Positions 1 through 60,651 of a stretch of 60,651 bases of DNA are shown here, piece after piece. Within the stretch, counting starts at the first letter, position 1. Each line of letters opens with the position of its first letter. The DNA lies in the NCBI GenBank assembly GCA_946553045.1, contig CAMNRO010000013.1, forward strand, positions 1 to 60,651. The letters are read 5' to 3'. The position numbers and the translations under genes are program-made. A model generated the notes under the pieces. It worked only from the letters and a program-made list of their open reading frames with translations, was not told the origin of the DNA and ran no database searches. Origin of the DNA: an uncultured Porphyromonadaceae bacterium (GTDB lineage: Bacteria > Bacteroidota > Bacteroidia > Bacteroidales > Muribaculaceae).

Positions 1-56
1 TTCAGTTGTTGTGTATAAAATAGAGACTGCCTAACTTTGGTTGTTAGACAGTCTCA
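1..56. repeat. Hairpin and AT-rich flank abutting the protease ORF; possible IS end or terminator
   Basis: Positions 23-35 and 43-55 form a 13-bp inverted repeat (GAGACTGCCTAAC / GTTAGACAGTCTC) with one mismatch. Read on the minus strand the hairpin is followed by TATTTTATAC, like a rho-independent terminator. The same pattern (GAGACT...TTAGGC...AGTCTC then TTATTTTATAT) occurs on the minus strand at 37610-37650, so the two hairpins look related. The protease reading frame opens 1 nt after the hairpin. I infer that this is either the edge of an inserted element or a contig boundary; only 56 bp are visible, so neither can be proved. Confidence 0.5.
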
Positions 57-3000
57 ATGCTGCCGTACAATGCCAAATTCGCCGAACAACGTGCAAAATT
101 TGGCCTCGACCGCTGGTATGAGGTGGAATTCGACGAAAATGTCGACCCACAGACAGCCAGCAAGATATTTTCAAATGTAGCAGGTGTAGAACGCTCGGAA
201 GTGATAGTGCCGATGCAGCTCAAAGAAGGCAACGGCAACTTTGTGAGCACCACACGCCCGCCGATGAAGGCAACTGCGGCCGACTATATGTTCAACGACC
301 CGCAGCTCCCCGCCCAGTGGCACTACCAGAACTTCGGAACAAATCCCGGCTCTATTGCAGGTTCGGACGTCAACCTGTTCGAGGCCTGGAAAATATCCAC
401 CGGACGCCCCGAAGTGCTTGTTGCCATTATCGACGGCGGTGTGGACTATCTCCACGAAGACCTTGCGCAGAACATGTATGTCAACGAAGCCGAGCTTAAC
501 GGCACTCCCGGTGTCGACGACGACGGCAACGGCTATGTCGACGACATCTACGGATATAACTTCTGCACAATGTCGGCCGAGATATATCCCCACTCGCACG
601 GCACCCATGTGGCCGGAACTGTAGCCGCCGTCAACAACAACGGCATAGGCGTGGCCGGCGTGGCCGGCGGCGACGGCTCCAAAGACTCCGGCGTGCGCAT
701 GATATCGTGCCAGGTATTCGATTCCCGCTCGGGCACACCCGAAGGCGATTTCGCCAAAGCGATTGTGTATGCGGCCGAAATGGGCGCCACCATCGCTCAG
801 TGCTCATGGGGCTGGGGCGCGCCCGGCTACTGCGAACAGGCCGTAATCGAGGCAATCGACTACTTCACCGAATCAGCACGCTCCGAAGTGATGACCGGCG
901 GTCTCTGTATCTTCGCCACCGGCAACAACGGCGAGACCGGCGACTTCTGGCCCGGCTGCTACGAGAAAGTGCTGTCGGTAGCCGCCATGACCGACGACCT
1001 TCTGCCCGCCTCCTACTCGAACTACGGCGAATGGGTAGACATCATCGCCCCTGGCGGTCTCCTTGACTTCGGCGAGACACACGGCGTACTCTCCACACTT
1101 CCCAACAACAGCTACGGCTACAACGAAGGCACATCGATGGCAACCCCTCACGTGTCGGGTATCGCCGCTCTGGTGCTCTCGAAATACGGAAGCCCCACAT
1201 TCGTCAACGAAAGCCTGCGCACACAGCTGCTCACTTCCGTAAACGACTTCTACGGCTACGGCAACAACTCCCGCTTCGAAGGCAAATACGGCTCGGGATA
1301 TATCGACGCCGGCAAGGCTCTTGTGATGGGCGACGGCACTGCTCCCGCCGCTGTAACTGATTTCGAGATTTCGGCCGCCCAGGACTATATGGTACTCGAC
1401 TGGACCATTCCGGCATCGGCCGACGGCACCGTGCACCATCACATCGTGTACTACTCTACCGAACCCTTCACAGCCCAGAGCGACCTCAGCAAGCTCCAGA
1501 CTTCGGTAGCAGACACAAAATTCCTCAACTCCGGCTCTCGCTTCTCGCACGAAATAAGCGGCCTGAAGCCGATGACAACATACTATGTCGCCGTCGCTGC
1601 CGTCAACCGCTGGGGCGCTGCATCAGAGCTTTCGCCCGTCAAGAGCGTCACAACCAATGCCGGACCCGAAATGACTGTCGACCGCAACTCTCTGAGCATG
1701 ACCTCGACAAAAGCCAGTCCCATCGCATCGGCCGACTTCAACATTGGCAATAACGCCGACGGCATTCTGCGCTGGACAGCCGGCTCGCGCACCGTATCGG
1801 TGAGCACAATGTCGGCCGGACGCCCGATGCCCGGCTCCGTAAAGCCCTACGAAGGCAAGCTCGGAATCAACAGAATCAACGCCCACAGCGTCGTTTCCGG
1901 CGACTACGAAACCTCCGACTATCCTGTCAACTTCACCTACGGCACCGACCCCTGGGCTTATATCGGCGACACCGACCGCACTCTGCCCAACTCGATGGCA
2001 CAGTGGTTTAGAGTCGAAGCATCGGAGTATCCCGAAGGTTTCAACCTCACCCACATTGTAATTGACGGCGCATACGGCACCAACCCTGTAATACAGATCT
2101 ACAAGGGCGACGCTTCCATCTCGTCGGCAACCCTCCTCAAAGACGTAAAATACAGCTTCTTCGCATTCAACTATGCCGTGCAGCTCGACGAGCAGCTCTT
2201 CTTCGCTCCTGGCGAATCGTTCTGGATTGCCGTTCACTTCGAAGGCAATCAGGATGGCTATCCTCTGTCAATGCACGTTGCCGACAAAGAAGGAACCGCC
2301 ACATACAGCTTCATGAGTAACGACCTTGGCCGCACATGGACCCAGCTCTCGGCAGCACTCCGCGGAAGTATCTACGAGTCGCAGGCCGAAAAGATGACAT
2401 GGGGCATCACAGCCCGTTCGGCCAATCCCGACTGGAGCCAGGTTCTCGAAATGCAGCCCGCATCGGGCTCTGTGCGCAAGGGCGAGACCCAGGCGGTGAA
2501 AGTAAGCGCCGACGGCTCCAAGCTCGTCAACGGCACATATAACTTCAAGGTTCTGCTCAACACCAACGAAGGCGCAGGCTCGCAGCATGCCGTGCCGGTG
2601 ACCTACACCGTGCAGGGCAACGAACCCGACGTGAAGACACCCAAGATTGTGAACTTCGGCTCGCTGCTCGTAGGCGAGAGCAAGACCATCTCGGTAGAGC
2701 TCTACAACCAGGGCTACGGCTCATTCCGCGGCGGCCAGTGGAGCCCAGGTATCTATCAGGACAATATCATCTCCTCTTCCGAACACTTCGCAGGCCCCGA
2801 CTATATCCAGTCCGGCTTCCCGGCCCGCACCCGTGTGACCGTAGACCTCACCTACACCCCCAAGAGCAGCGGCAGCCATACCGGCTCAATCGTATTCTCT
2901 GACGCCGAAGGCCGCGAGGTCCGCGTGCTTGTCCAGGGTGTGGCAACCGACCCGGCCAAACTCGTTCTCGAGCCCGCCGTAGTCGACGCCGGCACTCTCG

Positions 3001-6000
3001 ACGTGGCCGCAGAGCCCTCGAAAGTATCGTTCAAGATAAAGAACGAAGGCAAATATCCTCTCGAATTTGTATTCCCGCGCTTCTCCGACGAAGCTATCGA
3101 CGGCCAGACAGCTGTAAACCATAAATTCGGCTATACGGTATTGTCTAACCTCGAAGGCTATACTCCGTTCGAATACGACGGCAACCCCGCTGTAATCGGA
3201 GCGACCGACATCACATCGCAGTTCTCGGACGACGTTTATGTGTCTCAGCCTTTATCGATGGGATTCCAGTTCCCCTATTACGGCAAGAACTACGACAAAA
3301 TCTACGTGACGAGCTACGGCGGCCTCATGTTCGCGCCAAACGAAAACAATTTCTGGCCTCCGCTGACCCCCGATGCCAACGGCGTCGCCGGCACAGGCCT
3401 CATTTCGGCCTACGGCTCGCAGATGCGTATGGGTCCGAACTCCCGCATTGAATATGCCAAGGCCGACGGCAAATTCGTAGTACGGTTCATCGACGTTCTC
3501 GCCGTCGTGTACGACCAGGAATACCTCCCCGTAAGCTACCACATGACACTGGCCAGCAACGGCGATATCGAGATATTCTACGACGACTATAACCCGTCGA
3601 TGATGTTCCAGAACGGCTCTACTCTGTTCTGCGCCATCAACGACATCGAATGCTCCGACTGCGTTGTCATCACATCTGCCGAAATGGCCGACTACTGGGG
3701 CATGCAGCCCGTGACACCCGAAAACTCGCGTTTCCGCAACTTCGGAAGCGGCACTGCAGTGAAATTCGAGGCTCCCAAGCCCTCGTTTGTAAGCGCTCTC
3801 AGCGTTCCCTACGGCATCATCACACCTGGCGAAAGCATCGAAATCACGGCCACAGTAGCCGCCTCGCCCGACATGAACGCCGGCGAGACATTCAACAATC
3901 TCGCTATCGTGACAAACGACCCCGCCCCGGCACACTCTTTCGTGCGCTTCGACGCCGTAATCACAGGTGAAAGCCTCGTGCCCGTGGCCGAAATCGAAAA
4001 CGACAACATTGACCTTGGCGAAGTGTTCCGCACCGCGACCGTACAGACACCTGTCACCATCAAGAATGCCGGACACAGCGCACTCGAAGTCACAGCCATC
4101 GCTCTCGAAAACGGCGTGATGAGCACCGACATCAATGTTCCCTTCACACTCGAAGCCGGCATGGCCAAAGACATCGTCGTGACTGTGCCTACCGCTACCG
4201 AAGGCGCCGTATCCGACATTGTAAAGGTTACTACCGACGCAGGCACCGTATCTGCCACCGTCAAGGCTACCGTCATCGGCTGCCCTGAGGCTGTCCTCAG
4301 CCTGAGCGAAGTCACCGAGACCGTAGAGGCCTATGCTCCCCTCGCAAAAGAGCTTACCGTAGCCAACAATGGCAACGAAACTCTGCGCTATTCGCTCATT
4401 CCCAACGCCATGGTTTCGTTCTCGCTTCCTGAAAACGAAGAATCGACAACAACCTACAGCTACTCATCGTCGCTCGACGGTAAGAACGTGACCTTCGAAT
4501 GGGAAGACATCGAAACCAACGGCCTCGGCGTACAGAACACTATCGCATACTATGTTCTGCACGACTTCGTAGCCGTAGACCTGCCCTTCTCATTCCCCTT
4601 CTATGGCGAGAAATACGACAAGATGTATATCTACAACTCGGGCTTCATCTCGTTCACCGAGCGCCGCGACGACAAACTGTGGCCCCAGCCCCCGGCAGAG
4701 TTCCCCTCGGGTTCGATATACACCAACATCATCGCGCCCTACTGGGGTCTGCACTCAATGGACGAAACCCGCACCGCCGGCACATTCCACTATGTGACCG
4801 AAGACCGCGCTGTGGTATCCTTCATGGAATACGGCAACTCGATGAATGTCGGTGTCTGCTTCCAGGTGATTCTCGAAAAGAACGGCAGCTTCAAATTCCA
4901 GTATAAGGGAGCCGACGAAAACGCCATCATCTACGGCCTCTACGGCCTCGGCGGTATCTGCGACCTCGGAGGCGAAAACTCTATCAAGCTTCCCGAACGC
5001 ATGATTCAGTTCAACCAGGCGGTAAGCTTCTCGCCCGTTGTCGAATCGCCAATCGCACCTGGCAAGAGCGAGACTATCGGTCTCGACTTCGACACCCGCA
5101 AGATGGCAGGCAACTATACCGGAACTCTGAATGTGAACACCAACGTTCCCGGCAAAGAGAAAATCGAAATTCCGCTCAATATCACCGTCACAGGCGAAGC
5201 CAAGCCCGTATGGCCCGAAGACATCTCGATAGAGAACGTGCTTGCATTCATGAGCACCGACTACTCCGACCCAATCGTTCAGATGGGCGCATGCTACAGC
5301 GCACCCTTCGCAGTCAAGAACGAAGGCACCGCCGAATTCACCATAGCCAACATCGAAGTAGGCGGCCCGACCATCTACGACGAATGGTTCGATATCGAAA
5401 TGCCCGTATTCATGCTCATGGTCTACGATTCTGAAATCGACTGGATTACCGGGCAGCCTACCGGCAACAAGATGTGGACGCAGTATCAGCCCGGCATGCC
5501 TCTCACCGTAGGCAAAGATGCCCTCCAGTTCGCCATACCGATGATGCAGTGTGAGTTCTGGATGACACCCGGCACATACGATATTCCCGTCACCTTCCAC
5601 TACGCAACTTCGCCCGACGACCTGGCCGAAGGCAACTTCGCTCAGAAGACCGTAAACGTACAGTTCGTGGTGACTCCGGCTCCGGCCATGACACTCTCTA
5701 CCGAGGAAATCAGCCTCAAGTCAGCCGATGAGACTACAATCCTTCACGAAAGCCTCACCATCGGCAACGAAGGCGAATACAAACTTTCGTACACCCTCAA
5801 ACTCGATCCCTCGGGCGTGGGCGAAGAAGTTGAAATCGGCGGAGGCGGCATTGCTCCCGGCAGCGAACGCATAAAGGCCAATACCGAAGCCAACGCCGAA
5901 GTCCTCGGCGCAGCCATCGCCAAGGCCCGTCCGTTCGACACCTCTGACAACGCCTACGATACTCCGCAGAACTTCAAGTACACCAATGCGGTATTCTATC

Positions 6001-7619
6001 CCGCAATGCCCGGTACTTCGAATGTATATAACTACGGCTCGAACTCATTCTACGACAAATTCAAGGCCTCCACACAGTTCACCGCACCCGCCGAAGGCTT
6101 CAACATGAGCCATCTCTACATGCCGGTGACCCTGGCCTCCCAGAACGAGAGCGGAACCGTGATGGCATCAGACTACACCGTCACCATCGAAGTGATTCTC
6201 GGTTCTGATCCTACAGGCACCGACGTCGCAGGCCGCGGCACTCTCCACATCGCCGAGCAGACGTCGCCCATGGGTTCATTCTATGTAATACCTCTCGAGC
6301 GCAGTGTCTACCTCAACCCCGGCGAAGAATTCTGCGTTGTCGCAACCTTCGATGCCGGCGTGACAATGCCCGCATACATCATCGGCAAACAGGATTCCTA
6401 CCAGGCCCAGCGCTACATGGGCTACTATGACTCCTATGGCTGGTTCGACATGGCCGCTCTCTTCACCGACCAGTACGGTTCGCTCGGCTACATCATGACC
6501 CCGCTCGAAACCGTCAAGGGCCAGCCCTGGATTTCGCTCGTGGAGACCGCCGGTGAAAACCAGATTGCAGTCGGCGAGACCGCCGAAGTGAAGTTTGAGG
6601 TCAACCCCGCCGCCGCCCGTCTCGAAAAGGGCAACAAGGCCGTCCTCGTCATCAAGTCGAACGACCCCAACCGTCCTGTTGTCAACTTCCCCATTGTTCT
6701 TGACATCAACGGCGCGCCCGTTATCAGCGGCCCCGAAAGCATAGTATATGCCAAGGAAGGCGAGACCACCGTTGTGGCCCTCACCGTAAGCGACCCCGAC
6801 CTCGACGACTACACAATCGCCTTCTCCGACGGTGCTGCGATGGCTAAGGTAGCTTCTGTCGAAGCCGCCAAAGACGACGCCGCCACCATCACCGCAGGCG
6901 AAGAAAACACATGGACCGTAGCCGGCGCCACCGCACCCGTTACTGTCAATGTCGAAATCGCTCCCGAATTCGGCCAGGCCTCAACCAGCAATGCCTTCGT
7001 CATCACAGCCGAAGACAAAACCGCCAAGAGCACCGAATTTACCGTGCGCTATGCCGTCGAGCATGTCAACCGCGCTCCCGAAGCCGTCGAGCATGCCGAT
7101 GTGGAAGTACCTGTAGGAGGCACATCGCCTGTCATCAGCTTCGCTGAACTCTTCTCCGACCCCGACGGCGACGAACTCACCTACTCGTTCGCACCCTTCA
7201 CCGGCACCGTTGCCGAAGCATATACCACCCCCACAGGCGTGATATTCTTCGGCAAGACCGAAGGCACTGCCGAGGCCACCGTCACCGCTACCGACCCCGA
7301 CGGCCTCACCGCCGTGGCCAAAATACCTGTAAAGGTCATGGATATGAGCGGCATCTCGTCGGTAGACGCATCTTCGGCCATGATAAGCGTAATGCCCAAC
7401 CCGGTTGAAGACATACTCCACGCCACATGCGGCTTCGATGCCGACAACGCAGTCTTCACACTCTACGACGCTGCCGGCAAGGCTGTCGCAGTAGAAACCG
7501 CCGACGTCACCGCAGGCACAACTGTAGACATCAACGTTGCCTCACTGCCCGCCGGACACTATATCCTGGTGGCCGCATGGGCCGACGGCGGTGTCACCGC
7601 ACGCGTCATCAAACGCTGA
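57..7619 (+). CDS. Giant S8 (subtilisin-like) serine protease with type IX secretion sorting domain, 5' end apparently truncated
   Basis: This 2520-residue protein is a secreted surface protease. The subtilase triad is visible as Asp126 (AIIDGGVD), His181 (HGTHVAG) and Ser360 (GTSMATPHVSG). Residues 1-50 resemble the end of a propeptide. A fibronectin III-like domain follows at about 430-535, then roughly 1700 residues of repeated immunoglobulin-like modules with abnormal-spindle/choice-of-anchor character. Two cadherin-like segments (about 2220-2430) precede a C-terminal Por-type sorting domain (about 2450-2520: MPNPVEDIL...LPAGHYILVAA...VIKR). The ATG at 57 gives no signal peptide, although type IX cargo needs one, and an in-frame TAG lies at 45-47. 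The true start has therefore probably been lost by insertion or assembly break, and expression from this start is doubtful. The subtilase family and sorting domain are secure. Confidence 0.9.
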   Translation: MLPYNAKFAEQRAKFGLDRWYEVEFDENVDPQTASKIFSNVAGVERSEVIVPMQLKEGNGNFVSTTRPPMKATAADYMFNDPQLPAQWHYQNFGTNPGSIAGSDVNLFEAWKISTGRPEVLVAIIDGGVDYLHEDLAQNMYVNEAELNGTPGVDDDGNGYVDDIYGYNFCTMSAEIYPHSHGTHVAGTVAAVNNNGIGVAGVAGGDGSKDSGVRMISCQVFDSRSGTPEGDFAKAIVYAAEMGATIAQCSWGWGAPGYCEQAVIEAIDYFTESARSEVMTGGLCIFATGNNGETGDFWPGCYEKVLSVAAMTDDLLPASYSNYGEWVDIIAPGGLLDFGETHGVLSTLPNNSYGYNEGTSMATPHVSGIAALVLSKYGSPTFVNESLRTQLLTSVNDFYGYGNNSRFEGKYGSGYIDAGKALVMGDGTAPAAVTDFEISAAQDYMVLDWTIPASADGTVHHHIVYYSTEPFTAQSDLSKLQTSVADTKFLNSGSRFSHEISGLKPMTTYYVAVAAVNRWGAASELSPVKSVTTNAGPEMTVDRNSLSMTSTKASPIASADFNIGNNADGILRWTAGSRTVSVSTMSAGRPMPGSVKPYEGKLGINRINAHSVVSGDYETSDYPVNFTYGTDPWAYIGDTDRTLPNSMAQWFRVEASEYPEGFNLTHIVIDGAYGTNPVIQIYKGDASISSATLLKDVKYSFFAFNYAVQLDEQLFFAPGESFWIAVHFEGNQDGYPLSMHVADKEGTATYSFMSNDLGRTWTQLSAALRGSIYESQAEKMTWGITARSANPDWSQVLEMQPASGSVRKGETQAVKVSADGSKLVNGTYNFKVLLNTNEGAGSQHAVPVTYTVQGNEPDVKTPKIVNFGSLLVGESKTISVELYNQGYGSFRGGQWSPGIYQDNIISSSEHFAGPDYIQSGFPARTRVTVDLTYTPKSSGSHTGSIVFSDAEGREVRVLVQGVATDPAKLVLEPAVVDAGTLDVAAEPSKVSFKIKNEGKYPLEFVFPRFSDEAIDGQTAVNHKFGYTVLSNLEGYTPFEYDGNPAVIGATDITSQFSDDVYVSQPLSMGFQFPYYGKNYDKIYVTSYGGLMFAPNENNFWPPLTPDANGVAGTGLISAYGSQMRMGPNSRIEYAKADGKFVVRFIDVLAVVYDQEYLPVSYHMTLASNGDIEIFYDDYNPSMMFQNGSTLFCAINDIECSDCVVITSAEMADYWGMQPVTPENSRFRNFGSGTAVKFEAPKPSFVSALSVPYGIITPGESIEITATVAASPDMNAGETFNNLAIVTNDPAPAHSFVRFDAVITGESLVPVAEIENDNIDLGEVFRTATVQTPVTIKNAGHSALEVTAIALENGVMSTDINVPFTLEAGMAKDIVVTVPTATEGAVSDIVKVTTDAGTVSATVKATVIGCPEAVLSLSEVTETVEAYAPLAKELTVANNGNETLRYSLIPNAMVSFSLPENEESTTTYSYSSSLDGKNVTFEWEDIETNGLGVQNTIAYYVLHDFVAVDLPFSFPFYGEKYDKMYIYNSGFISFTERRDDKLWPQPPAEFPSGSIYTNIIAPYWGLHSMDETRTAGTFHYVTEDRAVVSFMEYGNSMNVGVCFQVILEKNGSFKFQYKGADENAIIYGLYGLGGICDLGGENSIKLPERMIQFNQAVSFSPVVESPIAPGKSETIGLDFDTRKMAGNYTGTLNVNTNVPGKEKIEIPLNITVTGEAKPVWPEDISIENVLAFMSTDYSDPIVQMGACYSAPFAVKNEGTAEFTIANIEVGGPTIYDEWFDIEMPVFMLMVYDSEIDWITGQPTGNKMWTQYQPGMPLTVGKDALQFAIPMMQCEFWMTPGTYDIPVTFHYATSPDDLAEGNFAQKTVNVQFVVTPAPAMTLSTEEISLKSADETTILHESLTIGNEGEYKLSYTLKLDPSGVGEEVEIGGGGIAPGSERIKANTEANAEVLGAAIAKARPFDTSDNAYDTPQNFKYTNAVFYPAMPGTSNVYNYGSNSFYDKFKASTQFTAPAEGFNMSHLYMPVTLASQNESGTVMASDYTVTIEVILGSDPTGTDVAGRGTLHIAEQTSPMGSFYVIPLERSVYLNPGEEFCVVATFDAGVTMPAYIIGKQDSYQAQRYMGYYDSYGWFDMAALFTDQYGSLGYIMTPLETVKGQPWISLVETAGENQIAVGETAEVKFEVNPAAARLEKGNKAVLVIKSNDPNRPVVNFPIVLDINGAPVISGPESIVYAKEGETTVVALTVSDPDLDDYTIAFSDGAAMAKVASVEAAKDDAATITAGEENTWTVAGATAPVTVNVEIAPEFGQASTSNAFVITAEDKTAKSTEFTVRYAVEHVNRAPEAVEHADVEVPVGGTSPVISFAELFSDPDGDELTYSFAPFTGTVAEAYTTPTGVIFFGKTEGTAEATVTATDPDGLTAVAKIPVKVMDMSGISSVDASSAMISVMPNPVEDILHATCGFDADNAVFTLYDAAGKAVAVETADVTAGTTVDINVASLPAGHYILVAAWADGGVTARVIKR

Positions 7620-7639
7620 TATTCACCAACCCTATAGCA

Positions 7640-7671
7640 AAAGCCGTTCCGGTCTCGGAACGGCTTTTTTT
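7640..7671 (+). terminator. Rho-independent terminator of the S8 protease gene
   Basis: A GC-rich hairpin (GCCGTTCC, 5-nt loop, GGAACGGC) is followed by a run of seven T residues, 20 nt after the protease stop codon. Confidence 0.93.
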
Positions 7672-7715
7672 ATTGGCTGTTGCAACAGTGATTATAGCCA
7701 TAATCCACATTATGG

Positions 7716-7746
7716 TTGCATCAATGCGATTTTTTTGCTATTTTTG
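7716..7746 (+). promoter_or_regulatory. Bacteroidetes-type promoter for the RsmI-like gene
   Basis: TTG at 7716-7718 is followed 20 bp later by TATTTTTG at 7739-7746, matching the TTG / TAnnTTTG consensus of the primary Bacteroidetes sigma factor. The ATG at 7773 lies about 20 nt beyond the predicted transcription start. Confidence 0.75.
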
Positions 7747-7772
7747 CAACAAAACAAGCGTCCGGCCATTAT

Positions 7773-8480
7773 ATGTCAGCAGGCAAATTATACTTATTCC
7801 CGTCGTTTCTGGCACCGGTAAACCCCGATGAGGTTTTTCCGGCGGCCAACATTGCACTGCTCTCTAAGGTCAGATATTTTGTGGTCGAGGAACTGCGCAC
7901 CGCCCGCCGTTTTCTCAAGGCTTGCGACCGTTCCATCGACATCGATTCGCTCCATTTCGAAGTGCTCAACGAACACACCGACCCAGGCGCCGTCCCGGCA
8001 ATGCTCGAACCGGCTCTGGCCGGACACGACATAGGCCTTATCAGCGAAGCCGGCTGCCCCGCCGTTGCCGACCCCGGCTCCGACCTCGTGGCCGCCGCCG
8101 CCCGCAAGGGAATCGAAGTGATGCCACTGGTAGGACCGTCGAGCATACTGCTCTCGCTCATGGCTTCGGGCTTCAACGGCCAGAGCTTCGCCTTCCTCGG
8201 CTATCTGCCTTTCGACGGAGCGCGACGCACCGCCGCATTCAAAGACATGGAGCGTGCCATACGCCGCGGCCAGACACAGATTTTTATCGAGACTCCATAC
8301 CGCAACCGCAAACTCATCGACGAGCTTGCTTCGGTATTTCCACCTTCCACCCTGCTATGCGTGGCCTGCGACCTCACGGGGCCGACACAATCGGTGCGGA
8401 CCATGCCGCTGTCGCAATGGCGGAAAGACAGCACCGACTACGCCAAACGCCCGGCAATCTTCCTTCTCTACCACAGCTAA
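7773..8480 (+). CDS. SAM-dependent tetrapyrrole-methylase-fold methyltransferase, RsmI-like
   Basis: This 235-residue cytoplasmic protein matches the short Bacteroidetes form of RsmI, the enzyme that 2'-O-methylates C1402 of 16S rRNA. The hallmark ISEAGCPAVADPGSDLV and the GPSS segment of the SAM pocket are visible, followed by a TPYRN motif typical of the family. Its length is below the roughly 280 residues of the Escherichia coli enzyme. I chose the ATG at 7773 because an upstream in-frame ATG at 7716 lies inside the promoter. The gene is followed after 18 nt by a metallo-hydrolase gene, so the two are probably cotranscribed. Family assignment is strong; the exact rRNA target is inferred from family. 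Confidence 0.85.
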   Translation: MSAGKLYLFPSFLAPVNPDEVFPAANIALLSKVRYFVVEELRTARRFLKACDRSIDIDSLHFEVLNEHTDPGAVPAMLEPALAGHDIGLISEAGCPAVADPGSDLVAAAARKGIEVMPLVGPSSILLSLMASGFNGQSFAFLGYLPFDGARRTAAFKDMERAIRRGQTQIFIETPYRNRKLIDELASVFPPSTLLCVACDLTGPTQSVRTMPLSQWRKDSTDYAKRPAIFLLYHS

Positions 8481-8498
8481 ACAGTTGAAAGCACCCTC

Positions 8499-9464
8499 AT
8501 GACCCGCCGCCGACAGAAATACCGCCAGAAAAACTTTCCCGACTCTTCGCCGGGACTTTTCGACCTCACCGACGAGGCCGGAGAATCGCTGTTGGAGGCC
8601 ATCGACCCCGAACAGTTGGTGCTTCCCGAAAAACTGAGATTCATGTCGTTCGGCAGCGGCAGCAGCGGTAACTGCTCCTATATCGGCACCCCCTCATGCG
8701 GCATTCTGGTCGACGCCGGCTGCGACAACAACCGCGTTCTCGCCGAACTCGCCGCCAACAGCATAGACCCCGCCACGATACAAGGCATACTCCTCACCCA
8801 CGACCACGGCGACCACGTGCGGTACGCCTACGCAATCCTGAGGCGGTTCAAACACATGCGTCTGTTCGCAACACCCAAGGCCATGAGCGGACTTCTGCGC
8901 CGCCACAGCATGTCGCGCCGCATAAAAGACTACCACGCTCCGATATACAAGGAGTTCCCCTTCACAATAGGCCCGATGACAATCACGGCCTTCGAGACAA
9001 GCCACGACGGAACCGACAACGCCGGCTTTTTCATCGAAGGCGCCGGCACAAGCTTCGTCATAGCCACAGACACCGGCACAATCACCGCCCGCGCAGACCA
9101 TTACATCCGCCAGGCCAGGCATCTGATGATAGAAGCCAACTACGATGCCGAAATGCTCCGCAACGGCCACTATCCCGTATATCTCAAAGCCCGCATAACC
9201 TCAACCTCGGGCCATATGGACAATGCCGACACGGCCCGCTACCTCGCTGCCGTGACACCGGCGGCCGGATTCCGCCGCATATTCCTCTGCCACCTCAGCC
9301 AGGACAACAACACTCCGCAGAAAGCTCTCGGAGCCGTGCGCCATGCTCTCGAAGAAGCCGGCGTAGACATCGCCCCCGCCGCCATAGCGCCGGCCCACGA
9401 CCTGCGCCTCCATATCGCCGTCCTTCCGCGGCTGGAGTCATCGCCCCTCACCGTCCTATCATAG
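8499..9464 (+). CDS. MBL-fold metallo-hydrolase, YycJ/WalJ-like
   Basis: This 321-residue protein has the metallo-beta-lactamase fold: the opening strand SFGSGSSGNC (about 50-59) and the zinc motif THDHGDH (His101, Asp102, His103, Asp105, His106). Further ligand regions are ETSHD and ATDTG, with a late CHLS motif. This is the YycJ (WalJ) type of putative exonuclease or hydrolase linked to DNA repair in some bacteria. A basic 45-residue N-terminal extension precedes the domain and is unusual. The gene follows the RsmI-like gene by 18 nt and converges on the AraC gene with 1 nt between stop codons. Hydrolase fold is certain; the substrate is not known. Confidence 0.85.
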   Translation: MTRRRQKYRQKNFPDSSPGLFDLTDEAGESLLEAIDPEQLVLPEKLRFMSFGSGSSGNCSYIGTPSCGILVDAGCDNNRVLAELAANSIDPATIQGILLTHDHGDHVRYAYAILRRFKHMRLFATPKAMSGLLRRHSMSRRIKDYHAPIYKEFPFTIGPMTITAFETSHDGTDNAGFFIEGAGTSFVIATDTGTITARADHYIRQARHLMIEANYDAEMLRNGHYPVYLKARITSTSGHMDNADTARYLAAVTPAAGFRRIFLCHLSQDNNTPQKALGAVRHALEEAGVDIAPAAIAPAHDLRLHIAVLPRLESSPLTVLS

Positions 9465-9465
9465 G

Positions 9466-10350
9466 TCATTTGGCTTCCAGACGGTAGGCCTGGGGCGACA
9501 TGCCCATGGTGCGGTGGAAAAGACGCGAGAAATAAGCGGCGTCGCTGATTCCGAGGCGAAGAGATATTTCATTTATTTTAAGGTCGGAAAGCTCGAGATA
9601 TGCGCAGGCATGCTGCACTTTCGTGCGCATGAAGCAGCTCATCGGCGACATGCCGGTCTCGGCACGGAAAATGGCCGAGAAACGCGAGGGCGAGTAGCGG
9701 AAGTGCGACGCAAGCTGCTCGAGAGTAAGAGTGCGGTGCACATTTTCATTCATATAATGCATTACCCGGCTAATGAACGAGCGGCTGCCGTCGGCCGGCC
9801 CGGCCATATGGCGGTACTGTTCGAGCATTGTGAACGAAGCCAGATAGTGATACAGACACATCGACGCATAGGCCTGGTAGCCCGGCACCATGGCCTGCGA
9901 GAAGGCGTCGTAGAGCTCCTCGAAAAGCTTCAGGCGTTCGCCTATGCGCGAATTGTCGGCCGGCTCTATTGCGCCGCGCACGGGGCTGCCGTCGGCGAAG
10001 CGTGTAGCCAGCGCACCGCAGAAATGCACCCAGTAGATGGTCCAGGGGTCGCTGTTGTCCGACCCGAATGAATATGGCATTCCGGCCGGGAGAATCACAA
10101 AGCTGTTTTTAGGAATAATGTGCTTGCAGCCGTCGGTCTCATACCAGCCCCGGCCGTCGACACAATGCAGCAGCAAGGCATACGGACAGCCCTGCGGTTT
10201 TGTGACACTATGATATTTGGCTTTCGGGAAAAAGCCTATTTTCCTAACATATAGATTGCCGACAGCGGGGTCCGAGCGGAGCTCGTCGAGCAGCGAGTCG
10301 GGCAGAGCGAGCACCCTCTGGCCCTTAAAACTCTCCTTAATCTGTATCAT
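9466..10350 (-). CDS. AraC-family transcriptional regulator
   Basis: The protein (294 residues from the chosen start) has an N-terminal cupin-like effector-binding domain (about 1-150; PKNSFVILPAGMPYSF) and a C-terminal pair of helix-turn-helix motifs (about 195-294) ending with the family signature GISDAAYFSRLFHRTMGMSP. It is divergent from a sugar isomerase gene heading a mannose-type cluster, so it probably activates or represses that cluster in response to a sugar. Two starts are possible: 10365 (MDNLTM) and 10350 (MIQIKESF). I prefer 10350, because 10365 would leave only about 5 nt of leader after the predicted promoter. Confidence 0.92.
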   Translation of the reverse strand: MIQIKESFKGQRVLALPDSLLDELRSDPAVGNLYVRKIGFFPKAKYHSVTKPQGCPYALLLHCVDGRGWYETDGCKHIIPKNSFVILPAGMPYSFGSDNSDPWTIYWVHFCGALATRFADGSPVRGAIEPADNSRIGERLKLFEELYDAFSQAMVPGYQAYASMCLYHYLASFTMLEQYRHMAGPADGSRSFISRVMHYMNENVHRTLTLEQLASHFRYSPSRFSAIFRAETGMSPMSCFMRTKVQHACAYLELSDLKINEISLRLGISDAAYFSRLFHRTMGMSPQAYRLEAK

Positions 10351-10376
10351 AGTAAGATTGTCCAAGTCATTAGCAA

Positions 10377-10416
10377 CAAATGTACATATTTTTTTCTTAT
10401 ATTCGCCCTAACTTTG
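10377..10416. promoter_or_regulatory. Divergent back-to-back promoters between araC-type gene and isomerase gene
   Basis: A minus-strand -7 element (TACATTTG, read as CAAATGTA at 10377-10384) and a plus-strand -7 element (TAACTTTG at 10409-10416) lie 24 bp apart in a gap of fewer than 90 bp between the two start codons. No good -33 TTG is visible for either, which fits dependence on the AraC-type activator. An alternative TTG start at 10414 falls inside the plus -7 box, so I reject it. Confidence 0.6.
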
Positions 10417-10437
10417 CGCCATAATCAATCAATACCG

Positions 10438-12168
10438 ATGAGAAAAAGTAATTACGACAAAAAACCGGCTACCAGAATCGCCGGAAATATATGGCGCGGC
10501 AGCGATGACATTATCGCCATGCTCGCCTCTTTGCGCGAACAAAAGAAAGGCATATGGGCTGTGGAATGCTACCAGGGAGTACGCCACAATGAACTCAGAG
10601 AACTTTTCGGAGCACTCGGAGCCGACCGCTTCATCGACACCGCCGAACTAATGCGCAACCCGGCCGAAATAGCCGCCATGACGCACACATACCTCACCGA
10701 CGACCGCATTTTCGGACGCCGTAATACCCTTACTTACGCCGATTTCTTCGACGCCGGAAAACTCGAGGCTCTAAAGCTCGATTCCGAAGGTCTTACGATA
10801 GTCTACGGCCATGGCGCGACACTGGTAGCACCCGAGGCCACATTAATTATATATGCCGACATGCCGCGCTGGGAAATCCAGATGCGCTCGCGACGTCACG
10901 AAGTGACCGGCATAGGCGTAGACAACGCCGCCGACGCACCGTCGATACACTACAAACGCGGCTACTTCCTCGACTGGGTCATCTGCGACACCCTCAAACG
11001 CCGCATTATGGACAAAGTCGATTTCTGGCTCGACACCGTCGAGGCCGGCAACCCGAAGATGATAGACGCCGATACATTCGCCAGAGGTCTCGACGCGACC
11101 GTGGCACGCCCCTTCCGCGTGGTACCATTCTTCGACCCCGCTCCTTGGGGAGGCCAGTGGATGAAGGAAGTATGCGGTCTCGACCCCGAACAGGCCAACT
11201 ACGGCTGGTGCTTCGACTGCGTGCCCGAAGAAAACAGCCTCTACCTCGAAGTAGACGGCACTCTGTTCGAAATGCCATCGAACAACCTCGTGTTCGGCCG
11301 CACACGCCGTCTGCTCGGCGCGCCCGTAGAAGCACGCTTCGGCCAGGACTTCCCCATACGCTTCGACTTCCTCGACACCATCGGCGGCGGCAACCTCAGC
11401 CTCCAGGTGCACCCCACCACACAGTATATCCGCGAGACCTTCGGCATACCCTACACCCAGGACGAAAGCTACTATCTGCTCGACGCCGAAGAGGGTGCGA
11501 CAGTATATCTCGGCCTCAAGACAGGCGTTGACCCCGACGAAATGATTGCCGCCCTCAACCACAGCCAGGAGACAGGCGAGCCATTCGACGCCGAGCGCTT
11601 CGTCAACAAATGGCCTGCAAAAAAACACGACCACTACCTCATACCCGCCGGAACCATACACTGCTCAGGCGCCGGCGCCATGGTGCTCGAAATCAGCGCG
11701 ACCCCGAGCATTTTCACATTCAAGCTCTACGACTGGGGGCGTCTCGGCCTCGACGGACTGCCCCGCCCCATCAACATCGGCCACGGCTCGAAGGTGATAC
11801 AGTGGGAGCGCCAGACCGACCTCATATCCAAGCGCTTCATCAACCGCATAGAGCCTGTCGCCGAGGGCGAGGGCTGGCGCGAGGAACGCACCGGCCTGCA
11901 TGAGAACGAATTTATCGAGACCCGCCGCCACTGGTTCACCGGCCCGGTGACACACGATACGGGCGACGGCGTGAACGTGTTTAACGTCATCGAGGGCGAC
12001 GAACTCATCGTCGAAAGCCCCACAGGCGCGTTCGAGCCATTCGTGGTGCACTATGCCGAGACATTCATCGTGCCCGCCTCGGTAGGCAGCTACACTATCC
12101 GCCCCCACGGCCCCTCCGAAGGCAAGCAGTGCGGCACAATCAAGGCCTACGTACGCTTCAGAGAATGA
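10438..12168 (+). CDS. Class I mannose-6-phosphate isomerase-like protein, long Bacteroidetes form
   Basis: This 576-residue cytoplasmic protein should interconvert mannose-6-phosphate and fructose-6-phosphate. The C-terminal half carries phosphomannose isomerase zinc-site features: SLQVHPTTQYIRE (Gln and His ligands), a DESYYLLDAEEGATVYLG segment, and IPAGTIHCSGAG (His). The N-terminal 240 residues form a separate domain that I do not recognise; such long forms occur in Bacteroidetes. The ATG at 10438 (MRKSNYDK) follows the promoter by about 20 nt. Downstream genes for a ROK kinase, GH92 mannosidase and porter support a mannose role. The function of the N-terminal domain is open. Confidence 0.82.
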   Translation: MRKSNYDKKPATRIAGNIWRGSDDIIAMLASLREQKKGIWAVECYQGVRHNELRELFGALGADRFIDTAELMRNPAEIAAMTHTYLTDDRIFGRRNTLTYADFFDAGKLEALKLDSEGLTIVYGHGATLVAPEATLIIYADMPRWEIQMRSRRHEVTGIGVDNAADAPSIHYKRGYFLDWVICDTLKRRIMDKVDFWLDTVEAGNPKMIDADTFARGLDATVARPFRVVPFFDPAPWGGQWMKEVCGLDPEQANYGWCFDCVPEENSLYLEVDGTLFEMPSNNLVFGRTRRLLGAPVEARFGQDFPIRFDFLDTIGGGNLSLQVHPTTQYIRETFGIPYTQDESYYLLDAEEGATVYLGLKTGVDPDEMIAALNHSQETGEPFDAERFVNKWPAKKHDHYLIPAGTIHCSGAGAMVLEISATPSIFTFKLYDWGRLGLDGLPRPINIGHGSKVIQWERQTDLISKRFINRIEPVAEGEGWREERTGLHENEFIETRRHWFTGPVTHDTGDGVNVFNVIEGDELIVESPTGAFEPFVVHYAETFIVPASVGSYTIRPHGPSEGKQCGTIKAYVRFRE

Positions 12169-12218
12169 GGCGCGAGGAGCAAGGTACGAGTTTTAACCTT
12201 AAATCAACATCAGCGAAA

Positions 12219-13301
12219 ATGAAAGAACCGATTATACTCACACTCGACGCCGGCGGCACGAATTTCGTTTTTTCGGCCATGGCAGGCGGACGCAGTGTGG
12301 CCGAACCGATTGTTCTCCCTGCATGCGCCGACAGCCTCGACGCGTGCACGGGCAATCTCATAGCCGGTTTCAGCCGCGTGCGCGACAGTCTCGGTGCAGC
12401 TCCGGCTGCAATCAGCTTCGCCTTTCCCGGGCCGGCCGACTATCCGGCGGGAATCATAGGCGACCTGCCCAATTTCCCGTCGTTCCGCGGCGGCATACCT
12501 CTGGGCCCAATGCTCGAAAACGCTTTCGGCATACCAGTGTTCATAAACAACGACGGCAAGCTCTTCGCATACGGCGAGGCCATGGCGGGCGTGTTGCCCG
12601 AGGTGAACCGCCGTCTCGAAGAAGCCGGTTCGGGGCGCCGCTACCGCAATCTCATCGGCGTGACCCTCGGCACAGGCTTTGGCGGAGGCGCTGTCATCGA
12701 CGGGCGTCTGCTCCTGGGCGACAACGGCACCGGCGGCGACCTCTGGTGCCTGCCCGACTCGATAGAGCAGGGCTGCATTGCCGAAGAATCGGTGAGCATA
12801 CGCGCCGTAAGGCGTGTCTACCGTACGCTCTCGGGCGACGGTCGCGACCTCACTCCATACGATATTTTCAGAATTGCAGAAGGTGAGTCCGACGGCGATG
12901 CCGAATCTGCCCGCGCCTCTTTCGCGCGGCTCGGCAAAGCCGCCGGCGCAACCCTCGCGACCGCTGCCACTCTCATCGACGGCATCATAGCCATCGGCGG
13001 AGGCGTTGCCGGAGCGGCAAAATATATCATTCCGGCGCTGGTCGACGAAATGAACTCCGACATCGCCATGCTCGACGGCACTCGCCTCGGCAAAATGCAG
13101 GCCCGCGTCTATAATCTCGACGATCCCGAGCAGTTTGCCATATTTGCCGCCGATGACACCGAGATGATTTCCGTGCCGGGCACATCGCGCACGGTGCCCT
13201 ATCGCCGCGCCAAGAAAACAGGCGTCGCCGTGAGCCGCATGGGCGCACCTGCGGCAATTTCAATGGGAGCATATCAATTTGCAATCAACAAACTTAGTTA
13301 A
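12219..13301 (+). CDS. ROK-family sugar kinase
   Basis: This 360-residue protein starts with the ATPase phosphate loop LTLDAGGTNF, contains the sugar-binding NNDGKLFAYGE segment and a second phosphate motif GVTLGTGFGGG, and so belongs to the ROK (repressor, ORF, kinase) family without a DNA-binding domain. The usual CxCGxxGCxE zinc motif is reduced to two cysteines (WCLPDSIEQGCIAEE). Position between an isomerase and an alpha-mannosidase suggests mannose or another hexose as substrate. The ATG at 12219 (MKEPIIL) is preferred; an upstream ATG at 12129 would overlap the isomerase gene and add a non-homologous tail. Substrate is inferred from context. Confidence 0.88.
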   Translation: MKEPIILTLDAGGTNFVFSAMAGGRSVAEPIVLPACADSLDACTGNLIAGFSRVRDSLGAAPAAISFAFPGPADYPAGIIGDLPNFPSFRGGIPLGPMLENAFGIPVFINNDGKLFAYGEAMAGVLPEVNRRLEEAGSGRRYRNLIGVTLGTGFGGGAVIDGRLLLGDNGTGGDLWCLPDSIEQGCIAEESVSIRAVRRVYRTLSGDGRDLTPYDIFRIAEGESDGDAESARASFARLGKAAGATLATAATLIDGIIAIGGGVAGAAKYIIPALVDEMNSDIAMLDGTRLGKMQARVYNLDDPEQFAIFAADDTEMISVPGTSRTVPYRRAKKTGVAVSRMGAPAAISMGAYQFAINKLS

Positions 13302-13319
13302 CAAGACACCTATTATACA

Positions 13320-15662
13320 ATGAAAACATCGCGCATACTCCTTTCGGCTGCACTTCTGGGATTTGCAGCCTCGGCAACGGCCGAAAACGTGAGTCAATAC
13401 GTAGAACCCCGCATAGGTACCGCCCACTGCCGCTGGTTCCACATCGCACCCGGTGCCCTGCCCTTCGGCATGGCTAAACCGGGCCCCTCTACCAACGGCC
13501 ATCTCGGCAACGAGCAGGGCTGGGAAGCAAGCGGATACGACTACCGCGAGTCGAGCATAGAGGGTTTCCCCTGCATTCACGAATTCCAGCTCGGCGGCAT
13601 ATCGCTAATGCCGACCAAAGGCGAACTCATAACCTATCCCGGCGAGGTTGACAACACCGAAGGCCGCGGCTACCGCTCCTTCTTCGACCGTGAGAACGAA
13701 ACCGCACGTCCGGGCTACTACTCGGTTCTCCTGAAACGCTACGGCATTCTCGCCGAAACCACAGCCACCGACCGCACCGCCTACGAGCGCTTCACCTTCC
13801 CCGCCGGCGACGACAACCACATTCTCTTCGACATAGGCTCGCGTCAGGGCGAGAGCGGAGCTGTGGCCGACGCCAAGGTCGAGCTGCGTTTCGACGGCTC
13901 GATAGAAGGCTATGTTGTGACTCTGCCGGAATATGTGAAGAAATACCAGGCCGGTGCCGAGGTACCCATCTATTTCTCGGCCATCGTAGACCGACGTCCC
14001 AGCGCTTATGGCACTTTCATCGGCGAGAAGAGCACCCCCGGCGCCAAAGTGGCCCAGGGTCCGGGTGCCGGTCTCTATCTTACTTTCGATACTGAAGGCG
14101 AGGCCACTCCTGTGACCGTGAAAATAGGTCTGTCGTACACCTCTATCGACAATGCCCGCCTCAACCGTCTCGCCGAGTCGAAAAATCTCGACTTCGACGC
14201 CGCCGCGGCCAAGGCTGCCGACACATGGGAGGAAATGCTGAGCCGTATCACAGTCGAGACTCCCAGCAAGACCGACAAGGTGAAGTTCTACACCGGTCTC
14301 TACCACGCAATCCTCGGCCGTGGTCTTGCCAACGACATCAACGGCGCATATCCCCGCAACGACGGCTCTATAGGATATATTCCTATGACCGCCGACGGAA
14401 AACCCAAGTATAACTTCTACAACACCGACGCCGCATGGGGCGCACAGTGGAACCTTTCGCAGATATGGGCGCTTGCATACCCCGAGTATTTCTCTGACTA
14501 TGTGAGCACACATCTGCGGGTATTTGCCGACAGCGGCTGGCTCGGCGACGGTCTCGCCGCCTCGCGCTACGTGTCGGGCGTAGGCACCAACCTTCTGCCT
14601 GTCATCATTTCGGGAGCATATCATGCCGGAATCAAAGACTTCGACACCGACCTCGCCCTCAAGGCATGCCTCAAAAACGAGCTCTGCGGCGAAAACCGTC
14701 CCTTCGGTGCCGGCAAGTCCGATACCGACAAGTTCGTGAAATACGGCTACGTGCCTCATGCCGACGACGGAAGCGGATTCGAAGAGGAATTCCGCTTCTC
14801 GGCCTCGCACACTCTCGAATATTCCTACAGCTCATGGGCAACATCGCAGCTTGCCCGCAGCCTCGGCAAGACCGAACACTGCAAGCAGCTCGACTGGCTT
14901 GCCGGCGGCTGGGAACGAATCTACGACACCGAAGCCGGTTTCATGCATCCTCGTATGGCAAACGGCAAATTCATCGATAATTTCAACCCCATGCAGGTTT
15001 GGCGCGGTTTCCAGGAAGGAAACGCATGGCAGTACACCTTCTATGTGCCTCACCAGGCCGACCGCCTTATTGCCAAAGTGGGCCGCGACCGCTTCAACGA
15101 GCGCCTCGACAGCATTTTCACCGTCTCTCAGGATAAAATTTTCAGCGGCGGCACCGAAGTAGGCGCTTTTGCCGGTCTCCAGACCCTCTACAACCAGGGC
15201 AACCAGCCTTGTCTCCACATTTCGTGGCTCTTCAACGAATCGGGACGCCCCTCGCTCTCGCAGAAGTGGGTACGCGCTATCCTCGACCGCTTCTACGGCA
15301 TCGACGGCATTCACGGCTACGGCTACGGCCAGGACGAAGACCAGGGCCAGCTTGGCGCATGGTATGTGCTTTCGTCCATGGGTCTGTTCGACGTCAAAGG
15401 CTTTGCCGGCCAGAACCCCGACATGGCCGTAGGCAGCCCCAAATTCGACCGAATCACTCTCCGTCTATCGCCTAGATACCACAAAGGCAAGGAATTTGTC
15501 ATCACCACCGAAGGCAACTCCGACACCAACATCTACGTGGCCGAAGCATCGTTCAACGGCGAAAAAATGTCGGCTCTCCGCCTGCCGCTCGACAAGATTA
15601 CCGAAGGCGGACACCTCCACCTGAAAATGAGTTCAACCCCACGCGACAATTATGCAGACTGA
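13320..15662 (+). CDS. GH92 family alpha-mannosidase, secreted
   Basis: This 780-residue exo-acting alpha-mannosidase has a signal peptide of about 21 residues (cut after ASATA). It contains the GH92 N-terminal beta-sandwich opening (VEPRIGTAHCRWF, GALPFGMAKPGP) and an (alpha/alpha)6 barrel. The proposed general acid is Glu566 in FQEGNAWQYT; the general-base region is QDEDQGQLGAW with Glu673 and Asp674. A usual VPHD is VPHQ here. GH92 enzymes trim mannose from N-glycans and fungal mannan; linkage specificity cannot be read from sequence. No lipobox is visible, so it is probably periplasmic. The MFS porter gene overlaps its 3' end by 11 nt. Confidence 0.94.
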   Translation: MKTSRILLSAALLGFAASATAENVSQYVEPRIGTAHCRWFHIAPGALPFGMAKPGPSTNGHLGNEQGWEASGYDYRESSIEGFPCIHEFQLGGISLMPTKGELITYPGEVDNTEGRGYRSFFDRENETARPGYYSVLLKRYGILAETTATDRTAYERFTFPAGDDNHILFDIGSRQGESGAVADAKVELRFDGSIEGYVVTLPEYVKKYQAGAEVPIYFSAIVDRRPSAYGTFIGEKSTPGAKVAQGPGAGLYLTFDTEGEATPVTVKIGLSYTSIDNARLNRLAESKNLDFDAAAAKAADTWEEMLSRITVETPSKTDKVKFYTGLYHAILGRGLANDINGAYPRNDGSIGYIPMTADGKPKYNFYNTDAAWGAQWNLSQIWALAYPEYFSDYVSTHLRVFADSGWLGDGLAASRYVSGVGTNLLPVIISGAYHAGIKDFDTDLALKACLKNELCGENRPFGAGKSDTDKFVKYGYVPHADDGSGFEEEFRFSASHTLEYSYSSWATSQLARSLGKTEHCKQLDWLAGGWERIYDTEAGFMHPRMANGKFIDNFNPMQVWRGFQEGNAWQYTFYVPHQADRLIAKVGRDRFNERLDSIFTVSQDKIFSGGTEVGAFAGLQTLYNQGNQPCLHISWLFNESGRPSLSQKWVRAILDRFYGIDGIHGYGYGQDEDQGQLGAWYVLSSMGLFDVKGFAGQNPDMAVGSPKFDRITLRLSPRYHKGKEFVITTEGNSDTNIYVAEASFNGEKMSALRLPLDKITEGGHLHLKMSSTPRDNYAD

Positions 15663-16809
15663 CAGCCGCACCACCCGCAGGGCCATGCCCGCCCTCCTGT
15701 TCGGGTTCTTCGTAATGGGCTTCGTAGACCTCGTAGGAGTAGCCACGAGCTATGTAAAGGCCGATTTCGACCTCTCGCACTCACTGGCAAACATACTGCC
15801 GATGATGGTGTTCGTATGGTTCGCCCTCTTCTCTATCCCGACGGGGCTGTGGATGGGGCGTCACGGACGCCGCGCCACCGTCGCTGTATCGCTCGGCATC
15901 ACAGCCGCAGCCATGCTTGTGCCTGTGGTCCACTACAGCTTCCCCGTGGTTCTGGGCGCATTCGCCCTCCTCGGCATAGGCAACACCATCCTTCAGGTGT
16001 CGCTCAACCCGATGGTCGCCGCCGTCGTCAAGCCCGATAAGGTTGCGAGCACGCTCACCCTCGGCCAGTTCATAAAGGCCATATCGTCGATGCTCGGTCC
16101 GGTGCTCGCCGGCTGCGTAGCCGCCGCCTGGGGCGACTGGAAGCTCATCTTCCCCGTATATGCCGCCGCATCGGTTCTCTCGCTTCTGTGGCTGCTCCTG
16201 GCCGTTAAGCCCGACAGCCCCGCAGCGTCCGACGACCGCCAAAGCACATCGCTCGCTTCGGTCTGGGGGCTGCTCAAGAGCAAGAAGATACTGCTGCTCT
16301 TCTGCGGCATTCTCTGCACCGTAGGCCTCGACGTAGGCATCAACACGGCAATACCCAAGCTGATGATGGAACGCTGCGGTCTGCCCCTGCATGAGGCCGG
16401 ATTCGGCACAAGCCTCTACTTCTTTGCGCGCACCGTCGGCGCCCTCGCCGGAGCCGTCATTCTTGCGCGCACCAACCCCTCCGATTTCCTCAAAATCACC
16501 ATCGTTGTGGCACTGGCGGCCACGACAGTGTTCATGTTCACCGACGGCATGTGGGCTCTCGGCACACTGATTGTGGTTATCGGAGCCATGTGGGCCAACG
16601 TATTCTCCATAATCTTCACCTTCGCCCTCGAGACCGCTCCCGGCAAGAGCGACGAAGTGTCGGCCCTGATGATAATGGGCGTTGCCGGCGGAGCCCTCGT
16701 GCCCCCGGTAATGGGTCTGGCAGCCGACGCCGGCGGTCTCACCGCCAGCCTCATACCCCTCTGGGTATGCGCCGCCTACGTCCTCTTCCTCGCCTTCCGC
16801 AAACATTGA
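15652..16809 (+). CDS. MFS sugar transporter, FHS/FucP-like
   Basis: This 385-residue inner-membrane protein has about 12 hydrophobic segments and a central cytoplasmic loop near residues 190-205. The N-terminal half contains FVMGFVDLVGVA and an MGRHGRR loop, typical of the fucose/galactose/hexose:H+ symporters of the major facilitator superfamily. The start overlaps the GH92 gene by 11 nt, so translation is probably coupled. In this setting the likely substrate is mannose or a manno-oligosaccharide released by the GH92 enzyme; this is inference. It is the last gene before a strong terminator. Confidence 0.88.
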   Translation: MQTDSRTTRRAMPALLFGFFVMGFVDLVGVATSYVKADFDLSHSLANILPMMVFVWFALFSIPTGLWMGRHGRRATVAVSLGITAAAMLVPVVHYSFPVVLGAFALLGIGNTILQVSLNPMVAAVVKPDKVASTLTLGQFIKAISSMLGPVLAGCVAAAWGDWKLIFPVYAAASVLSLLWLLLAVKPDSPAASDDRQSTSLASVWGLLKSKKILLLFCGILCTVGLDVGINTAIPKLMMERCGLPLHEAGFGTSLYFFARTVGALAGAVILARTNPSDFLKITIVVALAATTVFMFTDGMWALGTLIVVIGAMWANVFSIIFTFALETAPGKSDEVSALMIMGVAGGALVPPVMGLAADAGGLTASLIPLWVCAAYVLFLAFRKH

Positions 16810-16820
16810 TATCACAGCAA

Positions 16821-16858
16821 AGTGCGGGCGCTCCGACGGGGCGCCCGCACTTTTTTTT
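16821..16858 (+). terminator. Rho-independent terminator closing the mannose cluster
   Basis: A long GC-rich hairpin (GTGCGGGCGCTCC / GGGCGCCCGCAC, 4-nt loop) is followed by eight T residues, 12 nt after the MFS stop codon. Its T tract overlaps the -33 region of the next promoter. Confidence 0.95.
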
Positions 16859-16887
16859 GCCCATAGCCGTGGAAATTGCTAATTTTG
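16857..16887 (+). promoter_or_regulatory. Promoter of rsmA-mgtE
   Basis: TTG at 16857-16859 and TAATTTTG at 16880-16887 are separated by 20 bp, a full Bacteroidetes consensus. The ATG at 16912 follows at 24 nt. Confidence 0.75.
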
Positions 16888-16911
16888 TCTTTCACATTAT
16901 AAATAGAGACT

Positions 16912-17715
16912 ATGAGCGGAGTTAAGCCTAAAAAAGCCCTGGGACAACATTTTCTCACCGATCTCGGTGTGGCAGACCGTATTGCCTCGACACTCGACGC
17001 CTACCGCGGCCTCGACATTCTCGAAATCGGCCCCGGCATGGGCGTGCTCACTCAGTTTCTGCTCCGGAAACACCCGTCCGACAAGATTACCCTTGCCGAA
17101 ATAGACACCGAGAGCGTCGAGTGGCTCAAGACACATCTGCCCGAGCCTCAGCCACGTATCGTGGAAGGCGATTTTCTGCAGATGGACCTCGACGAGCTCT
17201 TTCCCGGGTCGGAAGATTTCTGTGTCATCGGCAACTATCCCTACAACATATCGTCGCAGATATTTTTCCGCGTGCTCGACTACAGACGCCGCATAGTCTG
17301 CTGCAGCGGCATGCTGCAGCGCGAAGTGGCCGAACGCCTCGCCGCCGGCCCCGGCACCAAGGCACGCGGCATTCTGAGCGTGCTGCTCCAGGCATGGTAC
17401 GACGTTGAATATCTCTTCACCGTCAGCGAGAAGGTGTTCAACCCGCCGCCAAAGGTGAAATCGGGCGTAGTGCGCCTCACGCGCAACGGCCGCGAGAGTC
17501 TCGGCATCGACGAGGCGCTTTTCAAGACCGTCGTGAAGACAACTTTCGGCCAGCGCCGCAAGACAATCCGCAACTCCGTGCGCAGCCTTCTGCCGCCGGG
17601 AGCAGATGCCTCTGCAGTGCCATATGCGGCCATGCGCCCCGAACAGCTGTCGGTAGAACAGTTCATCGAACTCAGCGCAGCCGTCGAGGCAGCGCGTAAA
17701 AACGCAGCCGTATGA
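16912..17715 (+). CDS. rsmA: 16S rRNA dimethyladenosine transferase RsmA (KsgA)
   Basis: RsmA dimethylates A1518 and A1519 near the 3' end of 16S rRNA during 30S maturation. The 267-residue protein begins with KKALGQHFLTD, the family opening, then the SAM loop EIGPGMGVLT, an acidic EID strand end, and the catalytic motif GNYPYNISS (NxPY type). A small C-terminal helical domain contains KTTFGQRRKTIRNS. Length is normal. Its last 4 nt (ATGA) overlap the start of mgtE, so the two are translationally coupled; the same pair is adjacent in many Bacteroidetes. Confidence 0.97.
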   Translation: MSGVKPKKALGQHFLTDLGVADRIASTLDAYRGLDILEIGPGMGVLTQFLLRKHPSDKITLAEIDTESVEWLKTHLPEPQPRIVEGDFLQMDLDELFPGSEDFCVIGNYPYNISSQIFFRVLDYRRRIVCCSGMLQREVAERLAAGPGTKARGILSVLLQAWYDVEYLFTVSEKVFNPPPKVKSGVVRLTRNGRESLGIDEALFKTVVKTTFGQRRKTIRNSVRSLLPPGADASAVPYAAMRPEQLSVEQFIELSAAVEAARKNAAV

Positions 17716-19082
17716 AAGAATTTACCGAAGAGTATCTCGACCACTTGGCCGAAATCATAAAGGCCGACGACAAGGAGCGCGCACGGACCGAACTGGCCTC
17801 GCTGCACCCCGCCGACATCGCCGAGCTATACCGCAACCTCGACCTCGAGGAAGCCGAATATCTCTTCAAGCTTCTCGATGAGGAGCAGGCGGCCGACGTG
17901 CTCATGGAGCTCGACGAAGACGACCGTCTTAAGCTCCTCAACGCCATGCCCGTAGAGGAAATCGCCAAGCAGATAGACCACCTCGACACCGACGACGCCG
18001 TAGACCTCATACAGCAGCTCGACCAGGAGGAGCGCGACGAAATCCTCAGCCATATCGACGACGTAGAGCAGGCTGGCGACATCATCGACCTTCTCAAATA
18101 CGACGAAGACACCGCCGGCGGCCTCATGGGCACCGAAATGATTGTGGTGAACGAGAACTGGTCTATGCCCGAGTGCATAAAGCAGATGCGTCTGCAGGCC
18201 GAGGATATGGACGAGATTTACTACGTCTACGTGGTCGACAACGACTACCGCCTGCGTGGCACCTTCCCTCTCAAGAAAATGCTTACGCACCCCTCGGTGT
18301 CGAAAATCAAGCATGTCATGGAGACCGACCCCGTGAGCGTGAAGGCCGACACTCCTATCGACGAGGTTGCCCTCGACTTCGAGAAATACGACCTCGTGGC
18401 CATGCCTGTTGTAGACTCCATCGGGCGCCTTCTCGGCCGCATAACCGTCGACGACGTCATGGACCAGGTGCGCGAGGCAAGCGAGCGCGACTACCAGCTG
18501 GCCTCGGGTATCTCGAGCGACGTCGATGCCGACGACTCTGTCTTCGCCCAGACCAAGGCACGCATACCCTGGCTCCTGGTCGGCATAGCCTCGGGGCTGC
18601 TCGCATCGGTCATTCTCGGCTCTTTCGAAGAACAGTTGCAGGCCGTGACGGCACTGGCTCTCTTCATTCCCATTATCGGCGGCACGGGCGGCAACGTCGG
18701 CGTGCAGGCCTCGGCCATCGTCGTGCAGGGCCTCGCCAACGGCAGCCTCGACATCAAGAACTTCGCCTCTCAGCTCGGCAAAGAAATACTCATCGGCCTG
18801 CTCAACGCCACAGTCATGTCGGCCGTCGTATTCGCCTACAACCTCATAACCATGCCTGGCGAATTTGCCGTAACCATCTCAGTGGCAGTATCCCTCTTCG
18901 TAGTGGTGATGTTCGCCTCCATTCTGGGCACCGTCGTGCCACTCACCCTCGAGAAACTACACATCAACCCGGCACTCGCCACAGGCCCCTTCATTCAAAT
19001 CTCCAACGACATCGTAGGCCTCATCATCTACGTCCAGATTTCCACCTGGTTCCTCCACTCCCTCACCGGCTTCACCTTCTGA
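17712..19082 (+). CDS. mgtE: Magnesium transporter MgtE
   Basis: This 456-residue inner-membrane Mg2+ channel has the three family parts in order: an acidic N-domain of HEAT-like helices (about 1-125, rich in DEED and LDEEQAADVL), two CBS domains (about 130-260), and a C-terminal five-helix pore (about 280-456). The pore includes the conserved PIIGGTGGNVGVQ stretch and the final SNDIVGLIIY segment. It is coupled to rsmA. Its 3' end overlaps the convergent transposase gene by 11 nt, and no terminator lies between them. Confidence 0.96.
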   Translation: MKEFTEEYLDHLAEIIKADDKERARTELASLHPADIAELYRNLDLEEAEYLFKLLDEEQAADVLMELDEDDRLKLLNAMPVEEIAKQIDHLDTDDAVDLIQQLDQEERDEILSHIDDVEQAGDIIDLLKYDEDTAGGLMGTEMIVVNENWSMPECIKQMRLQAEDMDEIYYVYVVDNDYRLRGTFPLKKMLTHPSVSKIKHVMETDPVSVKADTPIDEVALDFEKYDLVAMPVVDSIGRLLGRITVDDVMDQVREASERDYQLASGISSDVDADDSVFAQTKARIPWLLVGIASGLLASVILGSFEEQLQAVTALALFIPIIGGTGGNVGVQASAIVVQGLANGSLDIKNFASQLGKEILIGLLNATVMSAVVFAYNLITMPGEFAVTISVAVSLFVVVMFASILGTVVPLTLEKLHINPALATGPFIQISNDIVGLIIYVQISTWFLHSLTGFTF

Positions 19083-19950
19083 CAATCTCTGCCGCGAGGC
19101 CGTTCATAGCCAGGCAGCACTCATGGGTCAGTTCTTTCCCGGGAAAACCCGCTGAAATTATCAGCATACGACCGGCTTCGCAGCTTTCGAAATCGCGGCC
19201 TGCCGGCTTGTAGCGCGCGGGCATGGGCTCGTTGGTAATCAGTATTATTTTGGCGTTTAGGGCTTCTGCTTCTTCGCGGATTGCTTTTTCGGCCGGCGAT
19301 ATGAACGGCGACACGAGGACGCCGCCGTTAGAGGCGGTGTAGAGCCATCGCTCGCGGTCTGCGGCCCGGTCGGCTTCGGTATCGCGGCGATGCACCACCA
19401 CCTGCTCGCAGAACGGATTGCGCAACAGATAGATATTGCCGTATGCGGCATATCGCCGTCCGCCTATCTCCAGCCCGTTCACGCGCCTGAAATATTCCGG
19501 CCTGGCCCGCCTCACCGCCAGCCGCCGCGGATTCTCCCTGATATAGTTCACTATAGTAGAGAGCGAGCGGCGCTTATGAAGAATGCGGTCATCGAAATTC
19601 TTCTCGAAAACAGGCCCGGCACAACCGCCTGCAGCCCTGAAATCCTGCCCCACCCTCACTTTCATCATGCCTATATACTTGCCTATGGGCTTTTCTATGG
19701 TATCGGTGACAAACAGTAGAAAATGAATGTGATCGGGCATAATCACATATTGGATCACCTCAAGGAGCGGGTTTAGCTTATGGAGGGTATGGATATTGTT
19801 TTCAATAATTTTGCCGAGCTTGGTCTTTTCTATATAGGCGTCTTCTATACCACCCCTGAGCTCGCCGAAAGCCGACATGCCTGGTGCCTTGCATATGGTG
19901 ATGTGATATATGCAGCGGCAAGTGTAATCGTGGAAATAAGCTCTATGCAT
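19072..19950 (-). CDS. HUH (Y1/RAYT-type) transposase fused to a C-terminal DprA/Rossmann-like domain
   Basis: Residues 1-175 of this 292-residue protein are a Y1-type transposase: MHRAYFHDYT opening, the HUH motif in MPDHIHFLLF (about 70-79) and a candidate catalytic Tyr in STIVNYIRENPRRL. Residues from about 208 (NGGVLVSPFISPAEKAIREE...FESCEAGRMLII) form a separate domain that resembles the Rossmann-type DNA-processing (DprA/SMF-like) fold. The ATG at 19950 starts closer to the family N-terminus than the one at 19971. Two inverted palindromes lie just upstream, and the competence-type ATPase gene comM is next. No IS ends are visible, so this is probably a domesticated single-copy gene. The C-domain assignment is by pattern memory only. 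Confidence 0.78.
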   Translation of the reverse strand: MHRAYFHDYTCRCIYHITICKAPGMSAFGELRGGIEDAYIEKTKLGKIIENNIHTLHKLNPLLEVIQYVIMPDHIHFLLFVTDTIEKPIGKYIGMMKVRVGQDFRAAGGCAGPVFEKNFDDRILHKRRSLSTIVNYIRENPRRLAVRRARPEYFRRVNGLEIGGRRYAAYGNIYLLRNPFCEQVVVHRRDTEADRAADRERWLYTASNGGVLVSPFISPAEKAIREEAEALNAKIILITNEPMPARYKPAGRDFESCEAGRMLIISAGFPGKELTHECCLAMNGLAAEIVRR

Positions 19951-19963
19951 GATTATAGGGGGC

Positions 19964-20025
19964 GGCAGCAAGCTGCCTGTGCTTTTTGACGAATTTGTGA
20001 AAAGCGATTGCAGCTTGCTGCAATC
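19964..20025. repeat. Pair of inverted REP-like palindromes between comM and the transposase gene
   Basis: GGCAGCAAGCTGCC at 19964-19977 and GATTGCAGCTTGCTGCAATC at 20006-20025 are each hairpins. Their cores (GCAGCAAGCTGC and GCAGCTTGCTGC) are reverse complements of each other, an arrangement like the REP pairs next to RAYT genes. The second overlaps the comM stop codon and, on the minus strand, is followed by GCTTTTC, so it could also be the comM terminator. Confidence 0.6.
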
Positions 20026-21568
20026 ATACGGTGGTGCCCCAGGTGCCTTTGTCGAGGTTGCGGTAGGAGATGGCTTCGGAGATGTGGCGGGGGAGGATGG
20101 CTGGGCTGGCGTCGAGGTCGGCGGCGGTGCGGGCTACTTTGAGGATGCGGTCGTAGGCGCGGGCGCTCATGTCGTATTTGAGCATGGCCTTGCGCAGGAT
20201 AGCGGCGCAGTCGGGTGTGAGGGCGCAGTGGGCGGCGATATGGCGCGGGCCCATCTGGGCGTTGCAGTGCACGGAGGGCTCGTCAGCGAAGCGCTCGGCC
20301 TGTATCTCGCGGGCACGCACCACGCGGGCGCGGATATCGGCGCTGGTCTCGCCTGTGGGTCTCGCCGCAAGCTCATCGAAGGGCACAGGCATGATTTCGC
20401 ACTGTATGTCGATGCGGTCGAGCAGCGGCCCGGATATGCGGCCGAGGTATTTCTGGACGGCGCCCGCCGGACATGTGCAGGACTTGGTCGGATGATTGTA
20501 GTAACCGCAGGGACAGGGGTTCATCGAGGCGACGAGCATGAAAGATGCCGGATAATCGACCTGGTAGCGGGCGCGCGACACGCTGATATGGCGGTCTTCG
20601 AGGGGCTGTCGCAGCACCTCGAGGACGGAGCGCGGAAATTCCGGAAATTCATCGAGGAAGAGAATGCCATTGTGGGCAAGCGATATCTCGCCGGGCATTG
20701 GGTTTGAGCCTCCGCCGACCATGGCTACGGGCGACACCGTGTGGTGTGGCGAGCGGAAAGGCCGCGCCGTCATCAGACGCGAACCTCGGCGCAATTTACC
20801 TGCCACGGAGTGTATCTTGGTCGTCTCCAGGGCCTCGCGCAGACCGAGCGACGGCATTATAGAGGGCAGACGCTTTGCCATCATGGACTTGCCTGAGCCG
20901 GGAGGACCTACAAGCAGTATATTGTGGCCGCCGGCACAGGCCACCTCGAAAGCGCGCTTGACATTCTCCTGGCCTTTGACCTCGCTGAAATCGTAGTCGA
21001 AATTACCGAGGGCCGCGGCAAATTCGGCACGGGTATCGACCACAACCGGTTCGGGCACGGATGCACCCGAGAGAAGGTCGATGACCTCTCGGAGACTGTC
21101 GAGACCATACACCTCGAGATTGTTGACAACGGCGGCCTCGGTGGCATTCGCACGCGGCACTATCATGCCCTTGAAACCGGCGGCACGGGCGGCGATAGCC
21201 ATGGGAAGCACGCCGCGCACGGGCTGCAGCGAGCCGTCGAGCGACAGTTCGCCCATTATCATATAGCGGTCCAGCTCGGGGGCCTTGATTGCTCCTGCGC
21301 CCACAAGGATAGCTACGGCTATAGGGAGGTCATATGAGGAGCCTTCCTTCTTGACGTCGGCCGGAGCCATGTTGATGACAACCTTTGCACGGCCTATATT
21401 ATAGCCCGACTGGGTTATGGCCGAGCGCACACGCTCCTGACTCTCCTTTACCGCAGCGTCGGGAAGACCGACAATGCAGTATTGCATACCTCGGTCGACA
21501 ACTGTTTCAACTGTCACGATGATGGCATCGATGCCTTTCACGGCTGCGGCATAGGACTTTACGAGCAT
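20024..21568 (-). CDS. comM: YifB/ComM-family Mg-chelatase-like AAA+ ATPase
   Basis: This 514-residue protein has the three-part ComM architecture: an N-terminal Lon-protease-like S5 domain (about 1-170; GLPDAAVKESQERVRSA), the AAA+ core with Walker A GPPGSGKS (about 220-227) and Walker B GILFLDEFPEF, and a C-terminal helical part ending RNLDKG. A cysteine-rich insert (NPCPCGYYNHPTKSCTC) is typical. ComM is a hexameric helicase promoting branch migration in natural transformation in Vibrio and Acinetobacter; its role in Bacteroidales is not established. It lies between an operon-like TlpA-type gene upstream and the HUH-DprA-like fusion downstream. Confidence 0.93.
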   Translation of the reverse strand: MLVKSYAAAVKGIDAIIVTVETVVDRGMQYCIVGLPDAAVKESQERVRSAITQSGYNIGRAKVVINMAPADVKKEGSSYDLPIAVAILVGAGAIKAPELDRYMIMGELSLDGSLQPVRGVLPMAIAARAAGFKGMIVPRANATEAAVVNNLEVYGLDSLREVIDLLSGASVPEPVVVDTRAEFAAALGNFDYDFSEVKGQENVKRAFEVACAGGHNILLVGPPGSGKSMMAKRLPSIMPSLGLREALETTKIHSVAGKLRRGSRLMTARPFRSPHHTVSPVAMVGGGSNPMPGEISLAHNGILFLDEFPEFPRSVLEVLRQPLEDRHISVSRARYQVDYPASFMLVASMNPCPCGYYNHPTKSCTCPAGAVQKYLGRISGPLLDRIDIQCEIMPVPFDELAARPTGETSADIRARVVRAREIQAERFADEPSVHCNAQMGPRHIAAHCALTPDCAAILRKAMLKYDMSARAYDRILKVARTAADLDASPAILPRHISEAISYRNLDKGTWGTTV

Positions 21569-21578
21569 GGCAAAGGTA

Positions 21579-22589
21579 TTATTTGGCTATGGATTCGAGA
21601 AATTTTTCGGCTACGGAGGCCCAGGGAGTGCGACATAGCTGTTCGCCGGTGGAGTCGCACACCACGTAGTATGGCAAGCGGGGCACGGCAAGACGCTCTA
21701 TCGAAGCCGCCACAACACCTCCCGGCACCCAGGCCTGAGCCCACTTGGCGCTGTCGGGAGCTGTAATGCGCTTCCATTCCGAAAATTCGGCATCAAGGCC
21801 GAGGTCGAGCAATGCGAGTTTCTTGTGTTTCTCTTTCTCGATACGCCGTATAAACGGCACAACGCTGTCGGCACGCCAGGGGTCGGCATCCGACATCAGT
21901 ATGATGGAATAAGCCTTGTCCGACGGCTTGAAAACACGCACGGAGTCATCGCGGTCGAGATAGCGGACAGGCAATACGGGCTCTGAGGCCGTCTCCGACA
22001 CCACGCGCTGGAGCAGATAGTTGTAGCCGTCGGTAAGAGTCGACGGACGTGCCGCAGGCTCAATCATGGCAAGGAGCGAGTCGGCAAGCTCGGGCTGAAT
22101 GGCACTGTCGAAAGTTGTGGTGAGCAGGAGCGTGGAGAGTATATTGTCGCGGTGCGAGTCGATATAACGGGCAATGACACCATTGGAAATGAGCCCTCCG
22201 GCTTGCAGACTGTCGGCGTTCTGACGCAGAAAATCGGCCCATTGCGAAGAAACCTCGTCGCCGCTTATGCTGATGTCGTAGGGGTTGGAACGCGCAAGCT
22301 TCACTTCGAGTGTCTGGCCGTTGCGGGCGTAGAGACGACCGAGCAGGCGATAGTCGTAGTCATAAATATCAACCACAGCAGGCTGCCGTGCCGAGCCGAA
22401 GAACTCAAACTCGCCCTCACGCGCCGCGGTAATCTGCGTGCGGTAAACGCCGTCGGCATAGTAGCCAATGCGAAGGTTGAGGGTAGGCTTACCTTCGATG
22501 ATACCGTTGACACGGAACTGCTCGTTATTAGTACAGGCCACCGCCGCAAGGCAAAGCGCCGCCGAAATTCCGAGATATGCTTTTTTCAT
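21579..22589 (-). CDS. Lipoprotein with DUF4369 domain and a thioredoxin-like domain lacking CxxC
   Basis: This 336-residue protein has a lipoprotein signal (MKKAYLGISAALCLAAVAC, lipobox Cys at 19). The following TNNEQ lacks acidic export residues, so it probably faces the periplasm. Residues about 25-120 look like DUF4369 and residues about 220-336 like a TlpA/thioredoxin domain. The position of the redox CxxC (after SDADPW) reads RADS, so it should have no disulfide-exchange activity. The start overlaps the pldA stop by 1 nt (TGATG) and comM follows after 10 nt, indicating an operon. Role unknown. Confidence 0.78.
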   Translation of the reverse strand: MKKAYLGISAALCLAAVACTNNEQFRVNGIIEGKPTLNLRIGYYADGVYRTQITAAREGEFEFFGSARQPAVVDIYDYDYRLLGRLYARNGQTLEVKLARSNPYDISISGDEVSSQWADFLRQNADSLQAGGLISNGVIARYIDSHRDNILSTLLLTTTFDSAIQPELADSLLAMIEPAARPSTLTDGYNYLLQRVVSETASEPVLPVRYLDRDDSVRVFKPSDKAYSIILMSDADPWRADSVVPFIRRIEKEKHKKLALLDLGLDAEFSEWKRITAPDSAKWAQAWVPGGVVAASIERLAVPRLPYYVVCDSTGEQLCRTPWASVAEKFLESIAK

Positions 22590-23449
22590 CAGAAATCGCT
22601 GAATAATTTGGGTTTGATGAGCAGACCGACGCGCACCTGCGAATGGAATTTATTGTATTCGAGCAGGCCCTCGCCGTAGCCGTTATAGAACTGGAGGAAG
22701 AGATACTGGTTGTCGCGCTTGAAAATGCGGTATGACAGGTCTACTATAACATTGGCATTCAGATTCCAGCCCTTGCGCTTTACCATGGTCACACCACCGC
22801 TGAACCGACGGTTGTCGCTTACTACCTGAAATCCGGTCTGCCAGAATCCGCAGTAGTCGACGATGTCGCGGTTATTCTCGCCGTCGACGATAGGCACCCA
22901 TATCTTGCCGTGCACCATCAGATTTTTGGTTACGAACACGTTTGCAGCAAGAGCCACGCGATTCCATGAGCGCGACTGAATGCTGTCGCGACCGTTGCTC
23001 TCGTGCTCTATCATGAACGTGAGCTTGCCTATATACCGGTTTTTGACGAACAGCGGTTTCGTAAGGCCTATACCGGGGTTGAAATTGAGGTCGGTCATCG
23101 GCATGGAGTTCTCCAGCACATTCCAGAAACACTTCTGCGAATAGAAAAGATAGAGATATGTACCCCATGGAAGCGTAGAGCGGGTCAGACGCTGAGCTAT
23201 CGAAATCTGAAACTTGATATTGGTGTTCTGCTTGTTGGCTTTCGGGCCTACAGAGGGGCCAAAGATGAAATAATTGTCCTTATAAAGGCCGAAATAGGGC
23301 TGATTGGAAAAGTCCTGCTTAATGCTGTCGGCATACATTGGCTCACCTCCTCCGGTGACAAGAATCTGAGCTCCTGCCGCCAGAGCCGAACAGAAAAATA
23401 TGGCCGCAAAAACTGTGCGGTGGTATAATGTGATGTATTTTTGTAGCAT
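22589..23449 (-). CDS. pldA: Outer-membrane phospholipase A (OMPLA/PldA family)
   Basis: This 286-residue protein has a signal peptide (cut near AAGAQ) and the OMPLA catalytic signature EHESNGRDSIQSRSWNR, which gives His, Ser and Asn of the active site. The rest is amphipathic beta-barrel strands ending in an aromatic residue (KPKLFSDF). OMPLA hydrolyses phospholipids in the outer leaflet during envelope stress. The ATG at 23449 is chosen over 23467 because it begins the signal peptide directly. A CAAAAATA -7 element on the plus strand (23455-23462) leaves almost no leader. It starts a TlpA-like / comM operon. Confidence 0.9.
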   Translation of the reverse strand: MLQKYITLYHRTVFAAIFFCSALAAGAQILVTGGGEPMYADSIKQDFSNQPYFGLYKDNYFIFGPSVGPKANKQNTNIKFQISIAQRLTRSTLPWGTYLYLFYSQKCFWNVLENSMPMTDLNFNPGIGLTKPLFVKNRYIGKLTFMIEHESNGRDSIQSRSWNRVALAANVFVTKNLMVHGKIWVPIVDGENNRDIVDYCGFWQTGFQVVSDNRRFSGGVTMVKRKGWNLNANVIVDLSYRIFKRDNQYLFLQFYNGYGEGLLEYNKFHSQVRVGLLIKPKLFSDF

Positions 23450-23567
23450 AGGTGCAAAAATACTCAAAAAAATCTATGACAAGCCGCTGCAAGGGAGCAT
23501 TTATTGTTCTATTTTTCGAAAAGAATGCCGTGTTGGCTTATCTTTGCAGAAAAAAGATAAAAACAGT

Positions 23568-24017
23568 ATGTTCGGAAGCATCGAATTTTATGTCGTGGCC
23601 GTATTCTTAGCCGCCGCAGTAATAGGCCTGGCCGCCATGCCCCGCACCAAGGGCGAGGTGCGCACCTTCCTCTACGCAGGCGAACTCGCGCCCGACAGCA
23701 CACCGTCGGAAGCCGGAATAGTGGCGCGCGTCGACGACCGCGGTCGCCTCGAGATATACCGCTATGGTCTCGAAGGCATCTCAATGGCCGGCGCCTACAG
23801 CCTCGCCGTGAAGATAGCTGGCTTCGATGTGACCATAGAAGAACGCCTTACCGCCGGACCGCAAAATGCCGAAGAGGCCGCCATAGGCTTTGCGAGCATA
23901 GACTGCCTCGGCTCGGAGCGGTATCATATCCAGTATCGCAGCGAGGCAAGCGGGCGCAGTGCCGCATTCTCTATCAATATCCGCCCCGGCAACGAAGTGA
24001 AACGGCTACTGATCTGA
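23568..24017 (+). CDS. Small membrane-anchored protein of unknown function
   Basis: This 149-residue protein has one N-terminal hydrophobic segment (about 7-25, VVAVFLAAAVIGLAAM), then a soluble beta-rich domain (GEVRTFLYAGE, RLEIYRYGLEG, AYSLAVKIAGFDVTIEERL). I do not recognise the family. The ATG at 23568 is preferred because a -7 element (TATCTTTG, 23539-23546) lies just upstream and the longer in-frame opening has no coding character. The gene is divergent from pldA and its 3' end overlaps that of the ctp gene by 12 nt. Confidence 0.72.
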   Translation: MFGSIEFYVVAVFLAAAVIGLAAMPRTKGEVRTFLYAGELAPDSTPSEAGIVARVDDRGRLEIYRYGLEGISMAGAYSLAVKIAGFDVTIEERLTAGPQNAEEAAIGFASIDCLGSERYHIQYRSEASGRSAAFSINIRPGNEVKRLLI

Positions 24018-25598
24018 GTCGGGCTCGCCGCGGAGCACACGCCCATAGCGCTCGGGGTCGTTTATGAGGTCGAGAGCCTGGCGGAAGTCAGGATTCAGCT
24101 TGCTCAGCGGGCGGTAGTACGAACCGTCTTCGAAGAGGTCGCGGGCAATAAGACCCTTCAGAATAGCCTCTACAAGAGGTTTCGAGCGGTTCCACTGCTC
24201 TTCGTTGTACTCTATTTTTGCCTCGGTAGCATTGGCTATGAGCTTGTCGATCAGTTCCTGCGGCACGGTGAAGCGTGTCTGGAAATCGTTGTCGTCGGGA
24301 TATTCCTTTGAAAGGGCGGCACGGTTTGCGTCGACATAGTTTATACATGTACGGTTCACGATACCGCGGGCAATGAGGTCGCGATAGTAGACACTGTAGC
24401 GCGACGTATCGGCCGGCACGAATACATCGGGAATGATGCCTCCGCCTCCGTAAACAGGACGCTTATTCCTGAGAGTGAGATATTTGAGCGAATCGGGACG
24501 CTGAATACTGTCGGCGCTCCAGAGCTCTCCGCTGTTGAAGCGGTTGTACATGTCGAGATAGTATTCTTCGGAATGTCCCTTCTCATAGGGGCGCTGTATG
24601 CAGCGGCCCGAAGGCGTGTAGTAACGCGACACGGTGAGGCGTATCATTGAGCCGTCGGGGAAGGGGAACGGACGCTGGACCAGACCCTTGCCGAAAGTGC
24701 GGCGGCCAACGATAAGACCGCGGTCATTATCCTGGATAGCGCCCGAAAGAATTTCGGCAGCAGAGGCCGAGAGCTGGTTGGCTATTATTACCACACGGCC
24801 ATCGGGGAATGACGGCGTTGTTTCTGTAGTGAATGTATGCTCGGGCGAACGGCGGCCGGCAGTGCTCACCACTGGTGTGTTTTTGGGCAGAAACTCGCCG
24901 GCTACATCGAAAGCGGCGCCGAGATAGCCTCCGCCATTGTCGGTGAGGTCTATGATGAGATTTTTCATACCCTGCTTCTTGAGTTTGGCTATGGCATCGC
25001 GCACTTCCTTGCCGGTTTCCTCGGCAAAGCGGGTAATGCGGATATATCCTGTTGTGGGGTCGGCCATGAATGTCTCGTCGACGCTGTAGAGGGGTATGTC
25101 GTCGCGGACAACACGGAAATCGATGGTATCGTTGGCACGCTTCACACGGAGGTCTACCACCGAGCCCTTGGGGCCGCGCAGATGCTTCATCACGTCGGTA
25201 TTGACCATTTTCTTTCCGGCCAGCACGGTGTCGTTGGCGCTGATAATGCGGTCGCCGGCCATAATGCCTACTTTCTGCGACGGGCCGCCGGTGATTGTCT
25301 GAATGACATAGACGGTGTCCTCAAGCATATTGAACTGAATGCCTATGCCGCTGAATTTACCCTCGAGAGGCTGGGTGAATTCCTTTGTCTCGGCCGGCGA
25401 TGTATAGGCCGAGTGCGGGTCGAGGGTCTTGAGCATGGCCTTTATGGCCTCGGTGACTATGGTGTCGGAATTGACATCTTCCACATAGAAATTCTCAATC
25501 ACATGGTTTGCCATGCGGAGTTTGGTATCCGGAGTAAATTCCTGAGCCTGGGCTATTATAGCGGCAAAAGCGGCGAAAGCAAGCAGTATCTTTTTCAT
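24006..25598 (-). CDS. S41-family carboxy-terminal processing protease
   Basis: This 530-residue exported protease has a signal peptide (cut near AIIAQAQ), a PDZ domain (about 80-165; GKFSGIGIQFN...VGIMAGDRIIS) and the S41 catalytic domain. The Ser-Lys dyad lies in NQLSASAAEI (277-282) and TFGKGLVQ (Lys304). A C-terminal extension of about 150 residues is present, as in long Bacteroidetes Ctp proteins. It acts in the periplasm on substrates with exposed C-termini. It lies 2 nt downstream of coaD on the same strand and is probably cotranscribed with it. Confidence 0.95.
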   Translation of the reverse strand: MKKILLAFAAFAAIIAQAQEFTPDTKLRMANHVIENFYVEDVNSDTIVTEAIKAMLKTLDPHSAYTSPAETKEFTQPLEGKFSGIGIQFNMLEDTVYVIQTITGGPSQKVGIMAGDRIISANDTVLAGKKMVNTDVMKHLRGPKGSVVDLRVKRANDTIDFRVVRDDIPLYSVDETFMADPTTGYIRITRFAEETGKEVRDAIAKLKKQGMKNLIIDLTDNGGGYLGAAFDVAGEFLPKNTPVVSTAGRRSPEHTFTTETTPSFPDGRVVIIANQLSASAAEILSGAIQDNDRGLIVGRRTFGKGLVQRPFPFPDGSMIRLTVSRYYTPSGRCIQRPYEKGHSEEYYLDMYNRFNSGELWSADSIQRPDSLKYLTLRNKRPVYGGGGIIPDVFVPADTSRYSVYYRDLIARGIVNRTCINYVDANRAALSKEYPDDNDFQTRFTVPQELIDKLIANATEAKIEYNEEQWNRSKPLVEAILKGLIARDLFEDGSYYRPLSKLNPDFRQALDLINDPERYGRVLRGEPDSDQ

Positions 25599-25600
25599 TA

Positions 25601-26032
25601 TCAGGGCAAATATTGGGTGGTGTCGACGCCATAGCTTTCGAGCTCGCGCACGACGCTCGACGATATGGCGCCCAATTCGGGTCTACTGAATAATATAACG
25701 GTTTCGATGCCCGAAAGTTGTCGGTTGATGTCGGCCATGTCGCGTTCGTATTCGTAATCCTTGGTCGAGCGCACCCCGCGCACTATGCATGCGGCGCCCA
25801 CCGTGCGGGCGTAGTGGGCTGTAAGACCGGTAAATGCCTCTACACTCACCCGGGGCTCACCGGCATACAGTTTTTTTATCGGACTGAGGTCTTTTTCAAT
25901 GTCATGAATAGGTTTGGCAGCATTCACTCCCACTGCTATCACCACTTCATCGAAAAGCGCGAGCGCACGCTCCACTATATCGGCATGTCCGCGGGTGAAC
26001 GGACGGAACGAGCCGGGAAACAAAACCTTCAT
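25601..26032 (-). CDS. coaD: Phosphopantetheine adenylyltransferase, altered N-terminal motif
   Basis: CoaD makes dephospho-CoA from ATP and 4'-phosphopantetheine in the cytoplasm. The 143-residue protein has the nucleotidyltransferase H-x-G-H-type opening as PGSFRPFTRGH, the VRGVRSTKDYEYE segment and ISSSVVREL near the end. The usual aspartate in the SFDP part of the first motif is arginine here, which is noteworthy; the His and the ISSS motif are intact. Length is slightly below the usual 155-160. A heptad-repeat hairpin separates it from parE upstream and ctp follows directly. Confidence 0.92.
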   Translation of the reverse strand: MKVLFPGSFRPFTRGHADIVERALALFDEVVIAVGVNAAKPIHDIEKDLSPIKKLYAGEPRVSVEAFTGLTAHYARTVGAACIVRGVRSTKDYEYERDMADINRQLSGIETVILFSRPELGAISSSVVRELESYGVDTTQYLP

Positions 26033-26033
26033 A

Positions 26034-26098
26034 AGTTAGAAATTAGTAGTTAGAAGTTAGGAGTTACTTCTAATTACTAACTCCTAACTTGTAATTAT
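26034..26098. repeat. Heptad-repeat palindrome between parE and coaD
   Basis: About nine consecutive 7-nt units of the type AGTTAGA/AGTTAGG run from 26034, with the second half inverted. The perfect core arms are AAGTTAGGAGTTA (26054-26066) and TAACTCCTAACTT (26078-26090). It can fold into one hairpin and may act as a weak terminator or RNA stabiliser; related units occur at several other gene borders in this window. Confidence 0.85.
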
Positions 26099-26099
26099 C

Positions 26100-28058
26100 T
26101 CAACTGTCGATATGGGTGTCGTCTTCGACCACGAGATTGTCGATGATGAAGTTCTGGCGTTCCATGGTGTTCTTACCCATGTAGAACTCAAGGACTTCGG
26201 CCACACCGTCGTCCTTGCGCAGACTCACACGGTCCACACGCATGTTCTCGCCGATGAAGTCGCGGAATTCCTCGGGCGAAATCTCGCCGAGACCTTTGAA
26301 TCGGGTTATCTCGGCATTGTCGCCGAAACGCCTGATGGCGGCCACTCGCTCCTCGTCGGTATAACAATATACGGTATCGTCGGGTGCGTCGTCCTTTTTG
26401 GCGCGGCCCGAGCGCTTGGCCGTCTTCTTGTTGCGCACGCGGAAGAGCGGCGTCTGCAGCACATATACATGCCCCTTCTTGATGAGGTCGGGGAAGTACT
26501 GGAGGAAGAAGGTGAGCATGAGCAGGCGTATGTGCATGCCGTCGACGTCGGCGTCGGTGGCTATGATAACCTTGTTGTAGCGCAGGCCGTCGAGTCCGTC
26601 CTCGATATTGAGCGCCGCCTGGAGCAGGCTGAACTCCTCGTTGGCATACAGCTCCTTCTTGGTGGCGCCATAGGTGTTGAGGGGCTTTCCGCGGAGCTTG
26701 AACACGGCCTGTGTCTCGACATTGCGTACTTTCTCGATGGAGCCGCCGGCCGAGTCGCCCTCGGTGATGAAGATGCTCGTGGCCTCCTTCTTTTCCTCGG
26801 AGCCGCGGGAGTCGCTGAGATGCACACGGCAATCGTTGAGCTTGCGGTTGTAGAGACTCACTTTTTTGGCCGTCTCGCGCGCCTTTTTCTGCACGCCGGC
26901 CATGGCCTTGCGGTCGCGCTCGCTCTCCTGCACTTTCTTCAGAATAACATCGGCGACCTCGAGATTGCGGTGCAGATAGTTGTCGAGCTCTTTCTTTATG
27001 AAATCGCCAATATATTTGGCTATGGTCGGACCGTCGGGTCCCATGTCGCGCGAGCCGAGCTTGGTTTTTGTCTGCGACTCGAACACCGGGTCCTGCACGC
27101 GCACAGCCACAGCGGCCACCATGCCGTTGCGGATATCGGAATACTCGAAGTTGCGGTTGAAGAAATCCTTGAGCGTGCGGCTGGCGGCTTCCTTGAAGGC
27201 ACTGAGGTGTGTGCCGCCCTGGGTGGTATGCTGGCCGTTGACAAAAGAATAGTATTCCTCGCCATACTGGTTGACGTGCGTAATAGCTATTTCTATATCC
27301 TGGCCCTTGAGGTGTATTATCGGGTAGAGCGATTCCTGGGTCAGAGCGGCGTTGAGCAAATCCTTGAGGCCGTTTTTAGATATGAAGCGGCGTCCGTTGA
27401 AGACGATGGCAAGGCCGGTGTTGAGGTAGGTGTAATTCTTCAGCAGCGGCTCTATGAACTCGTCGCGGAAGGCATAGTCGCGGAAAATACCGGCCGACGG
27501 CGTAAAGCGCACGAAAGTGCCGTTGGCCTCGTCGGTAGGCTCGATGTCGCTTTCCTCTATAAGATTGCCCATAGAAAAGAGGGCTCGCTTGCGCTGACCG
27601 TTGCGGTATGCTATGATTTCGAACTCGGTTGAAAGCGCGTTTACAGCCTTCAGACCGACACCGTTCAGACCGACAGACTTCTGGAAAGCCTGCGAATCGT
27701 ATTTGCCGCCGGTATTCATCTTCGAGGCCACATCTACGAGCGAGCCCAGGGGAATGCCGCGTCCGTAGTCGCGTATCGAAGCCGAAAGGGCATCGACATC
27801 TACGGTTATCTGACGTCCGAAACCCATCATATATTCGTCGATGGAGTTGTCGAGCACTTCTTTGAGCAGCACATAGATACCGTCGTCGGAGTTCGTTCCG
27901 TCGCCGAGCTTGCCGATATACATGCCCGGACGGCGCTGTATGTGCTCTTTCCAGTCGAGAGTCTGAATGTCGGCCTCGCTGTATTCGGCTGCGGCCGAAG
28001 CGAAGACACCGTCGGCAGGTTCGTCGGTATTATGCTGATTTATATTATCGTCGGTCAT
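26100..28058 (-). CDS. parE: DNA topoisomerase IV subunit B (GyrB/ParE-type)
   Basis: This 652-residue type IIA topoisomerase ATPase subunit relaxes and decatenates DNA with its ParC partner, which is not in the window. The GHKL ATPase parts are visible ([32 protein letters not shown]), followed by the transducer with its QTKTKLGS loop. The TOPRIM domain has EGDSAGG, a PLNTYGA loop and [12 protein letters not shown]. The C-terminal end is [13 protein letters not shown]. The ParE assignment over GyrB rests on length and on lack of a large TOPRIM insertion, so it is probable rather than certain. It is divergent from a glycosyltransferase gene. Confidence 0.9.
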
Positions 28059-28082
28059 AGGGTTAGTGCACTTTAGGTCTTA

Positions 28083-28129
28083 CAAAGATACAAATTTTTG
28101 TGTGAATTTCCGAAAAATGCCTATTTTTG
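28083..28129. promoter_or_regulatory. Divergent promoters of parE (minus) and the GT4 gene (plus)
   Basis: CAAAGATA at 28083-28090 is a minus-strand -7 element (TATCTTTG) 25 nt from the parE ATG. TTG at 28098-28100 and TATTTTTG at 28122-28129 form a plus-strand promoter with a 21-bp spacer. The plus -7 box ends only 4 nt before the glycosyltransferase ATG, so that mRNA may be leaderless. Confidence 0.65.
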
Positions 28130-28133
28130 TGAC

Positions 28134-29183
28134 ATGCATATACTTCACTGCACATATTCGATGGAAGTCGGCGGTGCCGAGACCATGCTGGTCGACATAA
28201 TGAACGGCCAGGTGCGACGCGGTCACCGCGTGACGCTGCTCATAGTCAACGACCGCGAGTCGGCGCAGGTCGTCGCTGCCATCGACCCGGCGGTGAAGAT
28301 AGTGCGCTTCCGGCGGCGTGAGGGCGCGGCCCCGCTGCTGATGATGGCGCGCCTCAACATGACCGTCGCCCGGCTGCGGCCCGACATCGTGCATGTGCAT
28401 CACGAAAAATTCTGCCGGCTGGTGCGTCTGCGCCGGAAGCGTCTTGTCTACACCGTGCACGACCTCGGCATAACAATGCAATACTCGGCCGGTGTGAATA
28501 TGGCAGCCATCACCGAGGCCGTTGCCTCCGATATAAGAAAACGACTGCCCGGTGCAAAGGTGACAACGGTGACGAACGGTATCGACACAGCAGCCATAGC
28601 ACAGCGCCAAAAAGGCACTCCGGATACTTTCAGGCTTGTACAGGTGGCCCGGCTAATGCCCGAAAAGAAAGGGCAGGATATTGCCATACGGGCTCTCGCC
28701 ATTCTTAAAAAGCGAGGCATAGAGAATGTATCGATATGTTTCATCGGATACGGGGCGGGGCTCGAACAGCTCATGCAACTCGCGCAGGCCGAGAACGTAT
28801 CTGAGCGGATAGAGTTCGCAGGCATGCGCGACCGCAGCTATATATACTCGAATCTCTGCCGGTACGACGCCATGATACACCCCTCGCGCTACGAAGGCTT
28901 CGGGCTCACTGTTGCCGAAGGCATGGCCGCCGGGCTGCCGCTGATACTCACAGAGCACGACGGCCCCTGGGAAGTGGCCGACCACGGACGCCTGTGTCTT
29001 TCTGCCGAAAAGGGAAACGCCGAGAGCTTCGCCGACGCCATCGCCGCACTCATGGCCGACTACCCCGCCGCTCTGTCGCGAGCCGCCGACGCACTTGAAT
29101 ATGTAGGCCGATTCGACATAGCCCGCACCATCGAGGCCTACGACCGTCTCTATAAGAGGGTTTCTCATAATATCAGAGACTGA
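28134..29183 (+). CDS. Glycosyltransferase family 4 protein
   Basis: This 349-residue GT-B enzyme opens with MHILHCTYSMEVGGAETM, the usual N-terminal strand of GT4 proteins, and carries the nucleotide-sugar motif HPSRYEGFGLTVAEGMAAG (about 245-263). It transfers a sugar from an activated donor, probably in surface polysaccharide or lipid glycan assembly; donor and acceptor cannot be told. The ATG at 28134 aligns with the family opening. It stands alone between parE and a ClC channel gene. Confidence 0.88.
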   Translation: MHILHCTYSMEVGGAETMLVDIMNGQVRRGHRVTLLIVNDRESAQVVAAIDPAVKIVRFRRREGAAPLLMMARLNMTVARLRPDIVHVHHEKFCRLVRLRRKRLVYTVHDLGITMQYSAGVNMAAITEAVASDIRKRLPGAKVTTVTNGIDTAAIAQRQKGTPDTFRLVQVARLMPEKKGQDIAIRALAILKKRGIENVSICFIGYGAGLEQLMQLAQAENVSERIEFAGMRDRSYIYSNLCRYDAMIHPSRYEGFGLTVAEGMAAGLPLILTEHDGPWEVADHGRLCLSAEKGNAESFADAIAALMADYPAALSRAADALEYVGRFDIARTIEAYDRLYKRVSHNIRD

Positions 29184-29200
29184 GAACTTTTTGCAGCCGG

Positions 29201-29223
29201 TTTGCATTTAGAATATATGCAAA
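29201..29223. promoter_or_regulatory. Inverted repeat upstream of the ClC gene
   Basis: TTTGCAT (29201-29207) and ATGCAAA (29217-29223) form a 7-bp inverted repeat with a 9-bp spacer, ending 11 nt before the ClC start codon. It could be a regulator-binding site; no consensus promoter was found between the two genes. Confidence 0.35.
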
Positions 29224-29234
29224 TCCTGTGAATA

Positions 29235-30572
29235 ATGATTTCAAAAAGTGGGAAATATCACCGTTTCAGCCCAATCGCATATCTGCGGCTGGCCCGTAGG
29301 TATGTATCTGAAAAACCGTATATGATGCTTCTGGCGGCAACTGTCGGGCTGATAACCGGCCTTGCCTGCGTTGTGCTCAAAACTCTTATAAAATGGGTGT
29401 CGTCCGGACTTACAAGCCATTTTTCGCATACCGAAAACTGGACTTTGCTCATTCTTCCGCTCATAGGCCTTGGTCTCGCCGGGATTTTCTGCCGATACAT
29501 GATAAAGCGCCCTCTGAGTCAGGGCACCGACCGACTCATAGACTTTCTCGAAAAAGGGGGCTATGCCATCAGCAAGAAACTGACATTCGGACCCATCATA
29601 GCCAATGTACTTACTCTCGGCTTCGGAGGCTCGGCAGGTGCTGAAGGCCCTATAGCTGTCACAGGCGCTTCCATCAGCGGCAACATTGCGCGTAAACTCG
29701 GGCTGACTCCCGAGGAGATTCGCATATTCATAGGCTGCGGAGCCGGAGCAGGCATTGCCGCCATATTCAAGGCGCCGGTTGGCGGCATGTTGTTCGCGCT
29801 CGAGATTCTTCGGCTACCCTTCACCACATATACTGTGCTGGCGCTGCTGCTGTCGTGTCTTGCCTCGGCGCTTACCTGCTATATTTTCACAGGCTTTACC
29901 TTCGATGTCTTCCTCAATTCGGCCGAGTCGTTCGATGCCGGCGCATACCTCGCACTCGCCGTTTTCGGAGTCGTAGCCGGGCTTTATTCCCTTTTCTACA
30001 ACCACTGCGTACGCGTAGCCGGGCGAATGCTCGGGCGAATGAAAGCGCGGTGGCTTCAGATTGCTGTGGCCGGAGCCGTGCTCGGTGTGCTGCTTTTCCT
30101 TTTTCCGGCTCTGTACGGCGAAGGCTACGGTGTGATGGACAAAATGCTCAACGGCCATGTCGCGGCACTCTACGACGGCACACCCCTGCCTTTCGGCGAG
30201 GGCTTCGGTCACATGGCTATTGTCGTCGGAGGCATTCTTCTTGTCAAGGGCATAGCGGTGGGCCTTACGACCAATGCAGGCGTAGCCGGAGACTTCGCCC
30301 CTACCCTCTTCGCAGGCTCTCTCGCCGGGCTATTGTTCGCCACAGCGGCCAACCATCTTTGCGGCTGCACGCTGCCCGTAGGCGATTTCGCTCTCATAGG
30401 CATGTGCGCTGTCTTCGCAGGGGTAATCCGGGCGCCCTTCATGGCTATGTTTCTCACGCCTGAAATGACAGGCAATTTCACACTGTTTCTGCCTATGGTG
30501 CTCGCCTCGGCACTATGCTACGGCGTTGTCCGACTTGTGAAATCAAAAAATTTCTACCACGAAGAAAATTAA
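29235..30572 (+). CDS. ClC-family chloride channel/transporter
   Basis: This 445-residue membrane protein shows the ClC selectivity-filter signature GGSAGAEGPIAVTGAS (GxxxEGP type, with the gating-glutamate position) and the downstream GAGAGIAAIFKAPVGGMLFALEI segment. About ten hydrophobic helices follow, including NAGVAGDFAPTLFAGS. No CBS domain is present at the C-terminus (ends HEEN), so it is the short bacterial type. The gating glutamate suggests a Cl-/H+ antiporter rather than a passive channel. Confidence 0.92.
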   Translation: MISKSGKYHRFSPIAYLRLARRYVSEKPYMMLLAATVGLITGLACVVLKTLIKWVSSGLTSHFSHTENWTLLILPLIGLGLAGIFCRYMIKRPLSQGTDRLIDFLEKGGYAISKKLTFGPIIANVLTLGFGGSAGAEGPIAVTGASISGNIARKLGLTPEEIRIFIGCGAGAGIAAIFKAPVGGMLFALEILRLPFTTYTVLALLLSCLASALTCYIFTGFTFDVFLNSAESFDAGAYLALAVFGVVAGLYSLFYNHCVRVAGRMLGRMKARWLQIAVAGAVLGVLLFLFPALYGEGYGVMDKMLNGHVAALYDGTPLPFGEGFGHMAIVVGGILLVKGIAVGLTTNAGVAGDFAPTLFAGSLAGLLFATAANHLCGCTLPVGDFALIGMCAVFAGVIRAPFMAMFLTPEMTGNFTLFLPMVLASALCYGVVRLVKSKNFYHEEN

Positions 30573-30615
30573 GGCCTGCACCCCTTATTACTTAAAACTT
30601 ATTACTTATTACTTG
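30573..30615. repeat. Heptad repeat (ACTTATT type) at the 3' end of the O-methyltransferase gene
   Basis: CTTATTACTTAAAACTTATT followed by ACTTATTACTTG is a run of 7-nt units. It extends into the methyltransferase reading frame, where it encodes the terminal residues VISNKF. It also lies between two convergent genes. Confidence 0.75.
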
Positions 30616-31245
30616 CAAAAGCGTCAGCCCGTCGCGTATAGGAATTATGGCCTTTTCCACTCGCGAATCGGCTGCGACAAGGTCGTTGAAAGAGCGTATT
30701 CCTTCGGTCTGAGGGTCGCGGGCACTCTCATCTATCACCTTGCCATCCCATAGAGTATTGTCGGCAAGAATGAAAGCCCCCGGGCGCAGATGGCGCATCA
30801 CAGCCTCATAATAAGCCGAATAAACCCTTTTATCGGCGTCGATAAACACCATGTCGACAGGTTCGCCTTGGCTCATTATAGGGTCTATCAATTCCTTGGC
30901 ATCGCCTATGTGCAGGCGTATGTCTGCGCCTCGGGGCGATGACGCGAAAAGTTCGCGCAGTTCGTCGGCATATTCGGGGTCTACCTCCACGGTATCTATC
31001 GAGCAGCCCTCAGGCATTGCCTCGGCAAAGCACAGCGCCGAATAACCCGTAAAAGTTCCCAGTTCGAGAATACGGTGAGGGCGTATCATGCGTGTGAACA
31101 TAGCCAGCAGACGCCCCTGCGCATGCCCGGAGCACATGCGCGGATAGAGACGCGTAAGGTGAGTCTGGCGGTAGAGGCGGTGCAGAATCTCGGGCTCGGC
31201 GCCAATATGCGCCTCAATATAGTCATTCAAAAGCTCTTCTGTCAT
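30592..31245 (-). CDS. Class I SAM-dependent O-methyltransferase (COMT-like)
   Basis: This 217-residue cytoplasmic protein has the SAM motif ELGTFTGYSALCFAEA (about 60-75), an acidic EVDPEY strand and the metal-binding FIDADKRVYSAYYE and DNTLWDGKV motifs of caffeoyl-CoA/catechol O-methyltransferases. The substrate is unknown; such enzymes may methylate small phenolics or wobble hydroxyuridine in tRNA. The last residues (VISNKF) derive from an intergenic repeat, so the original stop was probably a few codons earlier. Confidence 0.9.
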   Translation of the reverse strand: MTEELLNDYIEAHIGAEPEILHRLYRQTHLTRLYPRMCSGHAQGRLLAMFTRMIRPHRILELGTFTGYSALCFAEAMPEGCSIDTVEVDPEYADELRELFASSPRGADIRLHIGDAKELIDPIMSQGEPVDMVFIDADKRVYSAYYEAVMRHLRPGAFILADNTLWDGKVIDESARDPQTEGIRSFNDLVAADSRVEKAIIPIRDGLTLLQVISNKF

Positions 31246-31297
31246 TTCAAAGTATTTTAGCAGCTAAAGCTCTTAGCTCAGACAAACTTTGTCTTTT

Positions 31298-31570
31298 TCA
31301 GCAAGTAGATGTTATTAGATAGAGCATTGCGGCGTGGGTGAGGAGCGTCAGGACGATGAGTATCCATGAGATTTCGCGACGGTCGGGCCAGCATATCCAG
31401 GCACAGACTGCCGAGACAATGACGCAGGCCGGATACAGCACAATGAGTGCGTTTATATCTGTGCTGTTTCCAACCTTGGCGAATATCCGGGGATAGGCAA
31501 GAAGTGGTAGTGCGGTTGCTATAATGAGAAGCTTGGCCCACAGGGGCATGTCGCTGTATTTCCCGCTCAT
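31298..31570 (-). CDS. Small integral membrane protein of unknown function
   Basis: This 90-residue protein has three predicted membrane helices (about 9-28, 41-60, 67-88; WAKLLIIATALPLLAYP, LIVLYPACVIVSAVCAWICW, WILIVLTLLTHAAMLYL). The family is not recognised. Its start overlaps the epimerase gene by 4 nt, so it is probably translated from the same mRNA. It is the last gene of the aroQ-GT4-epimerase run. Confidence 0.68.
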   Translation of the reverse strand: MSGKYSDMPLWAKLLIIATALPLLAYPRIFAKVGNSTDINALIVLYPACVIVSAVCAWICWPDRREISWILIVLTLLTHAAMLYLITSTC

Positions 31571-32592
31571 TTTTTCGAGTCCTTTTCAGCCAGATATGCC
31601 TTTACGGTCTCAGCTATGCCGCGTTCGAGGGGATAGTCGGCATGGAAGCCGAAATCGCGCACGGCATCGTCGACAGAGCAGTTCCAGTTGCGCTGGCGCA
31701 TGATTTTGAACTTGTCGCGGTTGAGGGTAGATGGTTTGAGCCGTATCGCTCCCCACTTTTCAGCCACTACGGAAGCTATATATCCCGCCCACAGAGGCAG
31801 CTTGACGGGTATAACGAATTTTTTGCCGAGGGCGCGGGCCACCAAGGTGCGGAATTCGCTCTGAGTATAAGCCCGGGGCTCGCTGATGATATATTTCTTA
31901 TGCAGGGTATTGGGCGAAACCATGGCGTCGAACATCGCTCCGACGAGGTCGGAGACATAGATGAATGTAAGAAGCTGTTTCTTGTACCCTACGCCGAAGT
32001 CGAAACGCGAGTCTATGCTTTTTATCATCATCAGATAGTCCTGCTCGTGGGGGCCGTAGACACCCGTAGGACGGAATATGGTCCATGGAATGTCGGGGTG
32101 TGTCTCGAGCCAGGTCTCTGCCTTGATTTTCGACAGGCCGTAGCGTGTGTTTGGCTTCGGTATTGTCGTCGAAGTAATAGGGCCGTAGTCGAGATAGTCG
32201 GCATTGCCCAGAGCGCTGAGCGAGCTCATGAAGAGGAAACGCTGCGGCAGCATGCCGGCACCGAGAAGGGCCTCGCAGAAATTGCGCAGATAGTTGAAGT
32301 TAATGCGGTTGAAATCGCCGAAATTGGCGCATTTGGTAGCGCCGAGATTGTATATGATATAATCCCAGCCTCCTTCGGGAGCGTCGCGCTGTATCTGCTC
32401 GAGAATCACAGACGGTTCGTCATAGTCGAACACTGCGAAATGCAGCGCCGGGTCGCTGAGATAGCGCCGTGAGGTCGATTCGCGTACACCGGCCCAGACG
32501 TCGAATCCGCGGCGCAGACCTTCGGAGGCAATGAAACCGCCGATGAAACCGCCCGCACCGACCACAAGGAGCGTTTTTTTCTTTTCTTCCAT
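31567..32592 (-). CDS. NAD-dependent epimerase/dehydratase (extended SDR)
   Basis: This 341-residue protein has the Rossmann signature VVGAGGFIGGFIASE near the N-terminus, the SSLSALG strand and the catalytic Tyr-Lys pair in RYGLSKIKAE (YxxxK), followed by FRPTGVYGP. It modifies a nucleotide sugar or a similar NAD(P)-bound substrate. It sits 2 nt downstream of a GT4 gene on the same strand, which suggests a shared role in glycan synthesis. Substrate not determinable. Confidence 0.9.
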   Translation of the reverse strand: MEEKKKTLLVVGAGGFIGGFIASEGLRRGFDVWAGVRESTSRRYLSDPALHFAVFDYDEPSVILEQIQRDAPEGGWDYIIYNLGATKCANFGDFNRINFNYLRNFCEALLGAGMLPQRFLFMSSLSALGNADYLDYGPITSTTIPKPNTRYGLSKIKAETWLETHPDIPWTIFRPTGVYGPHEQDYLMMIKSIDSRFDFGVGYKKQLLTFIYVSDLVGAMFDAMVSPNTLHKKYIISEPRAYTQSEFRTLVARALGKKFVIPVKLPLWAGYIASVVAEKWGAIRLKPSTLNRDKFKIMRQRNWNCSVDDAVRDFGFHADYPLERGIAETVKAYLAEKDSKK

Positions 32593-32594
32593 AA

Positions 32595-33755
32595 TCAGAA
32601 AGCGAGTATAGCTTTATTATAGGCCGCCATCGTGGCTTTGGCGAAATTGTCGGCCGAGAATTTTTTGACATGCCGCTGACCGTGGCGCACAAGTTTGTCG
32701 CGGAAAATGCGGTCGTCGATTATATGCAGTGCCTCGCGGGCAAGAGCGTCGGCATCGTCGGGATTTATATACACGGCGCCTTCGCCGCCGGCCTCTTCGA
32801 GGCATGATCCGGTGGCGGCAATTACCGGCGTACCGACTGTGATAGACTCAACCACAGGAAGCCCGAAGCCCTCGTAACGCGAGGGATAGACGCTGAGCAC
32901 GGCGTCGGCATAGATAGCGGGAATATCGGCAAAAGGAATGCCTTCGAGGTGCATGACGCGGTCGGCGAGCCCAAGACGCGCTATCTCGGCCTTCACCTTA
33001 GTGCCGTAGTCGCCGCTCATTCGGCCGACGATGACGAGCTTCACGCAGGCAGGGAGCTTAGCAAGCGCACGCACGGCCAGAAGCTGGTTCTTGCGCGGCT
33101 GCACGGTGCCGACACAGGCTATGTATGTCTCCGGCAGGCTGTATTTCGCCCGGATTTCCTGGCGCTTCACCGTAGGGATTTCAAGCGTGAAGACAGGGTC
33201 TATGCCCTGATATATCACATCTATTTTGGAAGGGTCTATCTGATAGTCGGATATGAGGTCGCGGCGGGTGCACTCGCTGATGGCGATGACGCGTGTGGCT
33301 ATGCGGGCCGAGCGTCCGTACTTAAAGTCGTAGAGCCTGCGGTCTATGGCCGAATAGTCTTCGGAGCAGCGGCGATATATGATGTCGTGTATGGTGACTA
33401 CAGAAGGGCATACACGGCCTATCGTAAGCGGCAGTTCGTTTGAGAGACCATGATAGACCGAAACACCGTCGTTGCCGAGCGTCACGGGCATGTCGACGGT
33501 GCGCCAAAGCGCACGCCCGGCAGCGCCGAAGCTCGTCCGGGCATAACTGATATCAACATTCTCTCGCGCCAGAAGAGGCTCGAGACGGTCATTGCTTTTC
33601 TGTCGCGGCGCATAGAGCCTGAAACGAGTGCCGGGAAATGCCATCGACATCATATTGAGGGCATATCGGCTGTAATTGCCCAGGCCCGTATTATTTTCTA
33701 CGGCGCGCTTGCCGTCCATGCCTACGAGCATGGCTTCTCCGCCCTTAACCTTCAT
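32595..33755 (-). CDS. Glycosyltransferase family 4 protein (mannosyltransferase-type)
   Basis: This GT-B enzyme (386 residues from the longest start) shows MDGKRAVENNTGLGNYSRY at its N-terminus, a CVGTVQPRKNQ strand, and the donor-site motif YPSRYEGFGLPVVESITVG. It resembles polysaccharide mannosyl- or rhamnosyltransferases. Starts at 33755, 33728 and 33716 are all possible. The first overlaps the aroQ stop by 11 nt; the second follows a GGAG at 5 nt; the third fits family alignments best. It is cotranscribed with the epimerase gene. Confidence 0.88.
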   Translation of the reverse strand: MKVKGGEAMLVGMDGKRAVENNTGLGNYSRYALNMMSMAFPGTRFRLYAPRQKSNDRLEPLLARENVDISYARTSFGAAGRALWRTVDMPVTLGNDGVSVYHGLSNELPLTIGRVCPSVVTIHDIIYRRCSEDYSAIDRRLYDFKYGRSARIATRVIAISECTRRDLISDYQIDPSKIDVIYQGIDPVFTLEIPTVKRQEIRAKYSLPETYIACVGTVQPRKNQLLAVRALAKLPACVKLVIVGRMSGDYGTKVKAEIARLGLADRVMHLEGIPFADIPAIYADAVLSVYPSRYEGFGLPVVESITVGTPVIAATGSCLEEAGGEGAVYINPDDADALAREALHIIDDRIFRDKLVRHGQRHVKKFSADNFAKATMAAYNKAILAF

Positions 33756-34188
33756 GATTCTTATCTATGAGAGCCTGAATACCCAGTGCATACGACCCTG
33801 CGCCGAAGCCCGATATGGAGCCGGCGCACACAGGCGCAATCATGGAATGGCGGCGTATCTCCTCGCGGGCAAAGACATTGCTCAGATGGACCTCCACCAC
33901 AGGCACCGTCACTGCGTCGATGGCATCGGCAATGGCAAGCGATGTATGAGTATATGCACCTGCGTTCAGAACAATGCCGAGCATATCCTCGCTGAAGCCG
34001 ACGGAGTGTATGCGGTCTATAATCGCACCCTCGCAGTTGCTCTGGAAATACTCTATGTCAAGCTGCGGAAAACGGCCGCGCAGCCCATCGAGTATGGCTT
34101 CCATGGTCATGGAGCCATAATGGGCCGGGTCGCGGCGTCCGAGAAGATTCAGATTGGGGCCGTTGAGCACCAGTACTCTTGTTTTCAT
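33745..34188 (-). CDS. aroQ: Type II 3-dehydroquinate dehydratase
   Basis: AroQ catalyses the third step of the shikimate pathway. The 147-residue protein begins VLNGPNLNLLGRRDPAHYG with the catalytic Arg and Tyr region, has NAGAYTHTSLAIADAI in the middle, and the EVHLSNVFARE segment with the catalytic His, followed by the GFGAGSYALGI end. Length is exactly typical for the dodecameric type. It overlaps the apbC gene by 4 nt upstream and the GT4 gene downstream. Confidence 0.96.
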   Translation of the reverse strand: MKTRVLVLNGPNLNLLGRRDPAHYGSMTMEAILDGLRGRFPQLDIEYFQSNCEGAIIDRIHSVGFSEDMLGIVLNAGAYTHTSLAIADAIDAVTVPVVEVHLSNVFAREEIRRHSMIAPVCAGSISGFGAGSYALGIQALIDKNHEG

Positions 34189-35282
34189 TTCATCTGCACT
34201 TTTTCTGTAGGCGGAAGCGTGTCGTTACGGCGGTCGACGGCATCGACAACCTCACGGGCGAGGTGAACGAAAGCCTGAGCCGACATTGTATTCTCGAGCG
34301 CTACGGGCTTACCGGCGTCAGAGTGTTCGCCTACGGCAGCCACAAGCGGAATGCGGGCAAGCACGGGCACGGAGTATTCGGCCGCGAGAGCGTCGACATT
34401 GGCGTCGTCGCCAAAGAGGAAATAGCGTTCGTCGGGGTGTTTTTCGGGAGTGAACCAAGCCATATTGTCGACAAGACCGAGCACCGGAACGTTGATTTTC
34501 GGGTCACGGAACATGGCAATGCCCTTGCGAGCGTCGGCCAGAGCCACCTGCTGGGGTGTTGTAACCACAACTGCACCGCTTATGCCGAGAGTCTGCACCA
34601 GGGTGAGATGAATGTCGCTCGTGCCGGGAGGCATGTCGATGAGGAAATAGTCGAGTTCGCCCCAGTCGGCCTGCTCGATGAGCTGTTTGAGAGCGTTGGA
34701 GGCCATGGCGCCGCGCCACACGGCAGCACTCGCCGGGTCTATGACAAAACCAATAGACAGCACCTTCACTCCATAGCGCTCGGCAGGAATGATAAGGTTG
34801 CGGCCATCGACTTCGTGCATATACAGCTCGGCATTTTCAAGACCGAACATCTTTGGCACCGACGGACCGAAAATATCGGCGTCGAGAAGGCCCACTTTAT
34901 AGCCCTCGGCGGCAAGAGCCACAGCGAGATTGGCCGCTACGGTCGATTTGCCCACACCGCCTTTGCCCGACGATACGGCCACTATATTTTTCACGCCCGG
35001 AAGAACCGGCGCTTTCTCTACAACAGGAGCGGCATTACGCACGATAGTGTTGATTTCTACCTCGGCGCCGGGTGCGGCGTGCTTTATGGCAGCTTCGGCG
35101 GTTTTGAGCAGCGAAGCCTTGAACGGGTCGGTAGCTTTGTCGAAAATTATTGAGAAGCTCACATGGTTTCCGGCAATGCGCATGTCGTCTTCGACCATTC
35201 CGAGTTCCACTATGTTTTTGCCCGAGCCGGGATAGCGCACCGTGGCAAGGGCATCTGTTATCAGTTTAGGATACAAATCCAT
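34185..35282 (-). CDS. apbC: Mrp/ApbC/NBP35 P-loop Fe-S cluster carrier
   Basis: This 365-residue cytoplasmic protein has an N-terminal DUF59/MIP18-like domain (about 1-95) and a deviant Walker A loop SSGKGGVGKST (104-114), followed by LLDADIFGPSVPKMFG and the IDMPPGTSDIHLTLVQT signature. It should carry and transfer Fe-S clusters. The CxxC pair found near NMSYF in many homologs is absent (the segment reads NMAWFTPEKHPDERY), and I see no cysteine in the protein. Start at 35282 fits the family. Confidence 0.92.
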   Translation of the reverse strand: MDLYPKLITDALATVRYPGSGKNIVELGMVEDDMRIAGNHVSFSIIFDKATDPFKASLLKTAEAAIKHAAPGAEVEINTIVRNAAPVVEKAPVLPGVKNIVAVSSGKGGVGKSTVAANLAVALAAEGYKVGLLDADIFGPSVPKMFGLENAELYMHEVDGRNLIIPAERYGVKVLSIGFVIDPASAAVWRGAMASNALKQLIEQADWGELDYFLIDMPPGTSDIHLTLVQTLGISGAVVVTTPQQVALADARKGIAMFRDPKINVPVLGLVDNMAWFTPEKHPDERYFLFGDDANVDALAAEYSVPVLARIPLVAAVGEHSDAGKPVALENTMSAQAFVHLAREVVDAVDRRNDTLPPTEKVQMK

Positions 35283-35290
35283 ATATAAGG

Positions 35291-35378
35291 AAGTTGGGAG
35301 GTTAGGTAATTGGGAAGTTAGTAGTTAGAAGTTGTCCTCTACTTAAACTACTAACTACTAACTTCTAATTTGTAACTA
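35291..35378. repeat. Heptad-repeat palindrome between trmB and apbC
   Basis: AAGTTAGTAGTTAG (35315-35328) and CTAACTACTAACTT (35351-35364) are perfect 14-bp inverted arms made of 7-nt AGTTAGN units. It belongs to the same family as the hairpins at 26034 and 44809. Confidence 0.85.
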
Positions 35379-36137
35379 AAGTAAGTCGGGCATCTGGATA
35401 TATCCGCGCGAGTAGCTGCGATAGGTGTCGTGCTCGAGTTCGTCGGCGCCCGGAGGTTCCGAAAGGGGCGATTCGCCGAGAGGGAATTTGATGTACTTGA
35501 TTGTCAGACCGCGGTCGAGCCACTGGTTCTCGTAGTGTGTGCGGATATTGAGGATAGGATTGTCGGGCGCGATAGTGGCATAAAGGTCGTCTGTCGATTC
35601 GATTGTCTCAAGCCCGTTGTGTGCGGCCATCATGCTCGTATAGGCATAGAGGAAGGGGCTGTCGGTCTTGAGATTGACAATGCCCTCAGGACGGCTCACA
35701 TGGCGGTAGAGCTCTATGAAACGTGTACCTGTGAGACGCTTGCGCACCTTCTTCATCTGGGGGTCGGGGAAGGTAATCCATATTTCGGCAACCTCGCCGG
35801 GGGCGAAGAAGCTCTCAAGAAGTTCTATCGACGTGCGGATAAAGGCAACATTTTCCATGCCGGCGTCGCGTGCCTGGCAGGCGCCTGTCCACATGCGGGC
35901 TCCCTTTATATCGATTCCGATGAAATTGCGGTCGGGGAACTGGCGGGCAAGCCCCACGGTATATTCACCTTTTCCGCACCCGAGTTCGAGCACTATAGGA
36001 TTATCGTTTCCGAAGAAATCGCTTCCCCAGCGACCGCGCAGAGGAAAGCCTTCTTCTTTCAGACGAGAAAAAGGATACTGGAAGACCAGGTCTATGGTCT
36101 TCATCTCCGCAAATTTTTTAAGTTTGTTCTTACCCAT
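35376..36137 (-). CDS. trmB: tRNA (guanine-N7-)-methyltransferase
   Basis: TrmB methylates G46 in the variable loop of tRNA. The 253-residue protein has the SAM motif LELGCGKGEYTVGLA (about 52-66), an acidic GIDIKGARMW strand, and the family motif WITFPDPQMKKVRKRLTG. The C-terminal YFPLGE-like end is replaced by the Bacteroidetes type KFPLGES plus a 30-residue tail. It starts 2 nt after the stop codon of the upstream LRR gene on the same strand. Confidence 0.96.
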   Translation of the reverse strand: MGKNKLKKFAEMKTIDLVFQYPFSRLKEEGFPLRGRWGSDFFGNDNPIVLELGCGKGEYTVGLARQFPDRNFIGIDIKGARMWTGACQARDAGMENVAFIRTSIELLESFFAPGEVAEIWITFPDPQMKKVRKRLTGTRFIELYRHVSRPEGIVNLKTDSPFLYAYTSMMAAHNGLETIESTDDLYATIAPDNPILNIRTHYENQWLDRGLTIKYIKFPLGESPLSEPPGADELEHDTYRSYSRGYIQMPDLL

Positions 36138-36139
36138 TT

Positions 36140-37549
36140 TTAGCGAAGTATTTTAACCGATCCGCGTGTTCCGTCGGAAAGGGTGCAGTCTATAATATAA
36201 ACGGCCGTATCATGATGCGACGTGTCTATTCTTATCCTGTCGGCCTGTATTGCTGATTGATTGAAAATATATTTTCCGGCCACATCACAGATGATGATAC
36301 TGTCGATGTTTTCGCCTATGCTTTCCACTGTGAGCATGTAGCCGTCGAACGCGGCACGTATTCTTTTTTCAACGACATCCGGTGTGGCATTCGTTGTCGA
36401 AGTGCTCTGAATGCTGAATTCCTGCCACTGAGGCGTACTTTCGAAAATTTCCTGCATGGAAGGGTCTACATGGAGCACAACATTTTTCTGAACGACTCCG
36501 GCCCATACGCCTTCACCGAGCGAAGGCACCGAAGAAAGCGACAATGCATCGACCGAATTCAGTAACGACATGCCTTCCATAGCACCGTCGCCTATGGTTT
36601 CGAGCGTTTCAGGAAGTTCAATACTTGCGACCGAAGAGGCCCCCATAAGCGCATATTCGCCTATGGAAACAATATTTTCAGGTATGATGACTCCCGATTC
36701 GAGTGCGGATACGTCTTTGAATGTATATGCCGGCAATTCGGAGATACCATCAGGAAGCGATACGTCCACAAGCGCTCCACACTCGAAAAAGATTCCCTTT
36801 CCGAGATTGCCGAGGTGCGACGGCGCCACAAACGACTCCAGAGAGCTGTCTCCGGCAAAAGCCCAGTCACCTATGCTGTCGAGCACCGTACAGACGCTCA
36901 TGTCGGCAGCTTTCAGCGCGCTTCCTGAAAAGGCACTCTCCCCTACCGACCGCAGCCCCTGGCCGAACGTAAATTTTTCGAGCGACAAGCACCCTTCGAA
37001 CGCATGCGCCGGAATGACATCTATATTCTCTGAGCCTATTGCCGAAGCGAGCATTGAACAATCGCGGAAAGCGCTATGACCGATAGCGACACCATGACCG
37101 AAAATCACCGACTCCAGCTGCTGACATTGAGAGAACGCACCATCACCCACAGTCGTTCCGGCAGGCAATGATATTTCAGATATGCTGCTTCCTGAAAAGG
37201 CGAAATCTCCGATAGAACATTCTGTCGGAAGAACGACCTCGGTCATGCCCGAACCGGCAAACACCGCTGCGGGAATCTCGCCGGCCTTATATTGGCTGTG
37301 AGCACCCAGTGGGGCTCCCTTATATGCAACAATCCGCAGACCCGACATATCGAGACTCCGCAGACCGGGCAGCGAACGCTCTATAAAATAAAAATCGGAA
37401 GCGTCGGCTGTTCCTGTCAGCACAAGTTCAGATACCGTTTCCGGATTACTTATCTTCGTGCCGAGACAACCGGCCTCGCACTCCACAGTAATACCATGAA
37501 CAGCGAGCACACTTCCCGAAATTATAGACAGTACTAAAATACGTTTCAT
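36140..37549 (-). CDS. BspA-type leucine-rich-repeat surface protein with C-terminal sorting domain
   Basis: The protein (469 residues from 37549) has a signal peptide (MKRILVLSIISGSVLAVHG) and about eleven LRR_5 repeats of roughly 23 residues (for example IGDFAFSGSSISEISLPAGT, SIGEYALMGASSVASIELPE). A C-terminal beta-sandwich of about 70 residues (VESIGENIDSIIICDVAGKY...SVKILR) resembles a type IX sorting domain. It is probably a secreted adhesin-like protein. I prefer 37549 (or 37555) over 37597, since a -7 box on the minus strand lies at 37568-37575. Confidence 0.85.
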   Translation of the reverse strand: MKRILVLSIISGSVLAVHGITVECEAGCLGTKISNPETVSELVLTGTADASDFYFIERSLPGLRSLDMSGLRIVAYKGAPLGAHSQYKAGEIPAAVFAGSGMTEVVLPTECSIGDFAFSGSSISEISLPAGTTVGDGAFSQCQQLESVIFGHGVAIGHSAFRDCSMLASAIGSENIDVIPAHAFEGCLSLEKFTFGQGLRSVGESAFSGSALKAADMSVCTVLDSIGDWAFAGDSSLESFVAPSHLGNLGKGIFFECGALVDVSLPDGISELPAYTFKDVSALESGVIIPENIVSIGEYALMGASSVASIELPETLETIGDGAMEGMSLLNSVDALSLSSVPSLGEGVWAGVVQKNVVLHVDPSMQEIFESTPQWQEFSIQSTSTTNATPDVVEKRIRAAFDGYMLTVESIGENIDSIIICDVAGKYIFNQSAIQADRIRIDTSHHDTAVYIIDCTLSDGTRGSVKILR

Positions 37550-37567
37550 CAACATAAGTTTTGCACA

Positions 37568-37575
37568 CAAAAGTA
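37568..37575 (-). promoter_or_regulatory. -7 element of the LRR gene
   Basis: CAAAAGTA on the plus strand reads TACTTTTG on the minus strand, matching TAnnTTTG, 19 nt upstream of the ATG at 37549. Confidence 0.55.
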
Positions 37576-37609
37576 CTAAAAATCGGCGAGCCGTCAAATA
37601 TTTACATCT

Positions 37610-37707
37610 GGATATAAAATAAGCGAGACTACCCGCCTAAGTGGTAGTCTCGACTTTACCTTTTTTTAGAGTGCAAGGATGTAGCGACGAAGTCTACACC
37701 GGCACTT
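37610..37707 (-). ncRNA. Candidate small RNA with its own promoter and terminator hairpin
   Basis: On the minus strand a full consensus promoter (TTG at 37743-37741, 20-bp spacer, TACCTTTG at 37720-37713) points into a non-coding stretch of about 90 nt. The predicted RNA has a 5' nested stem (GTGC...TGTAG / CTACA...GCAC) and ends in a 9-bp hairpin (GAGACTACC / GGTAGTCTC) followed by GCTTATTTTATAT. It lies between the Abi gene and the LRR gene, each of which has its own start region. No protein is encoded. Function is unknown. Confidence 0.55.
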
Positions 37708-37755
37708 GTGTGCAAAGGTAATACTTTTATGCAGTTTTTCCAAATTATATAAATA

Positions 37756-38634
37756 TCAGACAATTGAAAAATCAGGTATCAATGGTATCAGAGAAGGAGA
37801 TTTCCTACATAAATCTTTATAAAGTTTTACTACACAAGAACTTAATTCCTCTGCACGATTATATGATATCTGTGCCATTATATATTTAATAACACGCAGG
37901 GCTCCCAATATGTTACCAGACTCCTGAGGCGACTGTCGTGCCGGACCTCTTCTGATTCGAACAGGCAGCGATAAATCATAAAGTAATAATCCATGGGCAC
38001 ACGCATTTCGGACAGTCCGTATAGTATGCATGTAATTCTGAAAAGTCACGACCTGCCTTATGCCAAAAATATTCGCAATTTTTATCTTGTCATCTGTATT
38101 TTTTAGTTCTTCATAAAGCTTTGTAACAGCTCCGAAAGTCATAAATTCAATAGTCTTCCAAGCCGGTGCAAAACGGTCGTTCGGATTAGTACGATGATGG
38201 CGGTGTATAATATGATTACGTCTAAAATCGGGAGTATATACTTTGTTTTCAAAATCGCGGGCATAGTTTCTACTCACCACAGCAGGACTGATAAACCATA
38301 TAGGATTTGATTCATATCTGTTCGACAGATTATATATTATTGAAGTGCGAAAAGCTATCTCTATTCTGTTGAGATAACGCATGAGCAACAGTCTGAGATC
38401 AAAATCAAAATAATATAAATTGACAGCATCTTCAAAAGAAGCCCCGGAGATATATTCATGGTTTCGCCCCGTTAGATTTGGATAAGACTTTTCGAAGGGG
38501 AAAAGATAAAAGCCAAGACGATAATACCCCACATCAAGTAATATTTCGCGAGCTTTGCATTTATCAGATATAAGCAGCCCTCTTGATTCAAGAAGTCTGA
38601 GTTGTTCTTCTATTGTGGTAGCCGATTTACTCAT
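37756..38634 (-). CDS. Abi-family (Abi_2, AbiD/AbiF-like) HEPN-type abortive-infection protein
   Basis: This 292-residue protein matches the Abi_2 family: the opening ATTIEEQLRLLESRGL, the GYYRLGFYLFPFE motif and a C-terminal RNACAHG, which is the Rx4H-type HEPN ribonuclease motif. Such proteins stop phage growth by cleaving RNA, sometimes as stand-alone systems. The gene is far more AT-rich than its neighbours and stands beside an AT-rich non-coding stretch, which points to horizontal acquisition. The ATG at 38634 gives the family N-terminus; 38640 adds two residues. No partner antitoxin gene is visible. Confidence 0.85.
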   Translation of the reverse strand: MSKSATTIEEQLRLLESRGLLISDKCKAREILLDVGYYRLGFYLFPFEKSYPNLTGRNHEYISGASFEDAVNLYYFDFDLRLLLMRYLNRIEIAFRTSIIYNLSNRYESNPIWFISPAVVSRNYARDFENKVYTPDFRRNHIIHRHHRTNPNDRFAPAWKTIEFMTFGAVTKLYEELKNTDDKIKIANIFGIRQVVTFQNYMHTIRTVRNACAHGLLLYDLSLPVRIRRGPARQSPQESGNILGALRVIKYIMAQISYNRAEELSSCVVKLYKDLCRKSPSLIPLIPDFSIV

Positions 38635-38640
38635 AAACAT

Positions 38641-39420
38641 TATTTCTTGTCGTAAAAGTACTCAAAAAGTGGCATGTAGCCAAATTCATCAACAGTTGTT
38701 GATAACTCTGTTGAAAACCTTGAAATAGCTTTTTGTAACTGACAGCAACTTTAATTTGCATTTTACGGCAGAGGCTTTATACAGCAGTCTCTGCCTCAAA
38801 TCCAAATTTTTACCCTATGATTTTACAAAAGTGATTTCAAGCACTTATCAACCTGAAAAAGCAGGGTTTTCAACGCTTTAAAGTTATGAAAATATCAACA
38901 ACACCAGTTATAAACACTATGTTGATAACTATATCTAATGACTTAATTTCAAGATATTACCATGTAGATAAACTGTAAACAACGGATTATTCATGCTCAA
39001 TAGGTCATAATTACAAGAGAGGGCCAAAAAAGTTATCAAACTTATCAACACCCCTTACTATTCCTCTTGAGTTCTTGTTTTGAAAAAATTTTTTTAATGA
39101 TATAAAGACATAAATAAAAATAAAGGGTGTTGAAAAGTGGAGGGGTGATGTACGAGGAGCCAGAAAGAGAAGCCCCCGGGTGTGGAAATGCCTGTAATAA
39201 GGTGTTGAAAAGGGGCCGCAAATGTCGATAAGTGCGGACTATGGTTTTTTATCGAATATTGTCAAAAAAGTATTAGCGCTGTAAAACGCTCATAAATTGC
39301 GTCTTGCATACTTATCAATACAATCAACACCTATTAATTAATACTATGTGTATCTATTTATATATCCCTTATTTAATAAGGAAATAAATATATATAAATA
39401 GATAGAAGAATAGGGCGTAG
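38641..39420. other. Candidate chromosomal replication origin (oriC): cluster of DnaA-box-like sites and AT-rich palindrome
   Basis: This 780-bp gene-free stretch contains TTATCAACA (either strand) at 38697-38705, 38920-38928 and 39042-39050. TTTTCAACA (either strand) occurs at 38709-38717, 39128-39136 and 39203-39211. One-mismatch forms lie at 38845, 38892, 38908, 39033 and 39312. The DnaA box consensus is TTATCCACA, one base away. At 39351-39404 a perfect 15-bp inverted repeat (TATCTATTTATATAT / ATATATAAATAGATA) encloses CCTTATTTAATAAGG, an AT-rich segment suited to unwinding. Genes to the left run mainly leftwards and those to the right mainly rightwards. No replication gene lies next to it, so an acquired plasmid-like origin remains possible. 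Confidence 0.5.
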
Positions 39421-39422
39421 AT

Positions 39423-39453
39423 TTGTTCATATGGACTGAATCCAATATATTTG
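39423..39453 (+). promoter_or_regulatory. Promoter of the orphan AT-rich gene
   Basis: TTG (39423-39425), 20-bp spacer, TATATTTG (39446-39453): an exact consensus, about 32 nt from the predicted start to the ATG at 39491. Confidence 0.7.
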
Positions 39454-39490
39454 TGCGCCAATAAAAACACCTTAAAATATAGTAAATTAT

Positions 39491-39994
39491 ATGATGGAAT
39501 ATTATGATTATAATACTGGAATATACTATTGTGAGTCACTAACTCCAGCTGCTTCTACGATAATTCTTGAATATAAGGATTGTCAAGTCAAAAATGCTAT
39601 ATTATCTATTTTGAAGGACCATTCATATAATTATGAAAATATAGATAGTAATCCTAATAGCGCTTTATTTAGTTTCACGGTGGTAAAAAGAAGCGGGTTA
39701 GATGTATTTGAATTTAAAATTGAATTACAATCCGGGAACAAAGAAAATAGTTGTGTATGTACTATAACCTGCACTTCCGTTGGTTTGGGCTCTACACAAA
39801 AAGATATTCAAAATACCATATCTGAGATTCGAGATAATATAGTTGCAGAACTACAAGGTACTTCCAACGGTGGAATAAACGAAATAGAAACTCGAAGTCA
39901 TTTCCGTAATCCAGGATGTCAGATATTAATTCTCTTATTTTATATATCACTCTGTATAGTTGTGGGTTTATGTTTTTTATTAGTTTTTATATAA
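39491..39994 (+). CDS. Orphan C-terminally membrane-anchored protein, AT-rich
   Basis: This 167-residue protein has a soluble N-terminal domain of about 140 residues with alternating strands (STIILEYKDCQVKNAIL, FSFTVVKRSGLDVFEFKIEL, SCVCTITCTSVG) and one C-terminal membrane helix (CQILILLFYISLCIVVGLCFLLVF). No signal peptide is present, so the domain should face the cytoplasm. I do not recognise the family. Base composition matches the Abi gene and differs from the flanking genes, so it is probably part of the same acquired island. A strong promoter supports expression. Confidence 0.7.
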   Translation: MMEYYDYNTGIYYCESLTPAASTIILEYKDCQVKNAILSILKDHSYNYENIDSNPNSALFSFTVVKRSGLDVFEFKIELQSGNKENSCVCTITCTSVGLGSTQKDIQNTISEIRDNIVAELQGTSNGGINEIETRSHFRNPGCQILILLFYISLCIVVGLCFLLVFI

Positions 39995-40032
39995 TATAAA
40001 GATATACGAATTAGCGTGTTTTGAATCTTAAC

Positions 40033-40063
40033 TTGCCGTATCAGAGTTTTATTGCTATTTTTG
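40033..40063 (+). promoter_or_regulatory. Promoter of lepB
   Basis: TTG (40033-40035), 20-bp spacer and TATTTTTG (40056-40063), with the ATG at 40088. A TTG start at 40052 would lie inside the promoter and is rejected. Confidence 0.72.
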
Positions 40064-40087
40064 CAAATTAATATAGAAAAGAGAAGA

Positions 40088-41563
40088 ATGGAAGACCAAA
40101 ATAATGGATTTGTGGCCGATTTCAAGCGCCGCATCAGTGAAATCAAAACTACACGCTGGATTCGTTTCGGACTCGTAAGCCTTGTGTTCCTGGCTTGGGT
40201 CGCATGGATGCATACCTGGTGGCTGGCTATATTCGAGCTCCTTCTTTTCGATATTTACATCACGGGCTACATACCTTTCACATGGTGGAAGAAGAGCAAG
40301 TCGAAAACCGTGCGCTCGCTCATGAGCTGGGTCGACGCTATTGTCTATGCCCTCGTGCTTGTATATTTCGTGTTCGCTTTCGTCGGACAGAACTATCAGA
40401 TACCTTCGAGCTCGCTCGAGAAAACCCTCCTCACCGGCGATTATCTCTGGGTAAACAAGATGGTCTACGGACCGCGTGTACCCATGACCCCGGTTCACTT
40501 CCCGCTTGTCCACAACAGCCTCTTCGGCCATAAATCATATCTCGACAATCCGTCGGTGGAATACCGCCGTCTCAAAGGTCTCCGCAATGTCGAGGAAGGC
40601 GACATCGTTGTGTTCAATTTTCCTGCCGGCGATACGGTGGCCTCGAAGTTTGAAGAGACCCCCCTCTACTACGAGCTCCTTGTGAAGCAGTATGGCCGCG
40701 ACCAGATCAAGGCCGACAAAGAAACTTTCGGCGACATTATATATCGCCCCGTAGACCGTCGTCAGAATTTCGTCAAGCGTGCGGTCGCTCTCCCCGGCCA
40801 GCGTCTGAAGATTGTCAACGATACCATATATATCGACGGCGAGCGCCGCGAGTTTCCCGAGCATGTGCAGTTCAACTACGTATTCGCCACCTCGCGTCCG
40901 CTCGACGACACCGACCTCCGCAATCTCGGAATCGCCCAAGTCGACGTAAGCATGATAGAGCCGATGAGTCCTTCGCGCGTCAATCTGCAGCCCTTCCTCG
41001 AAAAAGCACCTCATACGAGCTATGCGTATATGGCTCCTCTCACCGCCGCGATGATTGCCGAAATGGAAAGCAGCGGTCTGATGGTCGACAAGGTGAAGTA
41101 TAACGACATCGCAGCATACTTCGCCGGCGAGGGCTCCAACTCGTATGCCTTCCCCTTTGGCGAGAACGGCGACTGGACCCTTTCGAACTATGGCGGTGCC
41201 GACGGCCTGCTCATTCCTAAAAAAGGCATGACCGTGCAGCTCACTCCCGAAAACTGGACCATCTACGAGCGCTGCATCCGCAACTACGAAAACCACCCTG
41301 AGGCATACTTCGACAAAGCCGCCGGAAAAGCATATATAGACGGCAAGGAAGCCACGTCCTATACCTTCGGCATGGATTACTACTTCATGATGGGCGACAA
41401 CCGCGACAACTCGCAGGATTCGCGTTTCTGGGGTTTCGTGCCCGAAGACCATATCGTGGGTACTCCTATGATTATACTTGCTTCCTTCGACAACGAACGC
41501 GGTCTTTTCGACGGAAAGATTCGCTTCAACCGCATACTTCGCGACGCCAATCCCGACAAATGA
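40088..41563 (+). CDS. lepB: Signal peptidase I, long Bacteroidetes form
   Basis: LepB removes signal peptides from exported proteins at the periplasmic face of the inner membrane. The 491-residue protein has two or three N-terminal membrane segments (about 26-45, 46-66, 83-101). The catalytic Ser109 lies in IPSSSLEKTLLTGD, the general base Lys230 in FVKRAVALPGQ, and the last box is GDNRDNSQDSRFWGFVPEDH. The usual SMxPT motif is SLEKT here. A large insertion separates boxes, giving about twice the length of a minimal enzyme, as is normal in Bacteroidetes. It overlaps the WbqC-like gene by 4 nt (ATGA). Confidence 0.94.
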   Translation: MEDQNNGFVADFKRRISEIKTTRWIRFGLVSLVFLAWVAWMHTWWLAIFELLLFDIYITGYIPFTWWKKSKSKTVRSLMSWVDAIVYALVLVYFVFAFVGQNYQIPSSSLEKTLLTGDYLWVNKMVYGPRVPMTPVHFPLVHNSLFGHKSYLDNPSVEYRRLKGLRNVEEGDIVVFNFPAGDTVASKFEETPLYYELLVKQYGRDQIKADKETFGDIIYRPVDRRQNFVKRAVALPGQRLKIVNDTIYIDGERREFPEHVQFNYVFATSRPLDDTDLRNLGIAQVDVSMIEPMSPSRVNLQPFLEKAPHTSYAYMAPLTAAMIAEMESSGLMVDKVKYNDIAAYFAGEGSNSYAFPFGENGDWTLSNYGGADGLLIPKKGMTVQLTPENWTIYERCIRNYENHPEAYFDKAAGKAYIDGKEATSYTFGMDYYFMMGDNRDNSQDSRFWGFVPEDHIVGTPMIILASFDNERGLFDGKIRFNRILRDANPDK

Positions 41564-42171
41564 GCCACTATCCCCTCCTCAGCCCCGGCTCCCGAGCCGT
41601 TTTTCCACCAATGCTGTTCGGCTCCGTCGGATATTACAGGCAGATGTGCCGCTTTGAAGATGTGACTGTCGACGCCGGCATGCGCTTCGACAAGCGCATG
41701 AAGAGCGTGCACCGCTTCAGCATCATCGACGCTCCGGGAGTGCAGATGCTCACTGTGCCCGTGTCGAAACCCGGCGGCCCGGTGCGCTGGTGCGACGTCA
41801 CGGTGTCGGACCACGGCAAATGGTGGCTGTCGATGCCCAATGCCCTCGCCACGGCCTACAGCCGAACGCCATTCTTTGAGTTCTACATAGACCGTATCAT
41901 ATCTCTGCTGTCGCAGGACAGTGTCGGTATGCCGGTGACAGAACTCTGTGCGCGCGCCGATGCCGTAGTCAGAAAAATACTCGATATAGAGTTTACTCCG
42001 CTTTCTGACCATGCCGGAACCGTAGACCTCCGCAGGGCCGATTTCGACACTGCGGCCATACCGAGATACTGGCAGCTGAGGCAGGCCGAAAAAGGATTTG
42101 TGCCCGGTCTGAGCGTGCTCGACCTTATATTTAATCTCGGACCGGAATCTTGCCTTTATTTGGCAGAATGA
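41560..42171 (+). CDS. WbqC-family protein
   Basis: This 203-residue protein resembles the WbqC family, whose members are often linked with O-antigen or signal-peptidase loci; biochemical role is not established. Visible features are the opening with PPMLFGSVGYYRQM, a VPVSKPGGPVRW strand and the ending LDLIFNLGPESCLYL. The coupling to lepB by a 4-nt overlap is common in Bacteroidetes and suggests a link with export or envelope assembly. Confidence 0.8.
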   Translation: MSHYPLLSPGSRAVFPPMLFGSVGYYRQMCRFEDVTVDAGMRFDKRMKSVHRFSIIDAPGVQMLTVPVSKPGGPVRWCDVTVSDHGKWWLSMPNALATAYSRTPFFEFYIDRIISLLSQDSVGMPVTELCARADAVVRKILDIEFTPLSDHAGTVDLRRADFDTAAIPRYWQLRQAEKGFVPGLSVLDLIFNLGPESCLYLAE

Positions 42172-42221
42172 TTGTTTTTAGGCGCTTTTAGTGAATTATT
42201 GACAAAGTTTGTAAAGAAAAT

Positions 42222-42261
42222 TTGTGCAAAATGTGAAAAATATGTATATTTGCGCAAATAT
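42222..42261 (+). promoter_or_regulatory. Promoter and 16-bp palindromic operator of the Lrp/AsnC gene
   Basis: TTG (42222-42224), 20-bp spacer, TATATTTG (42245-42252). A perfect 16-bp palindrome ATATTTGCGCAAATAT (42246-42261) covers the -7 element and the start-point region, 23 nt before the start codon. Lrp/AsnC proteins often repress themselves, so this is a likely autoregulatory site. Confidence 0.7.
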
Positions 42262-42284
42262 TCATCTGTATATATCACATACCT

Positions 42285-42764
42285 ATGCTTGAGAAAATAG
42301 ACAATCTCGACCGCAAAATATTAAAAATAGTAATGCACAATGCCCGCATTCCCTCTAAGGATGTGGCCCTGGAATGTGGCGTGTCGCGTGCTGCGATTCA
42401 TCAGCGTCTGCAGCGTCTTATAGACCTTAAGGTGATAACGGGTTCCGGCTATCATGTGAATCAGAAAATTCTCGGCTATGCCACCTGCACCTATATCGGC
42501 GTGAACCTTGAGCGCGGCGCCATGTACCGCGAGGTTGTGCCTGAACTCGAGAAAATACCCGAAATAGTGGAGTGTCACTTCACCACAGGACCCTACACTA
42601 TGCTTATAAAGCTCTATGCCCGCGATAATGAGCACCTGATGGAGCTTCTCAACAAAAAGATACAGATGATTCCCGGTGTGACGGGCACGGAGACTCTCAT
42701 TTCGCTCGACCAGTCGATTGCACGCGAAATTCCTATACGCGAGCAGGAAGAGGACGCCGAGTGA
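42285..42764 (+). CDS. Lrp/AsnC-family transcriptional regulator
   Basis: This 159-residue protein has an N-terminal winged helix-turn-helix (DNLDRKILKIVMHNARIPSK, then DVALECGVSRAAIHQRL) and a C-terminal ligand-binding RAM domain (about 70-150; VECHFTTGPYTMLIKLYA). Members form dimers and octamers and sense amino acids such as leucine or lysine; the effector here is unknown. A perfect palindrome sits on its promoter. It stands alone as a transcription unit ahead of the kinase-like gene. Confidence 0.94.
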   Translation: MLEKIDNLDRKILKIVMHNARIPSKDVALECGVSRAAIHQRLQRLIDLKVITGSGYHVNQKILGYATCTYIGVNLERGAMYREVVPELEKIPEIVECHFTTGPYTMLIKLYARDNEHLMELLNKKIQMIPGVTGTETLISLDQSIAREIPIREQEEDAE

Positions 42765-42776
42765 TTGCAGGCCGGA

Positions 42777-42797
42777 AACGCTCACTCTGAGAGCGTT
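42777..42797 (+). terminator. Hairpin after the Lrp/AsnC gene, weak terminator
   Basis: AACGCTC / GAGCGTT with a 7-nt loop lies 12 nt after the stop codon; a poor T tract follows, so strength is doubtful. Confidence 0.4.
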
Positions 42798-42857
42798 AAT
42801 GGTTTAAAAAGTTAAGACATTCCTTGACTTATTGCTTAAAACTTATTACTTTGATAA

Positions 42858-43613
42858 ATGGAGCAAGAAAGCCGCTGGACAGAAATTGAACATCTACCCG
42901 CCTGGGACGAGGAGTTCTACGACGTTTATACTGCTAAAAAATTCGGCAAATGGGTGATGATAAAGACCCTCAAGCCGCAGTATCGTGGAAATCCGCAGTA
43001 TGAGGCCATGATAGACAAAGAATTCGACGTGCGCTATAATCTGGCGCACCCGAATATCGTGATGATAAACGATTTCGAGGATATTCCCGGAATCGGACGC
43101 TCCATTGTGTGCGATGACGTCTACGGCGACACTCTCCGCAAACTTCTTGCAGAAGGCAAGGTGACGCACCATCACCTCGAGCAGCTGCGCCATCAGCTCG
43201 TCAATGCGCTCGAGTATATACAGAGCAATCACATCGTGCACCCTCCCCTGCGCCCGGAAAATATTATTTTCACAGAAAATATACAGAATCTGAAACTTAT
43301 CGACGTCGGTTTCGAGCAGCGTCCGTCATTGTCGAAACAGTCGATTTCAGACGATATATACAACTACGGCAAGGTGCTCACAGAAGTGCTCGACGCTTTG
43401 GGAGAAAACGATTCGACTCTTCGCCGTGTGGCCCGCAAGTGTACAAATCCGAACCCTGCGCGCCGCTACACCGACCTGCAGCAGCTGCATTTGGCGCTCG
43501 AAGGCCGTAATTCGCGCGGGCTGGTGCTGCTTGTCTCGATATTTGTGACACTTATGCTTCTGCTGGTGCTTTGGCTGAAATCGCCATATAGCCCTGCGCC
43601 TATACATAATTGA
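42858..43613 (+). CDS. Membrane-anchored protein-kinase-like protein with degenerate catalytic loop (pseudokinase)
   Basis: This 251-residue protein has a protein-kinase fold: the beta-3 Lys36 in VMIKTL, a helix-C Glu55 and the DVG metal motif with Asp149. The catalytic loop reads HPPLRPEN (128-135) in place of HRDLKPEN, so the catalytic Asp is Pro130 while Asn135 is kept. It should bind nucleotide but probably not transfer phosphate. The glycine-rich loop is not evident. A C-terminal membrane helix (about 220-241, LVLLVSIFVTLMLLLVLWL) anchors it with the kinase domain in the cytoplasm. The region just upstream is made of heptad repeats. Confidence 0.82.
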   Translation: MEQESRWTEIEHLPAWDEEFYDVYTAKKFGKWVMIKTLKPQYRGNPQYEAMIDKEFDVRYNLAHPNIVMINDFEDIPGIGRSIVCDDVYGDTLRKLLAEGKVTHHHLEQLRHQLVNALEYIQSNHIVHPPLRPENIIFTENIQNLKLIDVGFEQRPSLSKQSISDDIYNYGKVLTEVLDALGENDSTLRRVARKCTNPNPARRYTDLQQLHLALEGRNSRGLVLLVSIFVTLMLLLVLWLKSPYSPAPIHN

Positions 43614-43677
43614 TTAATAATTAAGAATTTAAAATCAGTAATGTTCATAATCATACATTATTGATTATTAATTGGAA

Positions 43678-44805
43678 ATGGTTTACGTACATCCTATAGC
43701 TCCCTCCTCCGACCAGCTGCATCAGTATGTGCAGTTCGGAATAGACCTATATAAAGGAAACGATTGCTATGTGCCGCCGCTGATTATGGACGAGGTCGGC
43801 ACATTGTCGCCGGATGTGAATCCGGCTTTTGATTTTTGCGAGGCCCAGTCGTTTATGGCCTTCCGCAACGGCGAGCCTGTCGGCACAATCACCGCTATCA
43901 TCAACAAAGCCTATAACGAAAAGACGGGCGAGAAGCTGATGCGCTTCGGTTTCGTGAATTTCATAGACGACCGGGAGGTTGTCGACGAACTCTTTGCAGC
44001 CGTCGAAGAGTGGGGCCGCAGCCGCGGAATGACAGATATAGTAGGCCCGATGGGATTTTCCGACATGGACCACGAAGGAATGCTCATCGAAGGATTCGAT
44101 GAACTCGGCACCATGGCTACGATATATAACTACCCCTACTACCCTGCTCACATGGAGCGTATGGGCTATGCGAAAGACGTTGACTGGATAGAATTCCGCA
44201 TGACGGTGCCCGATGCCATTCCCGAAAAGCATGCCCGTATTGCCGAAATAGTGGCCCGCAAGTATGGTCTGTCGGTCAAGAAATATACCTCACGTTCCAA
44301 AATAAAGAAAGAATACGGCCATGCCATATTCGAACTTGTCAACGAAGCCTATGCCGACCTCTACGGCTTCGTGCCCCTGACGGAACGTCAGATCGATTTC
44401 TACATTAAGTCATATATCGACGTGCTGCGTCTCGAAGACGTGTGTCTGGTCGTAGACAAAGAAGGAAAACTTGTGGCTCTGGGCATATCCATGCCTTCGC
44501 TCTCGCATGCGCTGCAGCAATCCAAAGGTAAACTCTTCCCCTTCGGCTGGTGGCATCTCCTGAAGGCCATACGCGGCAAAACAGACGTCGTAGACCTCCT
44601 TCTTGTGGCCGTGAAGCCCGAATACCAGAGCCGGGGCGTGAACGCTCTGATTTTTGCCGACCTCATTCCTCAGTACGTCAAAAACGGCTATAAATACGCC
44701 GAAAGCAACCTCGAGCTCGAAGGCAACGAAAACGTGCAGAAACAGTGGGAATATTTCGAACGCCGCCAGCACCGTCGCCGCCGCGCCTTCCGAAAAAAAC
44801 TGTAA
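43678..44805 (+). CDS. GNAT-like N-acetyltransferase domain protein
   Basis: This 375-residue protein has an N-terminal segment with FRNGEPVGTITAIINKAYN and a C-terminal segment with LLLVAVKPEYQSRGVNALIF, the latter resembling the acetyl-CoA-binding strand and loop (V-x-P-x-x-x-x-x-G) of GNAT enzymes. In between lies MGFSDMDHEGMLIEGFDELG, a conserved stretch of this Bacteroidetes family. Substrate is unknown. The ATG at 43678 is preferred over a TTG at 43672. It converges on recA with a heptad-repeat hairpin between the stop codons. Confidence 0.7.
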   Translation: MVYVHPIAPSSDQLHQYVQFGIDLYKGNDCYVPPLIMDEVGTLSPDVNPAFDFCEAQSFMAFRNGEPVGTITAIINKAYNEKTGEKLMRFGFVNFIDDREVVDELFAAVEEWGRSRGMTDIVGPMGFSDMDHEGMLIEGFDELGTMATIYNYPYYPAHMERMGYAKDVDWIEFRMTVPDAIPEKHARIAEIVARKYGLSVKKYTSRSKIKKEYGHAIFELVNEAYADLYGFVPLTERQIDFYIKSYIDVLRLEDVCLVVDKEGKLVALGISMPSLSHALQQSKGKLFPFGWWHLLKAIRGKTDVVDLLLVAVKPEYQSRGVNALIFADLIPQYVKNGYKYAESNLELEGNENVQKQWEYFERRQHRRRRAFRKKL

Positions 44806-44808
44806 ATA

Positions 44809-44888
44809 GTTAGGAATTAGAAGTTAGGAGTTAGAAGTGAGGCTTCGTTGCCAAAACTTCTAACTCCTAACTTGTAACTTCTAACTCA
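44809..44888. repeat. Heptad-repeat palindrome between convergent GNAT and recA genes
   Basis: AAGTTAGGAGTTAGAAGT (44821-44838) and ACTTCTAACTCCTAACTT (44856-44873) are perfect 18-bp inverted arms built from AGTTAGG and AGTTAGA units. It may act as a bidirectional transcription end. Confidence 0.88.
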
Positions 44889-44889
44889 A

Positions 44890-46065
44890 TTAAAGGTCCT
44901 CTTCGATAGAGAAATCATCGGGCAGATCGTCGTCGAGATCAACGTCGTCCACGTCTTCGTCGATGTCCTCTTTGGGTTCATTATCCTTGGCGGCCTCGGC
45001 CTTCTTGGCCGGACGGCGTCCGCGGTCCTTTTCGGCGTCCTTGAGAGCCTGCATGATGAGAGCTTCGAGTTCTTCACACAGTTCAGGATTGTCGGCAAGC
45101 ATCTGCTTGGCGGCGTCGCGTCCCTGGGCGAGTTTAGCGCCGTTGTAGCTGAACCACGAACCGCTCTTCTTGATAATGCCGTAGTCTACGCCGAGGTCGA
45201 GGATTTCGCCGCTGCGCGATATGCCTTCGCCGAACATGATGTCGAATTCGGCACGCTTGAAGGGAGGCGCCACCTTGTTCTTGACAACCTTGATATAGGC
45301 TCGTTTGCCCAGAACGTCGTCGCCGTCCTTGATTGGATTGCGCGAGCGGATATCGATACGCACGGAAGCGTAGAATTTAAGCGCGTTGCCACCGGTTGTT
45401 GTCTCCGACGGGCCGAACATCTGGCCAATCTTCTCGCGCAGCTGGTTGATGAATATACAGGTAGTGTTTGTGCGTGCTATTGTGCCTGTAAGCTTGCGCA
45501 TTGCCTGCGACATGAGGCGCGCCTGCAGACCCATGTTGCGGTCGCCCATCTCGCCCTCTATCTCGCTTTTGGGAGTAAGAGCGGCAACAGAGTCGACAAC
45601 CACGATGTCGACAGCGCTCGAGCGGATAAGTTGCTCGGCTATTTCAAGAGCCTGCTCGCCGTTGTCGGGCTGCGATATAAGCAGATTGTTGATGTCTACG
45701 CCAAGCTGCTGGGCATAGAAGCGGTCGAAGGCATGCTCGGCGTCAATCATGGCTGCTATGCCGCCGCGCTTCTGGGCTTCGGCGATGGCATGGATAGCCA
45801 GAGTGGTTTTGCCTGACGATTCCGGACCGTAGATTTCGATGATACGGCCACGCGGATAGCCGCCTACGCCGAGGGCATAGTTGAGGCTGATGGAGCCGGT
45901 CGGTATCACCTCGATGTCTTCGATGACATCATCGCCCATCTTCATGATGGCACCGCGGCCATAGGCTTTCTCAATGCGCCCCATGGCCTGCTCGAGAGCT
46001 TCGAGACGTGCGGCCTGAGGGTCTTTTGGGGTTTCGCTCTTCTTGGAGCTTTCTTTCTTTGCCAT
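44890..46065 (-). CDS. recA: Recombinase RecA
   Basis: RecA pairs homologous DNA and triggers the SOS response. The 391-residue protein shows the Walker A loop GPESSGKTT, the MAW sequence around [15 protein letters not shown], loop 1 [13 protein letters not shown] and loop 2 [12 protein letters not shown] with [15 protein letters not shown]. An acidic C-terminal tail ([17 protein letters not shown]) is longer than in Escherichia coli RecA and typical for Bacteroidetes. A minus-strand -7 element (TAAATTTG, 46101-46094) lies 29 nt upstream of the ATG. No clear SOS box was seen. Confidence 0.98.
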
Positions 46066-46317
46066 TTTATATCGTCGTTTTTTGTTTCTGATACAAATTT
46101 AGTCGCAACCTTGTGCAAAAATCGGGCACTGCTATGATAAACGTAGTTAAATAAATATTTTATCTCTAAGCTCGATGTCTTGAATTCAGTGCGTTATGAA
46201 ATTTTATTACATTTCGATGACAATTTATTGAACCAATCAAACTTCAGTCATGTTATAATATCACGAAAGCACTTTAGCTTTTTCCATTGCAAGAAATGTG
46301 ATAATGATTGGTTTATA

Positions 46318-46354
46318 CTAACGAGGCGACTCCGTGACGGCGTTGCCTCGTTAG
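46318..46354. terminator. Strong hairpin downstream of the DUF1573 gene
   Basis: CTAACGAGGC (46318-46327) and GCCTCGTTAG (46345-46354) form a perfect 10-bp stem whose loop holds a smaller CCGTGACGG hairpin. TTTTAT follows on the plus strand. It is 8 nt from the stop codon of the minus-strand DUF1573 gene, so it probably ends that operon. The rest of 46066-46361 shows only AT-rich sequence and the recA promoter. Confidence 0.6.
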
Positions 46355-46361
46355 TTTTATG

Positions 46362-46784
46362 TCAGTCGTTGGCGGGAGGAACGACCACACCGGATATACG
46401 CAGCGTCACTTGCTCGCTCTTGCCGTTGGCCGCGCGGAGGCGCAGTTTTATGTCTTTGTTGATTTCGCCTTTCTGGCCGGCTGTATTGAAGGTTACTTTC
46501 ACCTTTCCGGTTTTGCCGGGAACGACAGGCTTGCGGGTATATTCAGGCCGTGTGCAGCCGCAACTGGCTATGGCCGATATGATAGCCACAGCGCCGTCGC
46601 CGGTATTGTCGAAGGTAAACTCGTGTACTACATATTTGCCTTCTCCGCCGTTGACAGTGCCGAAGTCGTAGGATAATTCGGGAAATTCGAGTCCTACCTT
46701 CTGGCCCGGTTTCTTGGCGTTTGCCGGAAGCGCAGCCATGAGCACGGTTGCCACTATCAGAATAAATATCTTTTTAATCATCAT
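46362..46784 (-). CDS. DUF1573 domain exported protein
   Basis: This 140-residue protein has a signal peptide (MMIKKIFILIVATVLMAALPANA) and a single Ig-like DUF1573 domain with the signature ISAIASCGCTRPEYTRKPVVPGKTG. DUF1573 proteins are abundant in Bacteroidetes and have no established activity; the paired cysteines could bind metal or form a disulfide. The start at 46784 is preferred over 46877, which would run into the meaB coding region. It lies 10 nt after meaB and is probably in its operon. Confidence 0.85.
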   Translation of the reverse strand: MMIKKIFILIVATVLMAALPANAKKPGQKVGLEFPELSYDFGTVNGGEGKYVVHEFTFDNTGDGAVAIISAIASCGCTRPEYTRKPVVPGKTGKVKVTFNTAGQKGEINKDIKLRLRAANGKSEQVTLRISGVVVPPAND

Positions 46785-46794
46785 TTTTACATTA

Positions 46795-47883
46795 TCAGAC
46801 TTTGAAATAATGGTCGAGGACAGCCGCTGCGGCCGCGAAGCTCGATTTGCGGTTGGCAAGCACGTCGGCCTCGGCACCTTTAAGAAGGCTCTCGATGGTC
46901 GGATTGTCGTAGAAATGCTTGCGAAGCTGCTCGTCGATGGTTTCGTACATCCACCAGCGGGCCTGTTCCTGACGTTTGATTTCGAAATAACCGTTTTCTT
47001 TCACGAATGCGAAATAGCGGTCTATCATATCCCATACTTCAGGGATGCCGAGTTCGTAGTAGCCGGAGTAGGTGAGTACCTCGGGGCGCCAGCCGCTTGC
47101 CGTGGGCGGGAAGAGGTGCAGGGCAGAGCGGTACTGTGCCTGGGCGAGCTGGGCGGGGCCTACGTTGTCGCCGTCGGCCTTGTTGATGACTATGCCGTCG
47201 GCCATTTCCATGATACCGCGCTTGATACCCTGGAGCTCGTCGCCGGCACCGGCAATCTGTATGAGCAGGAAGAAATCGACCATGGAATGGACGGCAGTCT
47301 CGCTCTGGCCGACGCCTACTGTCTCTACGAATATATTATTGTATCCTGCGGCCTCGCAGAGCACGATGGTTTCGCGTGTCTTGCGCGCTACGCCGCCAAG
47401 AGAGCCTGCCGACGGGCTGGGGCGTATGAATGCTCCAGGGTGAACCGAAAGCTTCTCCATGCGCGTTTTGTCGCCCAGGATAGAGCCTTTGGTGCGCTCG
47501 CTCGAGGGGTCGATGGCAAGAACGGCAAGTTTGCCGCCGTCTTTGAGCACGTGCAGGCCGAAGACGTCTATACTGGTGCTCTTGCCGGCTCCCGGCACAC
47601 CTGTGATGCCTATGCGGCGCGAGTGTCCGGAGTGGGGCAGGCATTTTTCTATCACTTCCTGGGCCACGGCGTAGTGGTCGGGTGCGAGGCTTTCGACAAG
47701 CGTCACGGCCCGGCTCAGTGCGGTGATGTCGCCCTTGAGGATACCTTCTACAAGCTCTGATGCCGTCGGCAGGGGTTTGCGCCGGGGACGTTTCTTGAGA
47801 TAGGGATTGACTATAGGGGGCTGTTCGACACCGCCGTTGACGGTGAGGCCTATATATTGAGAGTCGTTTTCGGGATGTTCCAT
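46795..47883 (-). CDS. meaB: Methylmalonyl-CoA mutase-associated GTPase MeaB
   Basis: MeaB is a G3E-type chaperone that loads and protects adenosylcobalamin in methylmalonyl-CoA mutase. The 362-residue protein has the Walker A loop GITGVPGAGKST, the AIDPSSERTKGSILGDKTRM segment with the base-specific region, FVETVGVGQSE and the guanine motif NKADGDN. Mutase genes are not in the window. Presence implies the succinate-propionate pathway common in Bacteroidetes. The gene is divergent from the LRR gene at 48147. Confidence 0.94.
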   Translation of the reverse strand: MEHPENDSQYIGLTVNGGVEQPPIVNPYLKKRPRRKPLPTASELVEGILKGDITALSRAVTLVESLAPDHYAVAQEVIEKCLPHSGHSRRIGITGVPGAGKSTSIDVFGLHVLKDGGKLAVLAIDPSSERTKGSILGDKTRMEKLSVHPGAFIRPSPSAGSLGGVARKTRETIVLCEAAGYNNIFVETVGVGQSETAVHSMVDFFLLIQIAGAGDELQGIKRGIMEMADGIVINKADGDNVGPAQLAQAQYRSALHLFPPTASGWRPEVLTYSGYYELGIPEVWDMIDRYFAFVKENGYFEIKRQEQARWWMYETIDEQLRKHFYDNPTIESLLKGAEADVLANRKSSFAAAAAVLDHYFKV

Positions 47884-48146
47884 ATCTATATACCTTTAAC
47901 AGCCAAAATTACAAATTACCCGCGGGTCTGCCAAATTTTTTTGGTTTATTCACTATGAAGTGTTTGTGTGGAATATATTTTGGCATATTGTTAGCAAAAT
48001 GTTGTTTTGTGGTTGTGTATAACGCGCAATTGTATATCAAAATGCTATAATTAATATTTATTAACTATTTAATATCGTTGTCAAAGTCGTTTTTATATAA
48101 TTTTGAGGGCGATTAACATTCATCATTCCACTATTCCTATCTGTTT
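47884..48146. promoter_or_regulatory. AT-rich divergent region upstream of meaB and the LRR gene
   Basis: This 263-bp gap is strongly AT-rich. A plus-strand -7 element (TAATTTTG, 48098-48105) lies 41 nt upstream of the LRR start; the nearest TTG gives only a 17-bp spacer. A short palindrome (CCAAATTTTTTTGG) lies near 47931. Nothing else is evident. Confidence 0.4.
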
Positions 48147-50417
48147 ATGAAGAAAACTTTACTTTCCATTCTTGCTGTTCTTGCAGGTGCGTCGTGCTAT
48201 GCGGCTGTAGGCGATACTGTTGAGATAGACGGTGTAACCTATACCGCTGTTTCGGGTTCTGAAGCCGAAGTGAGCAAATCCAATGTAGAAGGCGCGGTGG
48301 TAATTCCCGGAACTGTAGAAATCGACGGCGACAAACTCACCGTTACCTCCATTGGCGAGGGCGCTTTCTACTGGAGCAAGATTACTTCTGTGGAACTGCC
48401 CAATTCTATCACCGAAATCAAGAGGCAGGGTTTCTATAATTGTTCATTGGCCGATGTGACATGGGGTACAGGTCTGAAAACAATCGGAGATTATAGTTTC
48501 GGATATACCAAGCTTACTTCGATAAGCCTTCCCGAAGGGCTCGAATATATAGGTGACAGCGCATTTTTCGGCTGTAACACTCTTGTTTCTGTCAAATTTC
48601 CGTCTACCATCAAGGAATTAGGCACGAGCTGTTTCTATAAGGTGCCTCTCACAAAGGTGGAATTGCCCGCTTCTCTCGAGGTCCTCGGCGACAAGGCATT
48701 CCTGAAATGCGAAAATCTTGCCGAAGTCAGCATTGCCGATGGTCTCAAGGCGATTGGCGCCGGTACATTCTATGGCACCGCCCTTACGTCTGTCGATATT
48801 CCCGCCAGTGTCACCTCAATCGGCGAAGAGGCTTTCTATGACGCTCCTCTGAGCCAGTTTACAATCGGTGCCAATGTCGAATCAATCGGTTCGGCCGCAT
48901 TCTCGGGTACAAATCTTACTACTTTCGGTATCGATCCGGCCAACAAGAGCTTTATCGTTGTCGACGATGTGCTCTACAATGCCGACAAGACCCTTCTTGT
49001 TGCATTCCCCTCTAAGAACACCAAAACAGAGCTTACCCTCCCTGCCGAATGTCTCGGTATCTGTGGCGCCGCTTTCGACCGCACAGGCATTCAGAAAGTG
49101 ACTGTGGGCAATAAATTCCGCGCGGTAGACGCTTTCGCTTTCTGCCAGTCCAAGCTTTCTGAAATCAATATGCCCGAAAGTCTGGTGTATATCGGCGAGC
49201 AGGCATTTGCCGGCACAAACCTTACCAAGGTTGTGCTTCCCAAGTCTCTTCCTCTGCTCCAGGAAGCGGTATTTGCCGATTGCAAGGCCCTTTCGTCGGT
49301 TACGATTCCGGCAAGTGTGGAATATGTGGCTCTCCGCGTATTTTACGGCTGCGCATCGCTTGTCACAATCAACTGCGAAGGCATGACTCCTCCCGAACTC
49401 GAAGACTGGTATGAGGCTTGGGAAAGCCCCTTCTATCAGATTCCTTCTACTGCCGTGTGCAACATTCCTGTGGGTGCTTCGGCAGCTTACAAGGCAAGTG
49501 CCTGGAAAAGCGTGTTCTCGACATTCTCCGAAACTCTTGCCGGACATGCCGCTCCTACGGCAATAGACCCTGCTGAAAACAGCCGTATTTCCTCTTTCGA
49601 AGGTCTTAAAATGACTTTTGCCTCTGATATGACTATCGTCAAATCGAATCCTGCCGTAAAGGTTATCGAGGGCAGTCTCGTGGCCGGTGTGCCCATCGGC
49701 AATACTGTGTCGGTAGACGAATGGCGTCTGACCGCAAACTCCGGTACAGAGCTTCGTCTGTGGCCTTCCGACTACGACGGCTTCACATCGCCTTTCAACA
49801 TGGAAATGGGCAAGGAATATTTCGTTGTTATTCCCGAGGGTATCTGCAAGGACGCTTCCGGTGCTTTGAACGAAGCGATGACTCTTCGCTATCAGGGCTC
49901 CTATGAGGCTCCGAAGGTGGAAATAACTTCTATCTCGCCTGCCGACGGCGATATTATCGACCATATCGGCACTCTCACATTCACATTCACGGAAAAGGTG
50001 AATCTGCAGTCGTCGAAGCTTGCCGACATCAAGGTGATGAAGGGTAGTGTGGACGGCACGAGAATACCTGTAGGCGCATGGTGGGCTGTCGGAGGCACAA
50101 CTTCTGGTACAAGCATATCTATTTTCGCCGGTGACGAATACGACGGCTATGCCGAGAATATTTCGCTCGAAGACGGTGTGGATTACTATGTGGTTATTCC
50201 GGCTGCACTCTTCCGTCTGTCTTCGTCTTACAACGCTGCAAACGACGAAATCGTGCTTCACTACAACAACGGCAAGAGCGGTATCGGCAGTGTTGAGGTC
50301 GACGACGAAGCTCCCGTCGAATACTACAATCTCCAGGGTGTGCGTGTGGAAAATCCCTCGGCCGGTCTCTATATCCGCCGTCAGGGCAACAGAGCGACCA
50401 AGGTGCTTATTAAATAA
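48147..50417 (+). CDS. BspA-type leucine-rich-repeat surface protein, large
   Basis: This 756-residue protein has a signal peptide (MKKTLLSILAVLAGASCYA) and about sixteen LRR_5 repeats (roughly residues 50-430; IGEGAFYWSKITSVELPNSI and similar). Two Ig-like domains follow (about 470-580 and 590-710; ITSISPADGDIIDHIGTLTF). The C-terminal tail YYNLQGVRVENPSAGLYIRR is typical of surface proteins in this group. BspA-type proteins bind host matrix or other bacteria. Signal-peptide Cys17 is not in a clear lipobox. It has its own terminator. Confidence 0.9.
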   Translation: MKKTLLSILAVLAGASCYAAVGDTVEIDGVTYTAVSGSEAEVSKSNVEGAVVIPGTVEIDGDKLTVTSIGEGAFYWSKITSVELPNSITEIKRQGFYNCSLADVTWGTGLKTIGDYSFGYTKLTSISLPEGLEYIGDSAFFGCNTLVSVKFPSTIKELGTSCFYKVPLTKVELPASLEVLGDKAFLKCENLAEVSIADGLKAIGAGTFYGTALTSVDIPASVTSIGEEAFYDAPLSQFTIGANVESIGSAAFSGTNLTTFGIDPANKSFIVVDDVLYNADKTLLVAFPSKNTKTELTLPAECLGICGAAFDRTGIQKVTVGNKFRAVDAFAFCQSKLSEINMPESLVYIGEQAFAGTNLTKVVLPKSLPLLQEAVFADCKALSSVTIPASVEYVALRVFYGCASLVTINCEGMTPPELEDWYEAWESPFYQIPSTAVCNIPVGASAAYKASAWKSVFSTFSETLAGHAAPTAIDPAENSRISSFEGLKMTFASDMTIVKSNPAVKVIEGSLVAGVPIGNTVSVDEWRLTANSGTELRLWPSDYDGFTSPFNMEMGKEYFVVIPEGICKDASGALNEAMTLRYQGSYEAPKVEITSISPADGDIIDHIGTLTFTFTEKVNLQSSKLADIKVMKGSVDGTRIPVGAWWAVGGTTSGTSISIFAGDEYDGYAENISLEDGVDYYVVIPAALFRLSSSYNAANDEIVLHYNNGKSGIGSVEVDDEAPVEYYNLQGVRVENPSAGLYIRRQGNRATKVLIK

Positions 50418-50436
50418 ACTATCTCATATCCAATGC

Positions 50437-50465
50437 AAAAGCCCGGTTTGTGCCGGGCTTTTTTA
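50437..50465 (+). terminator. Rho-independent terminator of the large LRR gene
   Basis: AAAGCCCGG / CCGGGCTTT with a 6-nt loop and a run of T residues, 20 nt after the stop codon. Confidence 0.93.
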
Positions 50466-50519
50466 TGCTTTGTTTCGTAATAGTAGGCGGGGAGGGGAGT
50501 GTGGCTTGAAAATCGTTTT

Positions 50520-50651
50520 GGAGGCTAAGCGAAATAAAATGAAAGTGCGCTACTTCACAGTAACGCACCTCCCTCATAACCAAAATTCAAGTATATATTG
50601 TGAGTCTAACAAAACGTAATCAAATCCAAAGGGGATAATCCCTTTTAAATC
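50520..50651 (-). ncRNA. Candidate small RNA with minus-strand promoter and terminator
   Basis: A minus-strand -7 element (TACCTTTG, read as CAAAGGTA at 50657-50664) precedes about 120 nt of non-coding sequence. The predicted RNA starts with a stem (AAAGGGAT / ATCCCCTTT region, 50626-50646) and ends in a 10-bp hairpin (GTGCGTTACT / AGTAGCGCAC, 50544-50567) followed by TTTCATTTTATTTC. It lies between the terminator of the LRR gene and that of the DUF5689 operon. No -33 TTG is visible at the usual spacing. Not matched to a known family. Confidence 0.5.
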
Positions 50652-50813
50652 CGTTGCAAAGGTAATAACAAATTTTGTATTTAAGTCTAAAATTCTGAAA
50701 ATAAATATTAATAAGATTTAAATATTAGAACTTTCAACACGAAATACAGCATTTTCATAGCAAAACAGCGGGACTTTTTGCCATATATGCCCATGATGTG
50801 TCTGCCTGTACAG

Positions 50814-50849
50814 AAAAAAAGAGGACACGCCGTAGTTCGGCGCATCCTC
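50814..50849 (-). terminator. Terminator of the receptor/DUF5689 operon
   Basis: On the minus strand a 12-bp hairpin with two non-Watson-Crick positions (GAGGATGCGCCG / CGGCGTGTCCTC) is followed by seven T residues, 20 nt after the stop codon of the last gene. Confidence 0.88.
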
Positions 50850-50869
50850 TTCGTCGAGACAGTTGTGTA

Positions 50870-53800
50870 TTAGTTCGCGGGATATATTTCTATGCTGGAT
50901 ACATGCACCTGGCCGCGCTTTGCTGCGCCGTCGGAGCCGAGAGTGGCGTCGTGGCCAACGGTGAAGGTGACGCTTGTGGCGTTGCCGCTCCAGGTGATGG
51001 CTGTGTCATCGGCTTTCTGCTCGGCTACCGCGCCGGTATTGGGCGTGAAAGTAGTGTAGCGCTTGGCGCCGGTCGATGTATTGAGTGTGAACACAATCTT
51101 TGCCATGGCTGCTCCGGAGATAGTGAATGTGTTGTCGGCGTAGAGGCGGATTGTTGTCACGTCGTTGAACACATTGGCCGCAGGAGCTGTGGTTCCGCTT
51201 TCCTTGCTTGCCGTGAAGGTGTAGCCGTCGACAGTCACGGCCGCGCTTACGCAGCCTGCGATGTCATTGCCGGTCACGCTCACTCCGTCGCCGGTCACAG
51301 GAGGGGTAGGAGGTGTGGGCTCGTCACCGCCGCCTTCGCCGGGGTTGATGCTTATGAGCTTGTTGCCCTGGTTCATCTGCGGGGTGTTGCCTTTGTAGTT
51401 CACGAGCTTGCCGCATACCACCACTTCGTCGCCTACCTTGAGCTGGTCTTCAGATGTGAATTTGTCGCCGTTGAGGTAGTATCCGCGGAAGATGTCGAAC
51501 GATACGGTGGTTCCTTCGCTGGTGATGGTGTATGTGGCGTTGCCGAACTGTGTGCTCAGTTCCTTGATTGAGGTAACTTTGCCTTTCACATATACATCGT
51601 TGGCTGTGGGGGTGTCGGCAGCGAGACCCTTGGCTACTTCGAGAGCCTTTTCAGAGTTGTAGGGGCTTGCTGCTGTGCCTTCGCCGTCACCGCCGCCGAC
51701 AGGAGGTGTCGGGGTTTCGCCGCCCTGGTCGGGAGTACCGTTGCCGATGACCTTGAGGTTCTTGATTTCCCAGGTGTCGGCGCCGTCGGCGCTCGAGCCA
51801 TATTTGAATGCAAGCTGAATCTTCTTGCCGGCATAGGCCGAGAGGTCTACATTGCCTGAATTGGCAAAAGTCCATGCGCCTGCTTCGGGCCAGGTGGGGA
51901 TAGTGAGCTTGGTCCACGCTGTGGCGCCCTCAAGGCGTGCGTAGAGGCCGCAGAGAGTGCGCAGGGTAGTCTGGAACTTGGCAGCGTGCTGGAAGCTTGC
52001 CACGGGGCTTGTAGTGGCCGTAAGGTCGATTACGGGCGAGATGGCATAAGCCTCGGTAGCTATGGCCGAGCCGTTGGCGAAGCCGCTGCCGTTGAGGTAG
52101 CCTGCATTGTTATAAGTCTTCCATGCCCATACGTTTTCGAGACCGCCGCTGTTGATGTTGTCGATTGTCCAGCCGGCAGCGAGTTCGGTGTCGGCTTCAA
52201 GGAGCGATTCGAATACGGTCGAGGTAGCGGGCGGGGTAGGGGTGTCGCCGCCTTCGCCGAGCACATATTCAGAGGTATTCTTGATGCCGGGGCCTCCGCA
52301 GTATTTATAGATGTCGCCGAGCACTGCGAGTTCTTTGCCGAGGTTTCCGGCGTTGGTCTGCAGATTGAGGGCGTCGCGGATGCTGCCCTTGGGCAGCTGA
52401 ATGCCAATGCACTTTGTTACGTCGGTGCAGTCGGCGGTCGGGCCGAGCACGATGTTGGTCTGAACGGCTGCGTCGGCGGTGAATACGGCGTTGGAGAGCA
52501 CCGTAGAGCCGCTCACTTCGGGTATGAAGCCTACTATATAGCCCTTGGTCCACACGCCGGTTTCGGTGGCTGCTGTGGTGCTCGAGGGATTCATCTTTAT
52601 AACCTGGCCTACGTTGTAGGGCGATTCCTTGGCGCCGGTGCCGTCGGCAATTTCGCCGCCGCCAACCTCAACGCCTTCGATTTCGAAGGTGCTCGAGCTG
52701 CCGTTGTTGTCGGTGATACCGTAGGTGCCGAGATATTTGGCGAGAGTGCCCTGCACGAGTATTTCCTTGCCGAGGTTGCCGGGATTGTCGCGGAGGTTGC
52801 CGTATTTCTCGAATGCCGATTCGGAGGTGAGGTAAACCACCAGAGCGTGTTCGAGTTCTTTGGTCTCGGGGGTCTGGCCGATTACGAGTGTGTTTCCGAG
52901 CACGGTGGGAGCTTCCCATTCGATGTCGTCGGCCGAAGTCACTTCTTCAACGCCGGGAGCTACTGCGCCCACGATATAGCCTTTTACCCAGCCCTGGGCG
53001 GTGAGGCCGTTGATTTCAGACTGCACGGCCTGGTCTACGGAGTAGGGATTGTCCTTGGCGCCCGGACGTTCGGGAGCTTTGGTCCAGGCGTTGCCGTCGA
53101 TGAGGATAAACTGCCAGGCGTTGTTGAAGAAGCTGAGGATACCGGTGAGGTCGATGTTGCCTTCGGGCAGGGTAGTGTTCCAGAATGTGGAGTAGCCCGA
53201 TGTGCGCACGTTCATTGTGGTGCCGTTGATGTCGGTTATCACGCGGTTCTCGCCCGAGGAGTGGTAGCTCGAGAAGAGGGCCTGGCCGCCTTCCTGGAAC
53301 GATACGTTCTGCAGGCACACGAGCTGGCTCTGATACTGGCGCTGAGCCTCGGGAGTGGTGCCAATCATGCCGATGGAGGGCACCTGGATAGTGTCGATTT
53401 CAGCGGGTTCGGGCACACCGTTGAGTTCGGCGTGGCTGCTGAAATATTCGGGAGCCATGAAGCTGATCTGCCAGCAGTTGCCGCGGTCATACCAGTCGGG
53501 CATACCCATCTGCATCAGACCGCTGTACTTGCCTATGTACATGCCGGTGACGTCCATGACGATTTCCTGGCCTACGCGGTAGTTCAGATAGAGATTATAG
53601 GAGTTGATAGAGAAGGCAAGAGCGCCGGTCTCGTCCTGAATCACGAGGTTCTTGAACACGTTCGAGGCCTCGTCGGACGATACCACGCGACCATGAATCA
53701 CGGTGCGTTCCTCGGGTTTCTCGGGGTCGCCGATAGTCATGGCATAATTGTCTGTCTCCTGCCAGTAGCGTGCCTTAAGCTCGGCTATGGTAGTATTGGG

Positions 53801-53920
53801 AGTGCTTTTGGCAACGGGCACTTCCATTGCGGGAGCGTCGATGTCGTCCTGACAGGCCGAGAAGCCCACGGTCAGGGCTGCAAGAGCAGCGAATCCCGCT
53901 ATATATTGTCTTAGTTTCAT
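50870..53920 (-). CDS. Surface lipoprotein with DUF5689, DUF6359-like, choice-of-anchor J and OB-fold-like domains
   Basis: This 1016-residue protein has a lipoprotein signal ending VGFSAC followed by QDDID, whose acidic residues fit a Bacteroidetes surface-export signal. In order come a DUF5689 domain (about 40-275), two DUF6359-like modules (283-418 and 427-554), a choice-of-anchor J jelly roll (568-728, ending YGSSADGADTWEIKNL), an OB-fold-like module (773-860, YVKGKVTSIKELSTQFGNAT) and a distinct C-terminal domain (877-1016). Domain names are from pattern memory. It is the last gene of the receptor operon and shares modules with its neighbour in a different order. It probably works with the receptor at the cell surface; ligand unknown. 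Confidence 0.82.
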   Translation of the reverse strand: MKLRQYIAGFAALAALTVGFSACQDDIDAPAMEVPVAKSTPNTTIAELKARYWQETDNYAMTIGDPEKPEERTVIHGRVVSSDEASNVFKNLVIQDETGALAFSINSYNLYLNYRVGQEIVMDVTGMYIGKYSGLMQMGMPDWYDRGNCWQISFMAPEYFSSHAELNGVPEPAEIDTIQVPSIGMIGTTPEAQRQYQSQLVCLQNVSFQEGGQALFSSYHSSGENRVITDINGTTMNVRTSGYSTFWNTTLPEGNIDLTGILSFFNNAWQFILIDGNAWTKAPERPGAKDNPYSVDQAVQSEINGLTAQGWVKGYIVGAVAPGVEEVTSADDIEWEAPTVLGNTLVIGQTPETKELEHALVVYLTSESAFEKYGNLRDNPGNLGKEILVQGTLAKYLGTYGITDNNGSSSTFEIEGVEVGGGEIADGTGAKESPYNVGQVIKMNPSSTTAATETGVWTKGYIVGFIPEVSGSTVLSNAVFTADAAVQTNIVLGPTADCTDVTKCIGIQLPKGSIRDALNLQTNAGNLGKELAVLGDIYKYCGGPGIKNTSEYVLGEGGDTPTPPATSTVFESLLEADTELAAGWTIDNINSGGLENVWAWKTYNNAGYLNGSGFANGSAIATEAYAISPVIDLTATTSPVASFQHAAKFQTTLRTLCGLYARLEGATAWTKLTIPTWPEAGAWTFANSGNVDLSAYAGKKIQLAFKYGSSADGADTWEIKNLKVIGNGTPDQGGETPTPPVGGGDGEGTAASPYNSEKALEVAKGLAADTPTANDVYVKGKVTSIKELSTQFGNATYTITSEGTTVSFDIFRGYYLNGDKFTSEDQLKVGDEVVVCGKLVNYKGNTPQMNQGNKLISINPGEGGGDEPTPPTPPVTGDGVSVTGNDIAGCVSAAVTVDGYTFTASKESGTTAPAANVFNDVTTIRLYADNTFTISGAAMAKIVFTLNTSTGAKRYTTFTPNTGAVAEQKADDTAITWSGNATSVTFTVGHDATLGSDGAAKRGQVHVSSIEIYPAN

Positions 53921-53966
53921 ATTACTTGAGCCTTTTTACTTTTAACTTATTACTTGACACTTAAGC
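53921..53966. repeat. Short heptad-repeat spacer between the two DUF5689 genes
   Basis: TTTTAACTTATTACTTGACA and flanks are ACTTATT-type 7-nt units like those at 30573 and 42815. Confidence 0.6.
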
Positions 53967-56183
53967 TCACTTCTTTCCGGTAACCGCGAGATTCTTGATT
54001 TCCCAGGTATCGGCGCCGTCGGCGCTCGAGCCATATTTGAAGGCTATCTGAATCTTCTTGCCGGCATATGCCTCGAGGCTGATAGCACCGCTGTTGACGA
54101 ATGTCCAGGCGCCGGTTTCGGGCCATGTGGGCACGGTGAGGGCGGTCCATGCGGTGGTGCCTTCCTCGCGTACCACCACGCCGCAGAGCGTGCGGAGCGT
54201 GGTCTGGAACTTGGCTGCGTGGTCGAAGCTCATGGCTACGCCTGTGGCGCCGGAGAGGTCGATTACAGGCGAGATGGCATATGCCTCGGTGGGCAGGGCC
54301 GAGCCGTTGACATATGCGCTGGCGTTGAGGTATCCTTTTTCGTTATATGTCTTCCATGTCCACACGTAGGAGAGTCCTTCGGGCAGAGTGCCGTTGTCGA
54401 TTGTCCAGCCGGCGGGAAGCTCGGCGTCGTTCTCCGAGAGGCTGCTGAAGATTGCGCCTTCGGAGGGCACGGGCGGGTTGGGGGTGTCGCCGCCTTCGCC
54501 GTCGAGGGTGTAGGCGCTGGTATTCTTGAGGCCGGGGCCGCCGCAGTATTTCATCACGTCGCCCTTGAGGGTCACGGCCTTGCCGAGGTTGCCGGGGTTG
54601 GCCGAGAGGTTGAGGGCGTTGCGCACGGCGCCGGTGGGCAGCTGAATGCTTACGCAGAGGTTCACGTCCTTGCAGTCGGGGGTCGGGCCTACCACTATAT
54701 TGGTGGTAGCGGCATCTTCAGTGCTGAAATTGGTGCCGGTGAGGGTAGTGGAGCTGCCGCCGGTGGGCATGGAGCCTACGATATAGCCCTTGAGCCATAT
54801 GCCGCTGGCAACGGCTTCGGAGGTGCTGGTGGGGTTGAGGGCGCGCAGGGCGAGGGTATTGTAGGGATTGGCTTCGGTGCCGTCGCCTTCTGCCTGGGGG
54901 GTGTCGGGGTTGACGGGAGTGTCGCCGCCGCCTTCACCGTTGATGCTGATAATGCGTCCGCCCTGGGCCATCTGCGGGGTATTGCCTTTGTAGTTCACGA
55001 ACTTGCCGCATACAACCACTTCGTCGCCTACCTTGATCTGGTCTTCGGAAGTGAATTTGTCGCCGTTGAGATAGTAGCTGCGGAAGATGTCGAAAGCGAC
55101 GTTGGTGCCTTCGCTGGTGATGGAGTATGTGCCGTTGCCGAACGATGTGCTGATTTCCTTGATGGAGCTCACTTTGCCTTTCACATAGTATTCGGTTTCG
55201 CTGTTGACGTCGGCTGCGAGCGCCTTTGTCACTTCGAGCGCCTTGACGGTGTTGAAGGGGCTTGCCGCTGTGCCTTCGCCCTCGGGCTTGCCTTCGGGAG
55301 TGTCGGGATTGTCGGGGTTGTCGCCGCCTTCGAAGTCAAAACCTTCGAGGTCTTCGATGCTGTTTATCACCATCTGCCATGCGTTGTTGAAGTAGCCCAG
55401 TTCGCCGGTGATTGTGCCTGTGCCCGAGGGAACCTTTGTGTTTCCGAATGTGCAGTAGCGGTTCATGCGGATAATCATGCTGTTGCCGTCGGCATCAGCG
55501 AAAGGAATCGACGAATCCTGGCCCGAGGTAGGCACGAAAGCCTGGCCGGGCTGTGTGAAGTGCACGTTTTCGAAGCGCACGGCATGAGCCTGATATTTCA
55601 TCAGGTCGGCAGGGTTGCCCAGGGCAGCCTGCGCTTCGGGGATAGTCACTGTCCAGATGTCGATTTTGTCGGGCTGGCCCAGACCGTTGGCCGACACATG
55701 CTCCAGGAGCACGTTGTTGTCGAGGAAGGTGGTGCTGGTGCCGTCGGTGCTGTTGCCGATCTGGAAGAGGCCTGCATAGCGGCCTGCATAGAGCGATGTG
55801 GCGTTGATGTATATTTCCTGACCGTAGCCATACTGTGTGGCAAGCTTGGCCGACGAGCTCAGCTGACGGGCGGCGATAGTCATGGCGCCGGTCTCGTCCT
55901 GCACATAGAGATACTGGTAGAGACAGCTCGAGAGGTCGGAGCTTATTACACGGGCCTTGATGATGATGTCCTGGCCGTCTACGGTCTGGCCGATCTGGGC
56001 GGCATAGTTGTTGGCGTCCTGCCAGTACATTTCCTTGAACTGGGCGATGGTCGTGTTTTCCGTTCCGACCCAGGGTGATTCCGGAGCTACAATCGGCGGG
56101 CGGGCGAAGTCGTCGTCGCAAGAGCTCAGCGCCGTTGAGCAAAGCAGCGCGGCCGCTGCCATATATTTATATATTCTTTTCAT
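53967..56183 (-). CDS. Surface lipoprotein with DUF5689, OB-fold-like, DUF6359-like and choice-of-anchor J domains
   Basis: This 738-residue paralog has a lipoprotein signal ending ALSSC followed by DDDFA, again acidic as in surface-exported lipoproteins. The domains are DUF5689 (about 35-284), an OB-fold-like module (326-416, YVKGKVSSIKEISTSFGNGT), a DUF6359-like module (438-559) and a choice-of-anchor J jelly roll (576-736) that ends the protein. Module order differs from the 1016-residue neighbour, while several modules are nearly identical in sequence. It lies 118 nt downstream of the TonB-dependent receptor gene and should be cotranscribed with it. Confidence 0.82.
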   Translation of the reverse strand: MKRIYKYMAAAALLCSTALSSCDDDFARPPIVAPESPWVGTENTTIAQFKEMYWQDANNYAAQIGQTVDGQDIIIKARVISSDLSSCLYQYLYVQDETGAMTIAARQLSSSAKLATQYGYGQEIYINATSLYAGRYAGLFQIGNSTDGTSTTFLDNNVLLEHVSANGLGQPDKIDIWTVTIPEAQAALGNPADLMKYQAHAVRFENVHFTQPGQAFVPTSGQDSSIPFADADGNSMIIRMNRYCTFGNTKVPSGTGTITGELGYFNNAWQMVINSIEDLEGFDFEGGDNPDNPDTPEGKPEGEGTAASPFNTVKALEVTKALAADVNSETEYYVKGKVSSIKEISTSFGNGTYSITSEGTNVAFDIFRSYYLNGDKFTSEDQIKVGDEVVVCGKFVNYKGNTPQMAQGGRIISINGEGGGDTPVNPDTPQAEGDGTEANPYNTLALRALNPTSTSEAVASGIWLKGYIVGSMPTGGSSTTLTGTNFSTEDAATTNIVVGPTPDCKDVNLCVSIQLPTGAVRNALNLSANPGNLGKAVTLKGDVMKYCGGPGLKNTSAYTLDGEGGDTPNPPVPSEGAIFSSLSENDAELPAGWTIDNGTLPEGLSYVWTWKTYNEKGYLNASAYVNGSALPTEAYAISPVIDLSGATGVAMSFDHAAKFQTTLRTLCGVVVREEGTTAWTALTVPTWPETGAWTFVNSGAISLEAYAGKKIQIAFKYGSSADGADTWEIKNLAVTGKK

Positions 56184-56301
56184 TTTCTTGTTTTTAGAGT
56201 TGACGGAGTTGAAAGAGTCTAAAAAGTCAAGAGATTACTTCTTCTGGCAAAAACCATTATCTTAACTTTTTTCACTTTCTAAACTTATTCACCCGGCGTA
56301 A

Positions 56302-59094
56302 TCAGAAACGGATACCGATATTGAGATACATGCGGAATCCCTGCGCGTAGCTGAAACGGTTGGGATATGCGTTGCGGTCGTAGTTCTTCGTATCGAGACG
56401 GCCCTGCTGGTAGGCGTAGGTCACAACGTCCTTGTTGTTGAGGATATTGTTGAGGTTGAGGTTCACGTTCATGCTCACCTTGCGGTTGATGTAGATAAGC
56501 TTGCCGATAGAAGCGTTGAGCGTGAATGCGTTCTTGAGCTTGTCCTGACCCGAGAGCTCCTCGATTTTGGCAATGAGCTCGCTTTCGGTAGGAGTCTTGC
56601 CGCCCCAGATGTCGGCTGTGGGCAGGTCGGGGAGTGCTTCGTGGTAAGCCGGTGCGAGGTTCACGTAGGCGTCGCCCTGCCAGGTGGCGTTGACGTTGAA
56701 GAACCAGTTCTTCGGAGCGGCCCAGTCGATGCCGAGGTTGGTGGCGAACTGGGGAGTGGAGCCCAGATAGTAGTTCTTCAGATATACGGTCTGGGTGGTG
56801 TCGGGGTAAAGACCGTTTTCGAACGTACGGGTGCCCTTGGGATTGTTCTTGTACTGGAAGCGCGAATACATTCCGGCGAACGAAGCCGTCACGCTCGGAG
56901 TAATCTTGTAGGCCATGCCGAGCTCGACGCCCTTGTAGGCGCGTTTCACACCCGAAAGCACTACATTAGTATATGTAGTATAGCGTTCGTCGTAGAAACC
57001 GTTGCGCTCGATAGCGTTGTCTACATTGGTGTAGAAGCCGGTGAGGCTACCGCGGAAACGGCGGTAGTTCCATATATACGAGAAGTCGCCCGAGAAAATG
57101 CGCTCGCTCTGCACGTCGTCTACCACGGTGTTCTTCACGCGCGGTGCGATAAACACGGCGTCAACCAGCGGAGCCTGGGTGCCATACTGCACGTGGGCGG
57201 CAAACTGATTGCGGCCGTCGAGCTTATAGAGGGCGCCGGCCTTGATGCTGGCGTTGTCGAAGCGGAGCATCTCGCTCTTGCCGAGCGAATTGTTCGGAGC
57301 GCGGCCGTTGCGCATCTTGCCGTCGCGCTGGAACTGGGTGTAGCTCAGCTGCAGGCCATAATTGATGTCCCACTTGGGCAGATTTATCACATTCTGGAGC
57401 CATGCCTCGGCGCGGAGAGCATAGATATTGTAGTCGTAGCCGAAACGGTCGCCCTTGCCTACATGGCGGTTGGGATTGTCGAGGTCGTTCTGCAGGTTGC
57501 CCGGAGCGATGGCGATGTCGCGGTCGCTGAAGGGGTCGATGTCGAGCCAGAACTCACCGCCGAGAAGGTCGCGGATAGTCTTGTAGTTCGAGCTCTTGGT
57601 ATAGTTGAAGCTGAGGCCGGCCTGGAGCGAGAGAACCGAATTGATGCGAGTGTTGATATACGAATTGAACATCGCGTTGATCTGATGGTTCGTTCTGTTC
57701 TCCATGATATACGACGAACCCTTGCGGTTGGGGTCGTCGGCGGCAAGACCCTCGTTCTGAACATTGTTCAGATAGTTTATCTGATAGAGGTCATCCCACT
57801 TGATCTGACGGAAAGCCTCGTCGTTCTTCCAGAGGTCAAGGTAGAGGTCATACTGCTCGCTGTTCTCGCCGTCCTCGCTGGCATAGTAGGAGGGCAGATA
57901 GCGGTAATATGTGGGGTTGGGGTCGAGCGCCTTGTAGTAGTTCAGCGCAGTGCGGTTGTAGTACACCGAGCGGAAAGCGGCGGCGGTATTCACCGTAGTG
58001 TTCTCCTTCTTGTAGATCCAGTTGAGAATCACAGTGGGGTCGAAAGTCTCCGTGATACGGGCCGAACGCTTCTTGCCGTCCTGATAGCCCCAGTCGGGGT
58101 TGTACAGATTCGAGCCGGCCAGGTCGTAGGCCTCCTGATAGGTGGGTCGGCCGGTGGCGCGCTGTGTCGGGCCGCCGAAAGCGGTGAGCGTAAGGGTGTT
58201 GTTGGCATTGATAAGCTTCTCTACCGAGAGGAACAGACCTGCCGAATTATAGAAAGTGCCTTCCATCACGCCTTCCTTGGCATATCGGCCGATGGCGCTC
58301 ACGGTGTAGGCCCAGCCGTGCTTGTTCAGACCGCTGGCATAGGTCACCATGCCGCGGAACATATAGTTCGAGTTCGTGAAAGCGACAGAACCGTTGAAGC
58401 CGGGCGCATAGAGGTCGGTGGTGGTGTTATAGTTCACCGAGCCGCCGATGTCGCCGAAGCCATAGTTGGCGGCGTCCATGCCCACTGTCGTGGTCTTGTT
58501 GCGGAACGCACGGCTTGTCATGCCAAGAAGCGTCGAGAAGTTGAAACGGCCGCGCACAAGGTCGTTGAACTTGATACCGTTGATATAAACGCTCTGATAC
58601 TGGCTGTCGTAGCCGCGGTAGCGGAAATACATCGGGCCGAAGTTATACGACGCCGTATTGTAGAAAATATTGTCGTTCGCGCCCGTCAGAGCCGAAATGC
58701 TCTGTGCCGAGCCCTCGTCATCGTCGAGAACGGCCTCGTCGAATACCAGGTCGGCGGCATCACCGTAGAAATCCTCGCCGATATTGTCCTGTGTAAGGCG
58801 GATTTCGCCTACATTCACCGTGCCGGCACCGATAGTGGCTTCTATGCCGGCGCTCTGGTAGCCGTCGCAGCTCACCACGATATAAGCGTCCGTATTGTCG
58901 GCAGTTTCCAGACGGAACTGACCGTTGAAATTAGTCGTCACGCGTGTGCCGTCCGCGCCGACCGATACATAGGCGCCGCTAAGAGGGCTGCCTGTACTTC
59001 CGTTGACAACAACGCCCACTACCGTGGCCGCCGATGCCAGCAATGCCGGCCAGAGAGCCGACAGAAGCACCAAGATAAAAAGTCTTTGTCGCAT
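56302..59094 (-). CDS. TonB-dependent outer-membrane receptor with carboxypeptidase-regulatory-like N-domain
   Basis: This 930-residue protein has a signal peptide (cut near LLASA), a CarboxypepD-regulatory-like beta-sandwich (about 23-100; VVGVVVNGSTGSPLSGAYVS), a plug domain (about 120-240; YRGYDSQYQSVYINGIKFND) and a 22-strand-type barrel ending in Phe (MYLNIGIRF). No obvious STN domain is present. It should import a ligand using TonB energy. The partner genes are DUF5689 lipoproteins rather than SusD homologs, so it is not a classical glycan locus. A promoter with 105 nt of leader lies upstream. Confidence 0.9.
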   Translation of the reverse strand: MRQRLFILVLLSALWPALLASAATVVGVVVNGSTGSPLSGAYVSVGADGTRVTTNFNGQFRLETADNTDAYIVVSCDGYQSAGIEATIGAGTVNVGEIRLTQDNIGEDFYGDAADLVFDEAVLDDDEGSAQSISALTGANDNIFYNTASYNFGPMYFRYRGYDSQYQSVYINGIKFNDLVRGRFNFSTLLGMTSRAFRNKTTTVGMDAANYGFGDIGGSVNYNTTTDLYAPGFNGSVAFTNSNYMFRGMVTYASGLNKHGWAYTVSAIGRYAKEGVMEGTFYNSAGLFLSVEKLINANNTLTLTAFGGPTQRATGRPTYQEAYDLAGSNLYNPDWGYQDGKKRSARITETFDPTVILNWIYKKENTTVNTAAAFRSVYYNRTALNYYKALDPNPTYYRYLPSYYASEDGENSEQYDLYLDLWKNDEAFRQIKWDDLYQINYLNNVQNEGLAADDPNRKGSSYIMENRTNHQINAMFNSYINTRINSVLSLQAGLSFNYTKSSNYKTIRDLLGGEFWLDIDPFSDRDIAIAPGNLQNDLDNPNRHVGKGDRFGYDYNIYALRAEAWLQNVINLPKWDINYGLQLSYTQFQRDGKMRNGRAPNNSLGKSEMLRFDNASIKAGALYKLDGRNQFAAHVQYGTQAPLVDAVFIAPRVKNTVVDDVQSERIFSGDFSYIWNYRRFRGSLTGFYTNVDNAIERNGFYDERYTTYTNVVLSGVKRAYKGVELGMAYKITPSVTASFAGMYSRFQYKNNPKGTRTFENGLYPDTTQTVYLKNYYLGSTPQFATNLGIDWAAPKNWFFNVNATWQGDAYVNLAPAYHEALPDLPTADIWGGKTPTESELIAKIEELSGQDKLKNAFTLNASIGKLIYINRKVSMNVNLNLNNILNNKDVVTYAYQQGRLDTKNYDRNAYPNRFSYAQGFRMYLNIGIRF

Positions 59095-59205
59095 ATTTAT
59101 AAATAAGTGTGATTTTTCGCGAAATTATGGTATATATTCTTTAAAATTTAAATCGTTGATTCGTCGGGTTGAAATGCTCTGTAATTTAAAGATGCTAAAA
59201 GCGGT

Positions 59206-59237
59206 CAAATTTAGTGAAAAAGCCCCCATATTTGCAA
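59206..59237 (-). promoter_or_regulatory. Promoter of the receptor/DUF5689 operon
   Basis: On the minus strand, TTG (59237-59235), 21-bp spacer, TAAATTTG (59213-59206). The leader to the ATG at 59094 is about 105 nt, long enough for regulation, but no riboswitch-like structure was recognised. Confidence 0.65.
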
Positions 59238-59273
59238 ATAAAACCCCAAAAAAAATCTAAATATATCTCAAAT

Positions 59274-59527
59274 ATTCAACCGCTCTGCGGTTGCTGTTAT
59301 CAATTGTGCTGATGGCCCTATGGTATATCCGCCTAATGGCGTCTAAACCATAGGCTATGTGAATATTAAACCGCCTTTGGCGGTTCATTCGCGCCGTTGC
59401 AGCTCCGCGACATAACCGCCGCATGGCGGTTAAACATTCACACAGCCTATGGTTTGGGCGTTCGCAGAACGACCATACCATAGGTCTCCGCGTCACCCCG
59501 CGCACCGCAACCGCATAGCGGTTGAAT
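59274..59527. repeat. Composite palindrome module 1 (254 bp), 3' side of the small transposase gene
   Basis: The unit starts ATTCAACCGC and ends GCGGTTGAAT. Within it are nested inverted repeats: CCTATGGTAT / ATACCATAGG, then CCATAGGCTATGTGAAT / ATTCACACAGCCTATGG (imperfect), and inner hairpins AACCGCC-TTT-GGCGGTT and AACCGCC-GCAT-GGCGGTT. The whole unit can fold as one large cruciform with smaller hairpins. It ends 18 nt from the stop codon of the transposase gene. Confidence 0.9.
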
Positions 59528-59545
59528 ATCAACGACATCGAAACA

Positions 59546-60001
59546 TCAATCCTCAAACAGATAGCGCTCATCGTAATCTATCTCATACCTGTCTAAAAAC
59601 AATTTCACCTCCTCCTGCAACGAACGACCCCTGTGATGCTCATATTGATGGCTGATATACTCTATCAACTCTGGAATAGCTGATTTAGAATAAGATAATA
59701 CAGCATATCCCCTCTGCCACTGAAAACGGCCCATAACCATGCGCTGATTATTTATATATCTCGATGTCGCTATCTTGAGATTATGGATTAAATCGGGTAT
59801 AAGCCGGTTGATATTATACTCAATCAGCATATGGACATGATTTTCCGTGCCGCCTACGATAGCACAATGATGACCCAGATTGCGGACAGTTGTTGCCATA
59901 TAAGCGTGAATGTTTGGGAGACGGTGTGCCGGTAAAACGCTGCATCTTCCTTTCACGGCAAAAATGACATGTAGATAGATTTTAGATAAGGTATTAGCCA
60001 T
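59546..60001 (-). CDS. Small HUH transposase, IS200/RAYT-like
   Basis: This 151-residue protein matches the Y1 transposase family: MANTLSKIYLHVIFAVKGR opening, the HUH motif in ENHVHMLIEY (about 54-62) and a candidate catalytic Tyr in LIEYISHQYEHHRGRS. The end EIDYDERYLFED is typical of the Bacteroidales subgroup. Such enzymes nick single-stranded DNA at hairpins. Both sides of the gene carry large palindromic modules, which fits the RAYT-REP arrangement where the enzyme recognises nearby hairpins. No partner TnpB gene is seen. Confidence 0.92.
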   Translation of the reverse strand: MANTLSKIYLHVIFAVKGRCSVLPAHRLPNIHAYMATTVRNLGHHCAIVGGTENHVHMLIEYNINRLIPDLIHNLKIATSRYINNQRMVMGRFQWQRGYAVLSYSKSAIPELIEYISHQYEHHRGRSLQEEVKLFLDRYEIDYDERYLFED

Positions 60002-60092
60002 GCAGCAAATGTAATAATTATATGTAATATGCGCAATAATAATGTGTAATAACTATTACACCGCCACCGGCTGATGTCTCTGCGGCCCGTCT

Positions 60093-60406
60093 ATTCAACC
60101 GCTGTCCGCGGTTGTTTTTATCGATTGTGCTGATGGTCCTATGGTATATCCGCCTGCGGCGTCTAAACCATAGGCTATGTGAATATTAAACCGCCATTCG
60201 GCGGTTCGTGCCGCCCCACAATCGCAACCGTTCCAAATGCGTTGCAATCGCCATTCGGCGGTTAATTTAGCGCCGTTGCTGCTCTGCGTCGCAACCGCCG
60301 AATGGCGGTTCAATATTCACACAGCCTATGGTTTGGGCGTTCGCAGAACGACCATACCATAGGTTCCCATGCCACCCCGCGCACAGCAACCGCACAGCGG
60401 TTGAAT
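60093..60406. repeat. Composite palindrome module 2 (314 bp), 5' side of the small transposase gene
   Basis: Same outer borders (ATTCAACCGC / GCGGTTGAAT) and the same nested CCTATGGTAT / ATACCATAGG and CCATAGGCTATGTGAAT / ATTCACACAGCCTATGG arms as module 1. The core is longer: AACCGCCATTCGGCGGTT followed by a spacer with ACAATCGCAACCGTTCC and further AACCGCC/GGCGGTT hairpins, as if one 57-bp subunit had been duplicated. The 91 bp between the gene and this module are AT-rich with no promoter identified. Confidence 0.9.
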
Positions 60407-60423
60407 ACCGACGCGTGCCATTT

Positions 60424-60651
60424 ATTCAACCGCTATGCGGTTGTCGTTTTTGATTAATCGTACATACCTATGGTATATCCGCCTGCGGCGTCTAAACCAT
60501 AGGCTATGTGAATATTAAACCGCCCTTCGGCGGTTCGTCCCGCCCCACAATCGCAACCGTTCCGAATGCGTCGCAACCGCCATTCGGCGGTTCGTGCCGC
60601 CCCACAATCGCAACCGTTCCGAATGCGTCGCAACCGCCATTCGGCGGTTCG
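60424..60651. repeat. Composite palindrome module 3, cut by the window end, with 57-bp tandem repeats
   Basis: The left border (ATTCAACCGC) and the CCTATGGTAT and CCATAGGCTATGTGAAT arms are repeated. From 60518 a 57-bp unit starting AACCGCC-NTTC-GGCGGTT repeats at 60518, 60575 and 60632, the last cut by the window end. The unit is one hairpin plus a spacer with ACAATCGCAACCGTTCC. The right half of the module is outside the window. Confidence 0.9.

Follow-up and report, generated by a model that had tools for sequence, protein, structure and literature searches.

The window, meaning the whole stretch of DNA analysed here, is an entire contig (C13) of 60,651 nucleotides from a 2.93 Mb genome in 85 contigs. 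Near its end lies a gene for a 151-residue Y1/HUH single-strand nuclease of the RAYT type (Pfam Y1_Tnp, E=3.6e-19), the only Y1_Tnp gene found in the whole genome. Two palindromic modules bracket it, and the contig stops inside a third. Within modules 1 and 2 we find arms of 36 nt (86% complementary) and 47 nt (91% complementary), together with inner AACCGCC/GGCGGTT and outer CAACCGC/GCGGTTG hairpins, so that all the parts described earlier from the letters alone (composite palindromes, shared arms, hairpins and a bracketed 151-residue gene) are present. The next long open reading frame downstream of the transposase gene (56302-59094, 930 residues) was read as a putative TonB-dependent receptor.

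Comparison of the copies reveals a directional unit of 111–116 bp, in which three hairpins stand in the order H3, H2, H1, the central H2 being separated from H3 by a spacer of ~10–14 nt whose last two bases are AG and from H1 by a linker of ~20–26 nt. The features of the locus are given below, with units assigned to the strand that reads H3 before the other hairpins and places the NAG foot 5' of H2.

59546-60001, minus strand: Y1/HUH single-strand nuclease (RAYT-type) gene, 151 residues
59273-59528: module 1, 256 bp, palindromic
60092-60407: module 2, 316 bp, palindromic
60423-60651: module 3, at least 229 bp, truncated where the contig stops
59273-59385, minus strand: three-hairpin unit, foot ATAG
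59414-59528, plus strand: three-hairpin unit, foot ACAG; H1 faces the gene, 17 bp from its stop side
60092-60206, minus strand: three-hairpin unit, foot ATAG; H1 faces the gene, 90 bp from its start side
60293-60407, plus strand: three-hairpin unit, foot ACAG; H1 to H1 with the next unit, 15 bp apart
60423-60535, minus strand: three-hairpin unit, foot ATAG; inverted partner past the contig end
59317-59354, strand not assigned: central hairpin H2 of the first unit
59446-59484, 60138-60174, 60325-60363 and 60467-60503: H2 of the other four units
60536-60651: 57-bp tandem repeat in the H3–H3 gap of module 3, with extra H3-like hairpins at 60575-60592 and 60632-60649

The original prediction spoke of nested palindrome modules; the palindromes are real, but each is an inverted pair of the directional unit, which also exists singly elsewhere. 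The surplus length of the 316-bp module is central, and a stretch there (60207-60263) resembles the 57-bp repeat of module 3; the modules therefore seem to differ in length because of this repeat, with its additional H3-like hairpin, in the H3–H3 gap.

In this genome, H3 has the form AACCGCC-loop-GGCGGTT and its spacer is ~14 nt long (for example AATATTCACATAG, ending in AG). H2 starts with CCTATGGT, finishes with ACCATAGG and is bulged, having an internal loop and an inner stem, while the linker that leads to H1 (CAACCGC-loop-GCGGTTG, then GAATA) is ~20–25 nt long and variable in sequence. Across 27 aligned units the foot of H2 reads ACAG in 15, ATAG in 10, and AGAG and ATTG in one each, with the AG kept in 26 of the 27. 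The inner stem of H2 carries compensatory changes at three pairs, where 13, 11 and 11 of the 27 sequences are doubly changed; 99.3% of cells are paired, compared with 24–52% when the partners are slid, and the 35 doubly changed cells exceed the shuffled mean of 14 (0 of 500 shuffles as high). The number of doubly changed pairs in H2 (three) did not rise above shuffles (345 of 500 as high), and, as the units are copies of one another, the compensatory changes represent few events. Two diverged H2-like copies were also seen in the same genome: CCTGGGGT/ACCCCAGG at L020 640-676, with the stem altered on both sides, and CCTATGGC/GCCATAGG at L013 399-437, with a different inner part. An Rfam scan of 58900-60651 gave a single match below the gathering threshold (Metazoa_SRP, 18.3 against 70 bits), which we discarded as chance.

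The 27 units fall at 12 sites on 9 contigs, by our own grouping of the aligned units and with the locus of the gene counted once. Their dispersal is also evident from the exact H2 pattern, which has 26 occurrences in the genome against none of its reversed control, and from a covariance-model search that gave at least 25 matches (25 candidates scored, 25 returned). Apart from three unpaired single units (L017, L018 and L021), neighbours commonly face each other: eight pairs do so with H1, seven of them across gaps of 15–17 nt and the eighth across the gene (563 nt), and seven pairs do so with H3, across gaps of 28, 28, 40, 43, 86, 94 and 100 nt. The uniform H1–H1 gaps mark the H1–H1 doublet as the regular form, with the gene occupying the place of the short doublet spacer. 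Several sites appear by eye to lie between genes, in an informal reading. Four contig termini, namely the ends of C13 and C25 and the starts of C26 and C28, lie inside units or no more than ~110 bp from them; at the start of C28 (L014 1-55) a long C run stands next to a repeat and is probably an assembly or sequencing artefact. When a single-unit locus was searched in 39 genomes of the genus, this one included, the matches were mostly to the downstream gene and are uninformative on mobility; neither an empty site nor a transposition event came to light.

Long inverted repeats with sharp borders could also derive from an unrelated DNA transposon, as its remnants or MITEs, with the gene having fallen in or beside it by chance. 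Reading the flanks of the 27 units revealed no shared flanking sequence and no apparent target duplication, the latter speaking against such an origin, as does the recurrence of the same layout, with other stem sequences, at related genes in other phyla (see below). We consider this explanation very improbable.

The protein contains the motifs NHVH (HuH), WQ and YISHQYEHH (YxxxQxxHH), which by motif would place it in subclass 1.2 of the TnpAY1 transposases. For this subclass, passages of PMC6006769 give Y---Q--HH, DH[IV]H, WQ and a median length of 148 residues, describe low copy numbers and copies of low mutual identity, chiefly in Cyanobacteria and Bacteroidetes, and report that terminal structures of the IS200 type are generally absent. 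The NHVH of our protein departs from DH[IV]H; DH is present in most relatives in an alignment of 29 sequences (A2; the partial L044 excluded), in which the Y, Q and final H of the YxxxQxxHH motif are invariant and one sequence has SH for HH. The NCBIfam IS200/IS605 model scores the protein at 52.7 bits, with a cut-off of 55. An AlphaFold prediction (pLDDT 90.5, pTM 0.84) matched ISDra2 TnpA best in Foldseek (E=1.7e-7), with 4er8, a RAYT of E. coli, in 30th place (E=8.6e-4), suggesting that the predicted fold is that of IS200/IS605 TnpA. The closest named homologues belong to Bacteroidales, Muribaculaceae among them.

At E<=0.001, homologues were detected in 80 of 146 related genomes, our own included, and three samples of loci were drawn up. 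A Bacteroidales set holds 30 open reading frames including our own, read by script from the returned loci (L042 was missed). A named set, which is a non-random sample, holds the 79 named loci among the matches listed when a species-genome collection was scanned with two peptide patterns. Twenty loci meant as IS200-type controls all proved to encode Y..Q..H proteins and were unusable as a control; 19 of them (L154 excluded) make up, with L161, a divergent set. The exact Y---Q--HH motif is present in 72 of the 79 named homologues, which come from Bacteroidota, Acidobacteriota, Planctomycetota, Desulfobacterota, Verrucomicrobiota and other phyla; judged by these motifs, the taxonomic range of subclass 1.2 is wider than in the passages of PMC6006769.

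We defined a hairpin family as an identical inner arm present in at least two copies within 800 bp of the gene, and used windows 3.6–4.4 kb away at 45 loci as distant controls. Such families accompany the genes: with a stem of at least 6 they occur at 36 of the 79 named loci as against 1 of the 45 control windows (gene flanks of the same 45 loci, 17), and with a stem of at least 5 at 67 of the 79 as against 4 of the 45. In the Bacteroidales set they occur at 24 of 30 loci at stem 5 or more and at 11 of 30 at stem 6, with six loci having no repeated hairpin even at stem 5; in the divergent set, which has no control of its own, 11 of 20 loci have them at stem 6 within 900 bp of the gene. With a first descriptor of the three-hairpin arrangement, 134 kb of flanks yielded 39 units (at 20 of the 79 loci) and 207 kb of control yielded one, counts that include some stretches twice, on both strands. 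A second, de-overlapped descriptor found 73 units at 38 of the 79 named loci, with 1, 2 and 0 in shuffled flanks and none in 97.6 kb of distant control; elsewhere it found units at 5 of the 30 Bacteroidales-set loci and 6 of the 20 divergent loci, with none in shuffles. The strict descriptor misses bulged units, such as that of L063, and a count of its labels over a quick tree was discarded for this reason.

When each of the 38 loci is represented by its best unit, 21 have a TAG foot (GTAG 9, ATAG 9, TTAG 3) and 5 a CAG foot, and the commonest triplet on the opposite side of H2 is TTT (6). Geometry was assessed on 53 units of the named loci, selected for an NAG foot and with spacers of 6–15 and linkers of 10–32 allowed: the spacer is 10–13 nt in 47 and the linker 20–24 in 43. 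These spacings are kept from Bacteroidota to Acidobacteriota and Planctomycetota, while the stem sequences differ. Examples include GTAG-footed units at three acidobacterial loci (L122, L125 and L128), a bulged H2 as in the window (L065) and, by reading, a full H3-H2-H1-H1'-H2'-H3' doublet upstream of the gene in genome G046 (L031). The gene-nearest unit, again pre-selected for an NAG foot, points H1 toward the gene on 40 of 48 sides, often from 10–50 bp away.

This orientation, together with the regular doublet, whose 15–17-nt H1–H1 spacer stands at the position of the gene in the reference locus, is what an autonomous single-strand transposon would present, in which the gene lies between two inverted three-hairpin ends and the dispersed H1–H1 doublets are MITE-like internal deletions. 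The genome, however, holds one copy of the gene to at least 27 units. To our knowledge, the ends of IS200/IS605 elements are not inverted repeats, which also counts against such an element, as do the low copy number and low inter-copy identity that passages of PMC6006769 report for subclass 1.2. We regard this alternative as improbable, though it is the most serious of the three. Alternatively, the folded structure with its compensatory changes and the location between genes at several sites (by eye) would suit structural or regulatory elements maintained by the host, such as transcript ends, stabilisers of mRNA 3' ends or sites for nucleoid proteins or topoisomerases, with the gene a neighbour, or domesticated and regulated by the units. 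Terminator-like sites in the region, however, show no excess (2 against a shuffle mean of 1.7), and a host role leaves unexplained why hairpin families cluster beside subclass-1.2 genes with H1 toward the gene; we give it little credence.

Other forms of repeat were seen beside some homologues. At L157 (G060:C22), a divergent homologue stands amid five hairpin families in repeated order (440-2153; arms GGAGTCC, GCCGTC, GGAGCCT, AGAGTCT and GCGACT), perhaps units of more than three hairpins. At L066 and L067, the loci of relatives filed under Paludibacter and Amniculibacterium, the gene is surrounded by numerous very short hairpins (CCCCGTAGGGG, GCTCCGTAGGAGC), which may be the repeat in minimal form. 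At L161 (G049:C26:1500-5500) a homologue has its own ACCGCC/GGCGGT family, and units of a second family lie ~1.6 kb off on that contig.

A model of the units of our genome, run against the 146 genomes, matched three others. G081 has five matches, and units laid out in the same way flank its gene; the only match in G062 begins 6 bp past the stop codon of the gene; and G049 has one match, units of the matched family being present there on a contig with a subclass-1.2-type gene and repeats of its own. On the proposal that module copies follow the presence of the gene, all three matched genomes belong to the 80, out of 146, in which a homologue was detected; taken alone this counts for little, but the match in G062 adjoins the gene. 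Against the proposal stands G043 (L162, L163), with at least eight matches to the unit family of G010 and no transposase homologue detected at E<=0.001 in an assembly that is 65% complete, possibly an orphan REP family.

A search with 14 unit pieces from 13 genomes, scoring two candidates per genome, matched 14 of the 146 genomes, namely the 13 sources and G043. Since all but one of the 14 genomes matched had themselves supplied queries, this joined-query search is circular for association and is informative for specificity alone; the cross-source matches (between G000 and G049, and a hairpin of G121 in G122) are short and weak, 29–41 bases. When more candidates were scored, these 14 genomes had from 2 to 114 matches each among the matches listed (matches, not units), and ten genomes of named loci had 2–39 each, again among the matches listed. 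Many are near full length in G146, the planctomycete of L068, and in G149, the Terriglobia genome of L094, and families are partly shared, that of L068 with G155 and those of L122 and L130 between acidobacterial genomes. G088, G105 and G148 have two matches each among the matches listed, so dispersal is not universal.

The modules had been called an order of magnitude larger than REPs of 20–40 nt; this is overstated, as it sets a doublet against a single hairpin. The modules are like BIMEs and REPINs, inverted REP pairs that have long been known, with inverted pairs as the dispersed form and, here, single units too. The unusual features are a basic unit of three hairpins and the subclass of the transposase. 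Among known systems, REPtrons are described in passages of PMC6006769, PMC8266576 and PMC3733652 with the same single-copy Y1/HUH gene, inverted and dispersed hairpin repeats, tetranucleotide foot 5' of the hairpin, inverted doublets and, in E. coli, a bulge. Their TnpAREP proteins are of class 2 (Y---NP), whereas ours is of class 1 (Y---Q--HH), and their GTAG or GTGG foot lies 0–2 nt 5' of the hairpin, whereas our genome has ATAG or ACAG and three hairpins per unit. With subclass 1.2 as presented in passages of PMC6006769, our protein and its relatives share Y---Q--HH, WQ, a length of ~150 residues, low copy number and Bacteroidetes hosts; Table 1 there enters REP as 'no', whereas hairpins flank most of the relatives sampled here. 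The automatic REP search of that study, as described in the same passages, required GTAG or GTGG and covered TnpAREP-encoding genomes, and the ATAG and ACAG feet would fail it; the published 'no' seems incomplete. No description of REPs for subclass 1.2, or of a three-hairpin REP, was met in the open-access literature searched.

Other systems share single traits with the locus. TIRtrons (TIRYTs), in passages of PMC3733652, have Y1 genes with long, partly self-complementary composite inverted repeats that recur in the genome, and their double inverted repeats and double palindromic TIRs are the nearest composite-repeat precedent we met; their proteins, however, belong to subclasses 2.1, 2.2 and 2.5 according to passages of PMC6006769, and just 2 of our 27 units contain GGGGWSAS, within the variable linker. 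The IS200/IS605 elements (IS608, ISDra2; subclass 1.1) are closest in fold and class and have hairpins near the gene and a guide tetranucleotide, but carry several near-identical tnpA copies, in contrast to the single copy, the extra HH after YxxxQ and the inverted three-hairpin units on both sides seen here. TnpAY1 class 3, described as intermediate between IS and REPtron in passages of PMC6006769, likewise combines a Y1 gene with nearby hairpin repeats of an atypical kind, in Planctomycetes and Acidobacteria; it differs in having Y----Q, W[TA] and a CnGA foot rather than Y---Q--HH, WQ and NAG.

Our data are best explained by a REPtron-type system of TnpAY1 subclass 1.2, with a single-copy HUH gene between inverted cognate three-hairpin REPs, a reading to which we assign a probability of about 0.72. 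The original prediction of a REPtron-like unit finds good support in the single-copy Y1/HUH gene, the inverted units on both sides, the dispersed copies and the same arrangement in other phyla. By analogy with REPtrons, we infer that the protein recognises, cuts and mobilises the units. According to passages of PMC8266576, TnpAREP cleaves single-stranded REPs at CT on the 5' or the 3' side of the hairpin, the foot GTAG can serve as a guide whose last two positions weigh most in two REPtrons, and the bulge is required in E. coli REPs. In our units the AG is kept, H2 is bulged and the unit is directional, which suggests that H2 with its foot may be the substrate and CT the cut site. Once a unit is exposed as a single strand, as might happen on the lagging-strand template, the protein would recognise H2 through its stem and 5' NAG foot and would cut where a dinucleotide pairs with A3G4 of the foot, which the published guide model gives as CT. 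The ends would then be rejoined, and units or H1–H1 doublets, as non-autonomous passengers, would be copied into new intergenic sites or transferred to them, while the gene would remain single-copy. More speculatively, the H3 and H1 spacings, near one and two helical turns, might reflect phasing.

A bolder reading of the whole subclass, which we offer tentatively and would not bet on at even odds, is that its proteins run a widespread mobile system that acts on single strands, crosses phyla and has composite three-hairpin ends, with the gene and its ends as the parent, the H1–H1 doublets as miniatures, and several hairpins, rather than one, recognised together. If true, such a parent element would link IS200/IS605 elements with domesticated RAYT–REP systems.

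Under the REPtron-type reading, the three-hairpin unit is a likely cognate DNA substrate for a large HUH subclass that has been catalogued without one, and it predicts a target for binding and cutting. Retention of A3G4 makes the guide model testable in a family outside the one in which it originated, and the regular spacings, together with the covarying central stem, pose the structural question of why three hairpins are used. Finally, units of this kind may account for palindromes between genes in gut and soil bacteria, and for some of the breaks in assemblies of their genomes.
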